Source: Pedosphaera sp. (GTDB lineage Bacteria; Verrucomicrobiota; Verrucomicrobiia; Limisphaerales; Pedosphaeraceae). Taken from it: 64,000 nucleotides of DNA. Below, piece by piece: positions 1 to 64,000 of the stretch. The position numbers and the translations under genes are program-made. A model generated the notes under the pieces. It saw nothing but the letters and a program-made list of their open reading frames with translations. It was not told the DNA's origin and did no database searches. The first letter of the stretch is position 1; every line of letters starts with the position of its first letter. Location: positions 23,200 to 87,199 of the forward strand of contig JAQGPC010000279.1 in the NCBI GenBank assembly GCA_028293285.1, given 5' to 3'.

Positions 1-6
1 GCGAAG

Positions 7-852
7 TTGAAAATAGCGCATTTGCCGGCCGGGGATTATCACATGAAAATGGAATCGAAATTTTCCACGAATCGCAATGGGAAGTGTTGGCTGGAGATTA
101 CCGGTCTGCCACAAACGAATGACTGTTTCTCGCCGCTGGCGGAACCGGCCACGATCATCATTCTCCACGGTTACACGCTCTGCAAGGAATCGATGCTGCC
201 TTGGGCTATCAATCTCGCGCAGTCGGGCTTTCGCGTGATCCTGGTGGACTTGCGGGGTCATGGGCAATCGACGGGCGCGGAAATTTCTTTCGGCAAACAT
301 GAGGTCGATGATTTGACGCAGTTGCTGGATTATCTGGTCGCGCAGCATTTGTGCGAGGGCAGGGTGGGAGTGTTGGGCATTTCGTATGGGGCGACGATGG
401 GGTTGCATTGGGCGGCGCACGATTCGCGCGTGAAAACGGTGGTGGCCATCGCTCCCTACAATCAACCGGATGAAGCGGTGGCGCGGTTCGTGAAGGAGAT
501 GAAAATACCGGTATCGCAAAAAACGGTGCGGAAAGGGCTGGTGCGGGCGGCGCAAAAGATGGACTTGCAGTGGAGTGATTGGTCGGGCGAAACGGCGATG
601 CGGCAGGTGAAGGTGCCGGTGCTGTTGATCGGCGGTGGGCTGGATACGATTAGCCGACCGGAGGACATCAAGCGGATGAAGGAGCTGGCGGTGGACGGTT
701 CAAAAACGATTGAGGTTCCCACGGTTGACCACATCGTGCTGGGGACCCGGTTTAATGAGTTGAGTGAACCGATCAAAGCGTGGTTTCAGGAACGATTGGT
801 GGGAGCGAATACTACCATCGCCCAAAAAACTGGAGAGGGGGTGGGGCGGTGA
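7..852 (+). CDS. Alpha/beta hydrolase (serine esterase/peptidase S9-like)
   Basis: This is a probable cytoplasmic alpha/beta-fold hydrolase. The sequence shows an oxyanion-type LHG near residue 54, DLRGHGQSTG at about 81-90, a nucleophile elbow GISYG with Ser126, an Asp in GGGLD near residue 213 and a His in VDH near 242, so the Ser-Asp-His triad is complete. The substrate cannot be told from sequence. The track start is a TTG at base 7, but the frame is open to the left edge, so the gene may begin outside the window. An ATG at 43 is a second internal candidate. The last 25 residues are not conserved-looking. The next gene is on the opposite strand, so this is the end of a rightward unit. Confidence 0.85.
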   Translation: MKIAHLPAGDYHMKMESKFSTNRNGKCWLEITGLPQTNDCFSPLAEPATIIILHGYTLCKESMLPWAINLAQSGFRVILVDLRGHGQSTGAEISFGKHEVDDLTQLLDYLVAQHLCEGRVGVLGISYGATMGLHWAAHDSRVKTVVAIAPYNQPDEAVARFVKEMKIPVSQKTVRKGLVRAAQKMDLQWSDWSGETAMRQVKVPVLLIGGGLDTISRPEDIKRMKELAVDGSKTIEVPTVDHIVLGTRFNELSEPIKAWFQERLVGANTTIAQKTGEGVGR

Positions 853-918
853 GGATAGAGGATAGAATTTTGTCCAAAAGTTCTGGCCAGGCTAAATAAT
901 TGTGGCTTAAAGCCTCTC

Positions 919-2235
919 CTACAGTGTCGGTTCTTCGTGAGTCGGCTGATGTTGCTCGAAAAGTGTCAGGCGCTTTTGCATTTCTGCACGAGTTTTTTCG
1001 GTGATCCCCTCCATGCCCATGGCCTGTTTCTGATATTTAACGGCCTGTTCAAAATCACCCGCTTCCGCATAAGATGCCGCTAGTGTGCCCACGCAGTACC
1101 ACTTTTTCCATTCCGTCAGTTCACATGCTTTTTGCGCTGCTTCGACGGCCCCTTTGCCATTTCGAATGGAAGCTTCCTTGCATGTCGCAAACAACCAAGC
1201 GAGGGAATTGTAAGCCAAAGCATCCTTTGGATTCAGCGCGAGGCATTTTTTATGATCCTCAATGGCTTTAACAAACTCGCCTTGTTTGGAATAGGCAGAG
1301 GCTCTGGCGTGAAAGGCCAAACTGTTTGTGGAGTTGAGGCGAATCGCTTCGGTATGATCGCTGATCGCTTTTTCGAATTCTCCAATTTTGTAGTAGGCAT
1401 ATCCACGACCATCATACGTGATGGAATTGGTTTGGTTATACTTGATGGCTTGGTTGAAGTCTTTGATGCTCTGTTGGTACTCGCCCTTTCTAAAATGCAG
1501 GTAGCCTCGAAATCCATATGCCTGGTCATCTTCTGGCGCTAGGCGGATGGCTTCATCAAAATCTTTCAAGGCATCATCCAGTTGCCCTTTTTGTTCATAA
1601 GCTCGTCCACGGTTATAGTACGCCAGCGGATCTTCTGGTTTGAGTCGGATTGCTTCGTTGAAATCGCTAACTGCCTTTTCAAGTTGCTTTTGGATGGTAT
1701 AAATCCGCCCGCGGCCTTTGTAAGGTTTGTTGTCCTTCGGATTTAACTCAATGGCCAGCGTGAAATCGTCGATCGCTTTATCATAATTTTCCTTTTGTGC
1801 GTACGCGTTCCCGCGCAAAAGAAAGTTGCTGGCGTCTTTTGGATCGAGCTGGATGGCTTGGTTTACATCACGGATTTCATTTTCAAAATCCTGCTTATGG
1901 TCATAAACGAGAGCACGCGCGCGATATGAAATTGGATTCTTGGGATCTAGTTCGACGGCTCGGTTGAGGTCTGCCAGCGCATTTGTAAAATCGCGAGTCC
2001 TGACGTACACCGTCCCCCGGCTCGCATAGGCGTTGGTGTCCTTGGGATGCTTTTGGAGTAGTTCGGTCCAAAGAAGAATAGCGGACGGGTAATCATGCTT
2101 GTGCGTCGCCTCAACGGCTTTCGCGCGCAGCTCTTTTAGCTCATCACCTACCGCCACCCCGGTCAGGGCGATAGAGGCAAGAAACATTAGTGATAGTTTT
2201 AGAAACAAGTCCTCATGGGCTTTATTTCGTCTCAT
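919..2235 (-). CDS. Tetratricopeptide repeat protein, exported
   Basis: This 438-residue protein is almost entirely TPR repeats. Nine or ten 34-residue units can be followed from about residue 35 to 400, each with the YxxRGxxY...AxxDFxxAIxLxP pattern. A hydrophobic stretch at about 12-29 suggests a signal peptide or N-terminal anchor, which would place the repeats in the periplasm. TPR arrays are protein-protein interaction scaffolds, and no catalytic domain is visible. The closing AAQKACELTxWK segment is often seen in TPR proteins of Planctomycetes and Verrucomicrobia (recalled, not searched). The gene stands alone, facing the hydrolase gene tail to tail. Its partner is unknown. Confidence 0.85.
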   Translation of the reverse strand: MRRNKAHEDLFLKLSLMFLASIALTGVAVGDELKELRAKAVEATHKHDYPSAILLWTELLQKHPKDTNAYASRGTVYVRTRDFTNALADLNRAVELDPKNPISYRARALVYDHKQDFENEIRDVNQAIQLDPKDASNFLLRGNAYAQKENYDKAIDDFTLAIELNPKDNKPYKGRGRIYTIQKQLEKAVSDFNEAIRLKPEDPLAYYNRGRAYEQKGQLDDALKDFDEAIRLAPEDDQAYGFRGYLHFRKGEYQQSIKDFNQAIKYNQTNSITYDGRGYAYYKIGEFEKAISDHTEAIRLNSTNSLAFHARASAYSKQGEFVKAIEDHKKCLALNPKDALAYNSLAWLFATCKEASIRNGKGAVEAAQKACELTEWKKWYCVGTLAASYAEAGDFEQAVKYQKQAMGMEGITEKTRAEMQKRLTLFEQHQPTHEEPTL

Positions 2236-2543
2236 TATTGAAGGCGGGTTGGTTTAAAGTCCAGATTTCCAGGGGTACAATTGTTTCTTTGAAGTGAATT
2301 AGCATTAGTTGTTTATAATCAGGTAGTTAGGTTATTTTGAATCGCTTAAATCACGAAATACACGAAAAGGTTATTAGGATGATTTTTGCTGGGGTTATAA
2401 AAAGTTAGGCATTTAAGAAGTTGGTTCATAGTCAGAGGCTTTGCGGGGCGGGATAAATTAAAGCATTGGCAATTCGGCCTGAGGCGTGTTAGAAACACCG
2501 TCCGCTTTCAAAGAAGGCGGGTTAATTAACATCAGGATTTATT
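2236..2543. other. Intergenic region between TPR gene and small basic protein gene
   Basis: This 308-base gap lies between divergently read genes and should hold both promoters. It is AT-rich, with runs such as ttatttt and gttataaaa. The word gaaggcgggtt occurs at both ends (near 2239 and 2514) and again near 9702. No ORF or RNA gene could be recognised. Confidence 0.4.
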
Positions 2544-2699
2544 ATGTCACAGCATCGTAGTTTGCGCGCAGTGGCCACCATGGGTGGTAAACGGAACGTT
2601 CTCAAGCGCTTTGAGCGCATCGGCGTGCTCAAGAAGCGCGGCCAGTGGAAGGACGGAGATCGCATTACCGGCCTGCGCAAAACCAAGCCCGACGCGTAA
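2544..2699 (+). CDS. Small basic protein of the Chlamydiae/Verrucomicrobia type (51 aa)
   Basis: This gene is too short for the ORF track. An ATG at 2544 opens 51 codons ending in TAA at 2697-2699. The protein begins MSQHRSLR and contains KRNVLKRFERI, KKRGQW and GDRITGLRKTKP. It is strongly basic, with about 15 Lys/Arg and few acidic residues. I recognise this as the 'small basic protein' family conserved in Chlamydiae and Verrucomicrobia. It resembles a ribosome-associated or nucleic-acid-binding protein, but I know of no proven function. It precedes a pseudouridine synthase gene that may act on rRNA, which fits a translation-related role (inference). No strong Shine-Dalgarno sequence precedes the ATG. 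Confidence 0.85.
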   Translation: MSQHRSLRAVATMGGKRNVLKRFERIGVLKKRGQWKDGDRITGLRKTKPDA

Positions 2700-2705
2700 T
2701 TAAAA

Positions 2706-2802
2706 TGTGGAATTCGGAACGCGGAGTGCAGATTGACCCAAGGATTGGGGATTCTTTGCATTTTTATTCCGCACTCCGTATTTCGCACTTCGCATTTGAG
2801 TG
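2706..2802. repeat. Imperfect inverted repeat upstream of the pseudouridine synthase gene
   Basis: The left arm reads ggaacgcggagtgcagatt. The reverse complement of the right part (attccgcactccgtatttcg) matches it imperfectly, and a further tcgcacttcgcattt copy follows. The minus-strand reading RNTECGI/HSAFRIPHF recurs in spurious ORFs of related genomes (recalled). It is probably a dispersed intergenic repeat, and it lies inside the 5' end of the track ORF. Confidence 0.55.
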
Positions 2803-3512
2803 TTCGTTTGCAAAAATTTTTGGCGGAAGCCGGTGTGGCCTCACGGCGCGCCGGTGAGAAGGTCATTTTGGAAGGCCGCGTAGCGGTCAATGGCAAGACG
2901 GTGCGCGAGTTGGGCAGCAAGGTTGACCCGGTGCATGATCGGGTGACAGTGGACGGCGCGCCAGTGCGGCAAAAGCGGAAGTTGTATGTCGCCCTCAATA
3001 AGCCGCGCGGATATATCTGTTCCCGGCAGGACGATCAAAAGCGCCGGGCCATTGGCGAATTGTTGCCGAAGGAATGGAACAATCTTTACACCGTCGGCCG
3101 TCTGGATTATGACAGCGAAGGTCTGATTTTCATGACCAACGACGGTGAGTTCAGCCTGCACCTGACTCATCCGCGTTATGGGATTCGCAAGAAGTACCTG
3201 GTGACGGTGGAAGGTCGCGTGGAGCCGGAAATGTTGAGAGATTTTACCCGCGGCATCGAGCATGAAGGTGAGAAATTGAAGGCTGAGAAGGCCCGGGTGT
3301 TATCGACCAACAACTCCAAGAGCCTCGTGGAATTGGAATTGGCCGAAGGCAAGAATCGCGAAGTGCGCCGGTTGTTTGAATCGAAGGGCCTGGTGGTTTC
3401 GCAATTGGTGCGGACGCAGATTGGTAAAATAAAATTAGGTGAATTACGCAGTGGCAAATGGCGAACATTGACAGAAGCCGAGATTAAATCTCTACTGTCC
3501 CCAACTTTATGA
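2796..3512 (+). CDS. RsuA/RluB-family pseudouridine synthase
   Basis: This enzyme isomerises uridine to pseudouridine in rRNA. An N-terminal S4 RNA-binding domain starts RLQKFLAEAGVASRR. The catalytic domain carries VGRLDYDSEGL, whose Asp is the catalytic residue in the family, followed by LTHPRYGIRKKYLV and EGKNREVRRLF. These features fit RsuA/RluB/RluE; which rRNA site it modifies cannot be told. The ORF is open from 2733, but residues before the S4 domain are encoded by a repeat. I therefore place the start at the TTG at 2796, and the choice is uncertain. The stop overlaps the next start (ATGA), so translation is probably coupled to the SH3 protein. Confidence 0.88.
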   Translation: MSVRLQKFLAEAGVASRRAGEKVILEGRVAVNGKTVRELGSKVDPVHDRVTVDGAPVRQKRKLYVALNKPRGYICSRQDDQKRRAIGELLPKEWNNLYTVGRLDYDSEGLIFMTNDGEFSLHLTHPRYGIRKKYLVTVEGRVEPEMLRDFTRGIEHEGEKLKAEKARVLSTNNSKSLVELELAEGKNREVRRLFESKGLVVSQLVRTQIGKIKLGELRSGKWRTLTEAEIKSLLSPTL

Positions 3513-4708
3513 AAAAGAAATTTGGATTGCTGCTGGCAGGAATGCTGGCAACCAGTGTAATAGCGCAAACCGGAACCACGCCGCCACCGTTGCCTGCGCC
3601 CGGTGCGCCACCCACACCGGAAGCACCGGTATCAGCACCAGTGCCCGTCCCTCCAGCGCCATTGCCACCAGCGGATACTTCTGTCCTCCCGCCAGCCACT
3701 ACGAACAAACCTGCTGCCAAGCCGACCAAGAAAACGACGAAGAAAACGGACAAGGCAGCCGCCAAGAAAGCCGCTGCCGACAAGAAGAGCAAAACTTCTG
3801 CCAAGGCAGATACCAAGAAGACCGAAGCCAAGCCTGCGGCTCCGCTCGCTTTGAATCAGCCAGCCGTCGCAAAACAGGACCATGTCAATGTGCGTGGTCA
3901 GGCTAATATTAACAGTGAAGTCGTTGCCCATTTGAAAAAAGGCGAAGCGGTTACTGTGTTGGAAGAGGTCACGAAAAAGGCCAAGACGGATGAGCCTTCC
4001 CAATGGGCCAAGATTGCGATGCCTGCCGGTACACACGTGTGGGTGAATAGTGCATTTGTCGAGAACAACGCGGTCAAATCCACAAAGCTCAACGTGCGAA
4101 GCGGCGCTGGCGAAAATTACAGCGTGGTTGGATTGTTGCACAAGGGCGATGCCATCAAGGCAATTGGCACCAAGGGTGATTGGACCGAAATCGAAGCGCC
4201 CGCTGGCGCGTATGCTTTCGTGGCGGCACATTTGCTCGAGCCAGCGCCTGCAGGCCAGCCGGTTCAAATCGCAGCGACGACTCCGCCTCCTGCACCAGCT
4301 CCGGTGACGCCTACACCCGCGCCTGTGGAAAGCACTCCTCCAATTGCGCCGCCAACGACTGAAGCACCTGTTGCACCGCCAACAGTTCCTGCGCCGACTG
4401 AACTGCCGATTGTCAGTGCGCCGAATTCGGCTCCTTTATTGCCGCCTGTCGAGCAACCTCCAGTGAAGCGCACCGTGGACCGTGAAGGTCTCGTGACCGG
4501 CACAGTGAGCATTCAGGCACCTTCCTATTATCAACTCAAGAGTTTGGATAATGGCAACGTCATTGATTATCTCCACTCGGATTCGACCAGCCTGGTTTTG
4601 AAAAAGTATAAGGGTAAAAAAGTGCTGGTTTCAGGCGAAGAAGGCCTGGATGAGCGCTGGCCCAATACTCCGGTGCTGACCATTCAAAAGATTCAGATCG
4701 TAGAGTAA
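3509..4708 (+). CDS. Exported SH3b-domain protein with proline/alanine-rich linkers
   Basis: This 399-residue protein has an N-terminal signal peptide (MKKKFGLLLAGMLATSVIA) followed by a Pro-rich stretch and a Lys/Ala-rich stretch. Two bacterial SH3 domains follow, one starting near HVNVRGQANINSEVV and one near KLNVRSGAGENYSVVG. A second Pro/Ala/Thr-rich linker comes next, then a C-terminal domain of about 75 residues. Bacterial SH3 domains commonly bind peptidoglycan or cell-wall peptides, so an envelope role is likely, but no enzyme domain is visible. The start overlaps the pseudouridine synthase stop, and the stop overlaps the folD start (TAATG). The three genes therefore form a tightly packed transcription unit with unrelated functions. 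Confidence 0.8.
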   Translation: MKKKFGLLLAGMLATSVIAQTGTTPPPLPAPGAPPTPEAPVSAPVPVPPAPLPPADTSVLPPATTNKPAAKPTKKTTKKTDKAAAKKAAADKKSKTSAKADTKKTEAKPAAPLALNQPAVAKQDHVNVRGQANINSEVVAHLKKGEAVTVLEEVTKKAKTDEPSQWAKIAMPAGTHVWVNSAFVENNAVKSTKLNVRSGAGENYSVVGLLHKGDAIKAIGTKGDWTEIEAPAGAYAFVAAHLLEPAPAGQPVQIAATTPPPAPAPVTPTPAPVESTPPIAPPTTEAPVAPPTVPAPTELPIVSAPNSAPLLPPVEQPPVKRTVDREGLVTGTVSIQAPSYYQLKSLDNGNVIDYLHSDSTSLVLKKYKGKKVLVSGEEGLDERWPNTPVLTIQKIQIVE

Positions 4709-5607
4709 TGCCTGTTGCGAACCTCATCGATGGGCGGGCCATCGCAAGCCAGATTCAGAGCGAAACCGCCCAGCGAGTTGCCGCCTTGAAGGCGCGAGGT
4801 GTGCAGCCCGGCTTGGTCTTCGTGCGCGTGGGCGAAGACCCGGCTTCCAAAGTTTATGTGGGGATGAAGGAGAAAGTTTCCGTACAGTTGGGCATTTTTT
4901 CCGAGACCCGCGTTTTACCACAGACTACCACGGAAGCAGAACTCCTCGCACTCCTCGCACAGCTAAATGCGGACGCGCGCGTCCACGGAATTCTGGTGCA
5001 AGCTCCGCTTCCCAAGCATATCCGTGAAACGGTGGTATATTCCACGGTGTTGCCGCAAAAAGATGTGGATGGTTTTCATCCTGAGAACGTCGGCAAATTA
5101 ATGCTGGGCGATCCAAGTGGCTTTTGGCCCTGCACACCGGCGGGAGTTTTGGAATTGCTCGTGCGCTCGCAGGTGAAAATTGAAGGAGCCGAAGCGGTGA
5201 TTTTGGGGCGGGGCAATATTGTGGGAAAACCGATGGCAGCCATCCTCTGCCAAAAGTCTAAACATGCCAATGCCACGGTGACGATTTGCCACTCGCAAAC
5301 GCAGGACATTAAAGCGCACTGCCGCCGGGCGGATATTTTAATTGCCGCCATGGGTTCGCCAAAATTTGTGACGGCGGACATGGTCAAACCGGGAGCAACG
5401 GTCATTGACGTGGGTGTTAATCGGGTAAGTGATCCAACGGCCAAAGGCGGTTCACGATTGGTGGGCGATGTGGATTTTGATGCCGTGCAACCTATCGCCG
5501 GAAGGATTACTCCCAACCCCGGCGGCGTAGGGCCAATGACGATTGCCCTGCTGATGCAGAATACCGTGCGCGCAGCGGAACTGGCTGCGGAGAGCACGAA
5601 GAGTTGA
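4708..5607 (+). CDS. folD: Bifunctional methylenetetrahydrofolate dehydrogenase/cyclohydrolase
   Basis: FolD interconverts 5,10-methylene-, 5,10-methenyl- and 10-formyl-tetrahydrofolate in the cytoplasm. It feeds one-carbon units to purine and Met-tRNA formylation. The length of 299 residues is normal. Visible signatures are SKVYVGMKEK with the catalytic Lys, QAPLPKHI, KDVDGFHPENVGKL, the dinucleotide-binding stretch VILGRGNIVGKPMA, and the C-terminal NPGGVGPMTIALLMQNT. The ATG overlaps the stop of the SH3 protein by one base, so expression is probably coupled. The formyl-THF product is used by PurH, which is encoded about 9 kb downstream. Confidence 0.97.
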   Translation: MPVANLIDGRAIASQIQSETAQRVAALKARGVQPGLVFVRVGEDPASKVYVGMKEKVSVQLGIFSETRVLPQTTTEAELLALLAQLNADARVHGILVQAPLPKHIRETVVYSTVLPQKDVDGFHPENVGKLMLGDPSGFWPCTPAGVLELLVRSQVKIEGAEAVILGRGNIVGKPMAAILCQKSKHANATVTICHSQTQDIKAHCRRADILIAAMGSPKFVTADMVKPGATVIDVGVNRVSDPTAKGGSRLVGDVDFDAVQPIAGRITPNPGGVGPMTIALLMQNTVRAAELAAESTKS

Positions 5608-5640
5608 TTTTAATACAGCCAATTTAATTTAAACAAAACT

Positions 5641-6075
5641 ATGCAAGCCGCACGAATTTTACCTGATCTGCAATGCTCGCTTCTGTGTGAAGAAATTCGC
5701 CAGGAAGCTAATGGCAACTTCTTCATCATTGGAGTCATCAATTATATCCGCGTGCCCCAAGTACCGGTGACCGCCTTCAAATTGAGCGTGTTCAATCGTT
5801 GGACCGCCGGAGTGGGGCAGTTCACTGAGAACGTGCGATTGGTTGCCCCGGACCAAACCACACTGTTGCGCAAGAGCGAGATGAAATTCGAGTTGAAGGA
5901 TGCCGCGCTGCATTCCACCAACGTGACTGTCTTTGGCCAGGTGGAATTTAAAGTCCCGGGAAATTATTATGTGGAAGTCCTGGTGGATGATGTCATGAAG
6001 TTGAGGTATCCCGTTCCACTGATTGTTGCCCCGGCGCCCAATCAGAATCCGCAAACGCCGCAGGCACCAGCTTAA
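5641..6075 (+). CDS. Conserved hypothetical protein, beta-rich (possibly DUF6941-like)
   Basis: I do not recognise this 144-residue protein with certainty. The opening (LQCSLLCEEIRQEANGNFFIIGVINYI) and the predicted run of beta strands recall the small DUF6941-type family of unknown function. The tail is Pro/Gln-rich. There is no signal peptide and no membrane segment, so it is probably cytosolic. The ATG at 5641 is 33 bases after folD and is preceded by an AT-rich leader. It could be co-transcribed with folD or have its own promoter. Confidence 0.65.
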   Translation: MQAARILPDLQCSLLCEEIRQEANGNFFIIGVINYIRVPQVPVTAFKLSVFNRWTAGVGQFTENVRLVAPDQTTLLRKSEMKFELKDAALHSTNVTVFGQVEFKVPGNYYVEVLVDDVMKLRYPVPLIVAPAPNQNPQTPQAPA

Positions 6076-6165
6076 GTTGGCTCGAAAGAATCTGGCATTG
6101 CCATACCCAAGCCTGTAGGATAAGCGACCGTGAAGCGCATTCATTCGTGGTGCGTCTCATTATCG

Positions 6166-7044
6166 ATGAGTAGTAATACGGTCCATACCTGGCCAACAGC
6201 CTGGGAACCGCTGACCCCGCGCGGCGTGGCTACTTTTGCGCGGGCAACCCTTGGCCGATTGTGGCTGGTGCAGCTCCTCGTGGCGATATTGGCTGGCGCG
6301 TCAGTCGTTTGGTTTTTGCATCACGCCTGGTTCCCCGTAGTGAGGGAAGCGATTCAACAGTTGCCAGCGGAAGGAGAAATTCGAAATCAACAACTCCAAT
6401 CGCCTGCCGGCTTGCCAATGCAACTAGCCGAAAACCGCTTTTTAGGAATTGCCATTGATTTGGAGCATGGCGGTCAGATCAGTCGCGAGTCTCAGTTGCA
6501 GGTTGAATTCGGCCTGGAGGATGTGCGGATATTTGGATTGCTGGGATATACCGCAATCAAATACAAACCCGGTTGGAAAGTGGCTTTTAATCGCAAGGAC
6601 TTGGAACCATGGTGGGGAGCCTGGGAACCGGCCATTCTCGTCGGAGCAGGTCTGGCAACTATTGTGGGGCTGCTGGTGAGTTGGACACTGCTGGCCACCC
6701 TTTATTTTGTGCCAGTGCGAGTTGTCGGCTTCTTTCAAAATCGTGATTTAAAATTGTGGCAAAGCTGGAAGCTTGCAGGTGCCGCGTTAATGCCGGGAGC
6801 GCTGTTTTTGACTTTTGCCATTGTCGGTTACAGCCTGTCATGGGTGGACCTCATTCGTTTAAGCGTCTTGTTTGGAATCCATTTTTTAGTCGGTTTGGTT
6901 TATCTCTGGATCAGCCCCATGTTTCTACCGCGCATTGCTGTGGTTTCGGCGACCAGGCCCAACCCTTTTTTAGACGAGCAAAATCCGGAAAAGGACGGTG
7001 TCCAGACTAATCCATTTTCAAAATCAGATGGTCTAAAAAAGTAG
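6166..7044 (+). CDS. Hypothetical integral membrane protein
   Basis: This protein of about 292 residues (304 in the track) has a first membrane helix around LVQLLVAILAGASVVWFL. A soluble segment of about 120 residues follows, then three to four further hydrophobic helices (AILVGAGLATIVGLLVSW, MPGALFLTFAIVGYSL, LSVLFGIHFLVGLVYLW). The C-terminus is polar. No family was recognised. The track start is a GTG at 6130. I prefer the ATG at 6166 because the first 12 residues are uncharacteristic, but the evidence is weak. It follows the DUF6941-like gene by about 90 bases. Confidence 0.65.
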   Translation: MSSNTVHTWPTAWEPLTPRGVATFARATLGRLWLVQLLVAILAGASVVWFLHHAWFPVVREAIQQLPAEGEIRNQQLQSPAGLPMQLAENRFLGIAIDLEHGGQISRESQLQVEFGLEDVRIFGLLGYTAIKYKPGWKVAFNRKDLEPWWGAWEPAILVGAGLATIVGLLVSWTLLATLYFVPVRVVGFFQNRDLKLWQSWKLAGAALMPGALFLTFAIVGYSLSWVDLIRLSVLFGIHFLVGLVYLWISPMFLPRIAVVSATRPNPFLDEQNPEKDGVQTNPFSKSDGLKK

Positions 7045-7207
7045 GCGCTCTCACCCCGGCCGGAACAAGGCGGAGAAAAACCTGTTGCCTGAAACTACCG
7101 GGACAATTCGGGGTTTAATAGAGAAGATACGGGCTGATGACAGGGCTTTGCTCTTGTGTGGACAACACGTCATTGCTTGTTGAAAGCGATTCGTTTAATT
7201 TCGACTC

Positions 7208-8005
7208 ATGACTTGTTTTCGCTTGGCGCGCGGATGCGCCATAAGCCTTGCGCTCTGCCTGCTGGCAGGCGGCTGTTTGCCTTCCGCAGACAGCCCGGTA
7301 AATGAGCAAAAAGAGCCGCATTTCCTGAATGGAAAAAGCAAGGTAACTTCCATGGATTACCAGGGAGCTATGGATTCATTTGAAAAGGCGTTGGAAGTTA
7401 ATCCGCGTAACGCTTCGGCTCATTTTGAGTTGGCGTGGCTTTCAGAATATAAAGTGCCCGATCCGGCAGTGGCCATTTATCATTATCAATGTTTTTTGAA
7501 ATTGCAGCCCAATTCCGATAATGCGGACAAGGCTAGGGAACACATCGGCATTTGCAAGCAACAATTGGCGGCCAGCGTATCCGCCATTGGTCTTTTGCCT
7601 TCCACGGCGCAACGGGATTTGGAGAAAGTCCTGCTCGAAAACAAAGATCTGAAAGCCCGTCTGGTCCAGTGGGAAGCTTATTACACCAGCCATCGACAGA
7701 CACCCAGTAACGCGCCTGCTGCCAATCCCACACCGGCACAACCTCGGGAGGTTGCTGCTGTTGTTCGGCAAACGCCTGAGCCAGTTCCTTTGCAAACGAC
7801 TCGCGCGGCTTCGGAAAAGGCAGCAACAACTTCACGGTCAATGGCAACGGTGGCAACTAAAACGCATACTGTTAAAACAGGTGAATCATTTTATGCCATT
7901 GCCAAACGATACAGCATTTCAACAGGCGCATTACAGTCGGCAAATCCCCAAGTGAGACCAACCCGCATTCAACCGGGTCAGACTTTGACTATACCCGCGC
8001 CTTGA
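7208..8005 (+). CDS. Lipoprotein with TPR and C-terminal LysM domain
   Basis: The protein has a lipoprotein signal peptide ending in the lipobox LAGGC, so it is probably anchored in the outer membrane. TPR-like repeats follow at about residues 40-110 (DYQGAMDSFEKALEVNPRNASAHFELAW). A short coiled coil and a Pro/Ala linker come next. A LysM domain ends the protein (HTVKTGESFYAIAKRYSISTGALQSANP...IQPGQTLTIP). LysM binds the glycan strands of peptidoglycan, so this looks like a periplasmic scaffold attached to the wall. The stop overlaps the possible TTG start of the next gene, which suggests an operon with 8017 and the ABC ATPase. Confidence 0.82.
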   Translation: MTCFRLARGCAISLALCLLAGGCLPSADSPVNEQKEPHFLNGKSKVTSMDYQGAMDSFEKALEVNPRNASAHFELAWLSEYKVPDPAVAIYHYQCFLKLQPNSDNADKAREHIGICKQQLAASVSAIGLLPSTAQRDLEKVLLENKDLKARLVQWEAYYTSHRQTPSNAPAANPTPAQPREVAAVVRQTPEPVPLQTTRAASEKAATTSRSMATVATKTHTVKTGESFYAIAKRYSISTGALQSANPQVRPTRIQPGQTLTIPAP

Positions 8006-8016
8006 TTCGTAACGCC

Positions 8017-8832
8017 ATGTTCTCACGCATAGCATTCCTGGTGATAGCCATTTTTTGGGTGACCATGAATGTTTTGCTTTGGCGCTCCGAATATGGAGGT
8101 GGAAACCGTTTTGGCAGCGTGGTGCCGCTTGAGGTGGTGTGGCAGAAAATCCTCACGGCACCGGACAATTCATCGATGGAAATCACGCACCGAGGCGAAA
8201 AAATCGGCTATTGCCGATGGTCGGCCACCGTGCAGGAGCCAGTTGCGCCAAAGACTGACACCGACGAACCGCCTCCGGAAGGAATGGTGGAAATCCTTTC
8301 CGGTTATCGGATTGATTTTGAAGGAAATATTGGCTTGAGCGATTTTGCCAATCGCCTCCGGTTTGATTCCAACATCAAATTAACCACCAATCATGTCTGG
8401 AAGGAATTTAGTCTGCGGTTGAATTTGCGTCCCAGCTCGTGGGAAATACGCTCTCAGGCTTCAGAACAAGCCATTCACTTCAAGTCGGAAGATGACGAGG
8501 GGAAGAAGGAGAAGGTGCTTAAGTTTGCTGATTTGCAGAATCCGGAGTTGTTGGCCCGTGAGTTTGATCTGCCTTTACCGGTGCAACTTTTAGGCAGCTT
8601 TGGTCTGACGGGCAATGCCAAAAACACGGCTCCGCTTTCTCTGGGCCTGGCATGGGAGGCGCGTAATGATTGGATTACTATTGGACATACCTCGGTGCGG
8701 GCCTACCGGTTAAAAGCCAAAGTGCTTGATCGCTTTCCCATTGTCATCATGGTCAGTCGTGTGGGAGAGATCTTGCGCGTTGAACTGCCGGATGATTGGG
8801 TGTTGGTGAATGATCAGTTGACGACGCTATAA
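8017..8832 (+). CDS. Hypothetical membrane-anchored protein
   Basis: The protein has an N-terminal hydrophobic segment (FSRIAFLVIAIFWVTMNVLLW) followed by about 245 residues of mostly polar, beta-rich sequence, so it is probably anchored in the inner membrane and exposed to the periplasm. No family was recognised. The track starts at a TTG (8002) overlapping the previous gene. I chose the ATG at 8017, directly before the hydrophobic segment. It lies 11 bases before an ABC ATPase gene, so it may be an accessory subunit of that transporter, but it does not look like a multi-pass permease. Confidence 0.65.
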   Translation: MFSRIAFLVIAIFWVTMNVLLWRSEYGGGNRFGSVVPLEVVWQKILTAPDNSSMEITHRGEKIGYCRWSATVQEPVAPKTDTDEPPPEGMVEILSGYRIDFEGNIGLSDFANRLRFDSNIKLTTNHVWKEFSLRLNLRPSSWEIRSQASEQAIHFKSEDDEGKKEKVLKFADLQNPELLAREFDLPLPVQLLGSFGLTGNAKNTAPLSLGLAWEARNDWITIGHTSVRAYRLKAKVLDRFPIVIMVSRVGEILRVELPDDWVLVNDQLTTL

Positions 8833-8843
8833 TCCTTTCCACC

Positions 8844-9614
8844 ATGATTGAACTCATCCATCTGGTTAAGCGGTTTGGAGATCTCACAGCAGTTGATGAC
8901 ATCAGCCTGAGTGTGCCGCGGGGCGAATTCTTCGCGGTTCTGGGGCCGAATGCCGCAGGGAAGACCACGACCATCAAAATTCTTACCGGACTGATTAAAC
9001 CCACTTCCGGCATTGCGCGTGTCGGTGGTTTCGATGTGCAGACCCATCCTTTGGAGGCGCGGCGCCGGATGGCGTTCGTGCCGGATTTTCCATTCCTCTA
9101 TGAGAAACTTACCCCGTGGGAATTCTTTCGTTTTACCGGCCAATTATTCCAAATGGATGATGCGCGCATTCAATCCGCCGGGCGCGAGTTGATCACCCGT
9201 TTCAATCTCGAGGCTTATGTGAACAAGCCGATCGAGGGGCTTTCTCACGGCACCCGGCAAAGGGTCGCAATTGTTTCAGCACTCCTGCATGACCCGGAGG
9301 TATTCGTGATTGATGAACCGATGGTGGGGCTGGATCCGCACCACGCACGGGTAGTGAAAGATATTTTGAAGGAGCGATCACTGGCTGGCATGACAGTATT
9401 CCTTTCCACCCACCAATTAAGTGTGGCTGAAGAAATGGCGGATCGCATCGGCATTATCCACCAGGGCCGGTTGGTCGCGGCAGGCACTCGTGACGAGCTT
9501 CGTCGTCAAAGTGGGGCTTCCGGACCGTTGGAAAAAACTTTTCTTGCCCTTACTGCCCAGGAAGCCAATCTGGTTGAGGAAAAAGGCCCGACCAGGGAAA
9601 ATTCTCCCTCTTAA
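8844..9614 (+). CDS. ABC transporter ATP-binding protein (ABC-2/CcmA type)
   Basis: This 256-residue ATPase hydrolyses ATP to drive a transporter at the inner membrane. It shows Walker A GPNAAGKTTT, a Q-loop region, the signature LSHGTRQRVAI (a variant of LSGGQ with His at the third position), Walker B VFVIDEPMVGLD and the switch His in STHQ. The pattern matches multidrug, sodium or polysaccharide ABC-2 exporters. The permease that such an ATPase needs is not found next to it: the following 430 bases are non-coding. The gene ends the unit that begins with the LysM lipoprotein. Confidence 0.9.
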   Translation: MIELIHLVKRFGDLTAVDDISLSVPRGEFFAVLGPNAAGKTTTIKILTGLIKPTSGIARVGGFDVQTHPLEARRRMAFVPDFPFLYEKLTPWEFFRFTGQLFQMDDARIQSAGRELITRFNLEAYVNKPIEGLSHGTRQRVAIVSALLHDPEVFVIDEPMVGLDPHHARVVKDILKERSLAGMTVFLSTHQLSVAEEMADRIGIIHQGRLVAAGTRDELRRQSGASGPLEKTFLALTAQEANLVEEKGPTRENSPS

Positions 9615-10044
9615 GATGGTTTTGGCTTATTGGCGGATTTTGGGCAAAACCGGTGTTATACAAGGCTTATCTTGGCAGAACCGGGCTAGTCAGAATTCCT
9701 GAAGGCGGGTTTTAAAAAAAATTTGCCGAGCTTTGAACGCATTTAGTCCGCAACAGTCAATTAGGGGACAACAATTTCCAGACGGAAGCAGTTTAACTTA
9801 GTAAGAGCTTTGGTTAGTAGGTCTGGCTTTGTGACTTGAACGAGCGTCCGGCAAACATTTGCGCAGGTGCGAAATGGCAATGGAAGTCGTTAAATACATG
9901 ACAGAACTCGGTGGTTTTTCGTGATTTAGAACGAAAAAAAGATGAAGATTTGTTTGACAGTCTTTGAGATTCTCCAGTAAAACTCTAGGGCTTTACTATT
10001 GGAACTACCTCATTGGGATAATGTCTAATTACAAAAACTGATTT
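9615..10044. other. Intergenic region upstream of the polysaccharide locus
   Basis: This 430-base gap contains no credible gene; the track ORF 9421-9702 is a shadow of the ABC ATPase. It holds another copy of the gaaggcgggtt word near 9702 and an A/T-rich segment before the beta-barrel gene. A sigma-70-like promoter is proposed separately near 9954. A leader of about 60 bases would precede the ATG at 10045. Confidence 0.4.
9954..9983 (+). promoter_or_regulatory. Putative sigma-70 promoter for the polysaccharide operon
   Basis: A perfect TTGACA at 9954-9959 is followed after 18 bases by taaaac (or, at 17 bases, gtaaaa). The -35 box is good and the -10 box is weak. It lies about 60 bases before the ATG of the beta-barrel gene, which fits a transcription start there. 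It was found by eye only. Confidence 0.35.
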
Positions 10045-11352
10045 ATGAAAAACATGATAGCCTCCGCCGGGATTATAACGCTTGGCGCTGTGGGGGTTCA
10101 GACTGCTGACGCTCAATTCCTGGCAGCTGGCGCCGAAAAACCATGGAGTGTCTCGGGAACTTTGCGTGGCTTTTACGACGATAATTATAATACGCAGCCT
10201 GATGGGCCCAGTCGTGTTGATAGTTTTGGTTTTGAAATCAGGCCGGCGGCAACTTTAAATCTTTCGCTGCCGCAAACCACCCTCTCGCTGAGTTACGTCT
10301 ACGACATGAAGTATTATGATGATCGGCCGAGGAACAAGGCGGATCACAGTCATGACTTCGAGGTTTTTGTAAATCATAATTTCAGTCCGCGGTACTCTTT
10401 GGATTTTACGGACAGCTTCGTCATCGCGCAGGAGCCGGAAGTGTTGGATCGTACCTTGAGCACTCCCTTGCGTTCCAATGGTAACAACATACGAAACAAT
10501 GGCGTTTTTAATTTCCATGCGGAGATGACAGAATTGCTTGGTTTTGTATTTGGATATTCGAACAGCTTCTTTGATTACGAAGAAAATGCTGGCAACCTGC
10601 CTCTTGGTAATCCTGGTCCAAGCCGCTCGGCCTTGCTGGATCGTATTGAACACCTGGTTACATTGAATTCACGCTGGCACGTCCGGCCGGAAACCACGGG
10701 TATTTTGGGTTATCAATTCGGCGCTGTGGATTACATCAGCAATGAGTCGATTGGATCCACGCCTCCTATCTTTGTGCCTCCTGCGACCATTATTCCTGGA
10801 AGGCCGATCGCCGCTTCCACGCGTAATAATTATTCTCATTACCTTTACATCGGTGTGGATCATAATTTCCGGCGCGACTTGATTGCTTCAGCCAAGGTGG
10901 GTGGTCAATATACGGACTATTACAACGATCCCACAGGGAAAACCTCGCTCAATCCTTATGCCGATCTCAGCCTGAGCTATAGCTACATGGACGGTGGGAC
11001 TTTGGTAGTAGGTTTTCGTCATTCGCGCAATCCAACAGATGTTGCTACTCCAAGCGCGAACGAAGTCACGCAAGATCAGGAATCATCAGCTTTGTACGGT
11101 ACCATCGTTCAGAAGATAACGCCTAAATTAACTGGCACATTAACCGGCCAATTCCAATATTCAACCTTCAATGGCGGCGCCGCCAATAATCAGAGCGACA
11201 CCATCTATTTGTTGGGCGTGAATCTGGCCTATCAGTTCACTCATTACCTGTCTGCGGAATTGGGTTATAATTACGACAAGCTTGACTCAGCTATAGGTGC
11301 TCGTACTTTTGACCGCAACCGGGTATATCTGGGAGTGACTGCCAGCTATTAA
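10045..11352 (+). CDS. Outer-membrane beta-barrel protein of exopolysaccharide locus
   Basis: This 435-residue protein begins with a signal peptide ending near TADA. Alternating hydrophobic/polar strands rich in aromatic residues follow, and the protein ends in GVTASY. This matches the 'outer membrane beta-barrel' (BBP2-like) proteins often encoded with Wza/Wzz-type exopolysaccharide genes in Gram-negative bacteria. A role in polysaccharide secretion through the outer membrane is inferred from the neighbours, a Wzz/BY-kinase and a Wza-like lipoprotein. It is the first gene of the cluster. A hairpin with a T tract separates it from the kinase, so it may be made in excess over downstream products. 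Confidence 0.78.
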   Translation: MKNMIASAGIITLGAVGVQTADAQFLAAGAEKPWSVSGTLRGFYDDNYNTQPDGPSRVDSFGFEIRPAATLNLSLPQTTLSLSYVYDMKYYDDRPRNKADHSHDFEVFVNHNFSPRYSLDFTDSFVIAQEPEVLDRTLSTPLRSNGNNIRNNGVFNFHAEMTELLGFVFGYSNSFFDYEENAGNLPLGNPGPSRSALLDRIEHLVTLNSRWHVRPETTGILGYQFGAVDYISNESIGSTPPIFVPPATIIPGRPIAASTRNNYSHYLYIGVDHNFRRDLIASAKVGGQYTDYYNDPTGKTSLNPYADLSLSYSYMDGGTLVVGFRHSRNPTDVATPSANEVTQDQESSALYGTIVQKITPKLTGTLTGQFQYSTFNGGAANNQSDTIYLLGVNLAYQFTHYLSAELGYNYDKLDSAIGARTFDRNRVYLGVTASY

Positions 11353-11381
11353 CCGTTAACCAAATTAAGCGATTGGGGGCT

Positions 11382-11412
11382 GGGCTAATTATGATCTAGC
11401 CCCTATTTTTTT
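11382..11412 (+). terminator. Rho-independent terminator/attenuator after the beta-barrel gene
   Basis: The stem GGGCTA/TAGCCC encloses a nine-base loop and is followed by ctattttttt. It sits between the beta-barrel gene and the BY-kinase gene on the same strand. It could reduce downstream transcription without stopping it. Confidence 0.6.
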
Positions 11413-11417
11413 GACGT

Positions 11418-13577
11418 ATGGATCCTTTAAAGACATCTTCGCCAGTTGAAACCAAGCTGCATTTTCTTGATTACTGGCGCATCATCCGCATCCGCAAGAC
11501 CGTCATTCTGGCAGTCTTTTTGCTGGTGGTGATCACGGCAACCATCGTCACGTTTATTTTACCGGAACTTTTTTCCAGCTCAGCGCGGATTAAAGTCGAA
11601 CGGGACGGGACGGATGTGGCGAGTGTGGGCGGAGCGCCTAACTACGCCAGCGTGTACGATCCTTACTTCATTCAGACCGAATTCGAAGTCATTCAGTCCG
11701 AAGTGATCCTCGACAAGGTGATTGCAAATCTGGATCTGAACACTGCCTGGGGTAAGAAATACAACACGGGGGGCAAACTCAAGACCACGGAAACCCGGGC
11801 CTTGCTCAAGCGCATGATTGATTTGCACCCGGCTCGCAATACCAGCTTGATTGATATTCGGGTGAACAGTGATTCTCCAAAGGAAGCGGCTGATATCGCT
11901 AATCAAATCGCGCTGGTTTACCAGCTTCATCGCCAGGAAGTGAGGATGAAACTAAGTTCCAACGGCATTGAAGTTTTTAAAAGAGAGCTGCTGGAGCAAA
12001 CCAAGCTGATTACCGCACAGGAGGAGAAGGTTGATAAATTGCGCAAGGATTTGGGCGTTACGGATCTTGGTCCGCAAGATGCAACCTCGAAAAACACGCC
12101 GGAGCCACAGACCGTGATGCAGTATAACACGCTCAAGATCGATGCCGAAACACAATACGTCAAGGAAGACAAACTGCTCAGCCAGCTCAAACAACTGAAA
12201 CCAGCCGAACTGCGACAGGCAATTCCCACCGCTGCACCGGACAGCATTTTAATACAACTGCTTCAGGACCTGATTGGGGCCGAAACCAAGCTGGTGACGT
12301 TGACAACGGATTATGGGCCTGAAAATCCCGAAGTGTTGCGCACGCAAAGGCTGGTGAATGAGTTAAACGTCAAGATTGATGCTCGTGTCTGGGGGATTAT
12401 TGTCGGTATTGATGCCCGCGTCGCCTCCCTGCAGGCGGTGGTTCATAATTCGGAAGATAAAGTCAAAGAAGCCAAATCAAACGATCTGTACTTGGCGGAA
12501 AAGAGTCGGCCGTACTTTCTCGAAAAGGCGGAATTGGATCATCTGAAAAGATTTCGTGACATCATTGCCTTGCGGGCGGCCCAGGAACGGGTGGACAAGG
12601 ATCTGCCTAAAAGCACCATGGTGGAAATCATTGAGACGGCTGAGCCGAGTACGCGTCCGGTGCGCCCTAACAAGCCTTTGAACATTGCCCTGGGAATTGT
12701 CATTGGGCTGGTGGTAGGCATTGGTCTGGCATTCTTCATCGAATACCTGGATACCAGCGTGAAAACAATTGACGATGTGGAGCGCACGTTGCAAGCACCG
12801 GTGCTTGGGGTCATTCCGCAGAACGTCGGTTATTTGCTGGAGGAAGGTGTGGAAAGCCCGCATGCGGAAGCATATCGAGTGCTACGCACTAATTTATTGT
12901 TCTCCCGCAAGGATGACAAGCTGAACACGGTTGCCGTGGTAAGCGCAGGCGCTGGTGAAGGCAAATCAACGACGGTGTTTAATCTGGCAACGGTATTTGC
13001 CCAGAGCGGGCAGCGCGTGTTGGTGGTGGATTCCGATCTGCGCCGTCCGACCTTGCACAAGCTGGTTAATGTTGCGAACACCATTGGTTTGACCAACTAC
13101 CTGTTGAAGCAAAACACGCTGGAGGAAGTGATCCAAACCAGCAGTTTGCCGACGCTTCACTTCATGTCGAGTGGCAAGCTCCCCAGCAGTTCCCTGGGCA
13201 TCCTGAGTTCTGCGCAGATGAAGGACCTGATCAGCGAGTTGAAGCAACGTTACGATTTCGTCTTCTTTGATTCGCCGCCCATCATGGGCGTCAGTGATGC
13301 CTCCATCCTGGCCAGCGAAGTGGACATGACTTTGCAAGTCATCCAATACCGCCGGTACCCGCAACCGATGAACATCCGGGCCAAACAATTGATCGAAAAG
13401 GTGGGCGGCAATTTGATAGGAATTGTGCTCAACAACATCAATATGTCTCAGGATGAAAGCTACTATTACTACAGTGGCTACTATCATGATTACTATTCGA
13501 AGAACGAAGATGACGATGCGCAATCAAACGGTTCTGCCGAAGGCAAGCCGCGCGCGGACATCAAGCCGAAGTACTAG
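11418..13577 (+). CDS. Wzz-type chain-length regulator fused to BY-kinase (tyrosine autokinase)
   Basis: This 719-residue inner-membrane protein controls polysaccharide polymerisation and export. Its Wzz domain begins at the N-terminus, with one helix near residues 30-52 (VILAVFLLVVITATIVTFIL) and a second near 420-440. Between them lies a long periplasmic coiled-coil region. The cytoplasmic kinase has Walker A SAGAGEGKST, Walker A' VLVVDSDLRRP and Walker B FVFFDSPP. A C-terminal tyrosine cluster (DESYYYYSGYYHDYYSK) is the usual autophosphorylation tail. The gene order beta-barrel, kinase, Wza-like lipoprotein supports a Wzy-dependent export machine. No glycosyltransferase, flippase or cognate phosphatase gene is in the window. 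Confidence 0.93.
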   Translation: MDPLKTSSPVETKLHFLDYWRIIRIRKTVILAVFLLVVITATIVTFILPELFSSSARIKVERDGTDVASVGGAPNYASVYDPYFIQTEFEVIQSEVILDKVIANLDLNTAWGKKYNTGGKLKTTETRALLKRMIDLHPARNTSLIDIRVNSDSPKEAADIANQIALVYQLHRQEVRMKLSSNGIEVFKRELLEQTKLITAQEEKVDKLRKDLGVTDLGPQDATSKNTPEPQTVMQYNTLKIDAETQYVKEDKLLSQLKQLKPAELRQAIPTAAPDSILIQLLQDLIGAETKLVTLTTDYGPENPEVLRTQRLVNELNVKIDARVWGIIVGIDARVASLQAVVHNSEDKVKEAKSNDLYLAEKSRPYFLEKAELDHLKRFRDIIALRAAQERVDKDLPKSTMVEIIETAEPSTRPVRPNKPLNIALGIVIGLVVGIGLAFFIEYLDTSVKTIDDVERTLQAPVLGVIPQNVGYLLEEGVESPHAEAYRVLRTNLLFSRKDDKLNTVAVVSAGAGEGKSTTVFNLATVFAQSGQRVLVVDSDLRRPTLHKLVNVANTIGLTNYLLKQNTLEEVIQTSSLPTLHFMSSGKLPSSSLGILSSAQMKDLISELKQRYDFVFFDSPPIMGVSDASILASEVDMTLQVIQYRRYPQPMNIRAKQLIEKVGGNLIGIVLNNINMSQDESYYYYSGYYHDYYSKNEDDDAQSNGSAEGKPRADIKPKY

Positions 13578-13606
13578 CACATATAATTATTCTGTTTTAC
13601 GCAAAC

Positions 13607-14257
13607 ATGCACATGATTAAATATTTAGGGCGTTATATTACAGGGGCAGCGATTCTATTGACGGGCATTTTACTAATAGGCTGTGGGAGATCTAGTGGCG
13701 GTTTTAGGTATGACCCTCTGGCTGATGGACGGGCACCGATGGGGGCAGGGGCTCCTGTCCAAGCAGATGCTCCGATTGGGGATCAGGTCCTGCACGTGGG
13801 TGATTCAATCACAGTTTCCTTCCAGGATTTGGTTAACCCGGTGTTTCCGATCGATCAAGCAGTCAAAGAGGATGGTTCAATCACTTTGATCTATAACCAG
13901 AGGTTTCAGGCAGCCGGCAAGACCGTCAATGCGTTGGAAAAAGAGATTCATGACCGATATGTTCCACGTTACTTCGTCAACATGACCCCGACCATCAAGA
14001 CCGCGGAACGCTTTTATTCGGTCGGAGGAGAAGTCAAGACCCCGAACCGGCAGGTTTACTCCGGGCGCATGACTGTGGTGGGGGCAATCAATACAGCGGG
14101 TGGCTTCACCGACTATGCCAGGAAGAGCAAAATCCAAGTGACACGGGCCAACGGCAAAACGGTTAAAGTAAATTACGATAAGGCTTTGAGAGATCCCAAG
14201 GAAAATTTGGAAATCTTTCCCAATGATGACGTCCATGTGCCCAAGCGGATTTTCTAA
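13607..14257 (+). CDS. Polysaccharide export lipoprotein (Wza-like, SLBB)
   Basis: The protein starts with a lipoprotein signal peptide with lipobox LIGC. A polysaccharide export (Poly_export) domain follows, with LHVGDSITVSFQD, KEDGSITLIY and VNALEKEIHDRY, and then one SLBB-like domain (YSVGGEVKTPNRQVYSGRMTVVGAINTAGGFTDYARKSKIQV). At 216 residues it is shorter than classical Wza, which has more domains and a C-terminal outer-membrane helix. It probably forms a periplasmic ring and relies on the nearby beta-barrel for the outer-membrane pore (inference). An ATG two codons downstream (13613) is an equal start candidate. The stop overlaps the FHA gene's start. Confidence 0.88.
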   Translation: MHMIKYLGRYITGAAILLTGILLIGCGRSSGGFRYDPLADGRAPMGAGAPVQADAPIGDQVLHVGDSITVSFQDLVNPVFPIDQAVKEDGSITLIYNQRFQAAGKTVNALEKEIHDRYVPRYFVNMTPTIKTAERFYSVGGEVKTPNRQVYSGRMTVVGAINTAGGFTDYARKSKIQVTRANGKTVKVNYDKALRDPKENLEIFPNDDVHVPKRIF

Positions 14258-14646
14258 TGATCCAGTTTAAAATTCTTTCCGGCAAAATGGCGGGCACCGA
14301 ATTGGTAGCCCGCCATTTTCCTTTTCAGATTGGACGGTCTGCCACCGCTGACCTTCGACTTGAAGAAGAAGGAGTATGGGACCAGCACCTTGAATTGATG
14401 TTTGAACCCACCGCCGGGTTTGTGCTGACTACCAAACCAAACGCTTTGGCATCCATCAATGGTCAGCCTTTTCAGGAGGCAGTTCTGCGTAATGGCGATG
14501 CCATCGAGATCGGTGCGCTTAAAATGCGCTTTTGGTTGGGAGAAACGCGCCAAGGCACCCTGCGGATTCGCGAGGGTTTGATCTGGGCCGGTCTGGTAAT
14601 CATCACCGCTGCACAATTTGGCTTGGTTTACTGGCTGCTCAATTAA
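14257..14646 (+). CDS. FHA-domain protein with C-terminal membrane anchor
   Basis: This 129-residue protein carries a forkhead-associated fold, with [25 protein letters not shown] and [19 protein letters not shown]. It ends in one hydrophobic helix ([19 protein letters not shown]), so the FHA domain probably faces the cytoplasm from the inner membrane. FHA domains bind phosphothreonine. Its start overlaps the stop of the Wza-like gene by one base, so it is probably translated with the export machine. No Ser/Thr kinase is visible nearby, so the phosphorylated partner is unknown. It overlaps the end of purH by four bases tail to tail. Confidence 0.8.
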
Positions 14647-16193
14647 TGACGGAAGTGGCGGACTCCAGTGAATGCCATGGCGAGATTTCGCTCATCAGCC
14701 GCAGCAATTACTTCTGCATCCCGCACTGAACCACCAGGCTGAATGGCGGCAGTGGCTCCCGCTTCGGCGGCGGCAATCAAGCCATCGGGGAAGGGAAAGA
14801 AAGCATCGCTGCAGACAATGCTGCCTGGGAGCGATAAACCGGCCTCTCCCGCTTTCCAGACTGCGATGCGACTGGAATCCACCCGGCTCATTTGTCCCGC
14901 GCCTATGCCCAACGTGCGATCTGCTCCCACGTAAACGATGGCATTCGATTTTACGTGCTTCACCACCCGCCAACCGAAGAGCATGGCTTGCAACTCGGTT
15001 TCGGTCGGTTGGCGCTTGGTAACTATCTTCAAGTCGGAAGCCCTGGTAATCTTAAGGTCCCGCTCTTGGAGTAAAAAAGAATCTGCGCCGACACTGCGCA
15101 CATCCCACGGCTTTGCAGAAAGTGGATTCTTCAATACTTTCAACAGGCGCAGATTTTTCTTCCTTTGCAACAGCGCCAATGCATCCGGGAGGAAATCCGG
15201 CGCCACGATAACTTCGCTGAAAATCTCGACGATGGCTTCCGCGCAGGCAAGGTCGAGTGGCTGATTCACTGCAATAATTCCTCCGAAGGGAGCTTGTTTA
15301 TCCGTGGCGTAAGCTTTATCCCAGGCTTCACGCAAAGTCGTTCCCTGTCCCATGCCGCAAGGATTGGTATGTTTTAAAATAGCCAGGGTGGGCTGCTCGC
15401 CATTGAACTCAGCAATCAAACTCGCAGCAGCGGTGAGATCCAAAATGTTGTTATAAGAAAGTTCTTTTCCGTGCAATTGTTGGAAATAATCCTGGAAACG
15501 CCCATAGAGTGCGGCTGCTTGATGTGGGTTTTCTCCATAACGTAACGGTTGCGCCATTGGTGCCTGGAGAAGCAGGGAGGAGGGCAAGGAAGTGGACGAA
15601 GGCTCGAAAGCTTTGGCAAGATGCGCTGCGATGGCTCCATCATATTCAGCCGTGCGCGCGAAGACTTTGGCTGCGAGTTTGCGGCGCAGTTCCAGTGTGG
15701 TGTTGCCGGTTTCGGTCACTTGCCGGGCTACTTCTTCATAATCTTTCGGGTCCACTACCACGGTGACGCTTTCATGATTCTTGGCCGCGCTACGCAACAT
15801 CGAAGGGCCGCCAATATCAATATTTTCGATGGCTTCGTGAAGTGTCACGTCGGGCTTGGCCACGGTCTGTTCAAATGGATACAGGTTTACCACGACGAGA
15901 TCGATCGGTTCAATTTGGTGGGTCTTGGCAGCCGTTTCATGATTGGCATTGCCGCGGATATACAGCAGGCCGCCATGGATTTTGGGATGCAAGGTTTTGA
16001 CCCGGCCATCCATCATCTCAGGGAAGCCGGTGTACGCGCTGAGATCCATAACTTCAAGTCCTGCTTCACGCAGCGCTTTGGCCGTGCCGCCAGTGGAAAT
16101 GAGTTTCACGCCCGCGCGGATGAGGGCATGGGCGAGGGGAATGAGTCCGGTTTTATCAGAAACAGAAAGAAGCGCGCGTTGAATGGTTGCCAT
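14643..16193 (-). CDS. purH: Bifunctional AICAR formyltransferase/IMP cyclohydrolase
   Basis: PurH carries out the last two steps of purine synthesis, AICAR to FAICAR using 10-formyl-THF and then FAICAR to IMP. The N-terminal MGS-like cyclohydrolase domain shows [22 protein letters not shown] and [14 protein letters not shown]. The transformylase domain shows [20 protein letters not shown] and [11 protein letters not shown], and ends GVRHFRH. The start at 16193 ([16 protein letters not shown]) is chosen because the 13 residues before it in the track are not conserved. The gene stands alone on this strand. FolD, encoded upstream in the window, supplies its folate cofactor pool. Confidence 0.97.
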
Positions 16194-16306
16194 AAGCGGG
16201 ATAAAATCTTCCAGATGTGTGTCCCGAGTCAATGGACAAATCTACTGGCGAATTCGCACTTGCCAATATAGGTTGGGATTTGTCAGATTACCCGTCCGTT
16301 TCGGTT

Positions 16307-16381
16307 GCGCGGTTAGCTCAGTGGTAGAGCATTACCTTGACACGGTAGGGGTCAGAGGTTCGAAACCTCTACCGCGCACCA
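16307..16381 (+). tRNA. tRNA-Val (anticodon GAC)
   Basis: The acceptor stem gcgcggt pairs with accgcgc. The D stem is gctc/gagc, and the anticodon stem ttacc/ggtag holds loop ttgacac with GAC at 16339-16341. The T arm is agaggttcgaaacctct. The 3' CCA is encoded (16379-16381). All arms pair. Confidence 0.95.
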
Positions 16382-16570
16382 TCTCTCGAAAAATGAAGTA
16401 TCCGTATTTTTACGTGAAATTTTCCGTATTAGTGGGGAATTGATTTCAGCTTCTTTTCTGTTACGTTCATCTTACGGCTTTACCAGATTTTGTGAACAGG
16501 TTGCGGCGTGGAATGTCCATTAACCGTGAGTGTTTGTGCGGTAATCAAACTTAGAAAGCAAAGAAGTAAT

Positions 16571-16966
16571 ATGAAAATGAAAGTCTCCCGTTCCTCCGGC
16601 TTTACCCTGGTGGAGATCATGATTGTAGTGGCGATTATTGGACTGTTGGCGACCATTGCCATCCCCAATTTCGTACGCGCCCGGCTCAAGGCCCAGCAGA
16701 CGGCCTGCATCAACAATCTGCGCCAGATTGACGCCGCCAAACAGGAATGGGCCTTGGAAGCCAAGGCCGGAGCCGCAGTCACGCCGCAATTAAGCAATAT
16801 CCAGCCTTATCTGGGTCGTGGTACCGCAGGCACGGCCCCCACCTGCCCGGCTGACTCTGCCGCCACTTCAGCCACCAGCTATGCCATCAACGACCTACAG
16901 ACCGCTCCCACCTGCCTGATTTTGCCCGGCAATGCTGGAGATGCTACAGGCCATCATCTGGATTAA
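16571..16966 (+). CDS. Type IV pilin-like protein (prepilin signal, verrucomicrobial type)
   Basis: This 131-residue protein has the prepilin peptidase site SSG|FTLVEIMIVVAIIGLLATIAIPNF followed by an amphipathic alpha-1 helix (CINNLRQIDAAKQEWALEA). A short C-terminal domain contains two Cys residues that could form a D-loop disulphide. It would be processed by PilD and assembled into a type IV pilus or pseudopilus. The ATG at 16571 is preferred to the track's GTG at 16508, because an eight-residue positively charged leader is typical. It is monocistronic, with a strong terminator 25 bases after the stop, and sits between tRNA-Val and tRNA-Leu. No pilus assembly genes are nearby. Confidence 0.85.
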   Translation: MKMKVSRSSGFTLVEIMIVVAIIGLLATIAIPNFVRARLKAQQTACINNLRQIDAAKQEWALEAKAGAAVTPQLSNIQPYLGRGTAGTAPTCPADSAATSATSYAINDLQTAPTCLILPGNAGDATGHHLD

Positions 16967-16990
16967 AACATACTGCCGGTGACAATTTCA

Positions 16991-17019
16991 AAGGCTTGGG
17001 AACTCTCCCAAGCCTTTTT
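16991..17019 (+). terminator. Rho-independent terminator of the pilin gene
   Basis: The perfect 11-bp stem AAGGCTTGGGA/TCCCAAGCCTT with loop ACTC runs directly into a T tract. It lies 25 bases after the pilin stop codon. Confidence 0.88.
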
Positions 17020-17136
17020 CTTTGGAGGGGAAGTATCCAAGGTTTTTCAAACCTCTTTGCACTTTGAAATTCACCGTGTTGAGGAATCAGCTTGGACTTG
17101 CCGTTTGAAGCGGTAATTGGCATCTTTGGAGGGTAG

Positions 17137-17220
17137 GCGCGAGTGGTGAAATGGCAGACACGCCAGACTTAGGATCTGGTCCCGTAAGGGGTGGAGGTTC
17201 AAGTCCTCTCTCGCGCACCA
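17137..17220 (+). tRNA. tRNA-Leu (anticodon TAG)
   Basis: The acceptor stem gcgcgag pairs with ctcgcgc. The anticodon stem ccaga/tctgg encloses cttagga with anticodon TAG. A long variable arm (tcccgtaagggg) marks a class II tRNA. The T arm is ggaggttcaagtcctct region, and CCA is encoded at 17218-17220. Confidence 0.93.
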
Positions 17221-17240
17221 CTTCAGCAATATTCAAACCC

Positions 17241-20200
17241 CTACGGCAAAACGATGACGTGATAGAAGCGTTGGACCGTGGCGGGGCCGGAGTCGGCTTT
17301 GCTGGCAGCATTGCCCTGACTGATAATATCGCCGGACAAAGGAGTCCATATAACGTCGGTGAGGTTGGTTTTGTACTCCACCCGGTAAGATTGTCCCAAG
17401 ATGGCACTCCATGTAATGGTGAATATGCCTTGGGAAACTTGAAGGGATTGGATTGAAGGTTTGGGTACAACCGTAATTTCAAAAGTTTTTGAGTCGCTTA
17501 AATTAGGCAGGCCATTATCCGTCACACGCAAGGTCACTTGATTAGTCCCCAATTGCGCTTCGGTCGATGTCCATCTAAAGAGGCCACTGGTGGCATTGAT
17601 CGTGGCGCTATCGGGGACATCAGGGCCTAAACTGAAAGTCAGTATGTTTGCAGGCAAATCAGGATCAGTGGCTGTGGCAGTAAATGAAATGGAGCTTCCC
17701 GCATGAATCGTCCAATTGCCAAGACTTGTCAAAATGGGTGGTTGATTGATTTCGAGGACAGTGACGGTGAAGCTCCTGGAATTGCTTAAACTGGGAGAGC
17801 CATTGTCAGTAACAGTAATCGTAATGACATTTGTGCCCGGCCCTTGAGCTTCATTGGGAGTCCAGTTGAAAATACCACTGTTGGCATCCAGAGAAGCACC
17901 GACGGGAGCATTGGTGCCGAGACTGAAGGTCAACACATCAGCCGGACTATCCGGATCGCTTGCGAGATTGGTAATAACCAGCATTGTTCCTTCGTTGATT
18001 GTGTAATCAGGAATGGAGGCGAGAACGGGAGGGTTATTCACTGTTAAAATTGCATTGGAACTGGTCACGCTGCCGCCCACATTGGTCACGATTACGGAAT
18101 AGTTTCCGGCATCAGCTGATTGCACATTGGCCCGGGCGTAAGTGTTGGCGGTCGCGCCGGTAATATTGGTTCCATTCAAGCGCCACTGGTAGCTAAGCGG
18201 TGCAGTGCCGGTGGTTCCCACGCTGAAGAAGACATTTGCGCCCGCAGCCACATTGGTTCCCTGCGGTTGACCGGTGATCGCAGGGGGGATGACCACAACC
18301 AATACAGCGTTGGAACTCAGCGTGGTGCCGGCCGTATTTGTGATAAACACGGAGTAATTCCCGGCATGGGCAGGTTGAAGATTGGTGATGGTAAAGCTGC
18401 TACTGGTGGCCCCTGAAATGCCATCTCCTTCAAGTCGCCATTGATAGCTTAAAGGTGCGGTTCCGGTGGCAAAGACAGTAAATGTGGCATTGCTGCTTAC
18501 CTTGGCTGTCTGGGATTGCGGTTGGGAAACGATAGTTGGCACCACAGCGGAAGGAGTTAATGTGATGGCGCTGACTTGAGGGGAAAAATCAGATTTATTG
18601 GTGCCCTGATAATCCCGGATGCGATAAAAATACTGAGTTCCGCCAATCAAGTTGGTATCGCTGAAGCTTAGAATGTTGGTGGTGAGTGTGGCAATGGTGA
18701 CCGTCGAAGTGCTGCTTGAACTCCAGCGCTGGATTTCGAATCCATCGGCATTGTTTGCGTTATCGGTCCACGCAAGATTGATTTGTGACGAAGAAATTGT
18801 GTTGGCCGTCAACCACGTTGGAGGCGCGAGAAAAGTGCGCGCGATTTTGCTTAAACGCACTTCGTCGATGTAACCGTCGAAATTTCCCATGGTAATCGCC
18901 CAGGCACCGGTCCGGCCAAAATTCGGCGCACTGACCAGCGGTCCGGCAACCAATCGGCCATCGATATATGAATAATTTTTATTGGTGCCATCGAAAACAA
19001 GCGCCATGTGCAACCATTTGCCAGTTGGTGCGACGGCTTGAAACTGGGTAGGAGTTAAGAAGGTGTTCCCATTTATAGTGGTTTTACCATAAGCAGGAAG
19101 ATCCCACATGCCTTGCTGAATCATGTAAAAGTTGGCATCATACTCCTGTACCAGAGTGAGGATATTTCCCTGTCCGGTCAGACCATAGGCCGTCCAGGCA
19201 TCGATATAAACCCGGGCTTCAAAAGTAAAGGGTCTTGCGGAGGGCATCACCAGAGAGTCGGCAACGTTTGCTTTAGCGGCAATGGTTCCACCAGCGTCGG
19301 TGTTGGTGGTATGCAACGCCAGACGACTTGAACCCAAGGGGCTGAACTCCGCGAAGGTCACCGCACCGCCGTAGGTCAAAGTGCTTCCATTGCTACTGGC
19401 GTCGGTGCCATTGCCATTCAAATGCCATAAAGCAACGGTGTTGGTATCCAAAGAATATTCCGCAATTTGGGAGTAGAGATAACTCGTCTGGGTGTTGGTG
19501 GCGATCACGTTATGCGGATTCGATTGATCGGCCACGTTATTGATCGTCAGCGTGTAAACGAATCCATCTACCTGCGTGGATGTGGCAAGGATTACGGTAT
19601 GGCCATCTGTCTGCACTGTGGCGCTGATGGTTACGCCGTTATTCAGAGAATAATTATTGGCATTTTGAGCCGAGGCTGAATCAAGGGTCTTATCGAATAC
19701 CACCTTTACCTTGTTGGCGGTAATGCCATCAGCGAGCAATATTTTGGGGGCTTGCTCATCGAAGATGCCCTGGCTGGCGTTAATATACGTGCCGCTGCCG
19801 GAAGAGGTTTCCACTTTGACGGCTCGAACCATATATATATTTGAACCGGCTGGAGGATTGGTATCGGTATAAATGGCGTTGGTTACGTAAGAGCTGTTAA
19901 GACGGGCGAACGGTCCCAGTGCAGAATTGCCCCGATAAACATGGTAGCCCAGCAAGCCCGCCTGAGGCGAAGCGTTCCAATTTAGAACGGTCTGCCCGCC
20001 GGATCGGCTGGACAGTAGGTTGCTGGCGGGAGAAATTATATGCATGCGCAAAGTCGGGTCGCCCATCAGGGACATATGCACCCCGCGACGGTACAGGTTG
20101 AAATTGAGGTAACCATGATGGGCATAGAAAGAGGTATTGTTTTGGGAAACTTGGGCGCTGTAGCCGATGTTTTTGCCAAGTGCCATGTGATGCAGGACAT

Positions 20201-21461
20201 AGCAGGGATTCTCTGACCATACGTTCACCAAATTGTAGCCCGCTGCCGCAAGTGGCGCGCGTAGAAAGGCGTTTTCCACATCCCATTCCCAATATTCGCT
20301 GGCGAACCAGCTATTGAATACAACCTTAACCGGTGGCAGTGCTGCGAAGTCAGCAGTGTCACCAATATCAGCACTGGAATCATAATTCCCACCGCCGCCG
20401 CCCTTGGTCAGCCAGAGATAGCTGTTATTGGTAAACGTGCCGAAGTAGTCGGAAACAGCAGTGGTGTTGCCTAACCCAAAAAATTGTTTCTGGCAGTAAT
20501 CGCCCTGGCCGGAATTCATGTCGGCTCCGCGATTTACCACGGTGAAGACGGCATTCCGGAAGTCGTGGTCCTTTTTCAAATAGCGCCGCAGCAAATCGAC
20601 CTCGTGCAAACCGAATGGTTGGAAGGCAGTCATGTTAAAGAAATCCACCCGTCCTACCTGGAGATCCATCCGGCCAGGAATTGTGCTCGGGTCAAACTTG
20701 CCATCGCCAGCCAGATTGATCCACCAGGGATGATTGGTGGGCGAGTTGTCTCCGTAGTTAACATTGTCAGTCCAATTGGCAGCCATATCGCCATAGAAGG
20801 TATCCGTCGGTCCGGGGCGGGGACCGTGATCATCGGGATCGATCCACCCGGAGTAGGCGATGGGGATGTGCCCAAGAAGAAAAACCGCGGTGACATTGGT
20901 TGGATCTGCGAGGTAATCGGACTTTATGAGTCCTTTGATGTTGGCCGGTTTGTCATTACGTGAAACATCATGACGGAGTACAGTCCAGCCATCGCCCACA
21001 AGATCCCTTTGCAACTGATTTAATTCGTAAGTGAGATCATTGATAAATGAGTCGTCCACCAACAGAAGGAGCTTCCCGCGATTTTCAATCAAAGGGAGTT
21101 CAATGCCTGCATTGATGTAACCATCCCCATTGGTCACACCAGCAGCAATAACTCGATACTCGTAACTGGTATTCAATAGTACATTCGTATCAATGAAAGA
21201 AGTCGTGTTGCCCGCCAGGTTGGCAATGGGCGAGCCCCAGTTGCCGGTGCCATCGGGGTTGCCGCCTATGGTTGTGGTGCGATAAACGGTATAACCGGTT
21301 ATTCCGCCGGGGTTGGGCCAATTGAGGGTTATTTTTGGCGGCGACTTTTGGATGGCTGCATAAAGTTGCGGCGGATTGGCGGCGACTGGTTCGGTTTGTA
21401 GTATGATCAAACCCCAGAACAGAATTGCCCAACCAACTTTAAATTTAGGAAACACCCTCAC
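17241..21461 (-). CDS. Large secreted multidomain protein (C25-like, FN3, LamG, Ig, cadherin-like)
   Basis: This 1406-residue protein has a signal peptide ending near PVAA. In order, I can make out a fibronectin III-like domain (about 32-112) and a region of about 350 residues recalling gingipain-type C25 peptidases (LLLVDDSFINDL, VTAVFLLGHIPI, DTFYGDMA, GRMDLQVGRVDFF). Another FN3 domain follows, then a LamG/concanavalin-like domain (about 690-890), FN3, two Ig-like domains (PLSYQWRLxG...SADAGNYSVxVTN) and two cadherin-like Ig repeats (PVLASIPDYTINEG). A short C-terminal domain ends YHVIVLP. It is likely a surface or secreted adhesin or polymer-binding protein. The expected C25 catalytic His-Gly and Cys are not evident, so peptidase activity is doubtful. 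No PEP-CTERM or type 9 sorting tail was recognised. It is transcribed alone. Confidence 0.8.
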   Translation of the reverse strand: MRVFPKFKVGWAILFWGLIILQTEPVAANPPQLYAAIQKSPPKITLNWPNPGGITGYTVYRTTTIGGNPDGTGNWGSPIANLAGNTTSFIDTNVLLNTSYEYRVIAAGVTNGDGYINAGIELPLIENRGKLLLLVDDSFINDLTYELNQLQRDLVGDGWTVLRHDVSRNDKPANIKGLIKSDYLADPTNVTAVFLLGHIPIAYSGWIDPDDHGPRPGPTDTFYGDMAANWTDNVNYGDNSPTNHPWWINLAGDGKFDPSTIPGRMDLQVGRVDFFNMTAFQPFGLHEVDLLRRYLKKDHDFRNAVFTVVNRGADMNSGQGDYCQKQFFGLGNTTAVSDYFGTFTNNSYLWLTKGGGGGNYDSSADIGDTADFAALPPVKVVFNSWFASEYWEWDVENAFLRAPLAAAGYNLVNVWSENPCYVLHHMALGKNIGYSAQVSQNNTSFYAHHGYLNFNLYRRGVHMSLMGDPTLRMHIISPASNLLSSRSGGQTVLNWNASPQAGLLGYHVYRGNSALGPFARLNSSYVTNAIYTDTNPPAGSNIYMVRAVKVETSSGSGTYINASQGIFDEQAPKILLADGITANKVKVVFDKTLDSASAQNANNYSLNNGVTISATVQTDGHTVILATSTQVDGFVYTLTINNVADQSNPHNVIATNTQTSYLYSQIAEYSLDTNTVALWHLNGNGTDASSNGSTLTYGGAVTFAEFSPLGSSRLALHTTNTDAGGTIAAKANVADSLVMPSARPFTFEARVYIDAWTAYGLTGQGNILTLVQEYDANFYMIQQGMWDLPAYGKTTINGNTFLTPTQFQAVAPTGKWLHMALVFDGTNKNYSYIDGRLVAGPLVSAPNFGRTGAWAITMGNFDGYIDEVRLSKIARTFLAPPTWLTANTISSSQINLAWTDNANNADGFEIQRWSSSSTSTVTIATLTTNILSFSDTNLIGGTQYFYRIRDYQGTNKSDFSPQVSAITLTPSAVVPTIVSQPQSQTAKVSSNATFTVFATGTAPLSYQWRLEGDGISGATSSSFTITNLQPAHAGNYSVFITNTAGTTLSSNAVLVVVIPPAITGQPQGTNVAAGANVFFSVGTTGTAPLSYQWRLNGTNITGATANTYARANVQSADAGNYSVIVTNVGGSVTSSNAILTVNNPPVLASIPDYTINEGTMLVITNLASDPDSPADVLTFSLGTNAPVGASLDANSGIFNWTPNEAQGPGTNVITITVTDNGSPSLSNSRSFTVTVLEINQPPILTSLGNWTIHAGSSISFTATATDPDLPANILTFSLGPDVPDSATINATSGLFRWTSTEAQLGTNQVTLRVTDNGLPNLSDSKTFEITVVPKPSIQSLQVSQGIFTITWSAILGQSYRVEYKTNLTDVIWTPLSGDIISQGNAASKADSGPATVQRFYHVIVLP

Positions 21462-21690
21462 AGTTGAATAACTCTAATCCAAGGAAATTCACGCTTAAAT
21501 AAATGCCTAAACAGCACACAGGTGCCGATTTTCTTTGAAGAAGCCAATTCCCGCAATAGTAGCTTTTTTCGGCGACTTAGCTACTACAATTACAGTATGA
21601 GTTGCCCTGTAAAATGAGGGTTATTCAGTTAAATAAAAGCAAAGGCCACCGTATTGAGGTAGTGCACGAGGCTGGTGACTCTTCAATCGT

Positions 21691-22077
21691 CTAATTCTTT
21701 CCCACAAAATCAATGACAAAGGCGTCACCAATCAAGGGCAGCGCAAGATCAACAAACTTTTTGTGCTCCGGATGGATCAGATAGGCATCGCGATCCTTTT
21801 CATTATTGAACGTCACAATAAAGCCGTGCGTAAAACCTTTATCGAGCTTTTCGGGGCTGACATTGGTGCCCCATTCGATGGAGACAACCTGGGGAATCTT
21901 TGATTTTAAGGCGCGGAACGCTTCTTCCACCTGTTTGATTTGTTCCTTGGTGGCACTGTCCTTGAATTTAAAAGCGACCACATGGCGCAGTTTTTCCTTT
22001 TTCGACACCGTCTCAGCAGCGAATGCGGTAAGGGCGAGTCCTAATAATGGGATGAGGCAAATGACCAGATATTTCAT
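21691..22077 (-). CDS. Exported Dabb (stress-responsive alpha/beta barrel) protein
   Basis: This 128-residue protein has a signal peptide (MKYLVICLIPLLGLALTAFAAE) followed by a Dabb ferredoxin-like domain. Visible marks are LRHVVAFKFKDSATKEQIKQVEEAFRALK, EWGTNVSPEKLDKGFTHGFIVTF and DAYLIHPEHKKFVD. The HVVxFKF and HPxHxxF patterns are typical. Dabb domains form dimeric barrels that bind small ligands, but the substrate here is unknown. The exported form is common in Planctomycetes and Verrucomicrobia (recalled). It lies 36 bases downstream of the amber-interrupted gene on the same strand and may share its transcript. Confidence 0.85.
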   Translation of the reverse strand: MKYLVICLIPLLGLALTAFAAETVSKKEKLRHVVAFKFKDSATKEQIKQVEEAFRALKSKIPQVVSIEWGTNVSPEKLDKGFTHGFIVTFNNEKDRDAYLIHPEHKKFVDLALPLIGDAFVIDFVGKN

Positions 22078-22113
22078 AGTTTAATAGAGAATTTCGTATA
22101 AAAAATATTCCGT

Positions 22114-22515
22114 TCATTCGCTCAAAGCAAGCAGGATGGCGTAAGGCTTTCTGCCCAGGTTTTCAATAACCGCTGAAATGGTTTTGGCGGTGTTGGTAGG
22201 CTCAGGGACGTGATAAAGATAAAGGCGAATCACTCCCGGCTTAACTTTCTCCTGCAACGCAATTCCATTACCGCCGTGGAAATACTCAAGCCGGTCGGAG
22301 AACAGGAATTGCGGTTCGCCCGCGGGTGAAATCTTAGTTGAGACGAGAGGCAGCTTTGTTTGGTTGGACTATAATTCGTCCAGCACAACAACTCCTCCCT
22401 GCTTGGTGTCTTTCAAAGAAGCTTCTTCGGTTGCATTCAGATTCGCGGCGTCGATTTGGGCAACTAAGAACCAACCAATAGTTCCAATTAAAAAGTACAA
22501 TTTTGAAAACGACAT
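22114..22515 (-). pseudogene. Exported protein gene interrupted by an in-frame amber codon
   Basis: From the ATG at 22515 the frame reads a signal-peptide-like segment (MSFSKLYFLIGTIGWFLVAQIDA) and about 48 codons in all, ending GGVVVLDEL and then TAG (plus-strand cta at 22369-22371). In the same frame, without a gap, it continues for 84 sense codons (SNQTKLPLVSTKI..., DRLEYFHGGNGIALQEK, VKPGVIRLYLYHVPEP...) to a TGA at 22114. The continuation looks like real protein, with normal codon use and no start codon of its own. The simplest reading is a single nonsense change such as CAG to TAG, or a sequencing error. The family was not recognised. The upstream piece is in the track as 22369-22599. 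Confidence 0.6.
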
Positions 22516-22760
22516 GCAAAAATGTTGGCAGTGATTTACAAATTTGGAAATTCCGAATCTCAAAACAGCTGTCTCAATAATAGGCAAATGGATTATCAAA
22601 CTGCCGGTGTAGGCAAATTATGTCGAAGCTCGTTACGAGTTTGAACCAATGCGGGACATAATTCCCCATAAAATTCCAAATCTCAGATTCTCATTGACGT
22701 AGTCAAAATCACCTTCCGAAGACATGCAGTCAGGCACGCTAGTTGCTTAAGATCAAAGGC

Positions 22761-24089
22761 ATGATAGGAAAATTGACAATACTAACTGCTCTCTGGGGTT
22801 GCGTAGCCGCTTTTTTCCTCGTTGCCAGCCAGGACGTTGGCGCGGCGGATGGCATTACCAAAGAACAGTTCCTGCAACTCCAACAGGAAAACCAGGCCTT
22901 CAAGGACCAGTTGCGCAAACAGCAGGAGTTGATTGATTCTCTCACGCACAAAGTTTCCGAAATCCAGGACGTAAACGCGAAACGTGATCATGAATTGATC
23001 GACTTGAAAGAGGGAAACGAAAAGCCATCGCAGGCAGGCGGACCGCTGCACTTCGGTAAAGTGAATATTTCAGGCGAAGGTGGCGTGGCATTCTTCCACT
23101 CGGAAAGCAAAGGGCAGACGCCCAATGCGGAATTTCGCATTGATGAAGCGAAAATATTCGTGGAAGCGCCCATCTGGAAGGATGTTTACTTTTTTTCGGA
23201 ATTGAACCTCGCGGCACGTGAAAGCATGGACTTGAACCTCCGGGTTGGTGAGTTGTATCTGGATTTTGAAAATGTCTCCCAATTATGGGGACGTGATCGT
23301 CAGCTCAACCTTCGGCTCGGCCGTTTCTATATCCCTTTTGGTGAGGAATATCTTAATCGTTTTGCCATTGATAACGCGCTTATCTCCCATTCAGTGGGTG
23401 ATTTGTGGGGTGTGGATGAGGGCGTTGAGGTTTACGGCAGTTTGGGCAAGTTCCAATACGTTCTCGCCGTGCAAAATGGCGGCGTGGCAACATCCCGGGA
23501 CTTTAACGCGGACAAAGCCATTGTCGGGCGTATCGGTTATGATCCGAATAAATGGCTGCATCTGAGCGTGAGTGGAATGCGGACGGGCGATATGGATGCG
23601 GTGAATGACGGCATTTCCGAATTGTGGTTTGGCAACGGCTGGATTCGTTCCATCGGGTCACCGAAGACGGCGATTTTCCGCGCCAATCTTGTCGAAGGAG
23701 ATGTGCAACTGCGTTTCCCATGGGCCCGGTTCAAAGCTGCGGGAGGATACATCAATTACGAAGACAATGATCCGATGGGACGCAATCACCGCGATGTTTA
23801 TTATTACTACGTCGAGGGAGTGAAGGACATCACTCGAAAACTTTATGCAGCCGGTCGGTTCAGCCAAATCCTGGCACCGGGAGGATTTCCCATCGTCGGA
23901 AACGCGGACATGGGTTATTTCGGTGAATTATCGAAGGATTATTGGCGGCTAAGTCTCGGTGTCGGTTATCGCTTCAGCCCTAATTTGGTTGCGAAGGCAG
24001 AATACAGCTTCAACCAGGGTAGAGAGTTGGACGGAAGCAAAAGGACTCACGAAAACCTATTTGCCATGGAGGCAGCATTCAAGTTCTGA
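22761..24089 (+). CDS. OprP/OprO-like outer-membrane porin with N-terminal coiled coil
   Basis: This protein of about 442 residues has a signal peptide ending near VGAADG. A heptad-rich coiled-coil segment follows (EQFLQLQQENQAFKDQLRKQQELIDSL). A beta-barrel of phosphate-selective porin type comes next, with LRLGRFYIPFGEEYLNRF, YVLAVQNGG and LSLGVGYRFSPNLVAKAEYSF, and ends FAMEAAFKF with a C-terminal Phe. The coiled coil probably trimerises the barrel. The substrate may be anions or oligosaccharides and is not certain. The track begins at a TTG (22743); I chose the ATG at 22761. The stop is followed at once by the cupredoxin gene, giving an operon with a sensor kinase. Confidence 0.85.
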   Translation: MIGKLTILTALWGCVAAFFLVASQDVGAADGITKEQFLQLQQENQAFKDQLRKQQELIDSLTHKVSEIQDVNAKRDHELIDLKEGNEKPSQAGGPLHFGKVNISGEGGVAFFHSESKGQTPNAEFRIDEAKIFVEAPIWKDVYFFSELNLAARESMDLNLRVGELYLDFENVSQLWGRDRQLNLRLGRFYIPFGEEYLNRFAIDNALISHSVGDLWGVDEGVEVYGSLGKFQYVLAVQNGGVATSRDFNADKAIVGRIGYDPNKWLHLSVSGMRTGDMDAVNDGISELWFGNGWIRSIGSPKTAIFRANLVEGDVQLRFPWARFKAAGGYINYEDNDPMGRNHRDVYYYYVEGVKDITRKLYAAGRFSQILAPGGFPIVGNADMGYFGELSKDYWRLSLGVGYRFSPNLVAKAEYSFNQGRELDGSKRTHENLFAMEAAFKF

Positions 24090-24090
24090 C

Positions 24091-24807
24091 ATGAGACGAT
24101 ATTTAACAATCCTTTTCAGCCTGACGATGATGGCTCTGCCCGTTGTCGCGGGAACTATTTCTGGCAAGGTGCGCGCCGAGGGAAAAGCCGGTGCCGACCA
24201 GGATGCCAACTGTGGCAAATATGATAGTCGCGCGTTGAAATTTGCGGAGAAGGTCAATTATGACGAGATGCGTGACTTTGTGGTTTATATCGAAGGGCCG
24301 GTGGGCACGAACAAGCTTGTTGTTCCTGACAAACCGGTGCAGGTGATAACGAAGAAAAAGGATTCGATCAATAAAGAGGTCAAACAAAAGGGAGCCATGT
24401 TTTCACCGCACATTCTGCCGATCGTGGTGGGGACAACCGTGGAATGGCCGAATAATGACGAAATTTATCACAATGTTTTCTCCTACTCGGAAGCCAAGCC
24501 GTTCGACCTTGGCTTATATAAGAGCGGGGAGAGCAAGAGCATCATTTTCGACGTAAAGGGTCGCGTGGACGTATTTTGTTCCATTCATTCCACCATGGGC
24601 TGCGTGGTAATGGTGTTGGAGAACCCATACTATGCGACCACCAACGACAAGAACCTTTATTCAATTTCCAATGTTCCACCAGGCACATACAAACTGAAAG
24701 CCTGGCATGAGCGGTTACCAAGCCAGATCAAGGAGATCACCGTGCCGGAAAACGGGGAGGTGAAAGTGGATTTCACCTTGGGGATCACCAATCTGCCAAA
24801 ATATTAG
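24091..24807 (+). CDS. Periplasmic cupredoxin (plastocyanin-like) with carboxypeptidase-like C-terminal domain
   Basis: This 238-residue protein begins with a signal peptide (MRRYLTILFSLTMMALPVVAG). The central part is a cupredoxin: PHILPIVVGTTVEWPNNDEIYHNVFSYSEAK and VDVFCSIHSTMGCVV supply the type 1 copper ligands His127, Cys163, His166 and Met169. A C-terminal carboxypeptidase-regulatory-like beta domain follows (LYSISNVPPGTYKLKAWHERLP). Similar proteins are often labelled methylamine utilisation proteins, although no amine dehydrogenase is nearby. The ATG at 24091 is one base after the porin stop and starts the signal peptide, so I prefer it to the longer track ORF. It may carry electrons or sense copper or redox state for the downstream kinase (inference). 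Confidence 0.88.
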   Translation: MRRYLTILFSLTMMALPVVAGTISGKVRAEGKAGADQDANCGKYDSRALKFAEKVNYDEMRDFVVYIEGPVGTNKLVVPDKPVQVITKKKDSINKEVKQKGAMFSPHILPIVVGTTVEWPNNDEIYHNVFSYSEAKPFDLGLYKSGESKSIIFDVKGRVDVFCSIHSTMGCVVMVLENPYYATTNDKNLYSISNVPPGTYKLKAWHERLPSQIKEITVPENGEVKVDFTLGITNLPKY

Positions 24808-24812
24808 CAGTC

Positions 24813-27083
24813 ATGAGCATACCTTCACTTAGGGCGCGAATAAGTTTTCAGGCTAAAATACTGATACCGGTCATCACGGTCATGATATTGCTGATCGCCA
24901 TCACCATGTGGTTGGTCGGCCGCCGCATCACGACGCAGATTGAAACCGACGCGGTATCGCAAAAATTGGAGACGGCAAATAAAGTCTTCAAAAATCTTCA
25001 AATTGTTCATGCCACCAATTTGGTTTCCAGATACCGCACGGTGATTAATGAACCACGATTTCGGGCAGCATCCCAGATTGATCCGGGCTCGACGGGCGCT
25101 TTGAAAACAGTGGATGGTTTTCTGAAAGAACTTATCCAGGATGATGGAGATGCAAAAATTGCCGTGCTTACATCAGAATCCGGCGGTCATTTGGCCAGCG
25201 CAAATCTCGATTCCAAACTGGAACTGGCGGAGTTTGAAGCGTCCAGTTTGCCAATAATCCGCCAGGCGCTTGATGGTCATATTGGGGTGGATACCATTCG
25301 AGTTGATAGCCGATTGTTTGAGGTGATTTCCCTTCCTGTTCGGGGTAATGGGGGTTCAATTTGTGCAGCTACCTTTGGGGTTGAGATTGGGGAAACGCTT
25401 GCGCGGGAGATCAAAGACCTTACCAGTAATGATATTCTGCTATTGGTGGACAACCAGGTGGTGGCGAATGCCTCCAGTTTTAAAAAGGCTGAATTATACC
25501 CCGAACTTACCGCAAAATTCATCAATTTAACTGCAAAGGAGAGAATACAGTCGAGCAAGGACAAAGAGATTATCCTGGGTCGGGAACACTTCCTGTGCAA
25601 GGCGGGGCAATTCGGAGCCGCCAGTCAACACGGTAAGCTCGGTTATTTATTACTCTCTTCTTATGAACATTCATTGGGCGAATTGCAGGTAACACAACGG
25701 ATGCTGCTGGCGGTAAGCTTTTTTGGAATAGTGCTGAGCGCGGGAATTGTCTGGCTGATCATCCGGACAGTGACCCAGCCTCTGCGCCAATTACGCGCCA
25801 GCGCCGAAGCGGTCGGTCATGGAGACTTTTCCAAATTTGTTGAAGTTAATTCCAAGGATGAATGCGGCGAACTGGCGGCGGTGTTCAATCAAATGATTGA
25901 GCGGGTCAAGACCTCGCGGGAACAACTGGAAAAAACCGTGGACACACTCAAATCCACCCAGAATCAGTTGATTCAGAGTGAGAAATTGTCGGGCATCGGT
26001 GAGTTCGTTGCGGGTGTGGCGCATGAGTTGAATAATCCACTGACTTCGGTGATGGGCTTTGCGGAAATATTGCAACAATCTGATTTGCCTGAACAGCATC
26101 GGCGCTTCCTGGACCTAATTTTTAAGAGCGCCAAGCGTTGCCAGAAGATCGTGCAGAGTTTGTTGAGCTTCGCGCGTAAACATTTGCCAGAGCGCAAAGT
26201 GGTGAGCGTGAATGAAGTGGTCGAGTCGGCCATCGAAATCGTGCAATACCAATTGCGCACAAGTAATATCGAAGTGGTGCCTGAATTAGAGCCGAATCTG
26301 CCCGCCACCATGGTTGATCCGCACCAGATGCAGCAGGTTTTTCTGAACCTGATTAATAATGCACGGCAAGCGATGGAGGGACGTCGCGATGGGCGTATCC
26401 GAATCAGCACCCAGGCGGCATCGAAAGAACGCGTCCGAATTATCATAGAAGACAATGGTCCGGGTATTTCACCCGAGAATTTGAAGAAACTGTTTGTGCC
26501 GTTCTTCACCACGAAAGAAGTGGGAAAAGGAACGGGACTCGGCTTAAGTCTCTGTTATGGAATCATAACAGAACACGGCGGCACCATCACGCCGGAAAGC
26601 AAACTGGGTGAAGGCGCGAAGTTCATAGTTGACCTGCCGGTAACGCAGGAAGCCGTGGCCAAAGTGGAAAAAGTCGCGGTTCCAGCGCAGCCGCAGTCGA
26701 CGAAGGAAGGCCTTGGCAAGCGCGTGCTCGTCGTGGATGACGAGGATACAATCCTGCAAATGATCCGTGAAGCGCTGACTCTCAATGGTTATCAGGTGGA
26801 TGTGGCGCGCGATGGTGAAACCGCCCTGCGTCGCATGGGCCAAAATCATTACGATCTTACATTATGTGATTGGAAAATGCCGGGCCTGAACGGGGAGCAA
26901 GTTTATGAACGGATAAACACGTCCAATCCAGAGCTGTCCCGCCGGATGATCTTTATTACCGGCGATGTCGTGAACGAGAAAACGCAGGAGTTCTTGAAGG
27001 CTCGCAACAAGATATGCCTGTCAAAGCCCTTTACGCTTTCTGAATTCCGGGCTGCAATCAGCCGGGTGTTGAACCCGGCGTAA
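24813..27083 (+). CDS. Hybrid sensor histidine kinase (Cache-like sensor, HAMP, HisKA, receiver)
   Basis: This 756-residue membrane protein has a first helix at about 15-35, a periplasmic sensor region of about 250 residues resembling a double Cache domain, and a second helix near 298-318. A HAMP domain follows (TQPLRQLRASAEAVGHGDFSKF). The kinase shows the H box VAGVAHELNNPLT with His404, N box LINNARQAM, G1 DNGPGI and G2 GTGLGLSL. A C-terminal receiver has VVDDED, phospho-acceptor Asp686 in LCDWKMPG and conserved Lys738 in SKPF. Phosphate should pass from His404 to Asp686. No DNA-binding response regulator is adjacent, so the output partner is unknown. It lies five bases after the cupredoxin gene. 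Confidence 0.93.
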   Translation: MSIPSLRARISFQAKILIPVITVMILLIAITMWLVGRRITTQIETDAVSQKLETANKVFKNLQIVHATNLVSRYRTVINEPRFRAASQIDPGSTGALKTVDGFLKELIQDDGDAKIAVLTSESGGHLASANLDSKLELAEFEASSLPIIRQALDGHIGVDTIRVDSRLFEVISLPVRGNGGSICAATFGVEIGETLAREIKDLTSNDILLLVDNQVVANASSFKKAELYPELTAKFINLTAKERIQSSKDKEIILGREHFLCKAGQFGAASQHGKLGYLLLSSYEHSLGELQVTQRMLLAVSFFGIVLSAGIVWLIIRTVTQPLRQLRASAEAVGHGDFSKFVEVNSKDECGELAAVFNQMIERVKTSREQLEKTVDTLKSTQNQLIQSEKLSGIGEFVAGVAHELNNPLTSVMGFAEILQQSDLPEQHRRFLDLIFKSAKRCQKIVQSLLSFARKHLPERKVVSVNEVVESAIEIVQYQLRTSNIEVVPELEPNLPATMVDPHQMQQVFLNLINNARQAMEGRRDGRIRISTQAASKERVRIIIEDNGPGISPENLKKLFVPFFTTKEVGKGTGLGLSLCYGIITEHGGTITPESKLGEGAKFIVDLPVTQEAVAKVEKVAVPAQPQSTKEGLGKRVLVVDDEDTILQMIREALTLNGYQVDVARDGETALRRMGQNHYDLTLCDWKMPGLNGEQVYERINTSNPELSRRMIFITGDVVNEKTQEFLKARNKICLSKPFTLSEFRAAISRVLNPA

Positions 27084-27123
27084 ACGACCGCAATAATGCC
27101 GCTCTGGCAGGCCGGCACTTAAT

Positions 27124-27537
27124 TCAGGTTGAAGGTTGCCGGAGTTGGCCGGAAGCGAACTTCCGCTGATTATAGTTCCGCCCTGTTGGACTGCCCGTCG
27201 GTGCTGCGGCTCCTCTCGGCTTGAGCGTAATGTTGTTTATGACCTGGCGCACACCTTCCACCCTTTGCGCGACTTCCGCTGCACGGGCTTTCTGCTCGGG
27301 CGTATCCACAAACCCACTCAGTTGAACCACGCCGTCTAAAGTTTCGACCTTTACATCCGGGAACTTGTAAATGGGTTCCCTATTAAGCGCATGTTTTACG
27401 CGGTGTGTAAGGGTGGCGTCATCTATGCGGCGGCCAACTGTGCGATCCCCTCCGGTGTGGCATCCCGTCAAAGTCATCAGCGCAATTACGGCGCCAAGGC
27501 AGATGGTGGGAATGAAACGTCGTCGATTTATTTGCAT
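27124..27537 (-). CDS. BON-domain lipoprotein
   Basis: The protein starts at the ATG at 27537 (MQINRRRFIPTICLG), with lipobox LTGC. A BON domain follows (DATLTHRVKHALNREPIYKFPDVKVETLDGVVQLSGFVDTPEQKARAAEVAQRVEGVRQVINNI). BON domains are thought to bind phospholipid or attach proteins to membranes, and OsmY-like proteins protect the envelope under stress. The mature protein is probably tethered in the periplasm. The nine extra residues in the track ORF are dropped because they precede the signal peptide. The gene faces the sensor kinase gene tail to tail. Confidence 0.88.
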   Translation of the reverse strand: MQINRRRFIPTICLGAVIALMTLTGCHTGGDRTVGRRIDDATLTHRVKHALNREPIYKFPDVKVETLDGVVQLSGFVDTPEQKARAAEVAQRVEGVRQVINNITLKPRGAAAPTGSPTGRNYNQRKFASGQLRQPST

Positions 27538-27659
27538 ACCTTTCTTTGCTCCTTGTATCACCACAATATGCTTTCAGCCCTGTCAAGCCATGGGGTATTT
27601 CCTGTATTTTCCTGCTCTGGTGGGATTCCCTTTTTTGAATATTATAGTATCATGTTGAG

Positions 27660-28721
27660 GTGGAAAGCAGTACCAACCCAATCCCCAGCCGCGGCGCAAC
27701 CGGTAATCCCACCAACCGGTTTGAGAATATCCATTTGGAGCGCGATATGGACTGGAACCCGGAAGAGGATGCGTTGCCGACCACCCAATTTCTGCGGGAC
27801 CACACCAGCAAGATCATTAACCGAAACGATAGTCCAGATGTCGGCTTTGAATATAGTATAAACGCGTATCGCGGTTGTGAGCATGGTTGCATCTATTGTT
27901 ATGCGCGCCCGACCCATGAATATTTGGGATTTTCGTCCGGGCTCGATTTTGAAACGAAAATCATGGTGAAAATGGAGGCGGCCAAGCTGCTGCGGGCAGA
28001 ACTTTCTTCGCCCAAATGGCAGCCCGAGGTGATTGCCATGAGCGGGGTGACGGATTGTTATCAACCCGTTGAACGTAAATTGAAACTGACTCGGCAATGT
28101 CTGGAGGTGCTGGCCGAGTTCCGCAATCCGGTGGCGATTGTGACCAAAAATCATTTGGTGACACGTGACATTGATTTGTTGAGTGAGTTGGCACGGCATC
28201 GTGCGGCAGCGGTATTCCTCTCGGTGACCACGCTCGATACAGACTTGCGAAAAGTAATGGAGCCGCGCACTTCGCCGCCCGCAAGCCGATTGTCAGCCAT
28301 CGCCGAACTGACCAAAGCTGGCATACCGACTGGTGTGCTGGTTTCGCCAGTTGTTCCCGGGCTGACTGATCACGAAATTCCTGCCATTGTTTCTGCGGCG
28401 GTAAAAGCGGGGGCGAAATTTGCCGGTTATGTGACGTTGCGGTTGCCTTATTCCGTTGCGCCTTTGTTCGAGCAATGGCTGGCACAGCATTTTCCCGATC
28501 GCAAAGAAAAGGTATTGAACCGGATTCGAGCGTTGCGCGATGGCAAGTTGAATAACGCGGATTTTGGTTCACGCATGCGCGGGGAGGGGATCTTTGCCGA
28601 TCAGATTGAAGCTCTCTTCAATGTGGCCTGTCGGAAGGCGGGCATTCAAGATAACCACACGGGGCTTTCCACGGCGGCATTTCGACGACCGGCTGGAGCT
28701 CAAATGGAATTTGGTCTTTAA
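27660..28721 (+). CDS. Radical SAM protein (PA0069/spore photoproduct lyase-like)
   Basis: This 353-residue protein carries the 4Fe-4S radical SAM motif in YRGCEHGCIYCYARPTHEY (CxxxCxxC). After it come SGVTDCYQPVERKLKLTRQCLEVL and VTKNHLVTRDIDLL, as in the PA0069 family. The N-terminal SRGATGNPTNRFE also matches that family. The enzyme would cleave S-adenosylmethionine reductively; its substrate is unknown, and the resemblance to DNA photoproduct lyase is only at fold level. The start is a GTG at 27660, chosen because the conserved N-terminal motif lies soon after it. It appears monocistronic. Confidence 0.88.
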   Translation: MESSTNPIPSRGATGNPTNRFENIHLERDMDWNPEEDALPTTQFLRDHTSKIINRNDSPDVGFEYSINAYRGCEHGCIYCYARPTHEYLGFSSGLDFETKIMVKMEAAKLLRAELSSPKWQPEVIAMSGVTDCYQPVERKLKLTRQCLEVLAEFRNPVAIVTKNHLVTRDIDLLSELARHRAAAVFLSVTTLDTDLRKVMEPRTSPPASRLSAIAELTKAGIPTGVLVSPVVPGLTDHEIPAIVSAAVKAGAKFAGYVTLRLPYSVAPLFEQWLAQHFPDRKEKVLNRIRALRDGKLNNADFGSRMRGEGIFADQIEALFNVACRKAGIQDNHTGLSTAAFRRPAGAQMEFGL

Positions 28722-28879
28722 GAGTTGGGCCACGGTTTAAGCTTCCAAAGGTTCGCATGGTTATTTTCTCTGGCGTGTCGAGTCGGAAAACATCATCGGT
28801 AGCACTTTTAGCCATTGGCACTTTGTCCTTAACTACTCTAAACTCCATCGCGAGAATCGGACAAGCGTCCGGGAATACT

Positions 28880-29818
28880 ATGAGTAAGATTGTTTTGCTG
28901 GTGATGCTGGGATTGACCGTGATGGGCACGGGCTGCTCCTTTAAGCGTCTGGCTGTTAATCAGGTTGGCAATGCGCTGGCTGGCGGTGGAACGACCTTTG
29001 CCTCTGATGATGATCCCGAACTGGTCAAGGCGGCGGTGCCTTTCAGTTTGAAGTTGATGGAGAGTCTCCTTGCCGAAAGTCCCCGACATGAAGGGTTGCT
29101 CTTCGCTACGGCCAGTGGTTTTACACAATATTCCTATGCGTTCGTGCAGCAGGACGCGGATGAAATGGAAGGAAAAGACTTTGCTGCCGCCGAGGAAATG
29201 AGAGCGCGGTCCCGGCGCTTATATCTGCGTGCGCGTAATTATGGTTTGCGTGGCCTGGAAGTGAAACACAAGGGCTTTGAAAAAGCGTTGCGGTCAGATC
29301 CTAAACAAGCCGTGCGTGGTGCAACCGTGAAGGATGTGCCACTCCTCTATTGGACAGCGGCGTCCTGGGCGGGAGCCATTTCACTCTCAAAAGATAATCC
29401 TGATTTGATTGGTGAACTGCCGATGGTTGAAGCGATGATGGATCGTGCGCTGGCATTGGATGAGAGCTTTGGTGATGGTTCGATTCATTCGTTTTTTATC
29501 ACTTATGAAATGGGCCGTGCGGGTGGAAACGGTGATCCTGAGTTGCGGTCGAGAAAACACTTTGACCGGGTGATGGCCCTGACCGGCGGACAGCAAGCCG
29601 GGCCACTGGTGTCATTGGCCGAGGCAGTATGCGTGCCAAAGCAGAATGTGAAGGAATTTGAGTCACTGCTCAATCGGGCATTGGCCATCAATCCGGATGC
29701 AAAACCGGAATGGCGTCTGGCAAATCTGGTCGCGCAACGCCGGGCGAAATGGCTGCTAACGCGCACCGATGATCTTTTTTTACAAAAAAATCCCACCGAG
29801 AACAAAGAATCCAAGTAG
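28880..29818 (+). CDS. TRAP-associated TatT-family lipoprotein
   Basis: This protein of about 312 residues has lipobox MGTGC and a helical TPR-like body (PFSLKLMESLLAESPRHEGLLFATASGFTQYSYAFV). TatT-type (T component) lipoproteins were described as TPR partners of TRAP substrate-binding proteins. Here the next two genes encode exactly those TRAP components. The ATG at 28880 is chosen because it begins the signal peptide; the longer track ORF (28757) has no support. It lies four bases before the DctP gene, so the three genes form one operon. The protein probably passes ligand to, or positions, the periplasmic binding protein. Confidence 0.85.
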   Translation: MSKIVLLVMLGLTVMGTGCSFKRLAVNQVGNALAGGGTTFASDDDPELVKAAVPFSLKLMESLLAESPRHEGLLFATASGFTQYSYAFVQQDADEMEGKDFAAAEEMRARSRRLYLRARNYGLRGLEVKHKGFEKALRSDPKQAVRGATVKDVPLLYWTAASWAGAISLSKDNPDLIGELPMVEAMMDRALALDESFGDGSIHSFFITYEMGRAGGNGDPELRSRKHFDRVMALTGGQQAGPLVSLAEAVCVPKQNVKEFESLLNRALAINPDAKPEWRLANLVAQRRAKWLLTRTDDLFLQKNPTENKESK

Positions 29819-29821
29819 TAT

Positions 29822-30862
29822 ATGCAGATTATGAATCGTCGATTTTGGTTAAGCAGCGTATTGGCTGTCTCACTTAGTCTGGTTGTTACCGGTCTTCAGG
29901 CTGCGGACAAACCTGTGAAGCTTAAGCTGGGCACGCTCGCTCCCGCAGGCACGTCCTATCACAAAAGTCTGCAAGCAATGGGTGAGAAGTGGCGCAAGGT
30001 TTCGAATGGGATGGTGCAATTGACAATCTTTCCGGGCGGCACGCAGGGTGGTGAGCCAGATATGGTGGGCTTGATGCAGACCGGTAATCTTGACGCAGGG
30101 TTGCTGACGGCTGGCGGACTTTCGGAGATTGATCGAGCTGCCCTGGGAATGGAAGTCATGCCGATGTTCTTCCACAATCTGGAGGAAGTGGATTATGTCA
30201 GCGAGAAGTTGCGCTCGAAACTGGAAGCGCGTCTGGCTGCCAAAGGTTATGTAGTTCTGTTTTGGTGCGATTCCGGTTGGGTGCGATTTTTTTCCAAGTC
30301 ACCCGTGGAACATCCGGACGATCTGCGCAAGTTGAAGGTTTTTTCCGGAGCGGGTCACACTCATGAATATGACTTGTGGAAGATGAGCGGGTTTAGTCCG
30401 GTGGCGCTGGAATCCGTCGCAATTCCTCAGGGTTTATTGTCGGGTACTATTAGCGCAGTGCCAACCGTTCCTATTTTCGCGTTGGCGGCGCAATTGGATG
30501 GACAGGCGACATACATGCTGGAATTGAACTGGGCCCCGTTGGTGGGAGCAGCCGTGGTGCAGAAAAAGGCCTGGGATCGGGTTCCGGCCGATACTCGCGA
30601 AGCCATGCTCAAAATCGCCGCAGAAACCGGTTTGCAGGTCAAGGCGGCTGGCCGGGCTGAAAGCGATGCTGCCGTGGCGGCGATGGTCAAGCGCGGGTTG
30701 AAGGTTCAGAAGGTCACTCCGGCAGTGGATACGGAATGGCGGACGGTGATTGATCCATTGCAGACTCATATTCGCGGGAAGATTGTGCCAGAGGATATCT
30801 TTGATGAAGCGCAACGTTTAGTGAAAGAATTTCGCGCTACTGGTGGAGCCAAGCCAAAATGA
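29822..30862 (+). CDS. dctP: TRAP transporter substrate-binding protein (DctP family)
   Basis: This periplasmic protein of about 346 residues captures a carboxylate ligand and delivers it to the TRAP permease. It has a signal peptide ending LQAADK. The body carries LKLGTLAPAGTSYHKSLQAMGEKW, IFPGGTQGGEPDMVGLMQTGNLD, VFSGAGHTHEYDLWKMSGFSPVAL and a conserved Arg region. The ligand cannot be predicted with confidence. The ATG at 29822 or, three codons on, 29831 could be the start. The stop overlaps the permease start (ATGA), which couples the two. The operon order is TatT, DctP, DctQM. Confidence 0.92.
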   Translation: MQIMNRRFWLSSVLAVSLSLVVTGLQAADKPVKLKLGTLAPAGTSYHKSLQAMGEKWRKVSNGMVQLTIFPGGTQGGEPDMVGLMQTGNLDAGLLTAGGLSEIDRAALGMEVMPMFFHNLEEVDYVSEKLRSKLEARLAAKGYVVLFWCDSGWVRFFSKSPVEHPDDLRKLKVFSGAGHTHEYDLWKMSGFSPVALESVAIPQGLLSGTISAVPTVPIFALAAQLDGQATYMLELNWAPLVGAAVVQKKAWDRVPADTREAMLKIAAETGLQVKAAGRAESDAAVAAMVKRGLKVQKVTPAVDTEWRTVIDPLQTHIRGKIVPEDIFDEAQRLVKEFRATGGAKPK

Positions 30863-32736
30863 GTAGCGGCACTCTCCCCGGGCCTGACCTCGTGGCTCCC
30901 GTCGCACCCGTGAAGCTCTCGCGCGGTTGGCGATTGATTCGTGAGGGTGAAAATTCCCTGCTGGTGATTCCCCTGGCGGCCATGCTGCTGCTGCCAGTGA
31001 CGGAAATCATCCTGCGCCTGGTTTTCAAGACCGGCATTTCCGGCTCCAGCGCGATTGTCCAACATTTGACTTTGATCGTCGGAATGTTTGGCGGAGCCAT
31101 TGCGGCGCGCGACCAACGGTTGCTGGCACTTTCGCCAATCCAGACGTTACTTAAAGGTAAGCTGAAAACGGCGGCTCAAATTTTCAGCAGCGGTGTTGCT
31201 GCCGCCATCAGCTTGTTTCTTTGCCTGGCGAGTTATGAATATGTGGCCGCCCTCAGGCCGCTGGGAAAAATTCTTGTTTATGGAATTCCAGTGTGGGTGG
31301 TGCAACTCGTCCTGCCGATTGGTTTTGGTCTGATTGGATTGCGACTGATCTGGCATGCTTCGCCAAAATGGAGTGGCCGGTTGCTGACGCTCGCACTGGC
31401 GGCTGGACTTGCAGCGATGGCGAAATGGTCTCCCATCACACCAGAGCAATTCATGATTCCTGCGCTCGTGATGTTGGGCCTGGCGACTTTGCTGGGTGCG
31501 CCAGTATTCACGGCTTTGGGCGGCGCAGCATTAATTTTATTTTGGGGGCACGATCTGCCGATCCAGGCGGTTCCGCTCAAGCACTACAGCCTTACGACAA
31601 ATGATATGCTACCCAGCATCCCGATCTTTACACTGGCAGGATATTTTCTGGCGGAGAGCGGCGCGTCCAAACGATTGGTGCGGGTATTTCAGGCGTTGGT
31701 CGGACAATTTCGTGGCGGCCCGGCAATCGTCACTGCTTTGGTTTGCGCGTTCTTTACTTCGTTCACTGGTGCTTCGGGCGTCACAATCCTCGCGCTGGGT
31801 GGAGTGCTCATGCCGGTGTTGCTCGCGGCACGTTATTCCGAGCGCAACGCACTTGGATTGCTCACCGGAGCCGGCTCGTTGGGCATGTTGTTTCCGCCGT
31901 GCCTGCCGCTGATTCTGTATGCCATCGTTGCCAACCACAGCGCGCACGCCGACCTGAGCATCAAGCAAATGTTTCTTGGAGGGCTCGGGCCCGGAATTCT
32001 GCTGGTCATATTGACGGCTTGGTGGGGGATTCGCAAAGGGCCCAAGGAGAAAGCTGACCGCACGATTTTTCAATGGTCGGAAGCCCGGGCCGCCATTTGG
32101 GCTGCCAAGTGGGAAATGTTGATTCCCGTGGTCGCAATCGGTTCTCTCTTTTGCGTGCCGACCACAGTTGAAGCGGCTGCGATCACCGCTGCTTACGCGC
32201 TTCTGGTTGCAACGGTAATTCATCGCGATCTGCATCCGATTCGTGATTTGCCACGAGTCATCACGGAATGCGGATTGCTGGTAGGCGGCGTGTTATTGAT
32301 TTTAGGCGTGGCGTTGGGTTTCACGCATTACCTCGTGGACGCGCAGATTCCGGATAAAATGGTGGAATGGGCCACCGTTACGGTGAAGTCCAAATTTCTG
32401 TTCCTGCTTGGCCTCAATATCGTGTTGTTGATTGTCGGTGGATTGATTGAAATTTACGCGGCTATTATTGTGGTCGTGCCGTTGCTGGTGCCGCTGGGGG
32501 TGGCGTTTGGTATCGATCCCGTTCACCTGGGAATTATTTTCCTCGCCAACATGGAGCTCGGTTTTTTAGCGCCGCCAGTCGGCATGAACCTGTTGCTTTC
32601 CTCATATCGCTTCAACAAGCCGATGTCCGAAGTCACGCGCGCTACTTTTCCGATGCTGCTCGTGTTATTATTGGGCGTGTTATTGATTACCTATTTTCCG
32701 CCGCTAACGACATTCCTGCCACGGTTGTTTAAATAG
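30859..32736 (+). CDS. dctM: TRAP transporter fused permease (DctQ-DctM)
   Basis: This 625-residue integral membrane protein combines the small DctQ subunit (about residues 25-165, four helices) with the large DctM subunit (about 180-625, with many helices). The DctM half shows ALVCAFFTSFTGASGVTILALGG, GLLTGAGSLGMLFPPCLPLILYAI and FLANMELGFLAPPVGMNLLLSSYRFNKPM. It uses a sodium or proton gradient to import the ligand delivered by DctP. Fused QM proteins are known. It overlaps the DctP stop by four bases. It ends ten bases before the amidase gene on the opposite strand, so the two units converge. Confidence 0.93.
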   Translation: MSSGTLPGPDLVAPVAPVKLSRGWRLIREGENSLLVIPLAAMLLLPVTEIILRLVFKTGISGSSAIVQHLTLIVGMFGGAIAARDQRLLALSPIQTLLKGKLKTAAQIFSSGVAAAISLFLCLASYEYVAALRPLGKILVYGIPVWVVQLVLPIGFGLIGLRLIWHASPKWSGRLLTLALAAGLAAMAKWSPITPEQFMIPALVMLGLATLLGAPVFTALGGAALILFWGHDLPIQAVPLKHYSLTTNDMLPSIPIFTLAGYFLAESGASKRLVRVFQALVGQFRGGPAIVTALVCAFFTSFTGASGVTILALGGVLMPVLLAARYSERNALGLLTGAGSLGMLFPPCLPLILYAIVANHSAHADLSIKQMFLGGLGPGILLVILTAWWGIRKGPKEKADRTIFQWSEARAAIWAAKWEMLIPVVAIGSLFCVPTTVEAAAITAAYALLVATVIHRDLHPIRDLPRVITECGLLVGGVLLILGVALGFTHYLVDAQIPDKMVEWATVTVKSKFLFLLGLNIVLLIVGGLIEIYAAIIVVVPLLVPLGVAFGIDPVHLGIIFLANMELGFLAPPVGMNLLLSSYRFNKPMSEVTRATFPMLLVLLLGVLLITYFPPLTTFLPRLFK

Positions 32737-32745
32737 GACTTACTA

Positions 32746-34401
32746 TCAATTATCCAGGTTGGGATGCTTCCGGTGAAAATCGGTTGAATCCTGATAGGCC
32801 TTTGCCACGGCCAGAATTTCAGCTTCCTTGAACAGATTTCCAATAAAGCAAATGCTTGTGGGAGTGCCGGCTTTGGAAAATCCGTTTGGCACCACCACGC
32901 ACGGATGGCCGGTAAGATTGGTCAGCAACTCACTATCACCGGAGAGCGAGGGAGCAAGGAAGACATCCACATTTTCAAGCTGCTTGGCGGTTTCTTGAAT
33001 GAGTAGGTAGCGAATACGGGTAGCTTGGATGTATTCCACCGCCGGAATAAAGCGGGCTTCGCGGAACGCGTTCGGCCAGGTGTGCAAACCCTGACGTTTC
33101 ATCAAATCATCGCGACCACTGACTGTCAGGTCATCAAACGCAGCCGCGCCTTCCACGGAAATGACGAACGAGATGTCATGGATGGGCAGCTTGGGTAATT
33201 CGATCGGCACAAGTTTCGCACCGAGCGAACGCATTTTTTCCAGCACGGCGGCATCTTTATCTTTGCGCTCACCTTTTTCCGTGTCGAAATCAGTTTTCAA
33301 ATAACCGATCCGGAGCTTTTGCCATTTGAGTTTGGAATCATAATTGAAAGGCAGGTCGTAAAGAGTTTGGTCAACGCCGTCGGGACCTTGGATGGTATTG
33401 AACACAATGGCGCAGTCTTCCACCGTGCGGCAGATGGGGCCAAGTTTATCCATTGACCAGGTCAAGGCCATGGCTCCATTTCGGCTGATACGACCATAGG
33501 AAGGGCGAAGACCAGTGATGCCGCAACGGTCGCACGGAGAGACAATCGAGCCGTGGGTTTCCGAACCGATGGCGAAGGGCACGAGTCCGGCGGCTGTGGC
33601 CGCAGCCGGTCCAGCAGAGGAACCGCTGGAACCTTGCTTGAGATTCCACGGGTTGCGCGTCATGCCGCCATACCAGACTTCGCCCCAAGCGAGCTCGCCC
33701 ATGGTCAGCTTGGCAGTGAGCACCGCACCGGCGGCTTCAAGGCGTTTAACGACCGTAGCATCTTCATCAATCAATTGATCTTTGAATGGCGCGGAACCCC
33801 AGGTGGTGCGGATTCCCCGGATAGTCAGCAAATCTTTTACGGCATAAGGAATGCCGTGAAGTGGTCCACGATATTTTCCAGCGGCAATTTCACGGTCTGC
33901 GCGGCGGGCTTGGTGGATGGCGAGGTCCTCCGTAAGCGTAATGATGCATTCGAGTTTGCAGCCATACTTTTTCATGCGCTCAATGTAGAAGCAGGTGAGC
34001 TTTTCCGAAGTAATCTGGCGGGACTTGATCAAGTCGCCCAGTTCACCAATGGAATAGTAGGCAAGATCATCCATGTTGGCCGGCAGTTTAATTTTGACTG
34101 GTGAACTCAATTTGATTTTTTTGCGAGTGGTTTCGAACTTCATTCCCACGGGAATGGGATTAAACAACATGGCTGAAGGAATGGCGTTGGAGAGTGGGAA
34201 TTTGCGGAGCACTTGAAAAGTGTCGAGTTGATCCTTGAGACCGGAAAGCATCAGGTCGTTCTTGGCATCGGAGAAGTGCAGGCCGAGGAGATTTTCTGCC
34301 TCAATAATAGTCTGCCTGGTGATGGGACTATTGGTGTTTGTTTCGGCCCGAACAGCAGTGGCAACCAGGAAGCAACTTAAAAGCAATTTCAAGTAACGCA
34401 T
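32746..34401 (-). CDS. Exported amidase (amidase signature family)
   Basis: This 551-residue hydrolase has a signal peptide (MRYLKLLLSCFLVATAVRAE). The amidase-signature fold contains the catalytic Lys in YAVKDLLTIRG, the Gly/Ser-rich signature GSSGSSAGPAAATAAGLVPFAIGSETHGSI and a second Ser of the Ser-cisSer-Lys triad. It cleaves amide bonds; the substrate may be an amide or a peptide fragment and is not fixed by sequence. The N-terminal 120 residues form an extra helical extension before the catalytic domain. It converges with the TRAP operon. Confidence 0.9.
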   Translation of the reverse strand: MRYLKLLLSCFLVATAVRAETNTNSPITRQTIIEAENLLGLHFSDAKNDLMLSGLKDQLDTFQVLRKFPLSNAIPSAMLFNPIPVGMKFETTRKKIKLSSPVKIKLPANMDDLAYYSIGELGDLIKSRQITSEKLTCFYIERMKKYGCKLECIITLTEDLAIHQARRADREIAAGKYRGPLHGIPYAVKDLLTIRGIRTTWGSAPFKDQLIDEDATVVKRLEAAGAVLTAKLTMGELAWGEVWYGGMTRNPWNLKQGSSGSSAGPAAATAAGLVPFAIGSETHGSIVSPCDRCGITGLRPSYGRISRNGAMALTWSMDKLGPICRTVEDCAIVFNTIQGPDGVDQTLYDLPFNYDSKLKWQKLRIGYLKTDFDTEKGERKDKDAAVLEKMRSLGAKLVPIELPKLPIHDISFVISVEGAAAFDDLTVSGRDDLMKRQGLHTWPNAFREARFIPAVEYIQATRIRYLLIQETAKQLENVDVFLAPSLSGDSELLTNLTGHPCVVVPNGFSKAGTPTSICFIGNLFKEAEILAVAKAYQDSTDFHRKHPNLDN

Positions 34402-34475
34402 AAAGGTGACATTGGGACAAAGAGAGGGAAACTGGCAATTCCTATTTTAAGGTTGCATGTTTAGTGTGCGAATCT

Positions 34476-34492
34476 GGCGGTCATAGACCGCC
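34476..34492. repeat. Palindromic REP-like element, copy 1
   Basis: GGCGGTC-ATA-GACCGCC is a perfect 7-bp stem with a three-base loop, followed by GCTACAG. A close copy lies at 41812 with the same flank (gctac). It sits in the gap between the amidase and Tag genes. Confidence 0.65.
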
Positions 34493-34550
34493 GCTACAGA
34501 ATTTTTAAGTTCTCAATTCCATTCATTCGTGCTGCAATCGCCTGAGCTTT

Positions 34551-35123
34551 ATGAAAATGCGCTGTGGCTGGGCAACCAACGAACTTTCGATCCGCTACCA
34601 TGATGAGGAATGGGGCGTGCCGCTGCATGATGATCGCATGCTGTTCGAATTCGTCATTCTGGAAGGAGCGCAAGCCGGGTTGAGTTGGAATACCGTCCTC
34701 CAAAAGCGTGAGCGTTATCGGGAAGTGTTTAATCATTTCGATGCGAAGCTGATTGCGAAATACGGGGATAAAAAGGTAAGCCAACTCCTGGCTGATCCGG
34801 GGATTATTCGCAATCGGCTCAAAGTCACTTCAGCCATTCAAAACGCCAAGGCGTTCCTTGCGGTGCAGAAAGAATTCGGTAGCTTCGATGCCTATATCTG
34901 GCAATTCGTGGGTGGCAAGCCACTGGTCAATGCCCGGCGTTCCTTGAAGGAAATCCCGGCACGCACCGCTGAATCCGACGCCATGAGCAAGGATTTGTTG
35001 AAGCGCGGATTTAAATTTGTCGGTTCCACCATTTGCTACGCACTGATGCAGGCAACGGGAATGGTGAATGACCATACGATTGATTGTTTTCGATATCAGG
35101 AAATCAAAAAGAATTCCAAATAA
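34551..35123 (+). CDS. tag: DNA-3-methyladenine glycosylase I
   Basis: Tag removes 3-methyladenine from alkylated DNA and starts base excision repair. The protein has the expected length (190 residues) and a near-canonical N-terminus, RCGWATNELSIRYHDEEWGVPLHDD, with the Cys and His of the zinc snap. The second pair of zinc ligands is in DHTIDCFRY. LEGAQAGLSWNTVLQKRERYREVF is the conserved helix region. It is followed by an O-methyltransferase gene 12 bases later. Ogt and DNA polymerase IV, encoded elsewhere in the window, serve the same alkylation and lesion defence. Confidence 0.96.
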   Translation: MKMRCGWATNELSIRYHDEEWGVPLHDDRMLFEFVILEGAQAGLSWNTVLQKRERYREVFNHFDAKLIAKYGDKKVSQLLADPGIIRNRLKVTSAIQNAKAFLAVQKEFGSFDAYIWQFVGGKPLVNARRSLKEIPARTAESDAMSKDLLKRGFKFVGSTICYALMQATGMVNDHTIDCFRYQEIKKNSK

Positions 35124-35135
35124 GGATAATTTTTT

Positions 35136-35858
35136 ATGCCACGTAAATCTCCGAAGCCCTACAAACCGCAGTTCAATCATAAGAGCAATGACGGTTTGAA
35201 ATACGTGCCGTTGAATGAGCGGCTGTGTCGTTATGTGAATGAGTGTCGCAGTCATAAAGGCGACCATGTGCTGGAAGCGCTACGAAAAGAAACCGAGAAG
35301 AAATTTCCAGATGTCGTCCAGATGCAGATAGGACGGGATCAGGGAACATTCATGACGGCGCTGGTGGGGTCGCTGGGGACACGGCGAGCCATCGAGATCG
35401 GCACGTTTACCGGTTACAGTTCCATTTGCATCGCACGCGGATTGACGAATCACGGCAGGCTGATATGCCTTGATGTGAGCGAGGAATGGACGAACGTGGC
35501 GCGGAAATATTGGTCGCTGGCAGGGGTGGACGGAAAAATAGATTTATATCTTGGGCCTGCCGCCGATGCGTTCAAACAATTACATTCCAGCCTGATGTTT
35601 GAATTTGCCTTCATCGATGCCGACAAGCCGGGCTACGATACGTATTACGAGCTGGTGCTGCCCCACATGCGGAAGAATGGTGTGATCCTATTTGATAATA
35701 TGTTGTGGGGCGGAAAATTGGGCCAAAAAAAATCTCCCAAGCATCCCAATGGAAGCGCCATCGACAAATTGAACCGCAAGCTGGCACGCGATCCGAGAGT
35801 AGAATCGGTGTTACTATCCATTGGTGACGGAGTAAATATGTGTCGCGTGCTTGGTTGA
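35136..35858 (+). CDS. SAM-dependent O-methyltransferase (caffeoyl-CoA type family)
   Basis: This 240-residue class I methyltransferase transfers a methyl group from SAM to a hydroxyl on a small molecule. It shows AIEIGTFTGYSSICIARGL as motif I, then ICLDVSEEWTNVARKYWSLAG, and metal-binding acidic residues in FAFIDADKPGYDTYYE and FDNMLWGGK. This pattern is typical of the cation-dependent family 3 (COMT-like). A basic N-terminal tail (MPRKSPKPYKPQF) is extra. The acceptor is unknown. It probably shares a transcript with tag, although the functions seem unrelated. Confidence 0.9.
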   Translation: MPRKSPKPYKPQFNHKSNDGLKYVPLNERLCRYVNECRSHKGDHVLEALRKETEKKFPDVVQMQIGRDQGTFMTALVGSLGTRRAIEIGTFTGYSSICIARGLTNHGRLICLDVSEEWTNVARKYWSLAGVDGKIDLYLGPAADAFKQLHSSLMFEFAFIDADKPGYDTYYELVLPHMRKNGVILFDNMLWGGKLGQKKSPKHPNGSAIDKLNRKLARDPRVESVLLSIGDGVNMCRVLG

Positions 35859-35880
35859 GTAACTTGAGCAGGTAGTAAAG

Positions 35881-35907
35881 AAAAAGGGGACCTTTGCAGG
35901 TCCCCTT
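35881..35907. terminator. Bidirectional rho-independent terminator
   Basis: The 7-bp stem GGGGACC/GGTCCCC encloses tttgca. An A tract precedes it, so the minus strand has a T tract after the hairpin and serves the CHRD gene. On the plus strand the tail is ttccttc, weaker, for the methyltransferase gene. Confidence 0.8.
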
Positions 35908-35943
35908 CCTTCGTTTAGGTTTCCGAGGACTGAGATTGATTGA

Positions 35944-37209
35944 TCACTTCTTATTCTGCGAGTGAGGGACGGTTACAGTCAATATTTTTGGAGCGGAAAT
36001 ATTTCCCGAACAGTCGGTGGCCTGCACTGTAATGGTGTAAACGCGACCGGAACCTTTGCCGGAACGTTCGGCACGTAGTTGGACGCAATGGTCACTAGTG
36101 ATCACCCAATCAGGTGCAGTATGGCCATTGCTATTACTTTGACTCTTGCCATCTTCCTGACCATTTTTGCCATTATTGCCGCCTTTGCCAGTACCTTTAT
36201 CGTTACCTTTTTCCTTATTCTTGTCTTTTCCATTATCTTTGTCCTTGTCCTTATCATCACAGCCACTGCCGATAGGTTCATTGCTGGTAACTGAAATGAT
36301 TTTCCAAGCTGCGCTCTTGCAGCTATCCACGGCGCAGACTTTGATTTCAACGGGGATCAATTTGTGATTAGGTGGCCAGATACATTTCGGCGTGACCCAG
36401 CAACCGGTGATCGTGGGGGGAGTGGTGTCTTGAAGGATAATGGTGCTGGAACAGGAAACCGTATTGCTACTGGTATCGCATACCTTGATGGAAACCAGGT
36501 TGGTGCCGAGCTTGAGGCAAGCGGGCAATACGACATCGGTGCCCTTGGCGCTGCACTTTGCGGAGACATTGTTGGTCTGGACACGCGTTCCGTTCACGCA
36601 CCAAATAACCTTCAAAGCCTCACCCTGAGCATCTGAAACGTGGGCAGTGAGATTGATCGGCTTGCCGGTGCATTCCAGCGTGGCATCGCCCGGGCAGGTG
36701 AGGATGGGTGGAGTATTACCGCCATTAGAGGTGACGGGAATGAGTTGGCCACGAAGTTCGCCATCGGGATTGGCATCGGTATGGATATTAACATAATCCA
36801 AGCCAGCGAGGAGGTTGGAAGATTGTTCGGCGTTCATGCCCACGGAGCCGATAATAGTTCCACCCTTGGCTGGGTCGGAGGCAGGCGTCAGGAAAGGGGT
36901 GATATTAAACTGTTCCCCGGCATTTTCGTTGAAGCTGGCCGGGCTTTGGATGTTCGCATAAGTGGCTGGCCCGGTAAGGTCTGAAAAACCCTGATCAGAG
37001 CCATAACCAATATTGAAGGAAAGGATTGCCGAAGCGGTATCAAAGCTGATGCCGCTGGAAATTTTATCTCCAGAACCGGAACTATTAGTGACGGCTGGAA
37101 CTTCGTTCGTCGGACTCAGGCCTCCGGGAGAAAGATTGAATTGGATGATATCGGCTTGCGCTGCCGATAGACTGCCAAGCAGTGCCAGCAAGGATAAGGT
37201 TCTTTTCAT
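35944..37209 (-). CDS. Exported CHRD-domain protein with Lys/Asp/Gly-rich segment
   Basis: This protein of about 421 residues has a signal peptide (MKRTLSLLALLGSLSAAQA). A CHRD domain follows, with FNLSPGGLSPTNEVPAV, ATYANIQSP and YVNIHTDANPDGELRGQL. An Ig-like region comes next (PILTCPGDATLECTGKPINLTAHVSDAQG), then Cys-rich beta sequence. A low-complexity stretch of about 45 residues rich in Lys, Asp, Gly and Asn (DDKDKDKDNGKDKNKEKG) interrupts a closing Ig-like domain. CHRD function in bacteria is unclear; surface or matrix roles are suspected. The start at 37209 is chosen for the signal peptide. The gene is transcribed alone and ends at a terminator. Confidence 0.83.
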   Translation of the reverse strand: MKRTLSLLALLGSLSAAQADIIQFNLSPGGLSPTNEVPAVTNSSGSGDKISSGISFDTASAILSFNIGYGSDQGFSDLTGPATYANIQSPASFNENAGEQFNITPFLTPASDPAKGGTIIGSVGMNAEQSSNLLAGLDYVNIHTDANPDGELRGQLIPVTSNGGNTPPILTCPGDATLECTGKPINLTAHVSDAQGEALKVIWCVNGTRVQTNNVSAKCSAKGTDVVLPACLKLGTNLVSIKVCDTSSNTVSCSSTIILQDTTPPTITGCWVTPKCIWPPNHKLIPVEIKVCAVDSCKSAAWKIISVTSNEPIGSGCDDKDKDKDNGKDKNKEKGNDKGTGKGGNNGKNGQEDGKSQSNSNGHTAPDWVITSDHCVQLRAERSGKGSGRVYTITVQATDCSGNISAPKILTVTVPHSQNKK

Positions 37210-37507
37210 GATTAATGTGATTTGGTTGTTAAGAGTGGAGAGGTTTCTACTCAAATAGGACCCCAGAGCCTATGGAGTGAATACCCCACCTTCCGGTCGG
37301 GTTAATATAAACTCGGTGTGAAAGTACGGAGATTGGGAAACCGTTTGCTGCCTGTCATTGAATCAAAACCTTCAATCCCACGCATACGATACGGCTCTAT
37401 TTACTGGCCGTCAGACTGGAATGGGAGATTGAGAAGCTTTTCCAATCCTTTTACCTTAATTCCAAATATTTTGAACCTTTCCCAACCACGTGGGGATTAA
37501 CACACAG

Positions 37508-38125
37508 ATGGTCGTTACGGACGATAATATTGATCCATCGGCTGTACTGGCCTTGCTCGCTCGCGCACGTGCGGGAGACGCGCCGGCATTTTGCCATTTG
37601 ATTGAGCCTCTCCAAGCCGGGCTTCTGCGTCAGGCCATCGCGCTGGCTGGCGACATGAGTGTTGCCGAAGATTTGGTTTCAGAAACATTGGTGGAGGCCT
37701 GGAAAAGTCTGTCGCGCTACAATGAAACCTGCCGTCTCTCGACCTGGCTGTGTGCCATCTTACTCCATCGCTACCAAAAGAATTTTCGACGGGCCCGCTC
37801 CCGGCCAATTTCTTTGGCGCGATTGCCGCTGTTTGAGGCCCAAGAACTACAGAGCCAACAGGAGAACGTTTCATCACCAGATCCTTCGCCCGCAGAAGCT
37901 GCAACCCAAAGTGAACTGAGTGTTCAGTTGAGGCAATGCATAGAAATGCTGCCGGCGAGACACCGCGAGATTATTTTATTGCGGTTCTTTGAAGATGCTT
38001 CCCTACCGGACATGGCGGCAGTGTTGGGGTGTTCCGTGGGAACAGTAAAGTCTCGCCTGCATCATGCATTGGAAAAATTACGCAAAATGAAAATGAACCT
38101 TCCTGATATGAAAGGGGATAAATAA
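37508..38125 (+). CDS. ECF-type RNA polymerase sigma factor
   Basis: This sigma-70 family factor has region 2 with DMSVAEDLVSETLVEAWKSLSRYNETCRLSTWLCAILLHRY and region 4 with LPARHREIILLRFFEDASLPDMAAVLGCSVGTVKSRLHHALEKLR. It directs RNA polymerase to a specific promoter set. The next gene encodes a zinc-finger anti-sigma factor two bases away, the standard arrangement for release-on-signal control. The third gene encodes a large membrane protein that may be the main target or the sensor. The track start is a GTG at 37490; I prefer the ATG at 37508 (MVVTDDN), but the first residues are not conserved enough to decide. Confidence 0.92.
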   Translation: MVVTDDNIDPSAVLALLARARAGDAPAFCHLIEPLQAGLLRQAIALAGDMSVAEDLVSETLVEAWKSLSRYNETCRLSTWLCAILLHRYQKNFRRARSRPISLARLPLFEAQELQSQQENVSSPDPSPAEAATQSELSVQLRQCIEMLPARHREIILLRFFEDASLPDMAAVLGCSVGTVKSRLHHALEKLRKMKMNLPDMKGDK

Positions 38126-38127
38126 GT

Positions 38128-38694
38128 ATGAGCCGGTTTTTTAATCGATGTGAACCTTATCAGCAGAGCATTTGTATGCTGATGAGTGGCACGCTTCCTC
38201 AGCAGGAAGAGGCTGAGATCGAAAACCATTTGGCTGTGTGCGCTGAATGCCGGAAGTATTACGACGAAATGAGAATGGTCGTCGCACCGCTCACCAACTG
38301 GGAAAAAGAATTTTCGCATATTGAACCCACCGAAGCGGCCCGGAATCGCTGGGCAAAAGCCATCCAGGTATCAGGGAAGCCAGCCCTTTTGGATAAACAT
38401 GGAAATGCTTTTTACGAATGGTGGCGTGAATTAATCCTGCCCTATCGCCATGTCTGGGGTGGGATGGCTGCGGTGTGGCTCGTCATGTTGGGGGCAAATT
38501 TTGGTTTGGCTGGCGGCACAAAGACCGAAATGGTGGCGCATGCAGCGCCCACGGCGGCGATGATGGAGGCCATGAAAGAACAAAGGCGATTACTGGTGGA
38601 ATTGATTCCGCCCGCTAATATTGAGCCGATGGAGCGGCCACGTCGCGGCGTTCAGCCGAGGAGTGAACAGCAGGCAGATTGGAGAACCTGTTAA
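38128..38694 (+). CDS. Zinc-finger anti-sigma factor
   Basis: This 188-residue protein has an N-terminal zf-HC2/ZAS domain with the HxxxCxxC motif (NHLAVCAECRKYY) that binds the sigma factor. One membrane helix follows near residues 110-130 (YRHVWGGMAAVWLVMLGANFGLAG), then a periplasmic tail. It would hold the upstream sigma factor at the membrane until a signal is received. The start is the ATG at 38128, with aggggat upstream as a ribosome-binding site. The stop (38694) is followed after 17 bases by the 710-residue membrane protein gene, so all three are probably one operon. Confidence 0.88.
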   Translation: MSRFFNRCEPYQQSICMLMSGTLPQQEEAEIENHLAVCAECRKYYDEMRMVVAPLTNWEKEFSHIEPTEAARNRWAKAIQVSGKPALLDKHGNAFYEWWRELILPYRHVWGGMAAVWLVMLGANFGLAGGTKTEMVAHAAPTAAMMEAMKEQRRLLVELIPPANIEPMERPRRGVQPRSEQQADWRTC

Positions 38695-38711
38695 CTGGCA
38701 GTCATGGATTT

Positions 38712-40844
38712 ATGAACTTTAATATTCCCAAAACTCGCAAGTCACCGTTGGTGGTTCGTCTGATTCAATGGGCATGCTTGATGGTGGTGGCTTTGGTTGT
38801 GTTTATGGCAGGCGTGGTATTGATTGGACGATTCCAAAGCACGGCTTTTGATTCGCGAGGATCAATGATGATTTATTGTCTGGTGGACCTGATTGTCGTG
38901 GCAGTCGTGATGTTTTTCATCACCAGAATCTGGCGACTGCTCTTTTCACGATTCGGCATTTCCACTTTGCTCGAAGGCTTTTATCACCGGCTTTCCAGTC
39001 GATGCACGTTGCGGCGCGGATTGCTGGGAATGGCCGGCTTGATGACGCTACTGGCACTTTTTTACACGGAGGAAAATTGGCGCGGCAAACGGGCCTGGGA
39101 GCGGTGCAAGCAGGAACTGGAAGCGAAGGGCGAAGTGCTCGACTGGTCGGCTTACATTCCGCCACCGGTGCCGGACGATCAAAATTTTTTCAAAGCGCCA
39201 AAAATGACAGAATGGTTTGTGGGGAGGGGAGGGCATGTATTCACAAAACCGGCGGACCTTAATTCGCTGGCCGACTTTGTCCTGGAACACACCACGAACA
39301 ACGCGGTTGAGTTGACGGTGGTATCGCCGCAGGCGCCCGTCGCGGCGGAAGAGGCCGACCTGGTGTTGCAATACAAGAACTCAGTCGTCACTCTGGCAGA
39401 GTCGGGGACCGATGTCGCGCGCATCACAGTGAAGGGCAAGAATGAGGCCGCTGTGTATGTCGATCCAGCCGTCCGCGCGCGGATAAACAAGTTGGCCCAC
39501 GATTTTATTGAACCTGATACGAACACCATCGCAGGCACGAGCCTGCTGGGATTTCAAGATTTTACGCTGCTGGCCAAGCCATTAAATCCAATCAAACCAG
39601 TGCGCGTTATTGTGCGGGCGGAGACAATGCCCGCCACCAATGAGATTGCCGGATTTTTTGTGAATTATCCTGCTCCTAGCGGTATGAGGATACAATCTAC
39701 CAGCAGTAATTCATTCCACGTATGGATCAATCCCAAGTCTTACACAGTCGCCGCCGATTATCTGGCTTGGAGCGAACAATTTGAGCCTGACTTTGAGTTG
39801 ATGCGAGCGGCGTTGAAACGTCCTTACGCACGCATGGAGGGTGATTATGGATTGCCGTTCGCGATGCCGATACCGAATTTCGTGGGTATCCGACTCGTGG
39901 CGCAAATGCTCGGACAGCGGGCGCAGTGCCATTTGTTGCTCAAGCAACCGGAACAGGCTTTGCACGAATTGACGCTAATTCACGAATTATGCCATTTATT
40001 GGAAGCACGGCCAACGGGGAAACCCATGACTTTGGTGGCGGCGATGATTAATGTGGCGGTCAGGGGGCTTTACGTAGGTGTCGTCTCGGATGGATTGCAA
40101 TTGCAAGCCTGGCGCGAGCCGGAACTCGCCGCGATTCAAAACCAGCTCGGGGAAGTCAACCTGCCTCCGAATGTGTTGGCGGCATTTAAGTCGAGTCGGG
40201 CGGCTCATTGCCGCACATTTGAAATCAGCACGCCTACGGAGCTTGCAAAATTGTTTGGCGAGCGCGAAACCACGAATTTATGGCGGAAGCTGAAAAATCC
40301 GGTTTTTCTGTTTTGCACTTTTGCGCCGCGCGGCTGGATTTATCAAAACATGGCCAGTCAGGCCTTGCAGGACCAGAAGTTGGTTGAAGGTTTAGACCTT
40401 ACAAACCGGGTCGTCATCCCGCATGAGCTGAGTAGGCAGAACCAGAGAGTCGAAGTCATGTACAGTCATTTCTCGCCTTACACTTTTTTGGCACGCACAG
40501 CGCAATTTAATACCATCCGGGCAACGCAAACGCTTGCGCAAAACCAAACGATGGCAAACGAGGCACTCGTGGTTTGCGCGCTGGAGCGGTATCATATGGA
40601 GCACGGACAATATCCCAAAGCGCTTGAGGCACTCGTGCCACAATTTGTGGAAAAACTTCCGCAAGACATCATTGGCGGTCAATCGTTGAAATATCGCTGC
40701 ACCGACGATGGAAAGTTTTTGCTCTACTCCATTGGCTGGAACGAAAAGGATGACGGAGGCAGCACCAATTTGAGTAAAGACGATCCTGCTGATAGAAACC
40801 TTGCCGACTGGGTTTGGTCGTATCGGGCAAAGTTCGTGAGGTAA
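38712..40844 (+). CDS. Large membrane protein with C-terminal GspG-like tail
   Basis: This protein of about 710 residues has two or three N-terminal helices (LIQWACLMVVALVVFMAGVVLIG, YCLVDLIVVAVVMFFI, LLGMAGLMTLLALFYT). A long periplasmic part with ERCKQELEAKGEVLDW and IPPPVPDDQNFF follows. The C-terminus (LERYHMEHGQYPKALEALVPQFV...GQSLKYRCTDDGKFLLYSIGWNEKDDGG) recalls the calcium-binding tail of pseudopilins such as GspG. I believe such proteins are frequent beside ECF sigma operons in Verrucomicrobia (recalled). The track begins earlier, at 38679; I chose the ATG at 38712, just before the first helix. The function is unknown. Confidence 0.75.
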   Translation: MNFNIPKTRKSPLVVRLIQWACLMVVALVVFMAGVVLIGRFQSTAFDSRGSMMIYCLVDLIVVAVVMFFITRIWRLLFSRFGISTLLEGFYHRLSSRCTLRRGLLGMAGLMTLLALFYTEENWRGKRAWERCKQELEAKGEVLDWSAYIPPPVPDDQNFFKAPKMTEWFVGRGGHVFTKPADLNSLADFVLEHTTNNAVELTVVSPQAPVAAEEADLVLQYKNSVVTLAESGTDVARITVKGKNEAAVYVDPAVRARINKLAHDFIEPDTNTIAGTSLLGFQDFTLLAKPLNPIKPVRVIVRAETMPATNEIAGFFVNYPAPSGMRIQSTSSNSFHVWINPKSYTVAADYLAWSEQFEPDFELMRAALKRPYARMEGDYGLPFAMPIPNFVGIRLVAQMLGQRAQCHLLLKQPEQALHELTLIHELCHLLEARPTGKPMTLVAAMINVAVRGLYVGVVSDGLQLQAWREPELAAIQNQLGEVNLPPNVLAAFKSSRAAHCRTFEISTPTELAKLFGERETTNLWRKLKNPVFLFCTFAPRGWIYQNMASQALQDQKLVEGLDLTNRVVIPHELSRQNQRVEVMYSHFSPYTFLARTAQFNTIRATQTLAQNQTMANEALVVCALERYHMEHGQYPKALEALVPQFVEKLPQDIIGGQSLKYRCTDDGKFLLYSIGWNEKDDGGSTNLSKDDPADRNLADWVWSYRAKFVR

Positions 40845-40871
40845 AGCCTTGGCAGCATTCAGAGGCTCTGG

Positions 40872-41189
40872 TCATTTGAGTGCCTGCACATTTGCCGGGC
40901 TTGTGCCTTCACCCTTGCTCCTTAAAATAACGATGGTTGCGCCCCAACCGCTGAATTGTGGGTGATCCAGCGTGTAGGAAATGACTTCGGGATGTTTGCT
41001 TAAAATGGAATGGACGGTGCGGCGGAGGTTCCCGATGCCTTTGCCGTGGATGATGCGGACTTGAAGGATGCCTTGTTCCTGACAGGCGGCGAGGTAATCC
41101 AATATCAAGTCTTTCACTTCTTGCGGTCGGAATGTGTGCAGATCCAGAACTCCATCAATGGGCAGTTCAATTGGTTCATTCTCGTCCAT
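40872..41189 (-). CDS. Smr-domain protein
   Basis: This 105-residue protein is essentially a single Smr domain. It has DLHTFRPQEVKDLILDYLAACQEQGILQVRIIHGKGIGNLRRTV, with the conserved LDLHG-like start reading LDLHTF and the HGKG loop. Smr domains can nick or bind DNA or RNA, as in the C-terminus of MutS2 and in ribosome rescue factors. The stand-alone form's target is unknown. It faces the large membrane protein gene tail to tail. Confidence 0.88.
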   Translation of the reverse strand: MDENEPIELPIDGVLDLHTFRPQEVKDLILDYLAACQEQGILQVRIIHGKGIGNLRRTVHSILSKHPEVISYTLDHPQFSGWGATIVILRSKGEGTSPANVQALK

Positions 41190-41348
41190 GCAACTATTAT
41201 GGCGCTTGGGAAGTTAGGAGACAAGTTTAGGCAAGGGCGGGTGTAAAATTTTGGTTGTTTAACATTGCTGCAGCCGGGACGGCTGCTCTCCGGATGTGCT
41301 ATATATTTCAGCCTTTAAAGCTGGTGCGCAAATTGCCAAAGTGCAGGC

Positions 41349-41801
41349 ATGAATATCCGGCAGGCAACTCCAAAAGATGCGGCAATCATTGCCGACTTTA
41401 ATATTCGACTGGCGCAGGAGACTGAGGATTTACTCCTTGAGCCAAATACTGTGCGGCAGGGAGTGGAGGCATTGTTGAAAGATCCGGCGAAAGGGTTTTA
41501 TTTTGTAGTGGAGACTTCCGAAGCCGGAGTGGTGGGACAGATATTGATTACCTACGAGTGGAGTGATTGGCGAAATGGCAATATTTGGTGGATTCAAAGC
41601 GTTTATGTCCGGGAAGAATTTCACGGGAAAGGAGTGTTCAAGCTGTTGTTTGAGCATGTGGAGAAGTTGGCGAAGGAGTCAGGAGAGGTTTGTTCGCTTC
41701 GGCTTTATGTGGAGAGGGAAAATGGTCGGGCGCATCGCGCATATCAGAAACTTGGCATGGAGGAGACGCATTATCGGGTGTTTGAGAAGGGGTTGCGGTG
41801 A
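41349..41801 (+). CDS. GNAT-family N-acetyltransferase
   Basis: This 150-residue protein transfers an acetyl group from acetyl-CoA to an unknown amine. It has the N-terminal MNIRQATPKDAAIIADFNIRLAQET and the acetyl-CoA-binding motif A region IQSVYVREEFHGKGVFKLLFEHVEKLAKE. The C-terminal RAYQKLGMEETHYRVFEKGL is also typical. No particular subfamily is clear. It stands between the Smr gene (opposite strand) and the palindromic repeat before cstA. Confidence 0.9.
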   Translation: MNIRQATPKDAAIIADFNIRLAQETEDLLLEPNTVRQGVEALLKDPAKGFYFVVETSEAGVVGQILITYEWSDWRNGNIWWIQSVYVREEFHGKGVFKLLFEHVEKLAKESGEVCSLRLYVERENGRAHRAYQKLGMEETHYRVFEKGLR

Positions 41802-41811
41802 CGTCGAAATG

Positions 41812-41830
41812 CGGCGGTCACAGACCGCCG
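41812..41830. repeat. Palindromic REP-like element, copy 2
   Basis: CGGCGGTC-ACA-GACCGCCG is a perfect 8-bp stem, followed by ctacga. It closely matches the element at 34476. It sits between the GNAT gene and cstA and might affect readthrough or mRNA stability. Confidence 0.65.
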
Positions 41831-41899
41831 CTACGAGGGTGGAATTGGCTGGGCTTGCAAACCGTCTTGCGGTAAAAAAGTAACGTCCACAGTTTTAAC

Positions 41900-44293
41900 A
41901 TGAAAAAAATGGCCGCCATTCTGTTCTGGCTGGTTCTCGCGATTGCCGGGGCATGGGCGTATGCGACGCTCGCGTTCTATCGCGGCGAATCTCTCAGTTC
42001 CATTTACATTCTCATCGCAGCGATTTGCACCTACGCCATTGGTTACCGGTTTTATTCCAAATGGATTGCGGCACGTGTGCTCATGCTGAATGACCGTCGC
42101 GCAACGCCGTGCGAGGTGCATGATGATGGCAAGGATTTCGTGAAGACGAACAAATGGATCGTCTTCGGGCATCATTTTGCGGCGATCTCCGGGCCGGGGC
42201 CACTGGTCGGGCCGGTGTTGGCGGCGCAGTTTGGTTATTTGCCGGGGACGTTATGGATATTGATCGGGGTGGTGCTGGGAGGAGCGGTGCAGGACTTTGT
42301 GATTTTATTTGGATCGATGCGGCGCAACGGGAAGTCGCTGGGACAAATGGTGAAAGAGGAATTGAATTCGTTCGCGGGCTATGTGGCCTTGGCGGCAATT
42401 CTGGGAATCATGATCATTTTGCTGGCGGTGCTGGCTTTGGTGGTCGTGAAGGCGTTGGCGGATAGTCCGTGGGGTGTGTTCACCGTGAGTGCGACCATAC
42501 CGATTGCCATGTTCATGGGTGGATACATGCGCTATCTGCGGGTTGGTAAAGTGATGGAGGCGTCAGTGATTGGAGTGGTGCTGTTGCTGTTCGCAGTTTG
42601 GGGTGGGCAATTTGTGCATGGGCATGCGGAGTGGGCGGGTGTCTTCACTTTGACGGCCCCAAAGCTGGCGTGGGCAATTATCGTGTATGGCCTGGCGGCG
42701 AGCGTGCTGCCCGTATGGCTCCTGCTGGCGCCAAGAGATTACCTGAGCACGTTCATGAAGCTGGGAACGATTTTCGCACTGGTAGTAGGTGTGTTTCTGG
42801 TTTTGCCAAATCTAAAAATGCCTGCCATCAGCAAGTTCATTGATGGCTCGGGATTGGTGGTGGCCGGCAAGTTGTTCCCGTTTTGCTTCATCACGATTGC
42901 GTGTGGTTCGATCTCCGGTTTTCACACGCTGATTGCGAGTGGCACCACGCCGAAGATTATCACGCGAGAGAGCTATTCGCGTTCGATTGGTTACGGGGCG
43001 ATGTGTTTGGAATCGTTGGTAGCCATTATGGCATTAATCGCGGCCTGCACTTTAGATCCGGGCGTTTATTTGAGCATGAACGTAAAGGGAGCGGGGGCGA
43101 ATCAGGCGGCCATTGCGGCGGATACGGTGGAAAAGGTAAAAGCAACGGGCTACACGGTATCGGTGGATGAGATGCAACGACTCGCGGATGAGGTGAAGGA
43201 AAAGACGTTGTTTGGGCGCACGGGCGGCGCGGCAACGCTAGCGGTGGGCATGGCGCAAATATTTTCGAAAGTGACGCATGGTCGCTGGCTCGGCATCTGG
43301 TATCACTTCGCAATCATGTTCGAGGCCTTATTTATTCTGACAACGCTCGATGCCGGAACGCGCGTGGGCAGATATCTTGTGCAGGATTTGTTGGGTAATA
43401 TTTGGAAACCACTGGGCGATACAAAGAGAGTCAGTGCGAATGTTGTGGCAAGTCTTTTAGTGGTGGCGGGGTGGGGCTACTTCCTGATTCAAGGTGTGCG
43501 CGATCCTTTGGGGGGCATTAATTCACTTTGGCCGTTATTCGGAATTGCCAATCAACTTCTGGCGGCGATTGCGCTGTGTTTGGCGACGACAATCATTCTT
43601 AAAATGCAATTAGCGGAGAAAACCAAAATCGGCAAACCGGCCCTGGCATTGGTGACCTTCATTCCCTTGATTTGGTTGCTTGCAGTGACGATGACGGCCG
43701 GCTATCAGAAAATTTTTGATGCCGATTTGCGGATTGGATTTTTGTCGGCTGCAAGGGGACTGGATGCAAAATTACCGGGGCTGCAACAGGCGCTGGATGC
43801 AGCCAAAGCAGTTGGTGAGGTCAATACTATTGAAATTGCAAAGAAAGCACTGAATACAAATCGCGTGCTGCATTTCAACAACATGCTCGATGCATTTGTG
43901 GCCGGATTTTTCCTGGTGATGGTAGTGATTATTGTTTGGTTGAGCATTCGCGAATGGATTTTGCTGCTGGCACGGAAACGACTGGCGGTATTGCGAGAGA
44001 GTGAACCGGTCTGGTTACCGGAGTATGCAGTGACGGAATCTAAGCCGCTCCACGCGGTGGGGCTCATTGCACTGGGATTTGCATTGGCGAAGGAATTATC
44101 AGGCGAAGCGCAGTTGGAGCGGGCGCAACGATTGGCGATCAATTGCAGTTGCGCAACGCCAGCGCATGAGAAGGATGGTGTGCGAATAGATTTACTGGGT
44201 GGTGGTCGAGTTGTCGAATTGCACAAAACGCCGGAACAGATTTACGTAGAGGCAACTGAGAAGCGGTTTGATGGAATCAACCGGTGCTGCTGA
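41900..44293 (+). CDS. cstA: Carbon starvation protein A (peptide/pyruvate transporter)
   Basis: CstA is an inner-membrane transporter of about 18 helices. E. coli CstA is induced by carbon starvation and linked to peptide or pyruvate uptake. The 797-residue product shows ISGPGPLVGPVLAAQFGYLPG, the conserved CstA core and SGFHTLIASGTTPKIITRES. A C-terminal region with GIANQLLAAIALCLATT and a helix near FVAGFFLVMVVIIVWL follow. The last 100 residues are soluble and end NRCC. The ATG at 41900 begins the first helix. A hairpin-like element in the leader before the next gene (44295-44334) may end or regulate transcription. Confidence 0.95.
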   Translation: MKKMAAILFWLVLAIAGAWAYATLAFYRGESLSSIYILIAAICTYAIGYRFYSKWIAARVLMLNDRRATPCEVHDDGKDFVKTNKWIVFGHHFAAISGPGPLVGPVLAAQFGYLPGTLWILIGVVLGGAVQDFVILFGSMRRNGKSLGQMVKEELNSFAGYVALAAILGIMIILLAVLALVVVKALADSPWGVFTVSATIPIAMFMGGYMRYLRVGKVMEASVIGVVLLLFAVWGGQFVHGHAEWAGVFTLTAPKLAWAIIVYGLAASVLPVWLLLAPRDYLSTFMKLGTIFALVVGVFLVLPNLKMPAISKFIDGSGLVVAGKLFPFCFITIACGSISGFHTLIASGTTPKIITRESYSRSIGYGAMCLESLVAIMALIAACTLDPGVYLSMNVKGAGANQAAIAADTVEKVKATGYTVSVDEMQRLADEVKEKTLFGRTGGAATLAVGMAQIFSKVTHGRWLGIWYHFAIMFEALFILTTLDAGTRVGRYLVQDLLGNIWKPLGDTKRVSANVVASLLVVAGWGYFLIQGVRDPLGGINSLWPLFGIANQLLAAIALCLATTIILKMQLAEKTKIGKPALALVTFIPLIWLLAVTMTAGYQKIFDADLRIGFLSAARGLDAKLPGLQQALDAAKAVGEVNTIEIAKKALNTNRVLHFNNMLDAFVAGFFLVMVVIIVWLSIREWILLLARKRLAVLRESEPVWLPEYAVTESKPLHAVGLIALGFALAKELSGEAQLERAQRLAINCSCATPAHEKDGVRIDLLGGGRVVELHKTPEQIYVEATEKRFDGINRCC

Positions 44294-44359
44294 GATTGCC
44301 TTTTGGCTTTCATTTTTGTCAAAAAACAGGCAATGTTCATGACACGAAAGGAAGGAAAT

Positions 44360-44881
44360 ATGAAAGCACACTGTTCTTATTTTAGATTCGTCTCTTATTT
44401 CATTGCATGCGTCCTGTCAGCCAGCCTGTTCTTTGAGGGATTGACGCTTAATACTCACGCGGAAGATCAACCCAAGTCCAAGCGACCACCACTTTATGAT
44501 GAAAATGCCGACGGATCGAAACAGGTTGCCGACGCAGTCGCCCAGGCAAAGAAGGAGAATAAACGGGTGCTGCTGCAATTCGGCGCCAATTGGTGTGGTT
44601 GGTGCCACCGGCTGCATCACACGATGCAAACGGACACGGCAATCGCGGATAAGTTGAAGAGCGATTACGTTGTGGTATTGGTGGATGTGAACAAAGGCCA
44701 CAACGGGAAGATCATCGAAGATTATAAAGCCGCAAATTTTGGGTTGCCAGTGATTGTGGTTTTGGATGCGGATGGAAAGCAATTAACCACCAAGAACACG
44801 GCTCAACTTGAAGAAGGCGACCATCACGATCCTAAGAAAGTGTTGGCCTTCCTTAACGAGTGGTCAGCAAAAAAGTCGTAA
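44360..44881 (+). CDS. Exported thioredoxin-like protein (WCGWC)
   Basis: This protein of about 173 residues has a signal peptide with YFIACVLSASLFFEGLTLNTHAED, then a thioredoxin fold carrying LLQFGANWCGWCHRLHHTM. The active site CGWC is a thioredoxin/DsbE-like CxxC with an extra His (CGWCHR), as in DUF255- and thioredoxin_7-type proteins. It is probably a periplasmic disulphide reductase or oxidase. The ATG at 44360 is chosen over the track's TTG because gaaaggaagg, a strong ribosome-binding site, lies just upstream. It follows cstA after 66 bases. Confidence 0.88.
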   Translation: MKAHCSYFRFVSYFIACVLSASLFFEGLTLNTHAEDQPKSKRPPLYDENADGSKQVADAVAQAKKENKRVLLQFGANWCGWCHRLHHTMQTDTAIADKLKSDYVVVLVDVNKGHNGKIIEDYKAANFGLPVIVVLDADGKQLTTKNTAQLEEGDHHDPKKVLAFLNEWSAKKS

Positions 44882-44895
44882 CAGGCCGCAAGTAA

Positions 44896-45225
44896 TTATC
44901 GTTGCGCAGACACGCCGAATTGCGCCCGCTTTGCACCCGTGAGCTGTCCTGAGACAACCAAAGTAAAAGCCAGGCCAATTGCCATGCCCATCATGCCAAC
45001 CAGGACTACATTCACCGGGCCTACAGATTCCTGATCAAGAACGACCAAATGCAATCTTAAGGCGAGATTTGCCACACCCACCAGAAATCCGAGGACACTG
45101 AAGGCGAGAAAAACGTATTTGGCCCACGAAGCCCGAATGCGTCTCTTATCGAATGGAAAGAGGGCGAAAAGGATCGAGCATCCAATGATGACGGCATTGG
45201 CGAGAATGGGCGGGTTTATATCCAT
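44896..45225 (-). CDS. Small hypothetical membrane protein
   Basis: This 109-residue protein has three predicted helices: ILANAVIIGCSILFALFPF, YVFLAFSVLGFLVGVANLAL, and VNVVLVGMMGMAIGLAFTLVV. A basic C-terminus ends AKRAQFGVSAQR. No family was recognised. It converges with the thioredoxin-like gene and follows the HEAT-repeat gene by about 35 bases on the same strand, so the two may be co-transcribed. Confidence 0.6.
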   Translation of the reverse strand: MDINPPILANAVIIGCSILFALFPFDKRRIRASWAKYVFLAFSVLGFLVGVANLALRLHLVVLDQESVGPVNVVLVGMMGMAIGLAFTLVVSGQLTGAKRAQFGVSAQR

Positions 45226-45259
45226 AATTCTTAAGTATGATTGCCGACCTTGTCTGACG

Positions 45260-46144
45260 CTATAATCCCTCTGCTTTGACGCGTTCGGGCGCGATCTCCT
45301 TCAAAGATTCCAGAGCTGTTGCCTGGAGGTCCGGGTTGTCATCGTCCGTAGCGAGCCGGATGAGTTCTGGCACGGCGGATTCCGCATCCTTGCCAAATTT
45401 GCGGATGACTGTGACAGCGTTGCTCCGTACTGAGAGATCATCATCTGCGAGGCAGGTAATGAGTGCCGGCACGGCGATGTCAGGGTGTTTGGGAGCTAAT
45501 TGCAATGAAGCGATGGCATTGGCCCGGATGCCCGCGACTTCATCAGTCAGGCAACTTACCAATGCTGGCACGGCTTCATCCGCATCGTCATGCAAGCCGC
45601 CAATGGCTCCGGCCACTTCCAGCCGTGTAATGACATCGCTGTTGGTAAGGGCATTTAACAAAACCGGCAGCGAATCCTTGCCAATATTAACCAAAGCCTG
45701 CGCGGCGGAACTTGGAGAGCGCGCCGGGTCCAGCAAATCGGCGAGACGTGGAATGGCATCTTTGGCACTTGGCCCCATACCGCGAAACGCTTCCACTGCG
45801 ATGGCGATAACTTCGGGATCGGAACTTTCCATATCCTCCAGCCATTCGCTGAGCGTCTTTTTTTGATAAACCAGTTCGGCGGGAGCATTGGGAGCAGAGG
45901 AAGCCTCGCTTGGTTTTCCCCTGAGATTCCATGACTTGGGGGTGTTGACATTGGTCAAGTTATCACCGGAAACGTCAGCGATCTGTCCGTTAGCTGATGA
46001 AGCATGCGTTTGCTGCCACCAGCGAATGATAAAAAAAGAACCCGCCGCCAATAGGGCAACTACCAATATAATGCCCACTCGTGCGCCAGCCGAACGCGAA
46101 CCCTGAAAGGAGTTGTCGGTTTTATGGTGGAGATGAATTCGCAT
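45260..46144 (-). CDS. Membrane-anchored HEAT-repeat protein
   Basis: This protein of about 294 residues has an N-terminal membrane helix (VGIILVVALLAAGSFFIIRWW) and a polar linker, then about six HEAT repeats from near residue 95 onwards (AIPRLADLLDPAR, VLLNALTNSDVITRLEVAGAIGGL, VPALVSCLTDEVAGIRANAIASL). HEAT repeats are protein-interaction scaffolds, and no catalytic domain is visible. The first ATG in the track is 46156 (MPYAM). I prefer the second, at 46144 (MRIHLHHK), but the difference is four residues. The partner is unknown. Confidence 0.8.
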   Translation of the reverse strand: MRIHLHHKTDNSFQGSRSAGARVGIILVVALLAAGSFFIIRWWQQTHASSANGQIADVSGDNLTNVNTPKSWNLRGKPSEASSAPNAPAELVYQKKTLSEWLEDMESSDPEVIAIAVEAFRGMGPSAKDAIPRLADLLDPARSPSSAAQALVNIGKDSLPVLLNALTNSDVITRLEVAGAIGGLHDDADEAVPALVSCLTDEVAGIRANAIASLQLAPKHPDIAVPALITCLADDDLSVRSNAVTVIRKFGKDAESAVPELIRLATDDDNPDLQATALESLKEIAPERVKAEGL

Positions 46145-46343
46145 GGCGTACGGCAACTAAAAGTATATTACGTGATAATTGTCTCTGCTTTCTGATGATT
46201 ATAAGGATAAAAAGGTCTTTTACGATTGTCGAGAATGCATTTTGCGCTCCGCGCAGGATAGGAAAGGCGGTTCGGTGTTGCAGAATTGATGGTTTGAGGT
46301 TCAAAGTTGGGTTGACCGTGGTTGGTTTTACCTTGGAATTGAT

Positions 46344-46928
46344 TTGAACGCGAAACGAAAAATCGGGCTGTATGGCGGGTCGTTTGATCCCGTCCATCTA
46401 GGGCATTTGCTGGTGGCACAGGCTGCTTGTGAAGAGATGGGGTTGGAACGGCTCTTTTTCATTCCGGCGGCACAATCGCCATTCAAGCCGGACACCGCGC
46501 CTACACCGTCGGCAGAGCGATTGCGGTTGTTGCGACTGGCTTTGGCTGGGAAAAATAATTACGAGATTGATGAACAGGAGATCGTGCGGGGCGGAGTTTC
46601 GTATACTATCGATACGGTGAGGAATTACGTGCGGCGATTTCCGGAAGTTGAACTCTTTTATTTGATCGGGGCAGACCATATTCCCTCTCTCAGCAAATGG
46701 CGGGGAGCGGGTGAATTGGCGCGATTATTAGAATTTGTGGCAATCCCACGACCCGGCGAGCCGGAAGCCTCATTTCCTGCACCTTTTCGAGGCCGCACAT
46801 TAAAGGGATACCCGTTGGGAGTGTCCGCCTCGCAAATCCGCGAGCGGGTAAAGGCTGGTCTGCCGATTGAGCATCTGGTCGTGCCGTCGGTGGCGGAAGC
46901 GATTCGTAATTATCACCTTTATCTTTGA
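46344..46928 (+). CDS. nadD: Nicotinate-nucleotide adenylyltransferase
   Basis: NadD forms nicotinic acid adenine dinucleotide from NaMN and ATP in NAD synthesis. The 194-residue protein has the nucleotidyltransferase motif GLYGGSFDPVHLGHLLVAQAACEE, then FYLIGADHIPSLSKW and ISASQIRERVKAGLPIEHLVVPSVAEAI (the latter includes the ISxTxxR-like signature as SASQIR). The start is a TTG, with no other start close to the motif. The stop overlaps the possible start of rsfS. The nadD-rsfS pair is a widely conserved arrangement. Confidence 0.95.
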   Translation: MNAKRKIGLYGGSFDPVHLGHLLVAQAACEEMGLERLFFIPAAQSPFKPDTAPTPSAERLRLLRLALAGKNNYEIDEQEIVRGGVSYTIDTVRNYVRRFPEVELFYLIGADHIPSLSKWRGAGELARLLEFVAIPRPGEPEASFPAPFRGRTLKGYPLGVSASQIRERVKAGLPIEHLVVPSVAEAIRNYHLYL

Positions 46929-46954
46929 GCCGGTTTGGGCCATTGTTCCGTCAG

Positions 46955-47350
46955 ATGGATTCGAAACAATTGGCATTACTCTGCCGGGAATTGGCAGACA
47001 ACCGGAAAGCAGAGAACATCGTGGTCTTGGATGTTCGCGCACTTTCCTCCGTGACGGACTATTTCGTAGTGGCTTCGGGCACGAGCGAGCCGCACCTGCG
47101 TGCGATCACGGATGAGATTACCGGGAAGTTAAAGGACGACCATGAAATACGTCCACGCGCAGTGGATGGGACGCTGCAAACCTCCTGGGTGGTGCTGGAT
47201 TATTTCGACGTCATCGTGCACGTCATGCGCGTCGATGTGCGTGACCGCTATAATTTGGAAGGTCTTTGGGGTGATGCGCCACGGGTTAAGGTCAAGCCTA
47301 AGAAGGCAGCTACGCCTAAAGCTAAGAAACCAACTGTTTCTAAAGACTAA
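46955..47350 (+). CDS. rsfS: Ribosome silencing factor RsfS
   Basis: RsfS binds ribosomal protein L14 and blocks subunit joining under starvation. The product of about 131 residues shows DYFVVASGTSEPHLRAITDEI, WVVLDYFDVIVHVMRVDVRDRYNLEGLWGDAPR, and a Lys-rich tail (KPKKAATPKAKKPT). This matches the Iojap/RsfS family. The ATG at 46955 (MDSKQLALLCRELADNRKAENIVVLDV) is preferred; the track begins at a TTG overlapping nadD. It is probably co-transcribed with nadD. Confidence 0.93.
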   Translation: MDSKQLALLCRELADNRKAENIVVLDVRALSSVTDYFVVASGTSEPHLRAITDEITGKLKDDHEIRPRAVDGTLQTSWVVLDYFDVIVHVMRVDVRDRYNLEGLWGDAPRVKVKPKKAATPKAKKPTVSKD

Positions 47351-47384
47351 GTATCTTCACTGGTGATGAACAGATAGGCGGGGG

Positions 47385-47711
47385 CTAATTAGGCCCATTG
47401 CCTTGTTCTTCCCCATGCTCCTCTTTGGGAGGACTGTCGCCGGAAGCTTTGACCATTGAATCCAACAGTTTCTTGAAATCTTCCAAGCCTGGGGCCGGAA
47501 TAATAATGGTATCCCGTCGGCCACCGACATCTTCGGTAATACGAAGAAAACGGCCACGTGGATTCTCCTTGAGCGTGAACACGAAGGTTTTGCGCTCAAT
47601 CTGGATTTTGTCCGTTCTTAGTGTTTCCTCATTTACCGGCGGTTTTGGCGGAAAAGAGCCATAAGAACGGTTCCCGTAAGGTGACGGACGGTCATTTGAA
47701 ATCATATACAT
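47385..47711 (-). CDS. PUR-domain DNA/RNA-binding protein (DUF3276)
   Basis: This protein of about 108 residues contains a DUF3276/PUR-alpha-like domain (KIQIERKTFVFTLKENPRGRFLRITEDVGGRRDTIIIPAPGLEDFKKLLDSMV). PUR domains bind single-stranded nucleic acids, and the family includes BpuR of Borrelia. The N-terminus is rich in Pro, Ser and Tyr. Starts at 47726, 47711 or 47705 are all possible; I chose the ATG giving MYMISNDRPS. The role is presumably regulation of transcription or RNA, but the target is unknown. It converges with rsfS. Confidence 0.85.
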   Translation of the reverse strand: MYMISNDRPSPYGNRSYGSFPPKPPVNEETLRTDKIQIERKTFVFTLKENPRGRFLRITEDVGGRRDTIIIPAPGLEDFKKLLDSMVKASGDSPPKEEHGEEQGNGPN

Positions 47712-47775
47712 ATATTGGACGCCCACCTTGGGCAGTCCCCTCTCTTATAACAACCTCCGTCACAACTGGAGTTTG

Positions 47776-48318
47776 TCAACCCCGGAACTTGGTCACGCCA
47801 CCGTAGCGAACGGACTCAATCGGTTGATTCAAACGAACGAGGTAAACCAGAAGACCTGCAATCATCACGAGATTAAACACTTGAGAGGTGCCATGCCATG
47901 CCCCAAAGGAACGGCGCGCCTTTTCTTTCAATTCCTGGGGCTGGCCAAAATACATCGTTTGGCGAAGCGATTGCATTTTGGGCTGGAGCCAAAAACCGCC
48001 AAGCAGTCCCAAGCCTAACAGGGCCAGCAAAAGATAAATGGTAAGGCGAGTCACTTGTCTGCGAACATAATGCCATTCCGCGAACAGGTGCAGCAGGGCA
48101 ATGATCGCGCAGATATTTTGGAGGGCGAAATACCGTTTGAGCACTATCATGGCAATGGCGCCAGCATAGTAATTAAAGGTACTGTCGCTGATGTTGCCGA
48201 ATACCTTGTGCATTTCCGGCGAAAAAAATGCCGGGCCGACAGCCACCGTAAAGAAGATGGCAGCGCCAAACCAAATGGCGGCATTTACGACTCCTATGAA
48301 TCTCAGGAAGCCAATCAC
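47776..48318 (-). CDS. DUF4149-like membrane protein
   Basis: This 180-residue protein has four predicted helices, including IGVVNAAIWFGAAIFFTVAVGPAFFS, YFALQNICAIIALLHLFAEW, LTIYLLLALLGLGLLGGFW and VFNLVMIAGLLVYLV. The N-terminal pattern FLRFIGVVNAAIWFGAAIFF resembles the DUF4149 (TMEM205-like) family of unknown function. It lies just downstream of the PhoH gene on the same strand and may be read with it, with a gap of 60 bases. Confidence 0.75.
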   Translation of the reverse strand: MIGFLRFIGVVNAAIWFGAAIFFTVAVGPAFFSPEMHKVFGNISDSTFNYYAGAIAMIVLKRYFALQNICAIIALLHLFAEWHYVRRQVTRLTIYLLLALLGLGLLGGFWLQPKMQSLRQTMYFGQPQELKEKARRSFGAWHGTSQVFNLVMIAGLLVYLVRLNQPIESVRYGGVTKFRG

Positions 48319-48378
48319 TTCAGCAGTATAGAAAAAACGCTCGTCGCTGCCAAGCGCCGTTTCCGCACCGAATGGCGA

Positions 48379-49698
48379 TTACAAAAGGTTCGCCGCCAGT
48401 TCCGCGAGTTCAGAGCGTTCGCCCTTTTGCAACTCGATGTGGGCGGCCACCGGTTCGCCGCGGAATTTGCTGATGATGTAATTGAAGCCGTTCGATGAGG
48501 AATCCACGTATGGATTATCAATCTGATAGGGATCGCCAGTGAAGATGATCTTGGTGCCGTGGCCGACGCGGGTGATAATGGTTTTGACTTCGAGCGGCGT
48601 GAGGTTCTGCGCTTCGTCAATGACCATGAATTGATGGGCAATGCTGCGTCCGCGAATATAACTCAACGCTTCCACAACAATGCTGCCCGAGCGCATGAGA
48701 TCGTTGCTGCGGCGATGTTCGTTGCCCATGTTCAAATCGCTCAACATTTCCAGGGCGTCGTGAATGGGCTGCATCCAGGGAGCCAATTTTTCTTCGAGTG
48801 AACCGGGCAGGAAGCCCAGCTCTTTGCCCATGGAGATGGTGGGACGGGCCACAACCAAGCGGCGGAATTCACGGTCGAGAACAGTTTTCTTCAAACCAGC
48901 CGCCATGGCCATCAAGGTTTTGCCGGTGCCGGCCTTGCCCATGAGCGTGACGAGCTTGATACGGTCGTCCAGCAACGCGTCGAAGGCGAAATGCTGTTCG
49001 CGATTGCGCGGCTTGATACCCCAGACTCCTTCGCGGCTGTCAATGATGGGAATAAGCTTGGTGCCGGTGGCATCGACCTTCGCGAGAGCAGTGCGCTTGG
49101 GATTGGTTTCTTCCATCAAAGTGCAATACTCGTTGGGAAAATAGGTGGAGCCACCGTTGACTTCCAGTTCGCCGTTGGCGCGGAAAGCAGCCACCTTTTC
49201 CGGGGTGACCATGATTTCACGCATACCGGTGTAAAGATCCTTAATCTGGACGCGGTCCGTTTCATAATCTTCCGCCGACAAACCCACGGCATCGGCTTTG
49301 ATGCGAAGATTGATGTCCTTGGTGACGAGAATAGTGGAGGCTTTGGGATTGTCTTTTTTCGTGGCGAGGGCCTGGGCAAGAATCCGGTTGTCCACGGTAT
49401 TATCACCAAAAAGAACATGGCCATTGCCATTGGAAGTTTTTCCCTTTTTCTGAAAAATGATTCGCAAGCAGCCGCCATTTTCGAGTTTGACGCCATCACT
49501 CAGGCTGCCTTTGCCGCGCAGGCTGTCGAGCGTGCGGGAAACGGTGCGGGCGTTTTGGCCCAGTTCGGTGGATTCGCGCTTGAAACGATCGATTTCCTCA
49601 ATGACCTCGATCGGAATCAAAACATGATTTTTTTCAAAATAGAGGATGCTGTTGGGATCGTGGAGGAGGACGTTGGTATCAAGGACGTAATTTTTCAC
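48379..49698 (-). CDS. PIN-PhoH family protein (YlaK-type)
   Basis: This 439-residue protein joins a PIN-type ribonuclease domain (KNYVLDTNVLLHDPNSI, with conserved acidic residues, e.g. EEIDRFK) to a C-terminal PhoH ATPase/helicase-like domain. The ATPase has Walker A GKAGTGKTLMAMAAG and Walker B FMVIDEAQNLTPLE, with VARPTISMGKELGFLPGSLEEKL between. Such proteins are RNA-processing ATPases or nucleases; the substrate is unknown. Its start overlaps the end of the GST gene by 20 bases. It may be co-transcribed with that gene and the downstream DUF4149 gene. Confidence 0.93.
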   Translation of the reverse strand: MKNYVLDTNVLLHDPNSILYFEKNHVLIPIEVIEEIDRFKRESTELGQNARTVSRTLDSLRGKGSLSDGVKLENGGCLRIIFQKKGKTSNGNGHVLFGDNTVDNRILAQALATKKDNPKASTILVTKDINLRIKADAVGLSAEDYETDRVQIKDLYTGMREIMVTPEKVAAFRANGELEVNGGSTYFPNEYCTLMEETNPKRTALAKVDATGTKLIPIIDSREGVWGIKPRNREQHFAFDALLDDRIKLVTLMGKAGTGKTLMAMAAGLKKTVLDREFRRLVVARPTISMGKELGFLPGSLEEKLAPWMQPIHDALEMLSDLNMGNEHRRSNDLMRSGSIVVEALSYIRGRSIAHQFMVIDEAQNLTPLEVKTIITRVGHGTKIIFTGDPYQIDNPYVDSSSNGFNYIISKFRGEPVAAHIELQKGERSELAELAANLL

Positions 49699-50362
49699 GT
49701 GAAGGTTTTTCGAATTTTGTTTTTTCCATCTGTTTATACCACTGCTTCAAGCGAGCGTGTGGAGCCGGCAACCGGTAATGGCCCGAGTAGAGAAAGTTTC
49801 CAAGTATCCCATACAGGTCAAAATCAACAAAGTGTGGCTGATCGCCCAGGAGAAATGGTTTGTCCAGCAGCATCTGGTCATAGGGAATCAGCCGGTGCGC
49901 GAGTTCGGCAACCAGAGATTTTTGCTGGCTGCGCCATTGGTCGATGCAGCCCCGGCCAAATTTGCGTTCCTTGTGACGCAGGAAAAGCAACCGATCCGAA
50001 GCAGGAACCATTTCCTGCCAGTAGATATCATTCAACCGGAAGCCGATGTCCTCGATTTCATTTTCGATGGCCCGCCAGATGATGGATTGCAGCCCCTCAA
50101 GTTCGCGCGGAAACAGGCCGAGCTTTAACTTATCATCCAAGTATTTGGCAATGACCTGGGAATCGTTGTCCGTTTCAAAAATGACATTGCGTCCATCGTG
50201 AATGGTGGGCACACCGTAATATCTTTCGCGGGTTATGCGCCAAACGAGGGAGCGGTCACCGTTCGGGACATTGATGATTTTGAAGCGGGTCCCGGAAAAC
50301 TCCAGGATGCGCCTTTGCACAATGCAGAATGGACTCCAGGGGAACTGAATCAATTCAACCAT
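49679..50362 (-). CDS. Glutathione S-transferase family protein
   Basis: This protein of about 227 residues has a thioredoxin-fold N-terminal half (VELIQFPWSPFCIVQRRILEFSGTRFKIINV, YYGVPTIHDGRNVIFETDNDSQVIAKYL). A helical GST C-terminal domain follows. The Ser/Cys in SPFC is the expected activator region. The protein may conjugate or reduce glutathione-linked compounds; its substrate is unknown. The start is taken at the second ATG (50362; MVELIQFPW), because the first five residues in the track are atypical. Its end overlaps the start of the PhoH gene by 20 bases. Confidence 0.8.
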   Translation of the reverse strand: MVELIQFPWSPFCIVQRRILEFSGTRFKIINVPNGDRSLVWRITRERYYGVPTIHDGRNVIFETDNDSQVIAKYLDDKLKLGLFPRELEGLQSIIWRAIENEIEDIGFRLNDIYWQEMVPASDRLLFLRHKERKFGRGCIDQWRSQQKSLVAELAHRLIPYDQMLLDKPFLLGDQPHFVDFDLYGILGNFLYSGHYRLPAPHARLKQWYKQMEKTKFEKPSREKLRP

Positions 50363-50597
50363 GGCAGTGAATTCCACTTGGTACCGAAGACTTTTGACGC
50401 AGGGCGTTATTTACCAGCACGATGCCAATTTAGTTCTGTCGCGGAGTGCTGACAAGCGGAAATACCGCCCATGAAGCTCAGGTTTAGACCTGATTTACGC
50501 CTGGAAAGAACCGAAAGAATTGAAAAGGCCCGATTTGGCTTAATAATCTGAGAACAGACGGCTTTACACTCAGGATGCCAAAGTTTAAAATACCCGC

Positions 50598-51275
50598 ATG
50601 TCCTCGGACTTTGACGCGACCGATTTTGTAGATAGCGATTTTCAAGCCCCAAATAAGGCTTCAGCCAGCCAGGCAGCCAGTATGGCGGCTACTACGGGTC
50701 GCGCGCCAACGCGGGAAGAAGTTGATTCCAAGGTAGGTGAAACCCAGCAGAAATTGGCTGAATTGAAGCGAATCCAGGAAGAGTTGGAACGCGAACGCGC
50801 TGCTTTGGAAGAAACCCGCCGCCGCCAGATTGAGTATCAGACAGGTCGGCAGGAAATGCTGCAAAATCTGACGCGCGGGGTGGGATTGCTGGAAGAAGCG
50901 GAATTCTCCGCCCGCCGCGATGCGGAGCAAATGGCCAAATCCCTGACCGACATGCGGGAGGCGCTGGTGAAAGTTGAAGCCTTGCATGAAGAGGGATGGA
51001 ACAAGGAAAATTTCAGCATCGAATTGACCCGCGCATTAACCACGATTGAAAATGCGCGCATGGAATGGAATGCGGCGAGACTTAAATTTTCAGTGCTTTC
51101 CGGCAAGTCTCCTGAAACTGAAGATCAATCCGCTAATCGCAAGAACCCGTTACGGGCGATGGCAGAGCTGAGTTTTGGCGAACTCTGCAAACTGGGATTG
51201 GCGCTGACCTGGCCGGTCGCTTTGGCGGCGTTGGCGGGTGTAATCATTTTGGGCGCAATGTTAATGCGTCATTAA
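50598..51275 (+). CDS. Coiled-coil protein with C-terminal membrane helix
   Basis: This 225-residue protein is mostly coiled coil (TQQKLAELKRIQEELERERAALEETRRRQIEYQ) with an acidic Ser/Asp-rich start. One C-terminal transmembrane helix follows (GLALTWPVALAALAGVIILGAMLM), so it is a tail-anchored protein with its coiled coil probably in the cytoplasm. No family was recognised. The next gene, 12 bases away, encodes another tail-anchored coiled-coil protein, and the two may form a pair. Confidence 0.7.
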   Translation: MSSDFDATDFVDSDFQAPNKASASQAASMAATTGRAPTREEVDSKVGETQQKLAELKRIQEELERERAALEETRRRQIEYQTGRQEMLQNLTRGVGLLEEAEFSARRDAEQMAKSLTDMREALVKVEALHEEGWNKENFSIELTRALTTIENARMEWNAARLKFSVLSGKSPETEDQSANRKNPLRAMAELSFGELCKLGLALTWPVALAALAGVIILGAMLMRH

Positions 51276-51287
51276 AGGTTTTATACC

Positions 51288-51812
51288 ATGGGATGGTTCA
51301 AGAAAAAAGCTGATCCCATTAACGACCGCGCTCGCGCGTTGAATGACCAGATTGCTGCCCTGGAATCTCAGATCAAGCAGCTCAGTTCAAAGGCGGTGCA
51401 AGAGGAGCAACAATTGCCGCGCGTCCGCTCCACGGCATTGCCCGGCAGCGCCATCACCACTCCCAATGCACCCGCGCTGCAATCTGCTCTGCACGAACCG
51501 ATTTTCGAAGAGGTGGACCAAAATCGGTTGAAAGACCGATCGGAACCAGTCACCACGCCGGAGCATTACAACGAATTGGGCGTGCGAAAATATGATTTGG
51601 CGGCACTCATACGCCGGATTAAAAATCATTTTCGCGGCCCATCCACAGCGAATCCTAAATTGGTGAGTTACCTTGCGGCGGGCAGCATCCAGGGGTTGCG
51701 GCCCATGCGTTATGAAAAGCGGGTGGCGCGTAATCGCGTGATTATTTTTTCCCTCCTGTTATTTTTTTTCCTGCTGGGGATTATCGTGATGTTCGTCCGC
51801 AACCACCGTTGA
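51288..51812 (+). CDS. Tail-anchored coiled-coil protein
   Basis: This 174-residue protein starts MGWFKKKADPINDRARALNDQIAALESQIKQLS, an amphipathic coiled coil. A variable linker follows, then a basic segment and one C-terminal helix (VIIFSLLLFFFLLGIIVMFV). The layout mirrors its upstream neighbour, so together they may act as a membrane-associated complex. No known domain was recognised. The stop at 51812 overlaps the possible TTG start of the ogt gene. Confidence 0.65.
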   Translation: MGWFKKKADPINDRARALNDQIAALESQIKQLSSKAVQEEQQLPRVRSTALPGSAITTPNAPALQSALHEPIFEEVDQNRLKDRSEPVTTPEHYNELGVRKYDLAALIRRIKNHFRGPSTANPKLVSYLAAGSIQGLRPMRYEKRVARNRVIIFSLLLFFFLLGIIVMFVRNHR

Positions 51813-51814
51813 TC

Positions 51815-52351
51815 ATGGTACGACTTCCGATTGAGACAAAGGATGGTGAGTTTGTCGCATACTACTCAGAGCTGGGATTGGCCGGACTTGAATTTCCAAA
51901 AGAAAAGGGCGAGAGCGACCGCTTTTCTTCCGATAAATCAACACCCTCCGCCGAGGTGCGTCGTTGGCATGCGCTCACGACAAAAGCGTTGAAGCAGGTT
52001 TTGGCTGGCCATACGCCGGAAACGCTGCCGCCGTTGGATCTCTCGTCCGGCACTGAATTTCAGCAGCGTGTTTGGAAAGTGCTTTGTGGCATTGGCAGTG
52101 GAAAAACCATGAGCTACATGGAAGTGGCGGCGGCGATCGGACAATCCAAGGCTACGCGAGCGGTAGGCAGTGCGTGCGGGGCAAATCCGATTCCAGTGCT
52201 GATCCCGTGCCATCGGGTGCTGGCTGCGAATCAAGGCTTGGGCGGTTTCTCTGGCGGTCTGGATTGGAAGCGAAAGTTACTCGCGCGTGAGGGAGTTGAG
52301 TATATCGGCAGTTCTACGCGTCAGAGGACGTTGGGTTTGGCGATAGTGTAA
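51815..52351 (+). CDS. ogt: Methylated-DNA-protein cysteine methyltransferase
   Basis: The suicide repair protein transfers the methyl group of O6-methylguanine to its own cysteine. The active site is in IPVLIPCHRVLAANQGLGGFSGGLDWKRKLL (PCHRV). The helix-turn-helix part contains GSGKTMSYMEVAAAIGQSKATRAVGSACGANP. The track begins with a TTG at 51809 overlapping the previous stop; I prefer the ATG two codons on. It ends inside the 3' end of the MFS gene on the other strand, with 38 bases overlapping tail to tail. With Tag it gives two routes of alkylation repair in this window. Confidence 0.95.
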   Translation: MVRLPIETKDGEFVAYYSELGLAGLEFPKEKGESDRFSSDKSTPSAEVRRWHALTTKALKQVLAGHTPETLPPLDLSSGTEFQQRVWKVLCGIGSGKTMSYMEVAAAIGQSKATRAVGSACGANPIPVLIPCHRVLAANQGLGGFSGGLDWKRKLLAREGVEYIGSSTRQRTLGLAIV

Positions 52352-53741
52352 ATTTCCCTTCTGCCAATTTTGCCGCAGCCTGTTTTGCCATTCTCTTTTG
52401 TTTGCGGGTCACCATTAGCATGGCAAAACCGCCCACTAATCCAAAGCTGGCCATGGTGGGATACCACATGCTCCAGCCATACTTGTCGAGTAACCATCCG
52501 GTTACGGGCAGAGCTACGGCAGACCCGTAGTATTGGAACGAGTCGATTACCCCTGAGGCAAAGCCAGCCATTTTACGTCCGCCGATATCCATCGGTGCCG
52601 CTGCTCCCACAATGGAATGAGTTGAATTCGCCGTTAAGGAAATCAGCACTAGGAAGAGGCATCCCAGAAATATGCCTCCTGGTGTGGGACCAACTATGCC
52701 AGAAGAGATAACAGCCGCAGCTATCAGGATTACACACGTTTCCAGAAAATAAAGGCTCATTGCCACGGGGGAGCGGTGCCCCTTAAAAACTTTATCCGAA
52801 ATGATTCCCGAACCCAGGGAACCCATCACTGCGACCATGGGCATCAGGTTCAGCGTCCAAGCAACGGCCTTGGGTTGGTCGTGCATGTTCAAATGAAGCT
52901 GCTCAGAAAAGTACAAAATAGCCAATTGGTCAGAACTGTTGCGGACGGCGCCAGTGCAGGCATAGGCGGCAGCGTAAAACCAAATGAGAGGATGAGTGAA
53001 AATCGTAACGAAGCACTTCTTCAGGCTGACACGAACCCCAGTATCAGTCGTGTCCAGCTCATCATGAATGAGTCCTGGATAACCGGCCTTTTCGGGAGAC
53101 TCCTTGGCGATGAAGGCCAATAGAATCGCCATGATTACCGTGAAAAAGGGAGGGACGCGGAACAGCCAGCGCCACTGATCCTTGGCCAGAACCCAAGTCC
53201 CGACCGCAAATCCCGCAAGAATCAGAGGTGCAAGGTTGTTAATCGCAACCTGTCCCATCTGGATCATAAACCCGTAAATCCCCGCGAAAGCTCCGCGTTC
53301 GGTGCGGTTAAACCAGGCGGCATTGATCTTGATCATGCCGGGGGAGCCGAACGATTGCATGTAGCCGTTGATGAGCCAAATGAGGGAAAATGTTGAAAAG
53401 GTGCCGGCAAAGGAAACGAAGCCGAATATTAAATTAATGATAACCGTTCCAGTTGCACCAATGAGCAGGGCCGCCCGACCGCCGATACGGTCCGTCAGCA
53501 ATCCATTGACTAGTTGACCTGTTCCATAGGCGATGGACCAAGCACTGAGAATTCCGGTAATCTGGAATTTATTGAAGCCAAACTCCTGCACCATGCCGGG
53601 TGTGGCAAACCGGAAGTTGTACCGGCACATGTAGAAGGAGGCGTACGTCAATCCCAAGACAACCCAGTTTAATCCACGACGCGCCCGGAAACCTGAAGGG
53701 TACGAAATGCGCCCGGAAGCCGGTAATGCAGTTTGATTCAT
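52314..53741 (-). CDS. MFS transporter, organophosphate antiporter (GlpT/UhpT) family
   Basis: This 475-residue inner-membrane protein has about 12 helices. It shows the OPA signature region GLTYASFYMCRYNFRFATPGMVQEFGFNK, RIGGRAALLIGATGT between helices 2 and 3, and SIVGAAAPMDIGGRKMAGFASGVIDSFQYYGS in the second half. Members exchange phosphate for sugar phosphates or glycerol-3-phosphate. The exact substrate cannot be assigned. A charged C-terminal tail ends SPNPTSSDA. It overlaps the ogt gene's end by 38 bases, so the two mRNAs are complementary over this stretch. Confidence 0.9.
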   Translation of the reverse strand: MNQTALPASGRISYPSGFRARRGLNWVVLGLTYASFYMCRYNFRFATPGMVQEFGFNKFQITGILSAWSIAYGTGQLVNGLLTDRIGGRAALLIGATGTVIINLIFGFVSFAGTFSTFSLIWLINGYMQSFGSPGMIKINAAWFNRTERGAFAGIYGFMIQMGQVAINNLAPLILAGFAVGTWVLAKDQWRWLFRVPPFFTVIMAILLAFIAKESPEKAGYPGLIHDELDTTDTGVRVSLKKCFVTIFTHPLIWFYAAAYACTGAVRNSSDQLAILYFSEQLHLNMHDQPKAVAWTLNLMPMVAVMGSLGSGIISDKVFKGHRSPVAMSLYFLETCVILIAAAVISSGIVGPTPGGIFLGCLFLVLISLTANSTHSIVGAAAPMDIGGRKMAGFASGVIDSFQYYGSAVALPVTGWLLDKYGWSMWYPTMASFGLVGGFAMLMVTRKQKRMAKQAAAKLAEGKFTLSPNPTSSDA

Positions 53742-53884
53742 GAATGGCTCTTAATCAGTCCGATAACTGGATTCGCTAATCATGACAGCGTAAACTGACC
53801 AGTAATCGAACGTCAAAAGGATTCGTAGGTCTTATGTTAGCTGCTTGCCTTGTTATTTGCGGGTGGTTGATACTGAGTTAGATA

Positions 53885-55021
53885 ATGAATCGAATTACAA
53901 TTTTTTTTGCGGCTTTCTGCTTCCTTCTGGCTGGAACAATGAAAAGTGCGGCGGTGCTGGCGACGAATGATGCTGGTCGGACGGCAATTGCCCTTGAGGT
54001 ATTAAGCCGGATGAAGGGGATGGATCTTGAAGCCAAACCGTCGCTGAAAAGTGCCGTAATGAAAGTGTTGGAATCAACGCGAGGTACGACGAATTTCGTC
54101 AAGATCGTGCAGGATTTTAAGTTGAAGGATCAGAATCCGGGCCTGTTCGAAGTCGCGGTGAAAAATCCGGCTGAGGAGACTGGGGTCGAAGCGATGCGGA
54201 TGATTCTTGCGAGCCGGGATTTAAAATTAGTAACTGAAGGTTTGACCGGAACCAATGTGACTACGGCGGTACAGACCGCAGAAGTCCTCGGCAATACGGC
54301 GGATAAGGAAATCGTTCCTTTGCTATTGCCGGTGGTGATGGATGTCCAGCGTGATGTGGCGGTACGCAAGCAGGCGGTTCGTTCCCTGGTGCGGGTTCAG
54401 GAAGGTGCGGCGGAATTACTGAAGATGGCCAAGGAAGACAAGTTGCCCAACGATGTGAAGCTGACTGCGAGTATGGAATTGAATGGGGTGCGCTGGGCCA
54501 ATCTCAAAGCCGAGGCTGCGAAGGTACTGCCATTGCCGCAAGGTCGTAACACCGAGCCATTGCCTCCGGTAATCGAGTTACTGAAAGTGAAAGGTGATGT
54601 TGCTCGTGGTTCGCAGGTGTTCGCGCGACAAGAGGTCGGTTGCATCAATTGTCATCGGATAAACGACAAAGGAAATGAGGTTGGTCCGGCGTTGTCGGAG
54701 ATTGGCACGAAGCTGGGGAGGGATGCGATTTACGAAGCGATTCTGGATCCGAGCGCGGGTATCTCGTTTGGCTTTGAAGCTTGGCAGATCGAATTGAAAT
54801 CCGGTGATGAACCTTTTGGACTTATCGTGAGTGAGACGGCGGATGAGTTGACCATGAAAGATACCAAAGCCATCGTTACTCGCATCAAGAAGAGCGATAT
54901 CGTTAAACGTCAGCAAATGAAAACTTCGATTATGCCGACCGGTTTGCAACAAACGATGTCCACGCAAGACTTGATTGATTTGGTGGAGTATCTCGGCTCG
55001 CTCAAAAAAGCGGCGCAGTGA
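53885..55021 (+). CDS. Exported PVC-type cytochrome c domain protein
   Basis: This 378-residue protein has a signal peptide (MNRITIFFAAFCFLLAGTMKSAA). A helical, HEAT-like region follows to about residue 240. A C-terminal cytochrome c domain then has heme site CINCH (GSQVFARQEVGCINCHRINDKGNEVGPAL) and the distal region KTSIMPTGLQQTMSTQDLIDLVEYLGSL. The last part matches the PVC-superfamily heme-binding domain (TIGR02603 type). In large relatives this domain sits on glucose/sorbosone dehydrogenase-like proteins; here no partner is adjacent. Electron transfer in the periplasm is inferred. Confidence 0.87.
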   Translation: MNRITIFFAAFCFLLAGTMKSAAVLATNDAGRTAIALEVLSRMKGMDLEAKPSLKSAVMKVLESTRGTTNFVKIVQDFKLKDQNPGLFEVAVKNPAEETGVEAMRMILASRDLKLVTEGLTGTNVTTAVQTAEVLGNTADKEIVPLLLPVVMDVQRDVAVRKQAVRSLVRVQEGAAELLKMAKEDKLPNDVKLTASMELNGVRWANLKAEAAKVLPLPQGRNTEPLPPVIELLKVKGDVARGSQVFARQEVGCINCHRINDKGNEVGPALSEIGTKLGRDAIYEAILDPSAGISFGFEAWQIELKSGDEPFGLIVSETADELTMKDTKAIVTRIKKSDIVKRQQMKTSIMPTGLQQTMSTQDLIDLVEYLGSLKKAAQ

Positions 55022-55120
55022 AATTTCGGGAGAAATTTTTCAGTTAAATTCCGAGTAAATTCACGATTTTCAAGAGAGGTTTGACAGGGAAAAATTTTGG
55101 AGTTCAAATCGGCCTTGCAC

Positions 55121-56476
55121 ATGCCAAGGCCCGAAGCTCCAACCCGAATTCTGCATGTTGATGGCGATAGTTTCTTCGCCAGTTGCGAGGTGGCATTGCA
55201 TCCAGAATGGGAGGGGCGGGCGGTCTGGGTCGGCGGCGGGCGGCGCGGTGATGGCATTGTAATTGCCGCGAATCGCACGGCAAAACAATTTGGCGTCAAA
55301 ACGGGCATGGCCTGCTTCGAAGCCAAACGACTTTGTCCCCAAGGTGTGCTGGCGAAGCCGAGTTACAATGAATATCGGCGGATTTCGCAGGAGATGTTTC
55401 AGGTGCTTGAACAATATTCTCCCACGCTGGTGCCGATTTCGATTGATGAAGGATTTCTCGACCTGACCACCATGGATCTGCATGTCTGGCGGCACACGAC
55501 GGCAGCGGAGTATGTGAAGGAGATATGTCTGCGGATTTTGCGTGAAGTGAAGATTCCGGTATCGGCGGGGCTGGCGAGTTCTTCACGTCTGGCGAAGCTC
55601 GCGACGGATGCTGCCAAGCCGGGCTTTCTTGAAATACCGGCTGGTGCGGAAAAAGAATTCCTGGCCGAGCGCAATTTGCGTGAACTTTCAGGCATAGGCA
55701 AGAATCGGCAACGTAGTCTGAGTGCATTAGGGGCGCGCACGTTTGGTGATGCGGCAAAGTTGCCTTCCACGTTGCTCAAGCAGAAGTTCGGCATCTGGGG
55801 CCAGCAACTCTGGCTCTTTGCGAATGGGAGCTGGAATGAGCCGTTGTTGCTGGAGGTGAAGGATCGCACCACGATTTCGAGCAACACCACGTTGCCTTAC
55901 AACGAGCCGGATTATGAAGCGGCCCTGACATTTGCGCTGAGCGAGGCAACACGGTTGGTGGGCCAGTTGCGCCGGGAGCAGTTGCAGGCGCGGGAATTGA
56001 GTTTGACGATCCGGTTTGATGATTTTTCGGAAGTGGGCGGGAGCCATCGTTTTCGCGCATCTCAATTTCAAAATTCAGTCATCAACCATGCTTTGGAGGA
56101 AATTTTCCGCGACATCATGGGCAATCAGTTCAAGTCAGTGCGGCAAATTCGCATCGCGCTCTGGAACCTTTCGCGACTGGATACGCAGCCGACGCTTTGG
56201 GGCAAAACCGAGGCGGAGCGGTGGGGCGCATTGGATGAGGCGGTGCATAAGTTGAATGAACAATTTCACAAACCGGCCATCATGACCGGCGCACAATTAG
56301 CGCTCCAGGAATTGGATGACGCTCATAAGAATCCCAAGGCCAAGTGCCCATTCGCACCGCAACGCGAAATAGTAAAGAAGCTTTGGGGCACCGATGCCGA
56401 TCCGCTGGCGAATAAAAAGAGCCAGGTGGATAAAATTCTCGCCAAGGTCAGCAAGCAGCATCAGTTCAGGCATTGA
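55121..56476 (+). CDS. dinB: DNA polymerase IV-like Y-family translesion polymerase
   Basis: Y-family polymerases bypass damaged DNA. The sequence shows RILHVDGDSFFASCEVAL with catalytic Asp residues in the palm, IVIAANRTAKQFGVKTGM, and SIDEGFLDLT with the second metal-binding site (SIDEGF in place of the common SIDEAF). VSAGLASSSRLAKLATDAAKPG and the HhH region LRELSGIGKNRQRSLSALG also match. The last 130 residues are the little-finger domain. At about 451 residues it is longer than E. coli DinB (351). The ATG at 55121 (MPRPEAPTRILHVDGD) is preferred to the TTG of the track. Confidence 0.93.
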   Translation: MPRPEAPTRILHVDGDSFFASCEVALHPEWEGRAVWVGGGRRGDGIVIAANRTAKQFGVKTGMACFEAKRLCPQGVLAKPSYNEYRRISQEMFQVLEQYSPTLVPISIDEGFLDLTTMDLHVWRHTTAAEYVKEICLRILREVKIPVSAGLASSSRLAKLATDAAKPGFLEIPAGAEKEFLAERNLRELSGIGKNRQRSLSALGARTFGDAAKLPSTLLKQKFGIWGQQLWLFANGSWNEPLLLEVKDRTTISSNTTLPYNEPDYEAALTFALSEATRLVGQLRREQLQARELSLTIRFDDFSEVGGSHRFRASQFQNSVINHALEEIFRDIMGNQFKSVRQIRIALWNLSRLDTQPTLWGKTEAERWGALDEAVHKLNEQFHKPAIMTGAQLALQELDDAHKNPKAKCPFAPQREIVKKLWGTDADPLANKKSQVDKILAKVSKQHQFRH

Positions 56477-56791
56477 GCTTGAGTGAAGCCGAAGTGCAAC
56501 ATTTCGTCTTGATTTCTCCAAGCGCAACAAATTTGAATCCAAAACTTCTGTGCGCGGCATCTCACTAGTGTTGTGAAATTAAATTGTTCAAACCTGATAC
56601 GGAACGAGTAATTGTGCCCCTCATCCCAACCTTCTCCCCACTTGGGTGGGGAGAAGGAGTCAGAAACGGGCCAAGAACTTCTGTTGGCAGGTTTGATAAA
56701 GGGCATTTGGTGACAATTAAATATTTCTGAATCCAAAATGGCTGCTCAACGCATCCTATTTATGAGACAAATGAAACTGACCTTATTGAAT
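56477..56791. other. Intergenic region between dinB and the DUF6249-like gene
   Basis: This gap of about 300 bases contains the strong hairpin repeat described separately, near 56630. It has no credible gene. A track ORF runs into it from the right because the true start of the next gene lies further in. No promoter could be assigned with confidence. Confidence 0.4.
56630..56657. repeat. Strong 12-bp hairpin repeat (ccttctccccac type)
   Basis: CCTTCTCCCCAC-TTGG-GTGGGGAGAAGG is a perfect 12-bp inverted repeat. It is embedded in cctcatccc...aggagtcag, a sequence typical of dispersed intergenic repeats in Verrucomicrobia (recalled). It is not followed by a T tract, so it is not a classical terminator. 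Confidence 0.65.
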
Positions 56792-57454
56792 ATGAAAACG
56801 ACCCGAAAAACGTTGTTCGCTCTGTGCGCGTTCCTGACCCTTGGCGTGGCAACACTTTGCGCCCAAACCAACGCACAACTCGAAGACCCGGTGGTGACTA
56901 ATACTCCAACGGCAGAGATTGCTACTAATCCAGATACAGCCACCAATGCGGTCAGTGGCGCGAAGATTAAAAAGAAAACGCAATCGTCGCGATCGGCACT
57001 GGGAGTGCGGATTGGTCCAGAGGGAATCAGCGTAGGCGGGGACGAACCGGTGGAAATCCGTATTCCACACAGAATGAGTTCCAGTTCATTCCTTGAAGGG
57101 CTGATCCCGCTTACGGCCATTGTTATGAGCCTGGGATTCCCGATCGCGATCGTGGCGCTGGCATTTTATTTCCGGCATAGAAAAAACAAGCTGTTGCACG
57201 AAACCATCCGAGCCATGGTTGATAAGGGCGTGGCAATTCCACCGGAGTTGTTCAACACACCGGCCCAAGCCGCGCCTCAACGCACCCGGAACGATCTGCG
57301 CAGCGGCCTGGTATTGATTGCAGTGGGGGCAGGATTATTCCTAATGATGCCCTCGAGCGTGGGCAGGATAGGAGCAATCCCGTTGCTGATTGGCGTTGCT
57401 TTCCTCGTCACCTGGAAAATTGACCAGAAGAAAAAGGATCAGGTCGAGAAATAA
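56792..57454 (+). CDS. Exported membrane protein, DUF6249-like
   Basis: This protein of about 220 residues has an N-terminal signal peptide (TLFALCAFLTLGVATLCAQ), a Thr/Asn-rich segment and a periplasmic part. Its C-terminal half carries a helix LIPLTAIVMSLGFPIAIVALAFYFRHRKNK, with LLHETIRAMVDKGVAIPPELF as in DUF6249, and two further helices (GLVLIAVGAGLFLMM, IPLLIGVAFLVTW). DUF6249 proteins commonly sit beside an ECF sigma gene in such genomes (recalled), and here the next gene is one. The ATG at 56792 is preferred to the track start. The stop and the sigma start are four bases apart. Confidence 0.78.
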   Translation: MKTTRKTLFALCAFLTLGVATLCAQTNAQLEDPVVTNTPTAEIATNPDTATNAVSGAKIKKKTQSSRSALGVRIGPEGISVGGDEPVEIRIPHRMSSSSFLEGLIPLTAIVMSLGFPIAIVALAFYFRHRKNKLLHETIRAMVDKGVAIPPELFNTPAQAAPQRTRNDLRSGLVLIAVGAGLFLMMPSSVGRIGAIPLLIGVAFLVTWKIDQKKKDQVEK

Positions 57455-57458
57455 TCGC

Positions 57459-58013
57459 GTGTCCTTTTCCGACGCCGATCTGATTGCCCGCGCCCTTTCG
57501 CTGGAGGACCAAAACGCCTTCAGCGAATTGGTGCGTCGTTATCAATCGCCCATCCGGGCGTTTTTGACGCGGATGACGCGCGGTGATTCTCATTTGGCGG
57601 ATGACATGGCGCAGGAAACATTTTTGAAGGCATGGCAGAAGTTAAATACGTTTCGTGGGGATGCGCGTTTTTCGACGTGGTTGTTTGGTATCGCGTTTAA
57701 CGTATTTCGGATGGAGGCGCGTCGTAAAAAGGAACTGGCTTTGGAGGATGCGCCCGAATTGATGGATGAGGTCATGCAACCGGCAACTTCCAGCAATAGC
57801 AATCTGCGCATGGATTTGACGGAGGCGATGAAGCTGCTAAGTTCGGCTGAGCGGGCAGTGATTGTGCTGTGCTGTCAAAATGGGCTATCGCATGAAGAAG
57901 CCGCTCAAGTTTTGGAATGCCCTTTAGGAACGGTTAAAACGAATGTTCTGCGTGGAAAAGAAAAGTTAAGGCGACGACTGTCACTCGAATATCAACATTA
58001 TGAATCCGCCTGA
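57459..58013 (+). CDS. ECF-type RNA polymerase sigma factor
   Basis: This sigma factor of about 184 residues shows region 2 (HLADDMAQETFLKAWQKLNTFRGDARFSTWLFGIAFNVFR) and region 4 (LLSSAERAVIVLCCQNGLSHEEAAQVLECPLGTVKTNVLRGKEKLRRRL). The GTG at 57459 is preferred because the track's first 23 residues overlap the DUF6249-like gene and look unrelated. The stop overlaps the next gene's ATG by 14 bases. The order membrane protein, sigma factor, small membrane protein suggests a transmembrane signalling unit, but no zinc-finger anti-sigma factor is present, unlike the first ECF operon. Confidence 0.92.
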   Translation: MSFSDADLIARALSLEDQNAFSELVRRYQSPIRAFLTRMTRGDSHLADDMAQETFLKAWQKLNTFRGDARFSTWLFGIAFNVFRMEARRKKELALEDAPELMDEVMQPATSSNSNLRMDLTEAMKLLSSAERAVIVLCCQNGLSHEEAAQVLECPLGTVKTNVLRGKEKLRRRLSLEYQHYESA

Positions 58014-58329
58014 GAATAACGATCCACTCGATGCGCTGCTGCGCGAACAGGATGCCTATATCGAAGACGGTGGTTTTACCGCACGTGTGACGGCAGCATT
58101 GCCGAAACGGCGTCGTTCCTTTCAGTTGCGCACAATCATTTTACTTGGTGCGGTCATGCTTGGGTCGGCTTTGGCAGCATGCTGGCTGCCTTTGGGGGAG
58201 ATGTTTGCGCCGAGTCAATCGGATGTGATTTCCATCAATGCACAAACGATTCTTTTGTGGTTGCCGGTAATAGCGGTTGCAGCCTCTGTGATTTGGGGAA
58301 TCGTTGCGGCATTCCAATGGGAAGACTGA
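58000..58329 (+). CDS. Small membrane protein, possible anti-sigma factor
   Basis: This 109-residue protein has a polar N-terminus (NNDPLDALLREQDAYIEDGGFTARVTAALPKRRR) followed by two helices (TIILLGAVMLGSALAACWL, LWLPVIAVAASVIWGIVAA). The N-terminus could bind the sigma factor in the cytoplasm. This resembles small DUF5056-like membrane proteins found next to ECF genes, but the match is weak. No zinc-binding motif is visible. The ATG overlaps the sigma stop by 14 bases, which implies coupled translation. Confidence 0.6.
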   Translation: MNPPENNDPLDALLREQDAYIEDGGFTARVTAALPKRRRSFQLRTIILLGAVMLGSALAACWLPLGEMFAPSQSDVISINAQTILLWLPVIAVAASVIWGIVAAFQWED

Positions 58330-58336
58330 GTTAAAT

Positions 58337-58366
58337 AAAAAAGCCCCAACTTGCGTTGGGGCTTTG
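58337..58366. terminator. Rho-independent terminator at the end of the kor operon
   Basis: A 9-bp stem AGCCCCAAC/GTTGGGGCT with loop TTGC is flanked on the left by six A residues, which gives a T tract after the hairpin on the minus strand. It therefore terminates korB. On the plus strand the tail is weak (ttt). Confidence 0.82.
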
Positions 58367-58384
58367 AGATTTTGAACGAGCGGC

Positions 58385-59326
58385 TTACTTGAGCCGGTCG
58401 AAGTTCTTCTGGAGAATCTGCCAATCCTTGAGGTCTTTGACCTTCTCACGGGCGGCGGAGATAATCTTTTGCTCGTTGGCATTCTTCGTTGGACGATTGG
58501 TCTTGTAGAAGATGCCGAAGGAACCAGGGAACGGTTCGCCAGCCAGCTTGTAAGCGGCCAATTCGTCCGTTACATCATGGTCAGCGGGAACCGTGTTGAA
58601 CACGCCGCCCTTACGCGGGTTGGAGGAATCAAAAGCGCCTTCGTAGAATTCCACGCATTCGCTCAAGCACTCGATGAAGCTGAAGCCGTCATGGTCCATG
58701 GCCGCTTCCATCATCTGGAGAACATGATTCGGGTTTGTGTGAGTCGTACGGGCCACGAAAGTTGCGCCAGCCGAGATGGCCTGCTTCATCGGATTAACGG
58801 GCTGATCCAATGCGCCAGTGATGTCGGTCTTGCTCTTGAAGCCGAGTGGCGAAGTGGGCGAGGTTTGCTTCTTGGTCAAGCCATAGACCCAGTTATCCAT
58901 GACCACGTAGGTCATCTTGATGTTCTTGCGGGCGGTATGATTGAAATGATTGCCGCCGATGGAGAAGGCGTCACCATCGCCGCCGAATACGAACAGATGG
59001 AGATCAGGACGGCTCAGGGAAATGCCGCTGGCAAAGGGCAGGGCGCGACCATGAATATAATGGGCACCGTGCGCTTGCACGAAGTAGGGAAACCGGCTGG
59101 AACAGCCGATGCCGGCGACAGTGGTGATTTTTTCATGCCAGAGCTTGCGCTTTTCAATCAATTTGAAATAGAGCGCGAGCACGGAGAAATCACCGCAACC
59201 GGGGCACCACGTAGGATGATCGGCGGCAATTTCTTTTTTGGTCAAACCTTTGCGTTCGGTGTCGAGTGCGGGCGTGGCGAGAATGTTTCCGCCGCGAGCC
59301 GGAATATCAGAGATGGTGGAACTCAT
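58385..59326 (-). CDS. korB: 2-oxoacid:ferredoxin oxidoreductase beta subunit
   Basis: KorB binds thiamine diphosphate and carries out oxidative decarboxylation of a 2-oxoacid with its partner, reducing ferredoxin. The 313-residue protein has WCPGCGDFSVLALYF, the TPP motif FGGDGDAFSIGGNHFNHTARKN and MDNWVYGLTKKQTSPTS. The likely substrate is 2-oxoglutarate, given the KorAB-like two-subunit form, though other oxoacids are possible. It follows korA by 23 bases and ends at the terminator, so the two subunits are made from one transcript. Confidence 0.93.
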   Translation of the reverse strand: MSSTISDIPARGGNILATPALDTERKGLTKKEIAADHPTWCPGCGDFSVLALYFKLIEKRKLWHEKITTVAGIGCSSRFPYFVQAHGAHYIHGRALPFASGISLSRPDLHLFVFGGDGDAFSIGGNHFNHTARKNIKMTYVVMDNWVYGLTKKQTSPTSPLGFKSKTDITGALDQPVNPMKQAISAGATFVARTTHTNPNHVLQMMEAAMDHDGFSFIECLSECVEFYEGAFDSSNPRKGGVFNTVPADHDVTDELAAYKLAGEPFPGSFGIFYKTNRPTKNANEQKIISAAREKVKDLKDWQILQKNFDRLK

Positions 59327-59349
59327 ATTAAATTCGATATGGGGTTAGG

Positions 59350-61173
59350 TTACAGTTTGCGCAGACCGGTCGCGACGTTGGCGCGGGCCTTTTCAACGAT
59401 TTCCTTGACCTTGAAAGTCATGCCGTCGGTTTTATTGATGCCGCGAATCTTGGGATCGCCAAAGCGAGCGCGGAGCAGACCGCCGAGTTGGCCATAGCCG
59501 TAAAGACCTTCGTCATTCATTTCCACGACGAGCACATGGTTGAATCCGGCGAAGATGTTATCCAAGCCGTTCGGCAACGGATTGATATGCTTGATATGAA
59601 TGGAGGAGACGCTTTCGCCAGCGGCACGAGCGCGATCAACAGCTTCCTTGATAGGACCCTCCGTGGAACCCCAGCCGACGAGCAATACATTGCCTTCCGA
59701 GGGGCCGTAAATTTTCGGCGTTGGCAACGTGGAGGCGAGAGTCTGCAATTTCTTGCGACGCTTGGCTGTCATTTGCATATGCAACTTCGGCGAACCGGTC
59801 GGGTGACCGAGTTCATCGTGTTCCAAACCGGTGGCGATGGGATACTTGCCGCTCATGATGCGGGTGCCGGGCGCGACGTGACGCGTGACGCCATCTGCAG
59901 CCGACAAGTCATACGGCTTGTGATCAGCTACCGGACTAAGATCGGGCGAAATATCCTGACAAACTTTTTCGAGATTTGGTTCTTCAAACGCTTCGATGCG
60001 TGTGGCAATGGCCTGATCGGAAATGATAATCACCGGCACGCTGTATTTGCGGGCGATGTTCACGGCTTCAATGGCCATGTAGAAACAATCTTCAACGTTG
60101 GCCGGGGCGATTACCACGCGGGGAGAATCACCGTGACCGCCGAAGCAGGCGATATTGAGGTCGGATTGTTCGACGTTCGTCGGCATGCCGGTCGAAGGGC
60201 CGCCGCGTTGGATGTCCACAACAACGAGCGGAATTTCCGCCATGATTGCCCAGCCGAGTGCTTCGGTCTTGAGCGAAATACCAGGGCCGCTGGAACCGGT
60301 CACTGCGACGCGTCCGCCATAGCCGGCACCAATTGCCATGGAGATGGAGGCAATTTCGTCTTCGCATTGGATAAAGCTGCCGCCGTATTTAGGCAGTTCG
60401 CGGCGGAGCAATTCCATGATGTCCGACCAGGGTGTAATGGGATAACCGGCACCAAAACGGACGCCAGCGGCGATCAAACCGTAACCCATGGCTTCGTTGC
60501 CGTTCATGACGACCTGATGGCCGGTTTTCTTTTGGCTCTCAACGAACTTGAAAGTTTCAATGACATTGCCGAGCGAATGGCTATAGCCGGCATGGAAGGC
60601 AGCCAAGGCATTGTTCAAGATGCTGGGGTCCTTGCCAGTGAAACGTTCGCCAATCAGTTTTTCCAACTTGGGAACATTCAGGTCGAACATCTTCGCGACC
60701 AAACCGAGGGTATAAATGTTTTTGCCCTTGTCCTTGGCGGTGCCACCGATGGCTTCGACGGTCAATCCGGAGATGGGCACGCCGACATGATGATATTCCT
60801 TGGTCCAATCGGCATTCGGTTGGACGTGGTCAGAATCATACAGCACGATGCCACCCTTTTTGAGGGAATTGATATGACCTTCGTAGGAATGCTGATAGAA
60901 GGCGAGGAGAACATCCGCTTCATCACCAGAACTGAGCACTTCGCCGGAGCCGATGCGCACCTGGAAAATGGAGGGGCCGCCGGAGATGGTTGCCGGAATG
61001 GTCATGTGGGTCATGACTTCCTGTTCGCTACGACCGGCCAACCGGGCGAGGAAACCGCCGATGGCTTGAATACCGTCCTGGGAGTTACCCGCGATGCGGA
61101 TGACTGCCTCGGAAATGCTGGAAACCTTGGGAGAACCGCCCGAAGGCTGGGCGGTAAGAGTTGCTTCGCTCAT
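59350..61173 (-). CDS. korA: 2-oxoacid:ferredoxin oxidoreductase alpha/gamma fusion subunit
   Basis: This 607-residue subunit joins the gamma domain (about residues 20-200; GNSQDGIQAIGGFLARLAGRSEQEVMTH) to the alpha domain. The alpha domain has GYPITPWSDIMELLRRELPKYGGSFIQCEDEIASISMAIGAGYGG and VVVDIQRGGPSTGMPTNVEQSDL. Gamma-alpha fusions are normal for the two-subunit KorAB class. A small domain near the C-terminus (NVLLVGWGSTEGPIKEAVDRARA) is also typical. It pairs with korB to reduce ferredoxin from 2-oxoacids, usually in a reverse or oxygen-tolerant TCA variant. A long ORF on the opposite strand is a shadow. Confidence 0.93.
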   Translation of the reverse strand: MSEATLTAQPSGGSPKVSSISEAVIRIAGNSQDGIQAIGGFLARLAGRSEQEVMTHMTIPATISGGPSIFQVRIGSGEVLSSGDEADVLLAFYQHSYEGHINSLKKGGIVLYDSDHVQPNADWTKEYHHVGVPISGLTVEAIGGTAKDKGKNIYTLGLVAKMFDLNVPKLEKLIGERFTGKDPSILNNALAAFHAGYSHSLGNVIETFKFVESQKKTGHQVVMNGNEAMGYGLIAAGVRFGAGYPITPWSDIMELLRRELPKYGGSFIQCEDEIASISMAIGAGYGGRVAVTGSSGPGISLKTEALGWAIMAEIPLVVVDIQRGGPSTGMPTNVEQSDLNIACFGGHGDSPRVVIAPANVEDCFYMAIEAVNIARKYSVPVIIISDQAIATRIEAFEEPNLEKVCQDISPDLSPVADHKPYDLSAADGVTRHVAPGTRIMSGKYPIATGLEHDELGHPTGSPKLHMQMTAKRRKKLQTLASTLPTPKIYGPSEGNVLLVGWGSTEGPIKEAVDRARAAGESVSSIHIKHINPLPNGLDNIFAGFNHVLVVEMNDEGLYGYGQLGGLLRARFGDPKIRGINKTDGMTFKVKEIVEKARANVATGLRKL

Positions 61174-61415
61174 GAAAATATTTAATTAAATTGCTAAACT
61201 GTTAGGCAAAACCGCCGCGCCTGCTGAATCCAGCCGCGCGGCAACGTTGCAGAATTACACTATCAGGGGGGGCATTGCGGCGCAATGTTAAACTAGATGT
61301 CTAATTGGCTCATTATCAGCAGCTTATAGAAAATAGCTGTTTTTGCATTTGGCCGAATATAGGCTGAATAAGAAGGGCTAATTTTACTGCTTCCCTGTAT
61401 TAAATATTAATAAGG
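61174..61415 (-). promoter_or_regulatory. Structured leader/promoter region of the kor operon
   Basis: This gap of about 240 bases upstream of korA contains two hairpins. GCCGCGC...GCGCGGC spans 61214-61242, and CATTGC-GGC-GCAATG spans 61273-61287. No known riboswitch class matches by eye. It also carries AT-rich promoter-like sequence towards the HAD gene. No protein-coding ORF was seen. Confidence 0.35.
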
Positions 61416-62192
61416 CTATTTTTGCAGGAGATGAAATTTTAATCCTTCAGCAATGCCATGACCCTGTGGTAATTCGCTGACGAAACCATTTTGGCTGCGA
61501 ACGGCTTCTTTGACTGCGGGAATTGCATTGACGGGTGCGGCGAGGAAGCGCGCATACTGCTTTTTAAGCATCGGCAGATCGTTCAAATGGTCACCGGCGG
61601 CGAAAATGTTTTCGGCGCTGATTTGGAGGCGACGGGAGATTTCAGCAAGGGCAGTGCCTTTATTGTAAGTGCTGTGACAAAACCGGGCATAGACATCGTT
61701 GCGCACCACCTGAAGATGGGGCACCTCTTTGCAATACTCTTCCATGAAGGCATGAATGGCGTCGGCATCGCCGTTGTTGCCAGCAATCAGGCAGAAGGGA
61801 GAGTAAGCGTCTTCGTAGATGGTGGCTTTGAATTGGGATTCCACCCAACTTATCAAGCGGGGAAGGTCTTTGCGCACTTGCACGAATAATTGCTCATGGG
61901 CGCGATGGCATTCAACGTTCCATTCTTCAACGCCCACATATTGCATTTCGTGGTGGAGATGAATTTCCCGTTCCACGAGAACAAGGTAATCAGGTTTGAT
62001 CGAGACGCGAGAGCGGGCGAGTGCTTCCATGAGGCTGGACATATCGCGGCCGGTATTGATGACCCACCTGGCGCCTTGGGACTGGAGTTCGCCGATAAGT
62101 GTCTGCAAATGCGCAGGAATGGGCGGGTTCTCGAATTCGGCGAACAAGGTTCCGTCGAAGTCGGTGGATATCAATTTGATTGGTAAATTCAT
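61416..62192 (-). CDS. HAD-superfamily hydrolase (Cof/sucrose-phosphatase-like)
   Basis: This phosphatase of about 258 residues starts MNLPIKLISTDFDGTLF, with catalytic DFDGT. It has a type C2 cap like Cof phosphatases (ARWVINTGRDMSSLMEAL), the Lys in NKGTALAEISRRL and the acidic motif AGDHLNDLPML near the C-terminus. It acts on a phosphorylated small molecule; the substrate is unknown. The ATG at 62192 is chosen because the 14 residues before it in the track lack conservation and overlap the divergent TPR gene's upstream region. Confidence 0.87.
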   Translation of the reverse strand: MNLPIKLISTDFDGTLFAEFENPPIPAHLQTLIGELQSQGARWVINTGRDMSSLMEALARSRVSIKPDYLVLVEREIHLHHEMQYVGVEEWNVECHRAHEQLFVQVRKDLPRLISWVESQFKATIYEDAYSPFCLIAGNNGDADAIHAFMEEYCKEVPHLQVVRNDVYARFCHSTYNKGTALAEISRRLQISAENIFAAGDHLNDLPMLKKQYARFLAAPVNAIPAVKEAVRSQNGFVSELPQGHGIAEGLKFHLLQK

Positions 62193-62272
62193 TAGTGTTT
62201 CTGGTACGCGACCCATTACTTCTCTTGCGGCCACTAAAATGGTGCGATACCGTGACTTGTCAAAAGAATTTT

Positions 62273-62737
62273 ATGTCCGCACTCCAGGAACAATACGACG
62301 ATGCGATGTTCGACTTCAGCACGGCCGACTATGATTCGGCCATTGCGAAGCTCACGGCGGTGCTGGCGGAAGATCCGAATTATTTTGACGCCCAGCTTTC
62401 ATTGGGCATGGCTTACTATCGCAAAGGTGATTATGCCACAGCCATTGCTGAAGGTCATAAGGCCGAAAAGCTTAAACCAAGTGAGCAATTGGTGCATACC
62501 AATCTGTCGCTATTTTACATGAAGGCCGGCGATAAGAAGACGGCGGAGCATCACGGCTTGCAGGCGCGCATTGCGTCGTGGAAAGGCAACATGGCCGCGC
62601 CCGGGGCAAAGCCGGAAGGTGATCCAGAATTGGAAATAGCCAAACCGAAAGCGCCGCCGGTGAAGGTGGGTGAGAAATTTCCCGATATGCCGTGGAAGAA
62701 GAACAAACCGATTAGCGGTGGCGGAGAAGCACATTGA
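62273..62737 (+). CDS. TPR-repeat protein
   Basis: This protein of about 154 residues has two to three TPR units (ALQEQYDDAMFDFSTADYDSAIAKLTAVLAEDPNYFDAQLSLGMAYYRKGDYATAIAEGHKAEKLKPSEQLVHTNLSLFYMKAGDKKTAEHHG). A Pro-rich C-terminal tail ends KKNKPISGGGEAH. There is no signal peptide, so it is probably cytosolic. The ATG at 62273 (MSALQEQYDD) is used; the track's earlier start overlaps the HAD gene region. It may pair with the coiled-coil gene that follows after 40 bases. Confidence 0.8.
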   Translation: MSALQEQYDDAMFDFSTADYDSAIAKLTAVLAEDPNYFDAQLSLGMAYYRKGDYATAIAEGHKAEKLKPSEQLVHTNLSLFYMKAGDKKTAEHHGLQARIASWKGNMAAPGAKPEGDPELEIAKPKAPPVKVGEKFPDMPWKKNKPISGGGEAH

Positions 62738-62776
62738 CGGAAGCGACAACTGACAATTAGCGACCAATAATTATTT

Positions 62777-63055
62777 ATGAAATCTTCCTACGAACTTGCC
62801 ATGGAGCGTTTGAACAAAACCGCGCCAACGCCCAAGACCACCGACAAGCAGAAAAAAGAGCTGGCGGAAATCGATTCCAAATATGCCGCGAAAATTGCGG
62901 AGCGCGAGTTGTTGGTTAAGGATGAATTGAAAAAAGCCGCTGAAAAAGGGGACTATGAGACCATGGCGCAGTTGGAGAAGCAATTAGTCAGCAACCGCAA
63001 ATCGCTGGAAGCTGAGAAGGAAGAGAAAAAGGAAAAGGTTCGCCAAGGCAAATAG
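62777..63055 (+). CDS. Small charged coiled-coil protein
   Basis: This 92-residue protein is highly charged and helical, with Lys/Glu heptads (KKELAEIDSKYAAKIAERELLVKDELKKAAEKGDYETMAQLEKQL). It has no membrane segment. No known family was recognised. The basic/acidic composition suggests a structural or interaction role. It lies downstream of the TPR gene on the same strand, and both may belong to one transcript. Confidence 0.6.
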   Translation: MKSSYELAMERLNKTAPTPKTTDKQKKELAEIDSKYAAKIAERELLVKDELKKAAEKGDYETMAQLEKQLVSNRKSLEAEKEEKKEKVRQGK

Positions 63056-63089
63056 CCGGAAGGCTGATGTCTTTCAGTTCCCGCGAGTC

Positions 63090-63260
63090 TTATATACGCA
63101 GGAGCAGGCAGACAAATCCGACCAAGCCCATAAGTAAAACTCCGGCGATGATTAATCCGACGGCATTTACGCCGGTGGATTCAGAGTGGTTCTCTGGTAT
63201 CGTTACAGTCGTGACTTGCCCGTTCCCGTTCCTTGCCACTTTGTAAGTGATGGTCTTCAT
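63090..63260 (-). CDS. Small membrane protein (56 aa)
   Basis: This gene is absent from the ORF track because of its length. The ATG at 63260 opens MKTITYKVARNGNGQVTTVTIPENHSE, then a helix NAVGLIIAGVLLMGLVGFVCLLL, ending LRI at a TAA. It has an N-terminal beta-like region and a single transmembrane segment. No family was recognised. It is credible by start, helix and length but is unproven, and no clear ribosome-binding site is visible upstream. Confidence 0.45.
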   Translation of the reverse strand: MKTITYKVARNGNGQVTTVTIPENHSESTGVNAVGLIIAGVLLMGLVGFVCLLLRI

Positions 63261-63426
63261 GGCAAATCTTTCAGCATATCTTAGACCAGCCTAAGGAATG
63301 CAATGTGGGATGATGTAAGTAACCTTTATAAAGGGGTTTGCGGATTTATCGCTTAAAGCAATAAAGTGGGAAATGCGTCGAATGGGCTCAAATTGCCCAT
63401 TGTTCACGCAAGTGTTTTGCGAAGAA

Positions 63427-63987
63427 CTATGTGCCCCGGACAAGCCCGCGTTGCCAAAGGTCGAAGTGATATAATGCGACGACAACGAGGGAGTGGCGGA
63501 TTTTTCCAGTCGCAACTAATTGAGGGATGTCGGCAATAGGCACGAGACGCGTGAGTAAATCTTCGCCATGGTCCCACTCCATGGGATGCTTCAACTGGCA
63601 ATTCTGCACGAACAAGGTAAAGCAGGTATTACTCTGGATGGCCGGGTTGGGATAAATCTGCCCAATGATTTGCGGTTGCTCGCCTTCGTAGCCGGTTTCC
63701 TCGCGCAACTCACGCATGCCGGCAATGGCGGGGGAGGCATCTTTGGCGTCCATCATCCCGCCGGGAATTTCCAACTCCACCGTGTCCGAGCCGTGACGAT
63801 ACTGTTCGATCATGACCAGTTGATGGTCGGGCGTGGTGGCAATCACATTCACCCAATTGACGCTGTCGATGACGTAGAAATCGTGTTCATTGCCGGTGCG
63901 CGGAGAAATTTTATGGTCAGAGCGAATGGTGAAAATGCGGAAATTGCCAACCGGCTTCGAACTGATTTTCTCCCAAGGCTTGATCAT
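63427..63987 (-). CDS. NUDIX hydrolase (ADP-ribose pyrophosphatase-like)
   Basis: This 186-residue enzyme probably hydrolyses ADP-ribose or related nucleoside diphosphate derivatives. The Nudix region reads IPGGMMDAKDASPAIAGMRELREETGY. The REL-EE-G core is present, but there is one extra residue between the PGG and the RE, and the expected first Glu is an Asp, so the box is slightly non-standard. VELEIPGG and the QIYPNPAIQSN stretch fit ADP-ribose pyrophosphatases. The ATG at 63987 lies near the window's right edge. The upstream neighbour is outside the window. Confidence 0.9.
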   Translation of the reverse strand: MIKPWEKISSKPVGNFRIFTIRSDHKISPRTGNEHDFYVIDSVNWVNVIATTPDHQLVMIEQYRHGSDTVELEIPGGMMDAKDASPAIAGMRELREETGYEGEQPQIIGQIYPNPAIQSNTCFTLFVQNCQLKHPMEWDHGEDLLTRLVPIADIPQLVATGKIRHSLVVVALYHFDLWQRGLVRGT

Positions 63988-64000
63988 AGAAATTTTGAAT

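Follow-up and report, generated by a model that had tools for sequence, protein, structure and literature searches.

A cupredoxin encoded beside a double-Cache hybrid kinase in Pedosphaera, and its candidate role as the sensing subunit of a receptor family

Some membrane hybrid kinases receive signals through a periplasmic partner protein, as in the LuxP-LuxQ and TorT-TorS systems. The periplasmic domain of LuxQ has a double-Cache fold and reads a periplasmic protein. SenC/PrrC is an extracytoplasmic copper-binding protein linked to the redox-responsive kinase PrrB (RegB). In Pseudomonas putida the azurin-like copper protein CinA is encoded near the two-component system CinRS and is a copper-induced target; for CinA/CinRS we know of neither a barrel nor a double-Cache pairing, and of no swapping of outputs. 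Electron transport is the textbook role of blue copper proteins; to our knowledge no role as dedicated signalling subunits has been established for them.

The locus described here lies in a 64,000 nucleotide stretch of Pedosphaera sp. DNA, which we call the window (assembly GCA_028293285.1, contig JAQGPC010000279.1, positions 23,200 to 87,199). In it a cupredoxin gene stands between the genes for an outer-membrane barrel and a double-Cache hybrid kinase. LuxP and TorT have sugar-binding-protein folds with small-molecule ligands, whereas the partner in the window is a predicted copper protein. SenC/PrrC belongs to the Sco (thioredoxin-like) proteins and is not a cupredoxin, and PrrB has no Cache domain.

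In the arsenite/arsenate system AioX-AioS-AioR, AioX is a secreted protein thought to act as the ligand of the membrane kinase AioS, encoded alongside it, and the AioX, AioS and AioR trees are congruent (PMC5908839). The window locus likewise encodes a secreted protein beside a membrane kinase. AioX has a periplasmic binding protein fold and an oxyanion ligand; AlphaFold and Foldseek place the window partner among the cupredoxins instead, which sets it apart by fold from the AioX-AioS type of pair, and the window-type cassette adds a barrel and an exchangeable output. We rate the cassette as a system of the periplasmic partner and membrane receptor kind that is novel in its copper-protein partner and exchangeable output. 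An earlier note on this DNA had judged the combination not to be a standard named system; this agrees with the open-access literature, in which no description of a cupredoxin-receptor cassette was found, though subscription journals may hold one.

The three-gene unit and its products

The features of the locus, in window coordinates, are as follows.

21691-22077, minus strand: upstream neighbour with a Dabb domain, divergent from the trio
22761-24089, plus strand: porin-like outer-membrane beta-barrel, 442 amino acids, with a signal peptide, a short coiled coil near the N-terminus and a C-terminal Phe
24091-24807, plus strand: predicted secreted type 1 copper protein, 238 amino acids (Pfam Copper-bind, AlphaFold, Foldseek)
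24469-24471, plus strand: copper ligand His127
24577-24597, plus strand: copper ligand loop Cys163-x2-His166-x2-Met169
24577-24579, plus strand: Cys163
24586-24588, plus strand: His166
24595-24597, plus strand: Met169
24813-27083, plus strand: transmembrane hybrid histidine kinase, 756 amino acids, with double-Cache sensor, HAMP, HisKA, HATPase_c and receiver (Pfam)
24924-25682, plus strand: periplasmic double-Cache sensor domain, limits approximate (dCache_3, AlphaFold, Foldseek)
25755-25910, plus strand: HAMP domain (Pfam, 48.9 bits)
25998-26180, plus strand: HisKA domain (Pfam, 72.2 bits), phospho-acceptor His404 at 26022-26024
26316-26645, plus strand: HATPase_c domain (Pfam, 94.1 bits)
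26724-27059, plus strand: receiver domain, Response_reg (Pfam, 80.9 bits), phospho-acceptor Asp686 at 26868-26870
27124-27564, minus strand: downstream neighbour with a BON domain, convergent with the trio

The barrel gene ends in TGA one base before the ATG of the cupredoxin, and the cupredoxin gene ends in TAG five bases before the ATG of the kinase; an alternative start for the barrel, TTG at 22743, is possible. Because the Dabb gene is divergent and the BON gene convergent, no further gene can belong to the transcription unit; the three are predicted to be co-transcribed as one operon. Scans of the region for promoter and terminator consensus sequences gave no more signal than shuffled sequence. 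The earlier note had described three packed genes with gaps of one and five bases, a full set of type 1 copper ligands and a Cache/HAMP/HisKA kinase with its own receiver, and all three descriptions hold, every open reading frame being found at its coordinates.

The cupredoxin consists of a signal peptide, an N-terminal strand region, the cupredoxin fold and a C-terminal CarboxypepD_reg-like domain. It scores 25.5 bits against Pfam Copper-bind (cut-off 21.2), and the best Foldseek matches of its AlphaFold model (pLDDT 81.7) are the cupredoxin domain of NirK, the purple cupredoxin of N. maritimus, amicyanin and pseudoazurin. The His, Cys, His and Met of a type 1 (blue) copper site are all present in this fold, and we predict that the protein is a type 1 copper protein. 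An identity as amicyanin finds no support, the curated model TIGR02657 giving 21.4 bits against a cut-off of 110.2, and the label of methylamine utilisation mentioned in the earlier note is thus unsupported. Methylamine dehydrogenase (PF06433) has no match in the genome, and likewise none in 14 of 14 control genomes.

The earlier note had called the barrel OprP-like; there is no match to Porin_O_P in Pfam, which rejects a phosphate-type porin of the OprP/OprO kind, and no solved porin in the PDB is homologous to it by sequence. It reaches 22.4 bits against BBP2, under the cut-off of 26.2, and with the other members of its alignment (A1, 21 members) it appears to be a family of its own near BBP2.

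The kinase has the HisKA His, the HATPase_c domain and the receiver Asp of a hybrid histidine kinase, and its HAMP, HisKA, HATPase_c and Response_reg domains score well over their Pfam cut-offs. In the kinase alignment (A2) His404, the ATP-binding motifs, Asp642/643, Asp686 and Lys738 are invariant. The sensor is just over the dCache_3 cut-off (25.8 against 25.7 bits); among relatives L005 scores 29.2 bits, and L006 and L020 have no match. An AlphaFold model of the sensor (pLDDT 84.1; like that of the cupredoxin, of usable confidence) gave Foldseek matches to double-Cache domains including PctD, DctB, vpHK1S-Z8, Tlp3 and LuxQ, among many others, the last being a point of likeness to LuxP-LuxQ. 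No close sequence relative of the sensor was found among solved structures.

Recurrence of the trio in Verrucomicrobiota

Used as the query against genome contigs, the cupredoxin found 21 Verrucomicrobiota loci, in which barrel, cupredoxin and kinase have the same order and strand wherever the contig is long enough. Among 42 distinct close loci in this phylum, defined by a cupredoxin scoring more than 250 bits on the A3 profile, the barrel is directly upstream in 40 and the receptor downstream in 40. Two loci without the full trio end within the operon (L022 and L007). L069 is a decaying copy with a barrel fragment and no kinase, and L106 has lost the barrel and has Tyr in place of the copper ligand His166. 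L006 carries an extra tandem cupredoxin without His166 and Met169. Domains in this survey were called by profile and sequence matches to reference proteins, with Pfam verification on a sample.

The three families also share their presence and absence across 146 genomes of the order: a close cupredoxin is found in 23, the sensor domain in 22, the barrel in 21 and all three in 20. Cupredoxin and sensor are concordant in 21 genomes, with 2 and 1 discordant (Fisher p = 4e-22), and cupredoxin and barrel are concordant in 21, with 2 and 0 discordant (p = 2e-23); these values, about 1e-21 to 1e-23 for joint presence and absence of the three families, assume independence among genomes, an assumption that relatedness violates. 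The earlier note would have been refuted had the trio not recurred in other genomes; it recurs in about 40 other loci, and with the joint presence and absence of the families in the 146 genomes this is more than a chance association.

Linkage of sensor to cupredoxin is tight in these operons. A close cupredoxin is present in 21 of the 22 genomes with a sensor of the window's type (clade I, below), and two kinases with such a sensor are solitary: the first is in G296, and the other is an additional copy in G348. In the genome of the window, the sensor in the operon is the sole representative of this type.

Relatives with other outputs, and their trees

Cupredoxins with lower scores (about 98-150 bits) also directly precede a membrane receptor, and the outputs carried by these homologous sensors differ. 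One is again a hybrid kinase (L037); several are HisKA-HATPase receptors with a gene for an OmpR-type regulator upstream (L038, L039, L042, L043, L046, L047 and others); and others are class III nucleotide cyclases (L040, L045, L048 and others). An outer-membrane barrel usually adjoins these pairs, and in L049 and L127 cupredoxin and barrel are present and the receptor is absent. Plasmids of Comamonas, Caballeronia, Paraburkholderia and Novosphingobium carry the cupredoxin gene ahead of one for a dCache_3-HAMP-GGDEF-EAL protein.

The Burkholderiales cupredoxins that adjoin EAL proteins and carry the annotation 'methylamine utilization protein' are of the same family and take the same place before a dCache_3-HAMP receptor. 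They differ from the window in their GGDEF-EAL output, their DUF3034 neighbour and, often, a truncated haemoglobin; the last two adjoin the plasmid pairs save in Comamonas. The DUF3034 protein has a C-terminal Phe, like outer-membrane barrels; its identity as a barrel is putative, and hhalign, run with few sequences, detected no homology to the barrel families. The truncated haemoglobin might, as a guess, hint at oxygen or nitric oxide chemistry. No description of the Burkholderiales cupredoxin-EAL pair as a system was found in the literature.

In a cupredoxin tree of 121 rows a branch with support of 100/96 splits 92 receptor-associated proteins from 29 without receptors. The 29 are of the oxidase type and are located in cytochrome oxidase operons rather than receptor operons; the second cupredoxin of the window's genome (L052) adjoins CtaA, CtaB, COX1 and COX3. 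This separate branch rules out that every such cupredoxin is paired with a receptor. All 92 receptor-associated proteins and all 29 of the oxidase type have His at the place of His127; the complete H-C-H-M set is found in 91 of the former and in every one of the latter.

The receptor-associated cupredoxins form three clades: clade I with hybrid kinases, including the window; clade II with cyclases and kinases; and clade III with cyclases and GGDEF-EAL proteins. A tree of the sensor domains, from which HAMP and output domains were excluded, recovers the same three groups, and outputs are mixed within two of them. Cupredoxin clades therefore follow sensor-domain clades and not output types, the output changing within groups. 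This agreement could also stem from shared operon descent. By hhalign, the sensors of clade II and of clade III are each homologous to the clade I set (96-99 %), the cyclase and kinase sensors of clade II match each other at 100 %, and clade III matches the clade II cyclases at 96 %; clade III and the clade II kinases do not match significantly when compared directly (7.5 %), and both match clade I. The window barrel is homologous to the barrels of clade II operons (hhalign probability 98.9, profile against profile). The barrel gene comes first in clade I operons and last in clade II operons.

Outside clade I the linkage is looser. The order yielded 43 sensors of the clade II type. A cupredoxin immediately adjoins 28 of them, and one more is divided from its cupredoxin by contig ends; the other 14 have no neighbouring cupredoxin, and all but one of these are on cyclases. 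A strict one-to-one linkage thus holds for clade I and fails for clade II. Taken with the two solitary clade I kinases, the 14 suggest that the sensor can work without a cupredoxin.

Possible roles of the cupredoxin

We consider it somewhat more likely than not that the window operon encodes a copper-protein-coupled receptor, with the cupredoxin as the periplasmic sensing subunit of the double-Cache kinase. The kinase would be an inner-membrane protein and the barrel an outer-membrane one; between them the cupredoxin would be periplasmic, perhaps anchored at a membrane. The copper occupancy of the cupredoxin or its Cu(I)/Cu(II) state would alter its docking on the Cache domain, and this docking, which we take to be physical, would set how active the output domain is. 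The window's hybrid kinase would relay phosphate via its own receiver to a partner; in relatives the same cupredoxin-sensor pair would act on one of three other outputs, namely a class III nucleotide cyclase, an enzyme of the GGDEF-EAL type, or a kinase accompanied by an OmpR-type regulator. The barrel probably lets in a metal or substrate that either loads the cupredoxin or changes its redox state.

The clade I sensors (19 sequences) have two invariant positions only and a mean column identity of 39 %, compared with 64 % for the cupredoxin, as would be expected if the cupredoxin, and not a fixed small-molecule pocket, carries the signal. Since cyclases and c-di-GMP enzymes keep the cupredoxin, and the cupredoxin tracks sensor type, mere regulation of a copper carrier is unlikely. 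The pattern fits a cupredoxin that contributes to the input of the receptor, in the manner of AioX with AioS and of LuxP with LuxQ. Against it weigh the sensors that have no cupredoxin neighbour, the two loci without a receptor (L049 and L127), the lack of a significant direct match between the clade III and clade II kinase sensors, and shared operon descent as another source of the agreement between the trees.

The cupredoxin and barrel could instead be effectors, the Cache receptor detecting an outside ligand and controlling an electron carrier and a matching outer-membrane channel in a ligand-induced respiration or oxidation pathway. We think this unlikely, though it deserves serious weight. 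Sister cupredoxins sit in cytochrome oxidase operons, in the window's own genome among others, and the ancestral role may therefore be electron transfer; 11 clade II operons have the gene of an OmpR-type regulator immediately upstream. Direct binding of small molecules is common among Cache domains, but conserved positions in this sensor are few. Cyclases and GGDEF-EAL proteins are not transcription regulators dedicated to the gene next door, and nevertheless they keep the cupredoxin adjacent; its clades track the sensor and not the output. The cassettes showed no gene for a partner dehydrogenase or oxidase.

Periplasmic copper homeostasis is a less probable account, in which the kinase would be the detector of copper ions, the cupredoxin a store or buffer for the metal, and the barrel its way in or out. 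Such an arrangement has a parallel in Synechocystis, where the copper-responsive two-component genes of copMRS adjoin the gene of a periplasmic copper-binding protein (PMC4335983), and all four copper ligands are retained. The double-Cache sensor, however, is poorly conserved and its few invariant residues are not metal ligands. The window operon has no gene for a copper ATPase, RND pump or multicopper oxidase, and none of these was seen as a regular partner elsewhere in a neighbour annotation that was not exhaustive. Operon linkage by itself never proves function, and the three genes could be co-expressed, functionally unrelated and held together by descent; this we regard as very improbable, since the families share presence and absence and the set has been re-assembled independently, being kept where gene order differs and where the barrel type differs (the putative barrel DUF3034 in Pseudomonadota).

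Returning to the copper-protein-coupled receptor, the earlier note's redox- or copper-linked sensory unit gains, as a unit, from its recurrence, from the retention of the set despite changed gene order, from swapped outputs and from congruent clades; the signal itself would be the redox state of the copper or its occupancy. The same note had outer-membrane traffic coupled to phosphorelay. Phosphorelay is one of at least four outputs and does not define the system, and a coupling to traffic is conceivable. The finding itself is real, recurrent and more general than that note assumed.

Our wider proposal is tentative: a family of receptors with blue-copper input, in which a Cache receptor that feeds several output types is switched when electrons or copper arrive at the periplasmic cupredoxin. 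With the same reserve, one input would have evolved onto phosphorelay, OmpR-type transcription control, cyclic nucleotide and c-di-GMP signalling. If true, this would be a redox-wired signalling module found in at least two phyla. The natural swaps of output on one sensor pair may be of use in receptor engineering. The cassette would offer a function for many 'methylamine utilization protein' entries and for orphan Cache kinases, cyclases and GGDEF-EAL enzymes.

Genes downstream of the window operon

The following genes lie beyond the hybrid kinase of the window.

27660-28721: radical SAM gene, shortly after the kinase
28757-32736: putative TRAP transporter set, three genes

Judged by eye from their translations, the latter three genes resemble the components of a TRAP transporter: one is lipoprotein-like, the second encodes a DctP-like binding protein, and the third a membrane protein of fused DctQM-like type. 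A gene resembling the radical SAM gene is found in a related locus (L134:11332-12399), shortly after an orphan kinase. The presence of such genes shortly after both kinases possibly reflects old synteny.

Receptors without a neighbouring cupredoxin

The L134 kinase (L134:6019-8346) and L133:5687-7216 belong to clade I, the hybrid kinases that include that of the window. They have the same sensor domain, with neither a cupredoxin nor a barrel adjoining. Double-Cache receptors of the clade II type without an adjoining cupredoxin are found in loci L137-L150, nearly all of them being class III cyclases, and often adjoin genes of about 430-480 amino acids. These receptors are a sub-family apart.

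Cupredoxins in other settings

In locus L006 a second, tandem cupredoxin (L006:8691-9395) precedes the kinase and has lost the copper ligands His166 and Met169. Locus L106, which lacks the barrel, encodes a similar cupredoxin in which His166 is replaced by Tyr. These ligand-altered proteins are possibly a copper-free version of the sensing subunit.

The window's own genome encodes a second cupredoxin on contig C29, followed directly by CtaA, CtaB, COX1 and COX3 (L052:7849-13452), and related genomes have a similar series of gene lengths downstream of this type of cupredoxin. The C29 protein is likely to be an electron donor or assembly factor.

In the Pseudomonadota loci L028, L032, L135 and L136 the cupredoxin and GGDEF-EAL receptor are adjoined by a DUF3034 protein and a group 1 truncated haemoglobin; in Novosphingobium one pair is oriented divergently from the other. 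This association hints that these loci may be tied to oxygen or nitric oxide.
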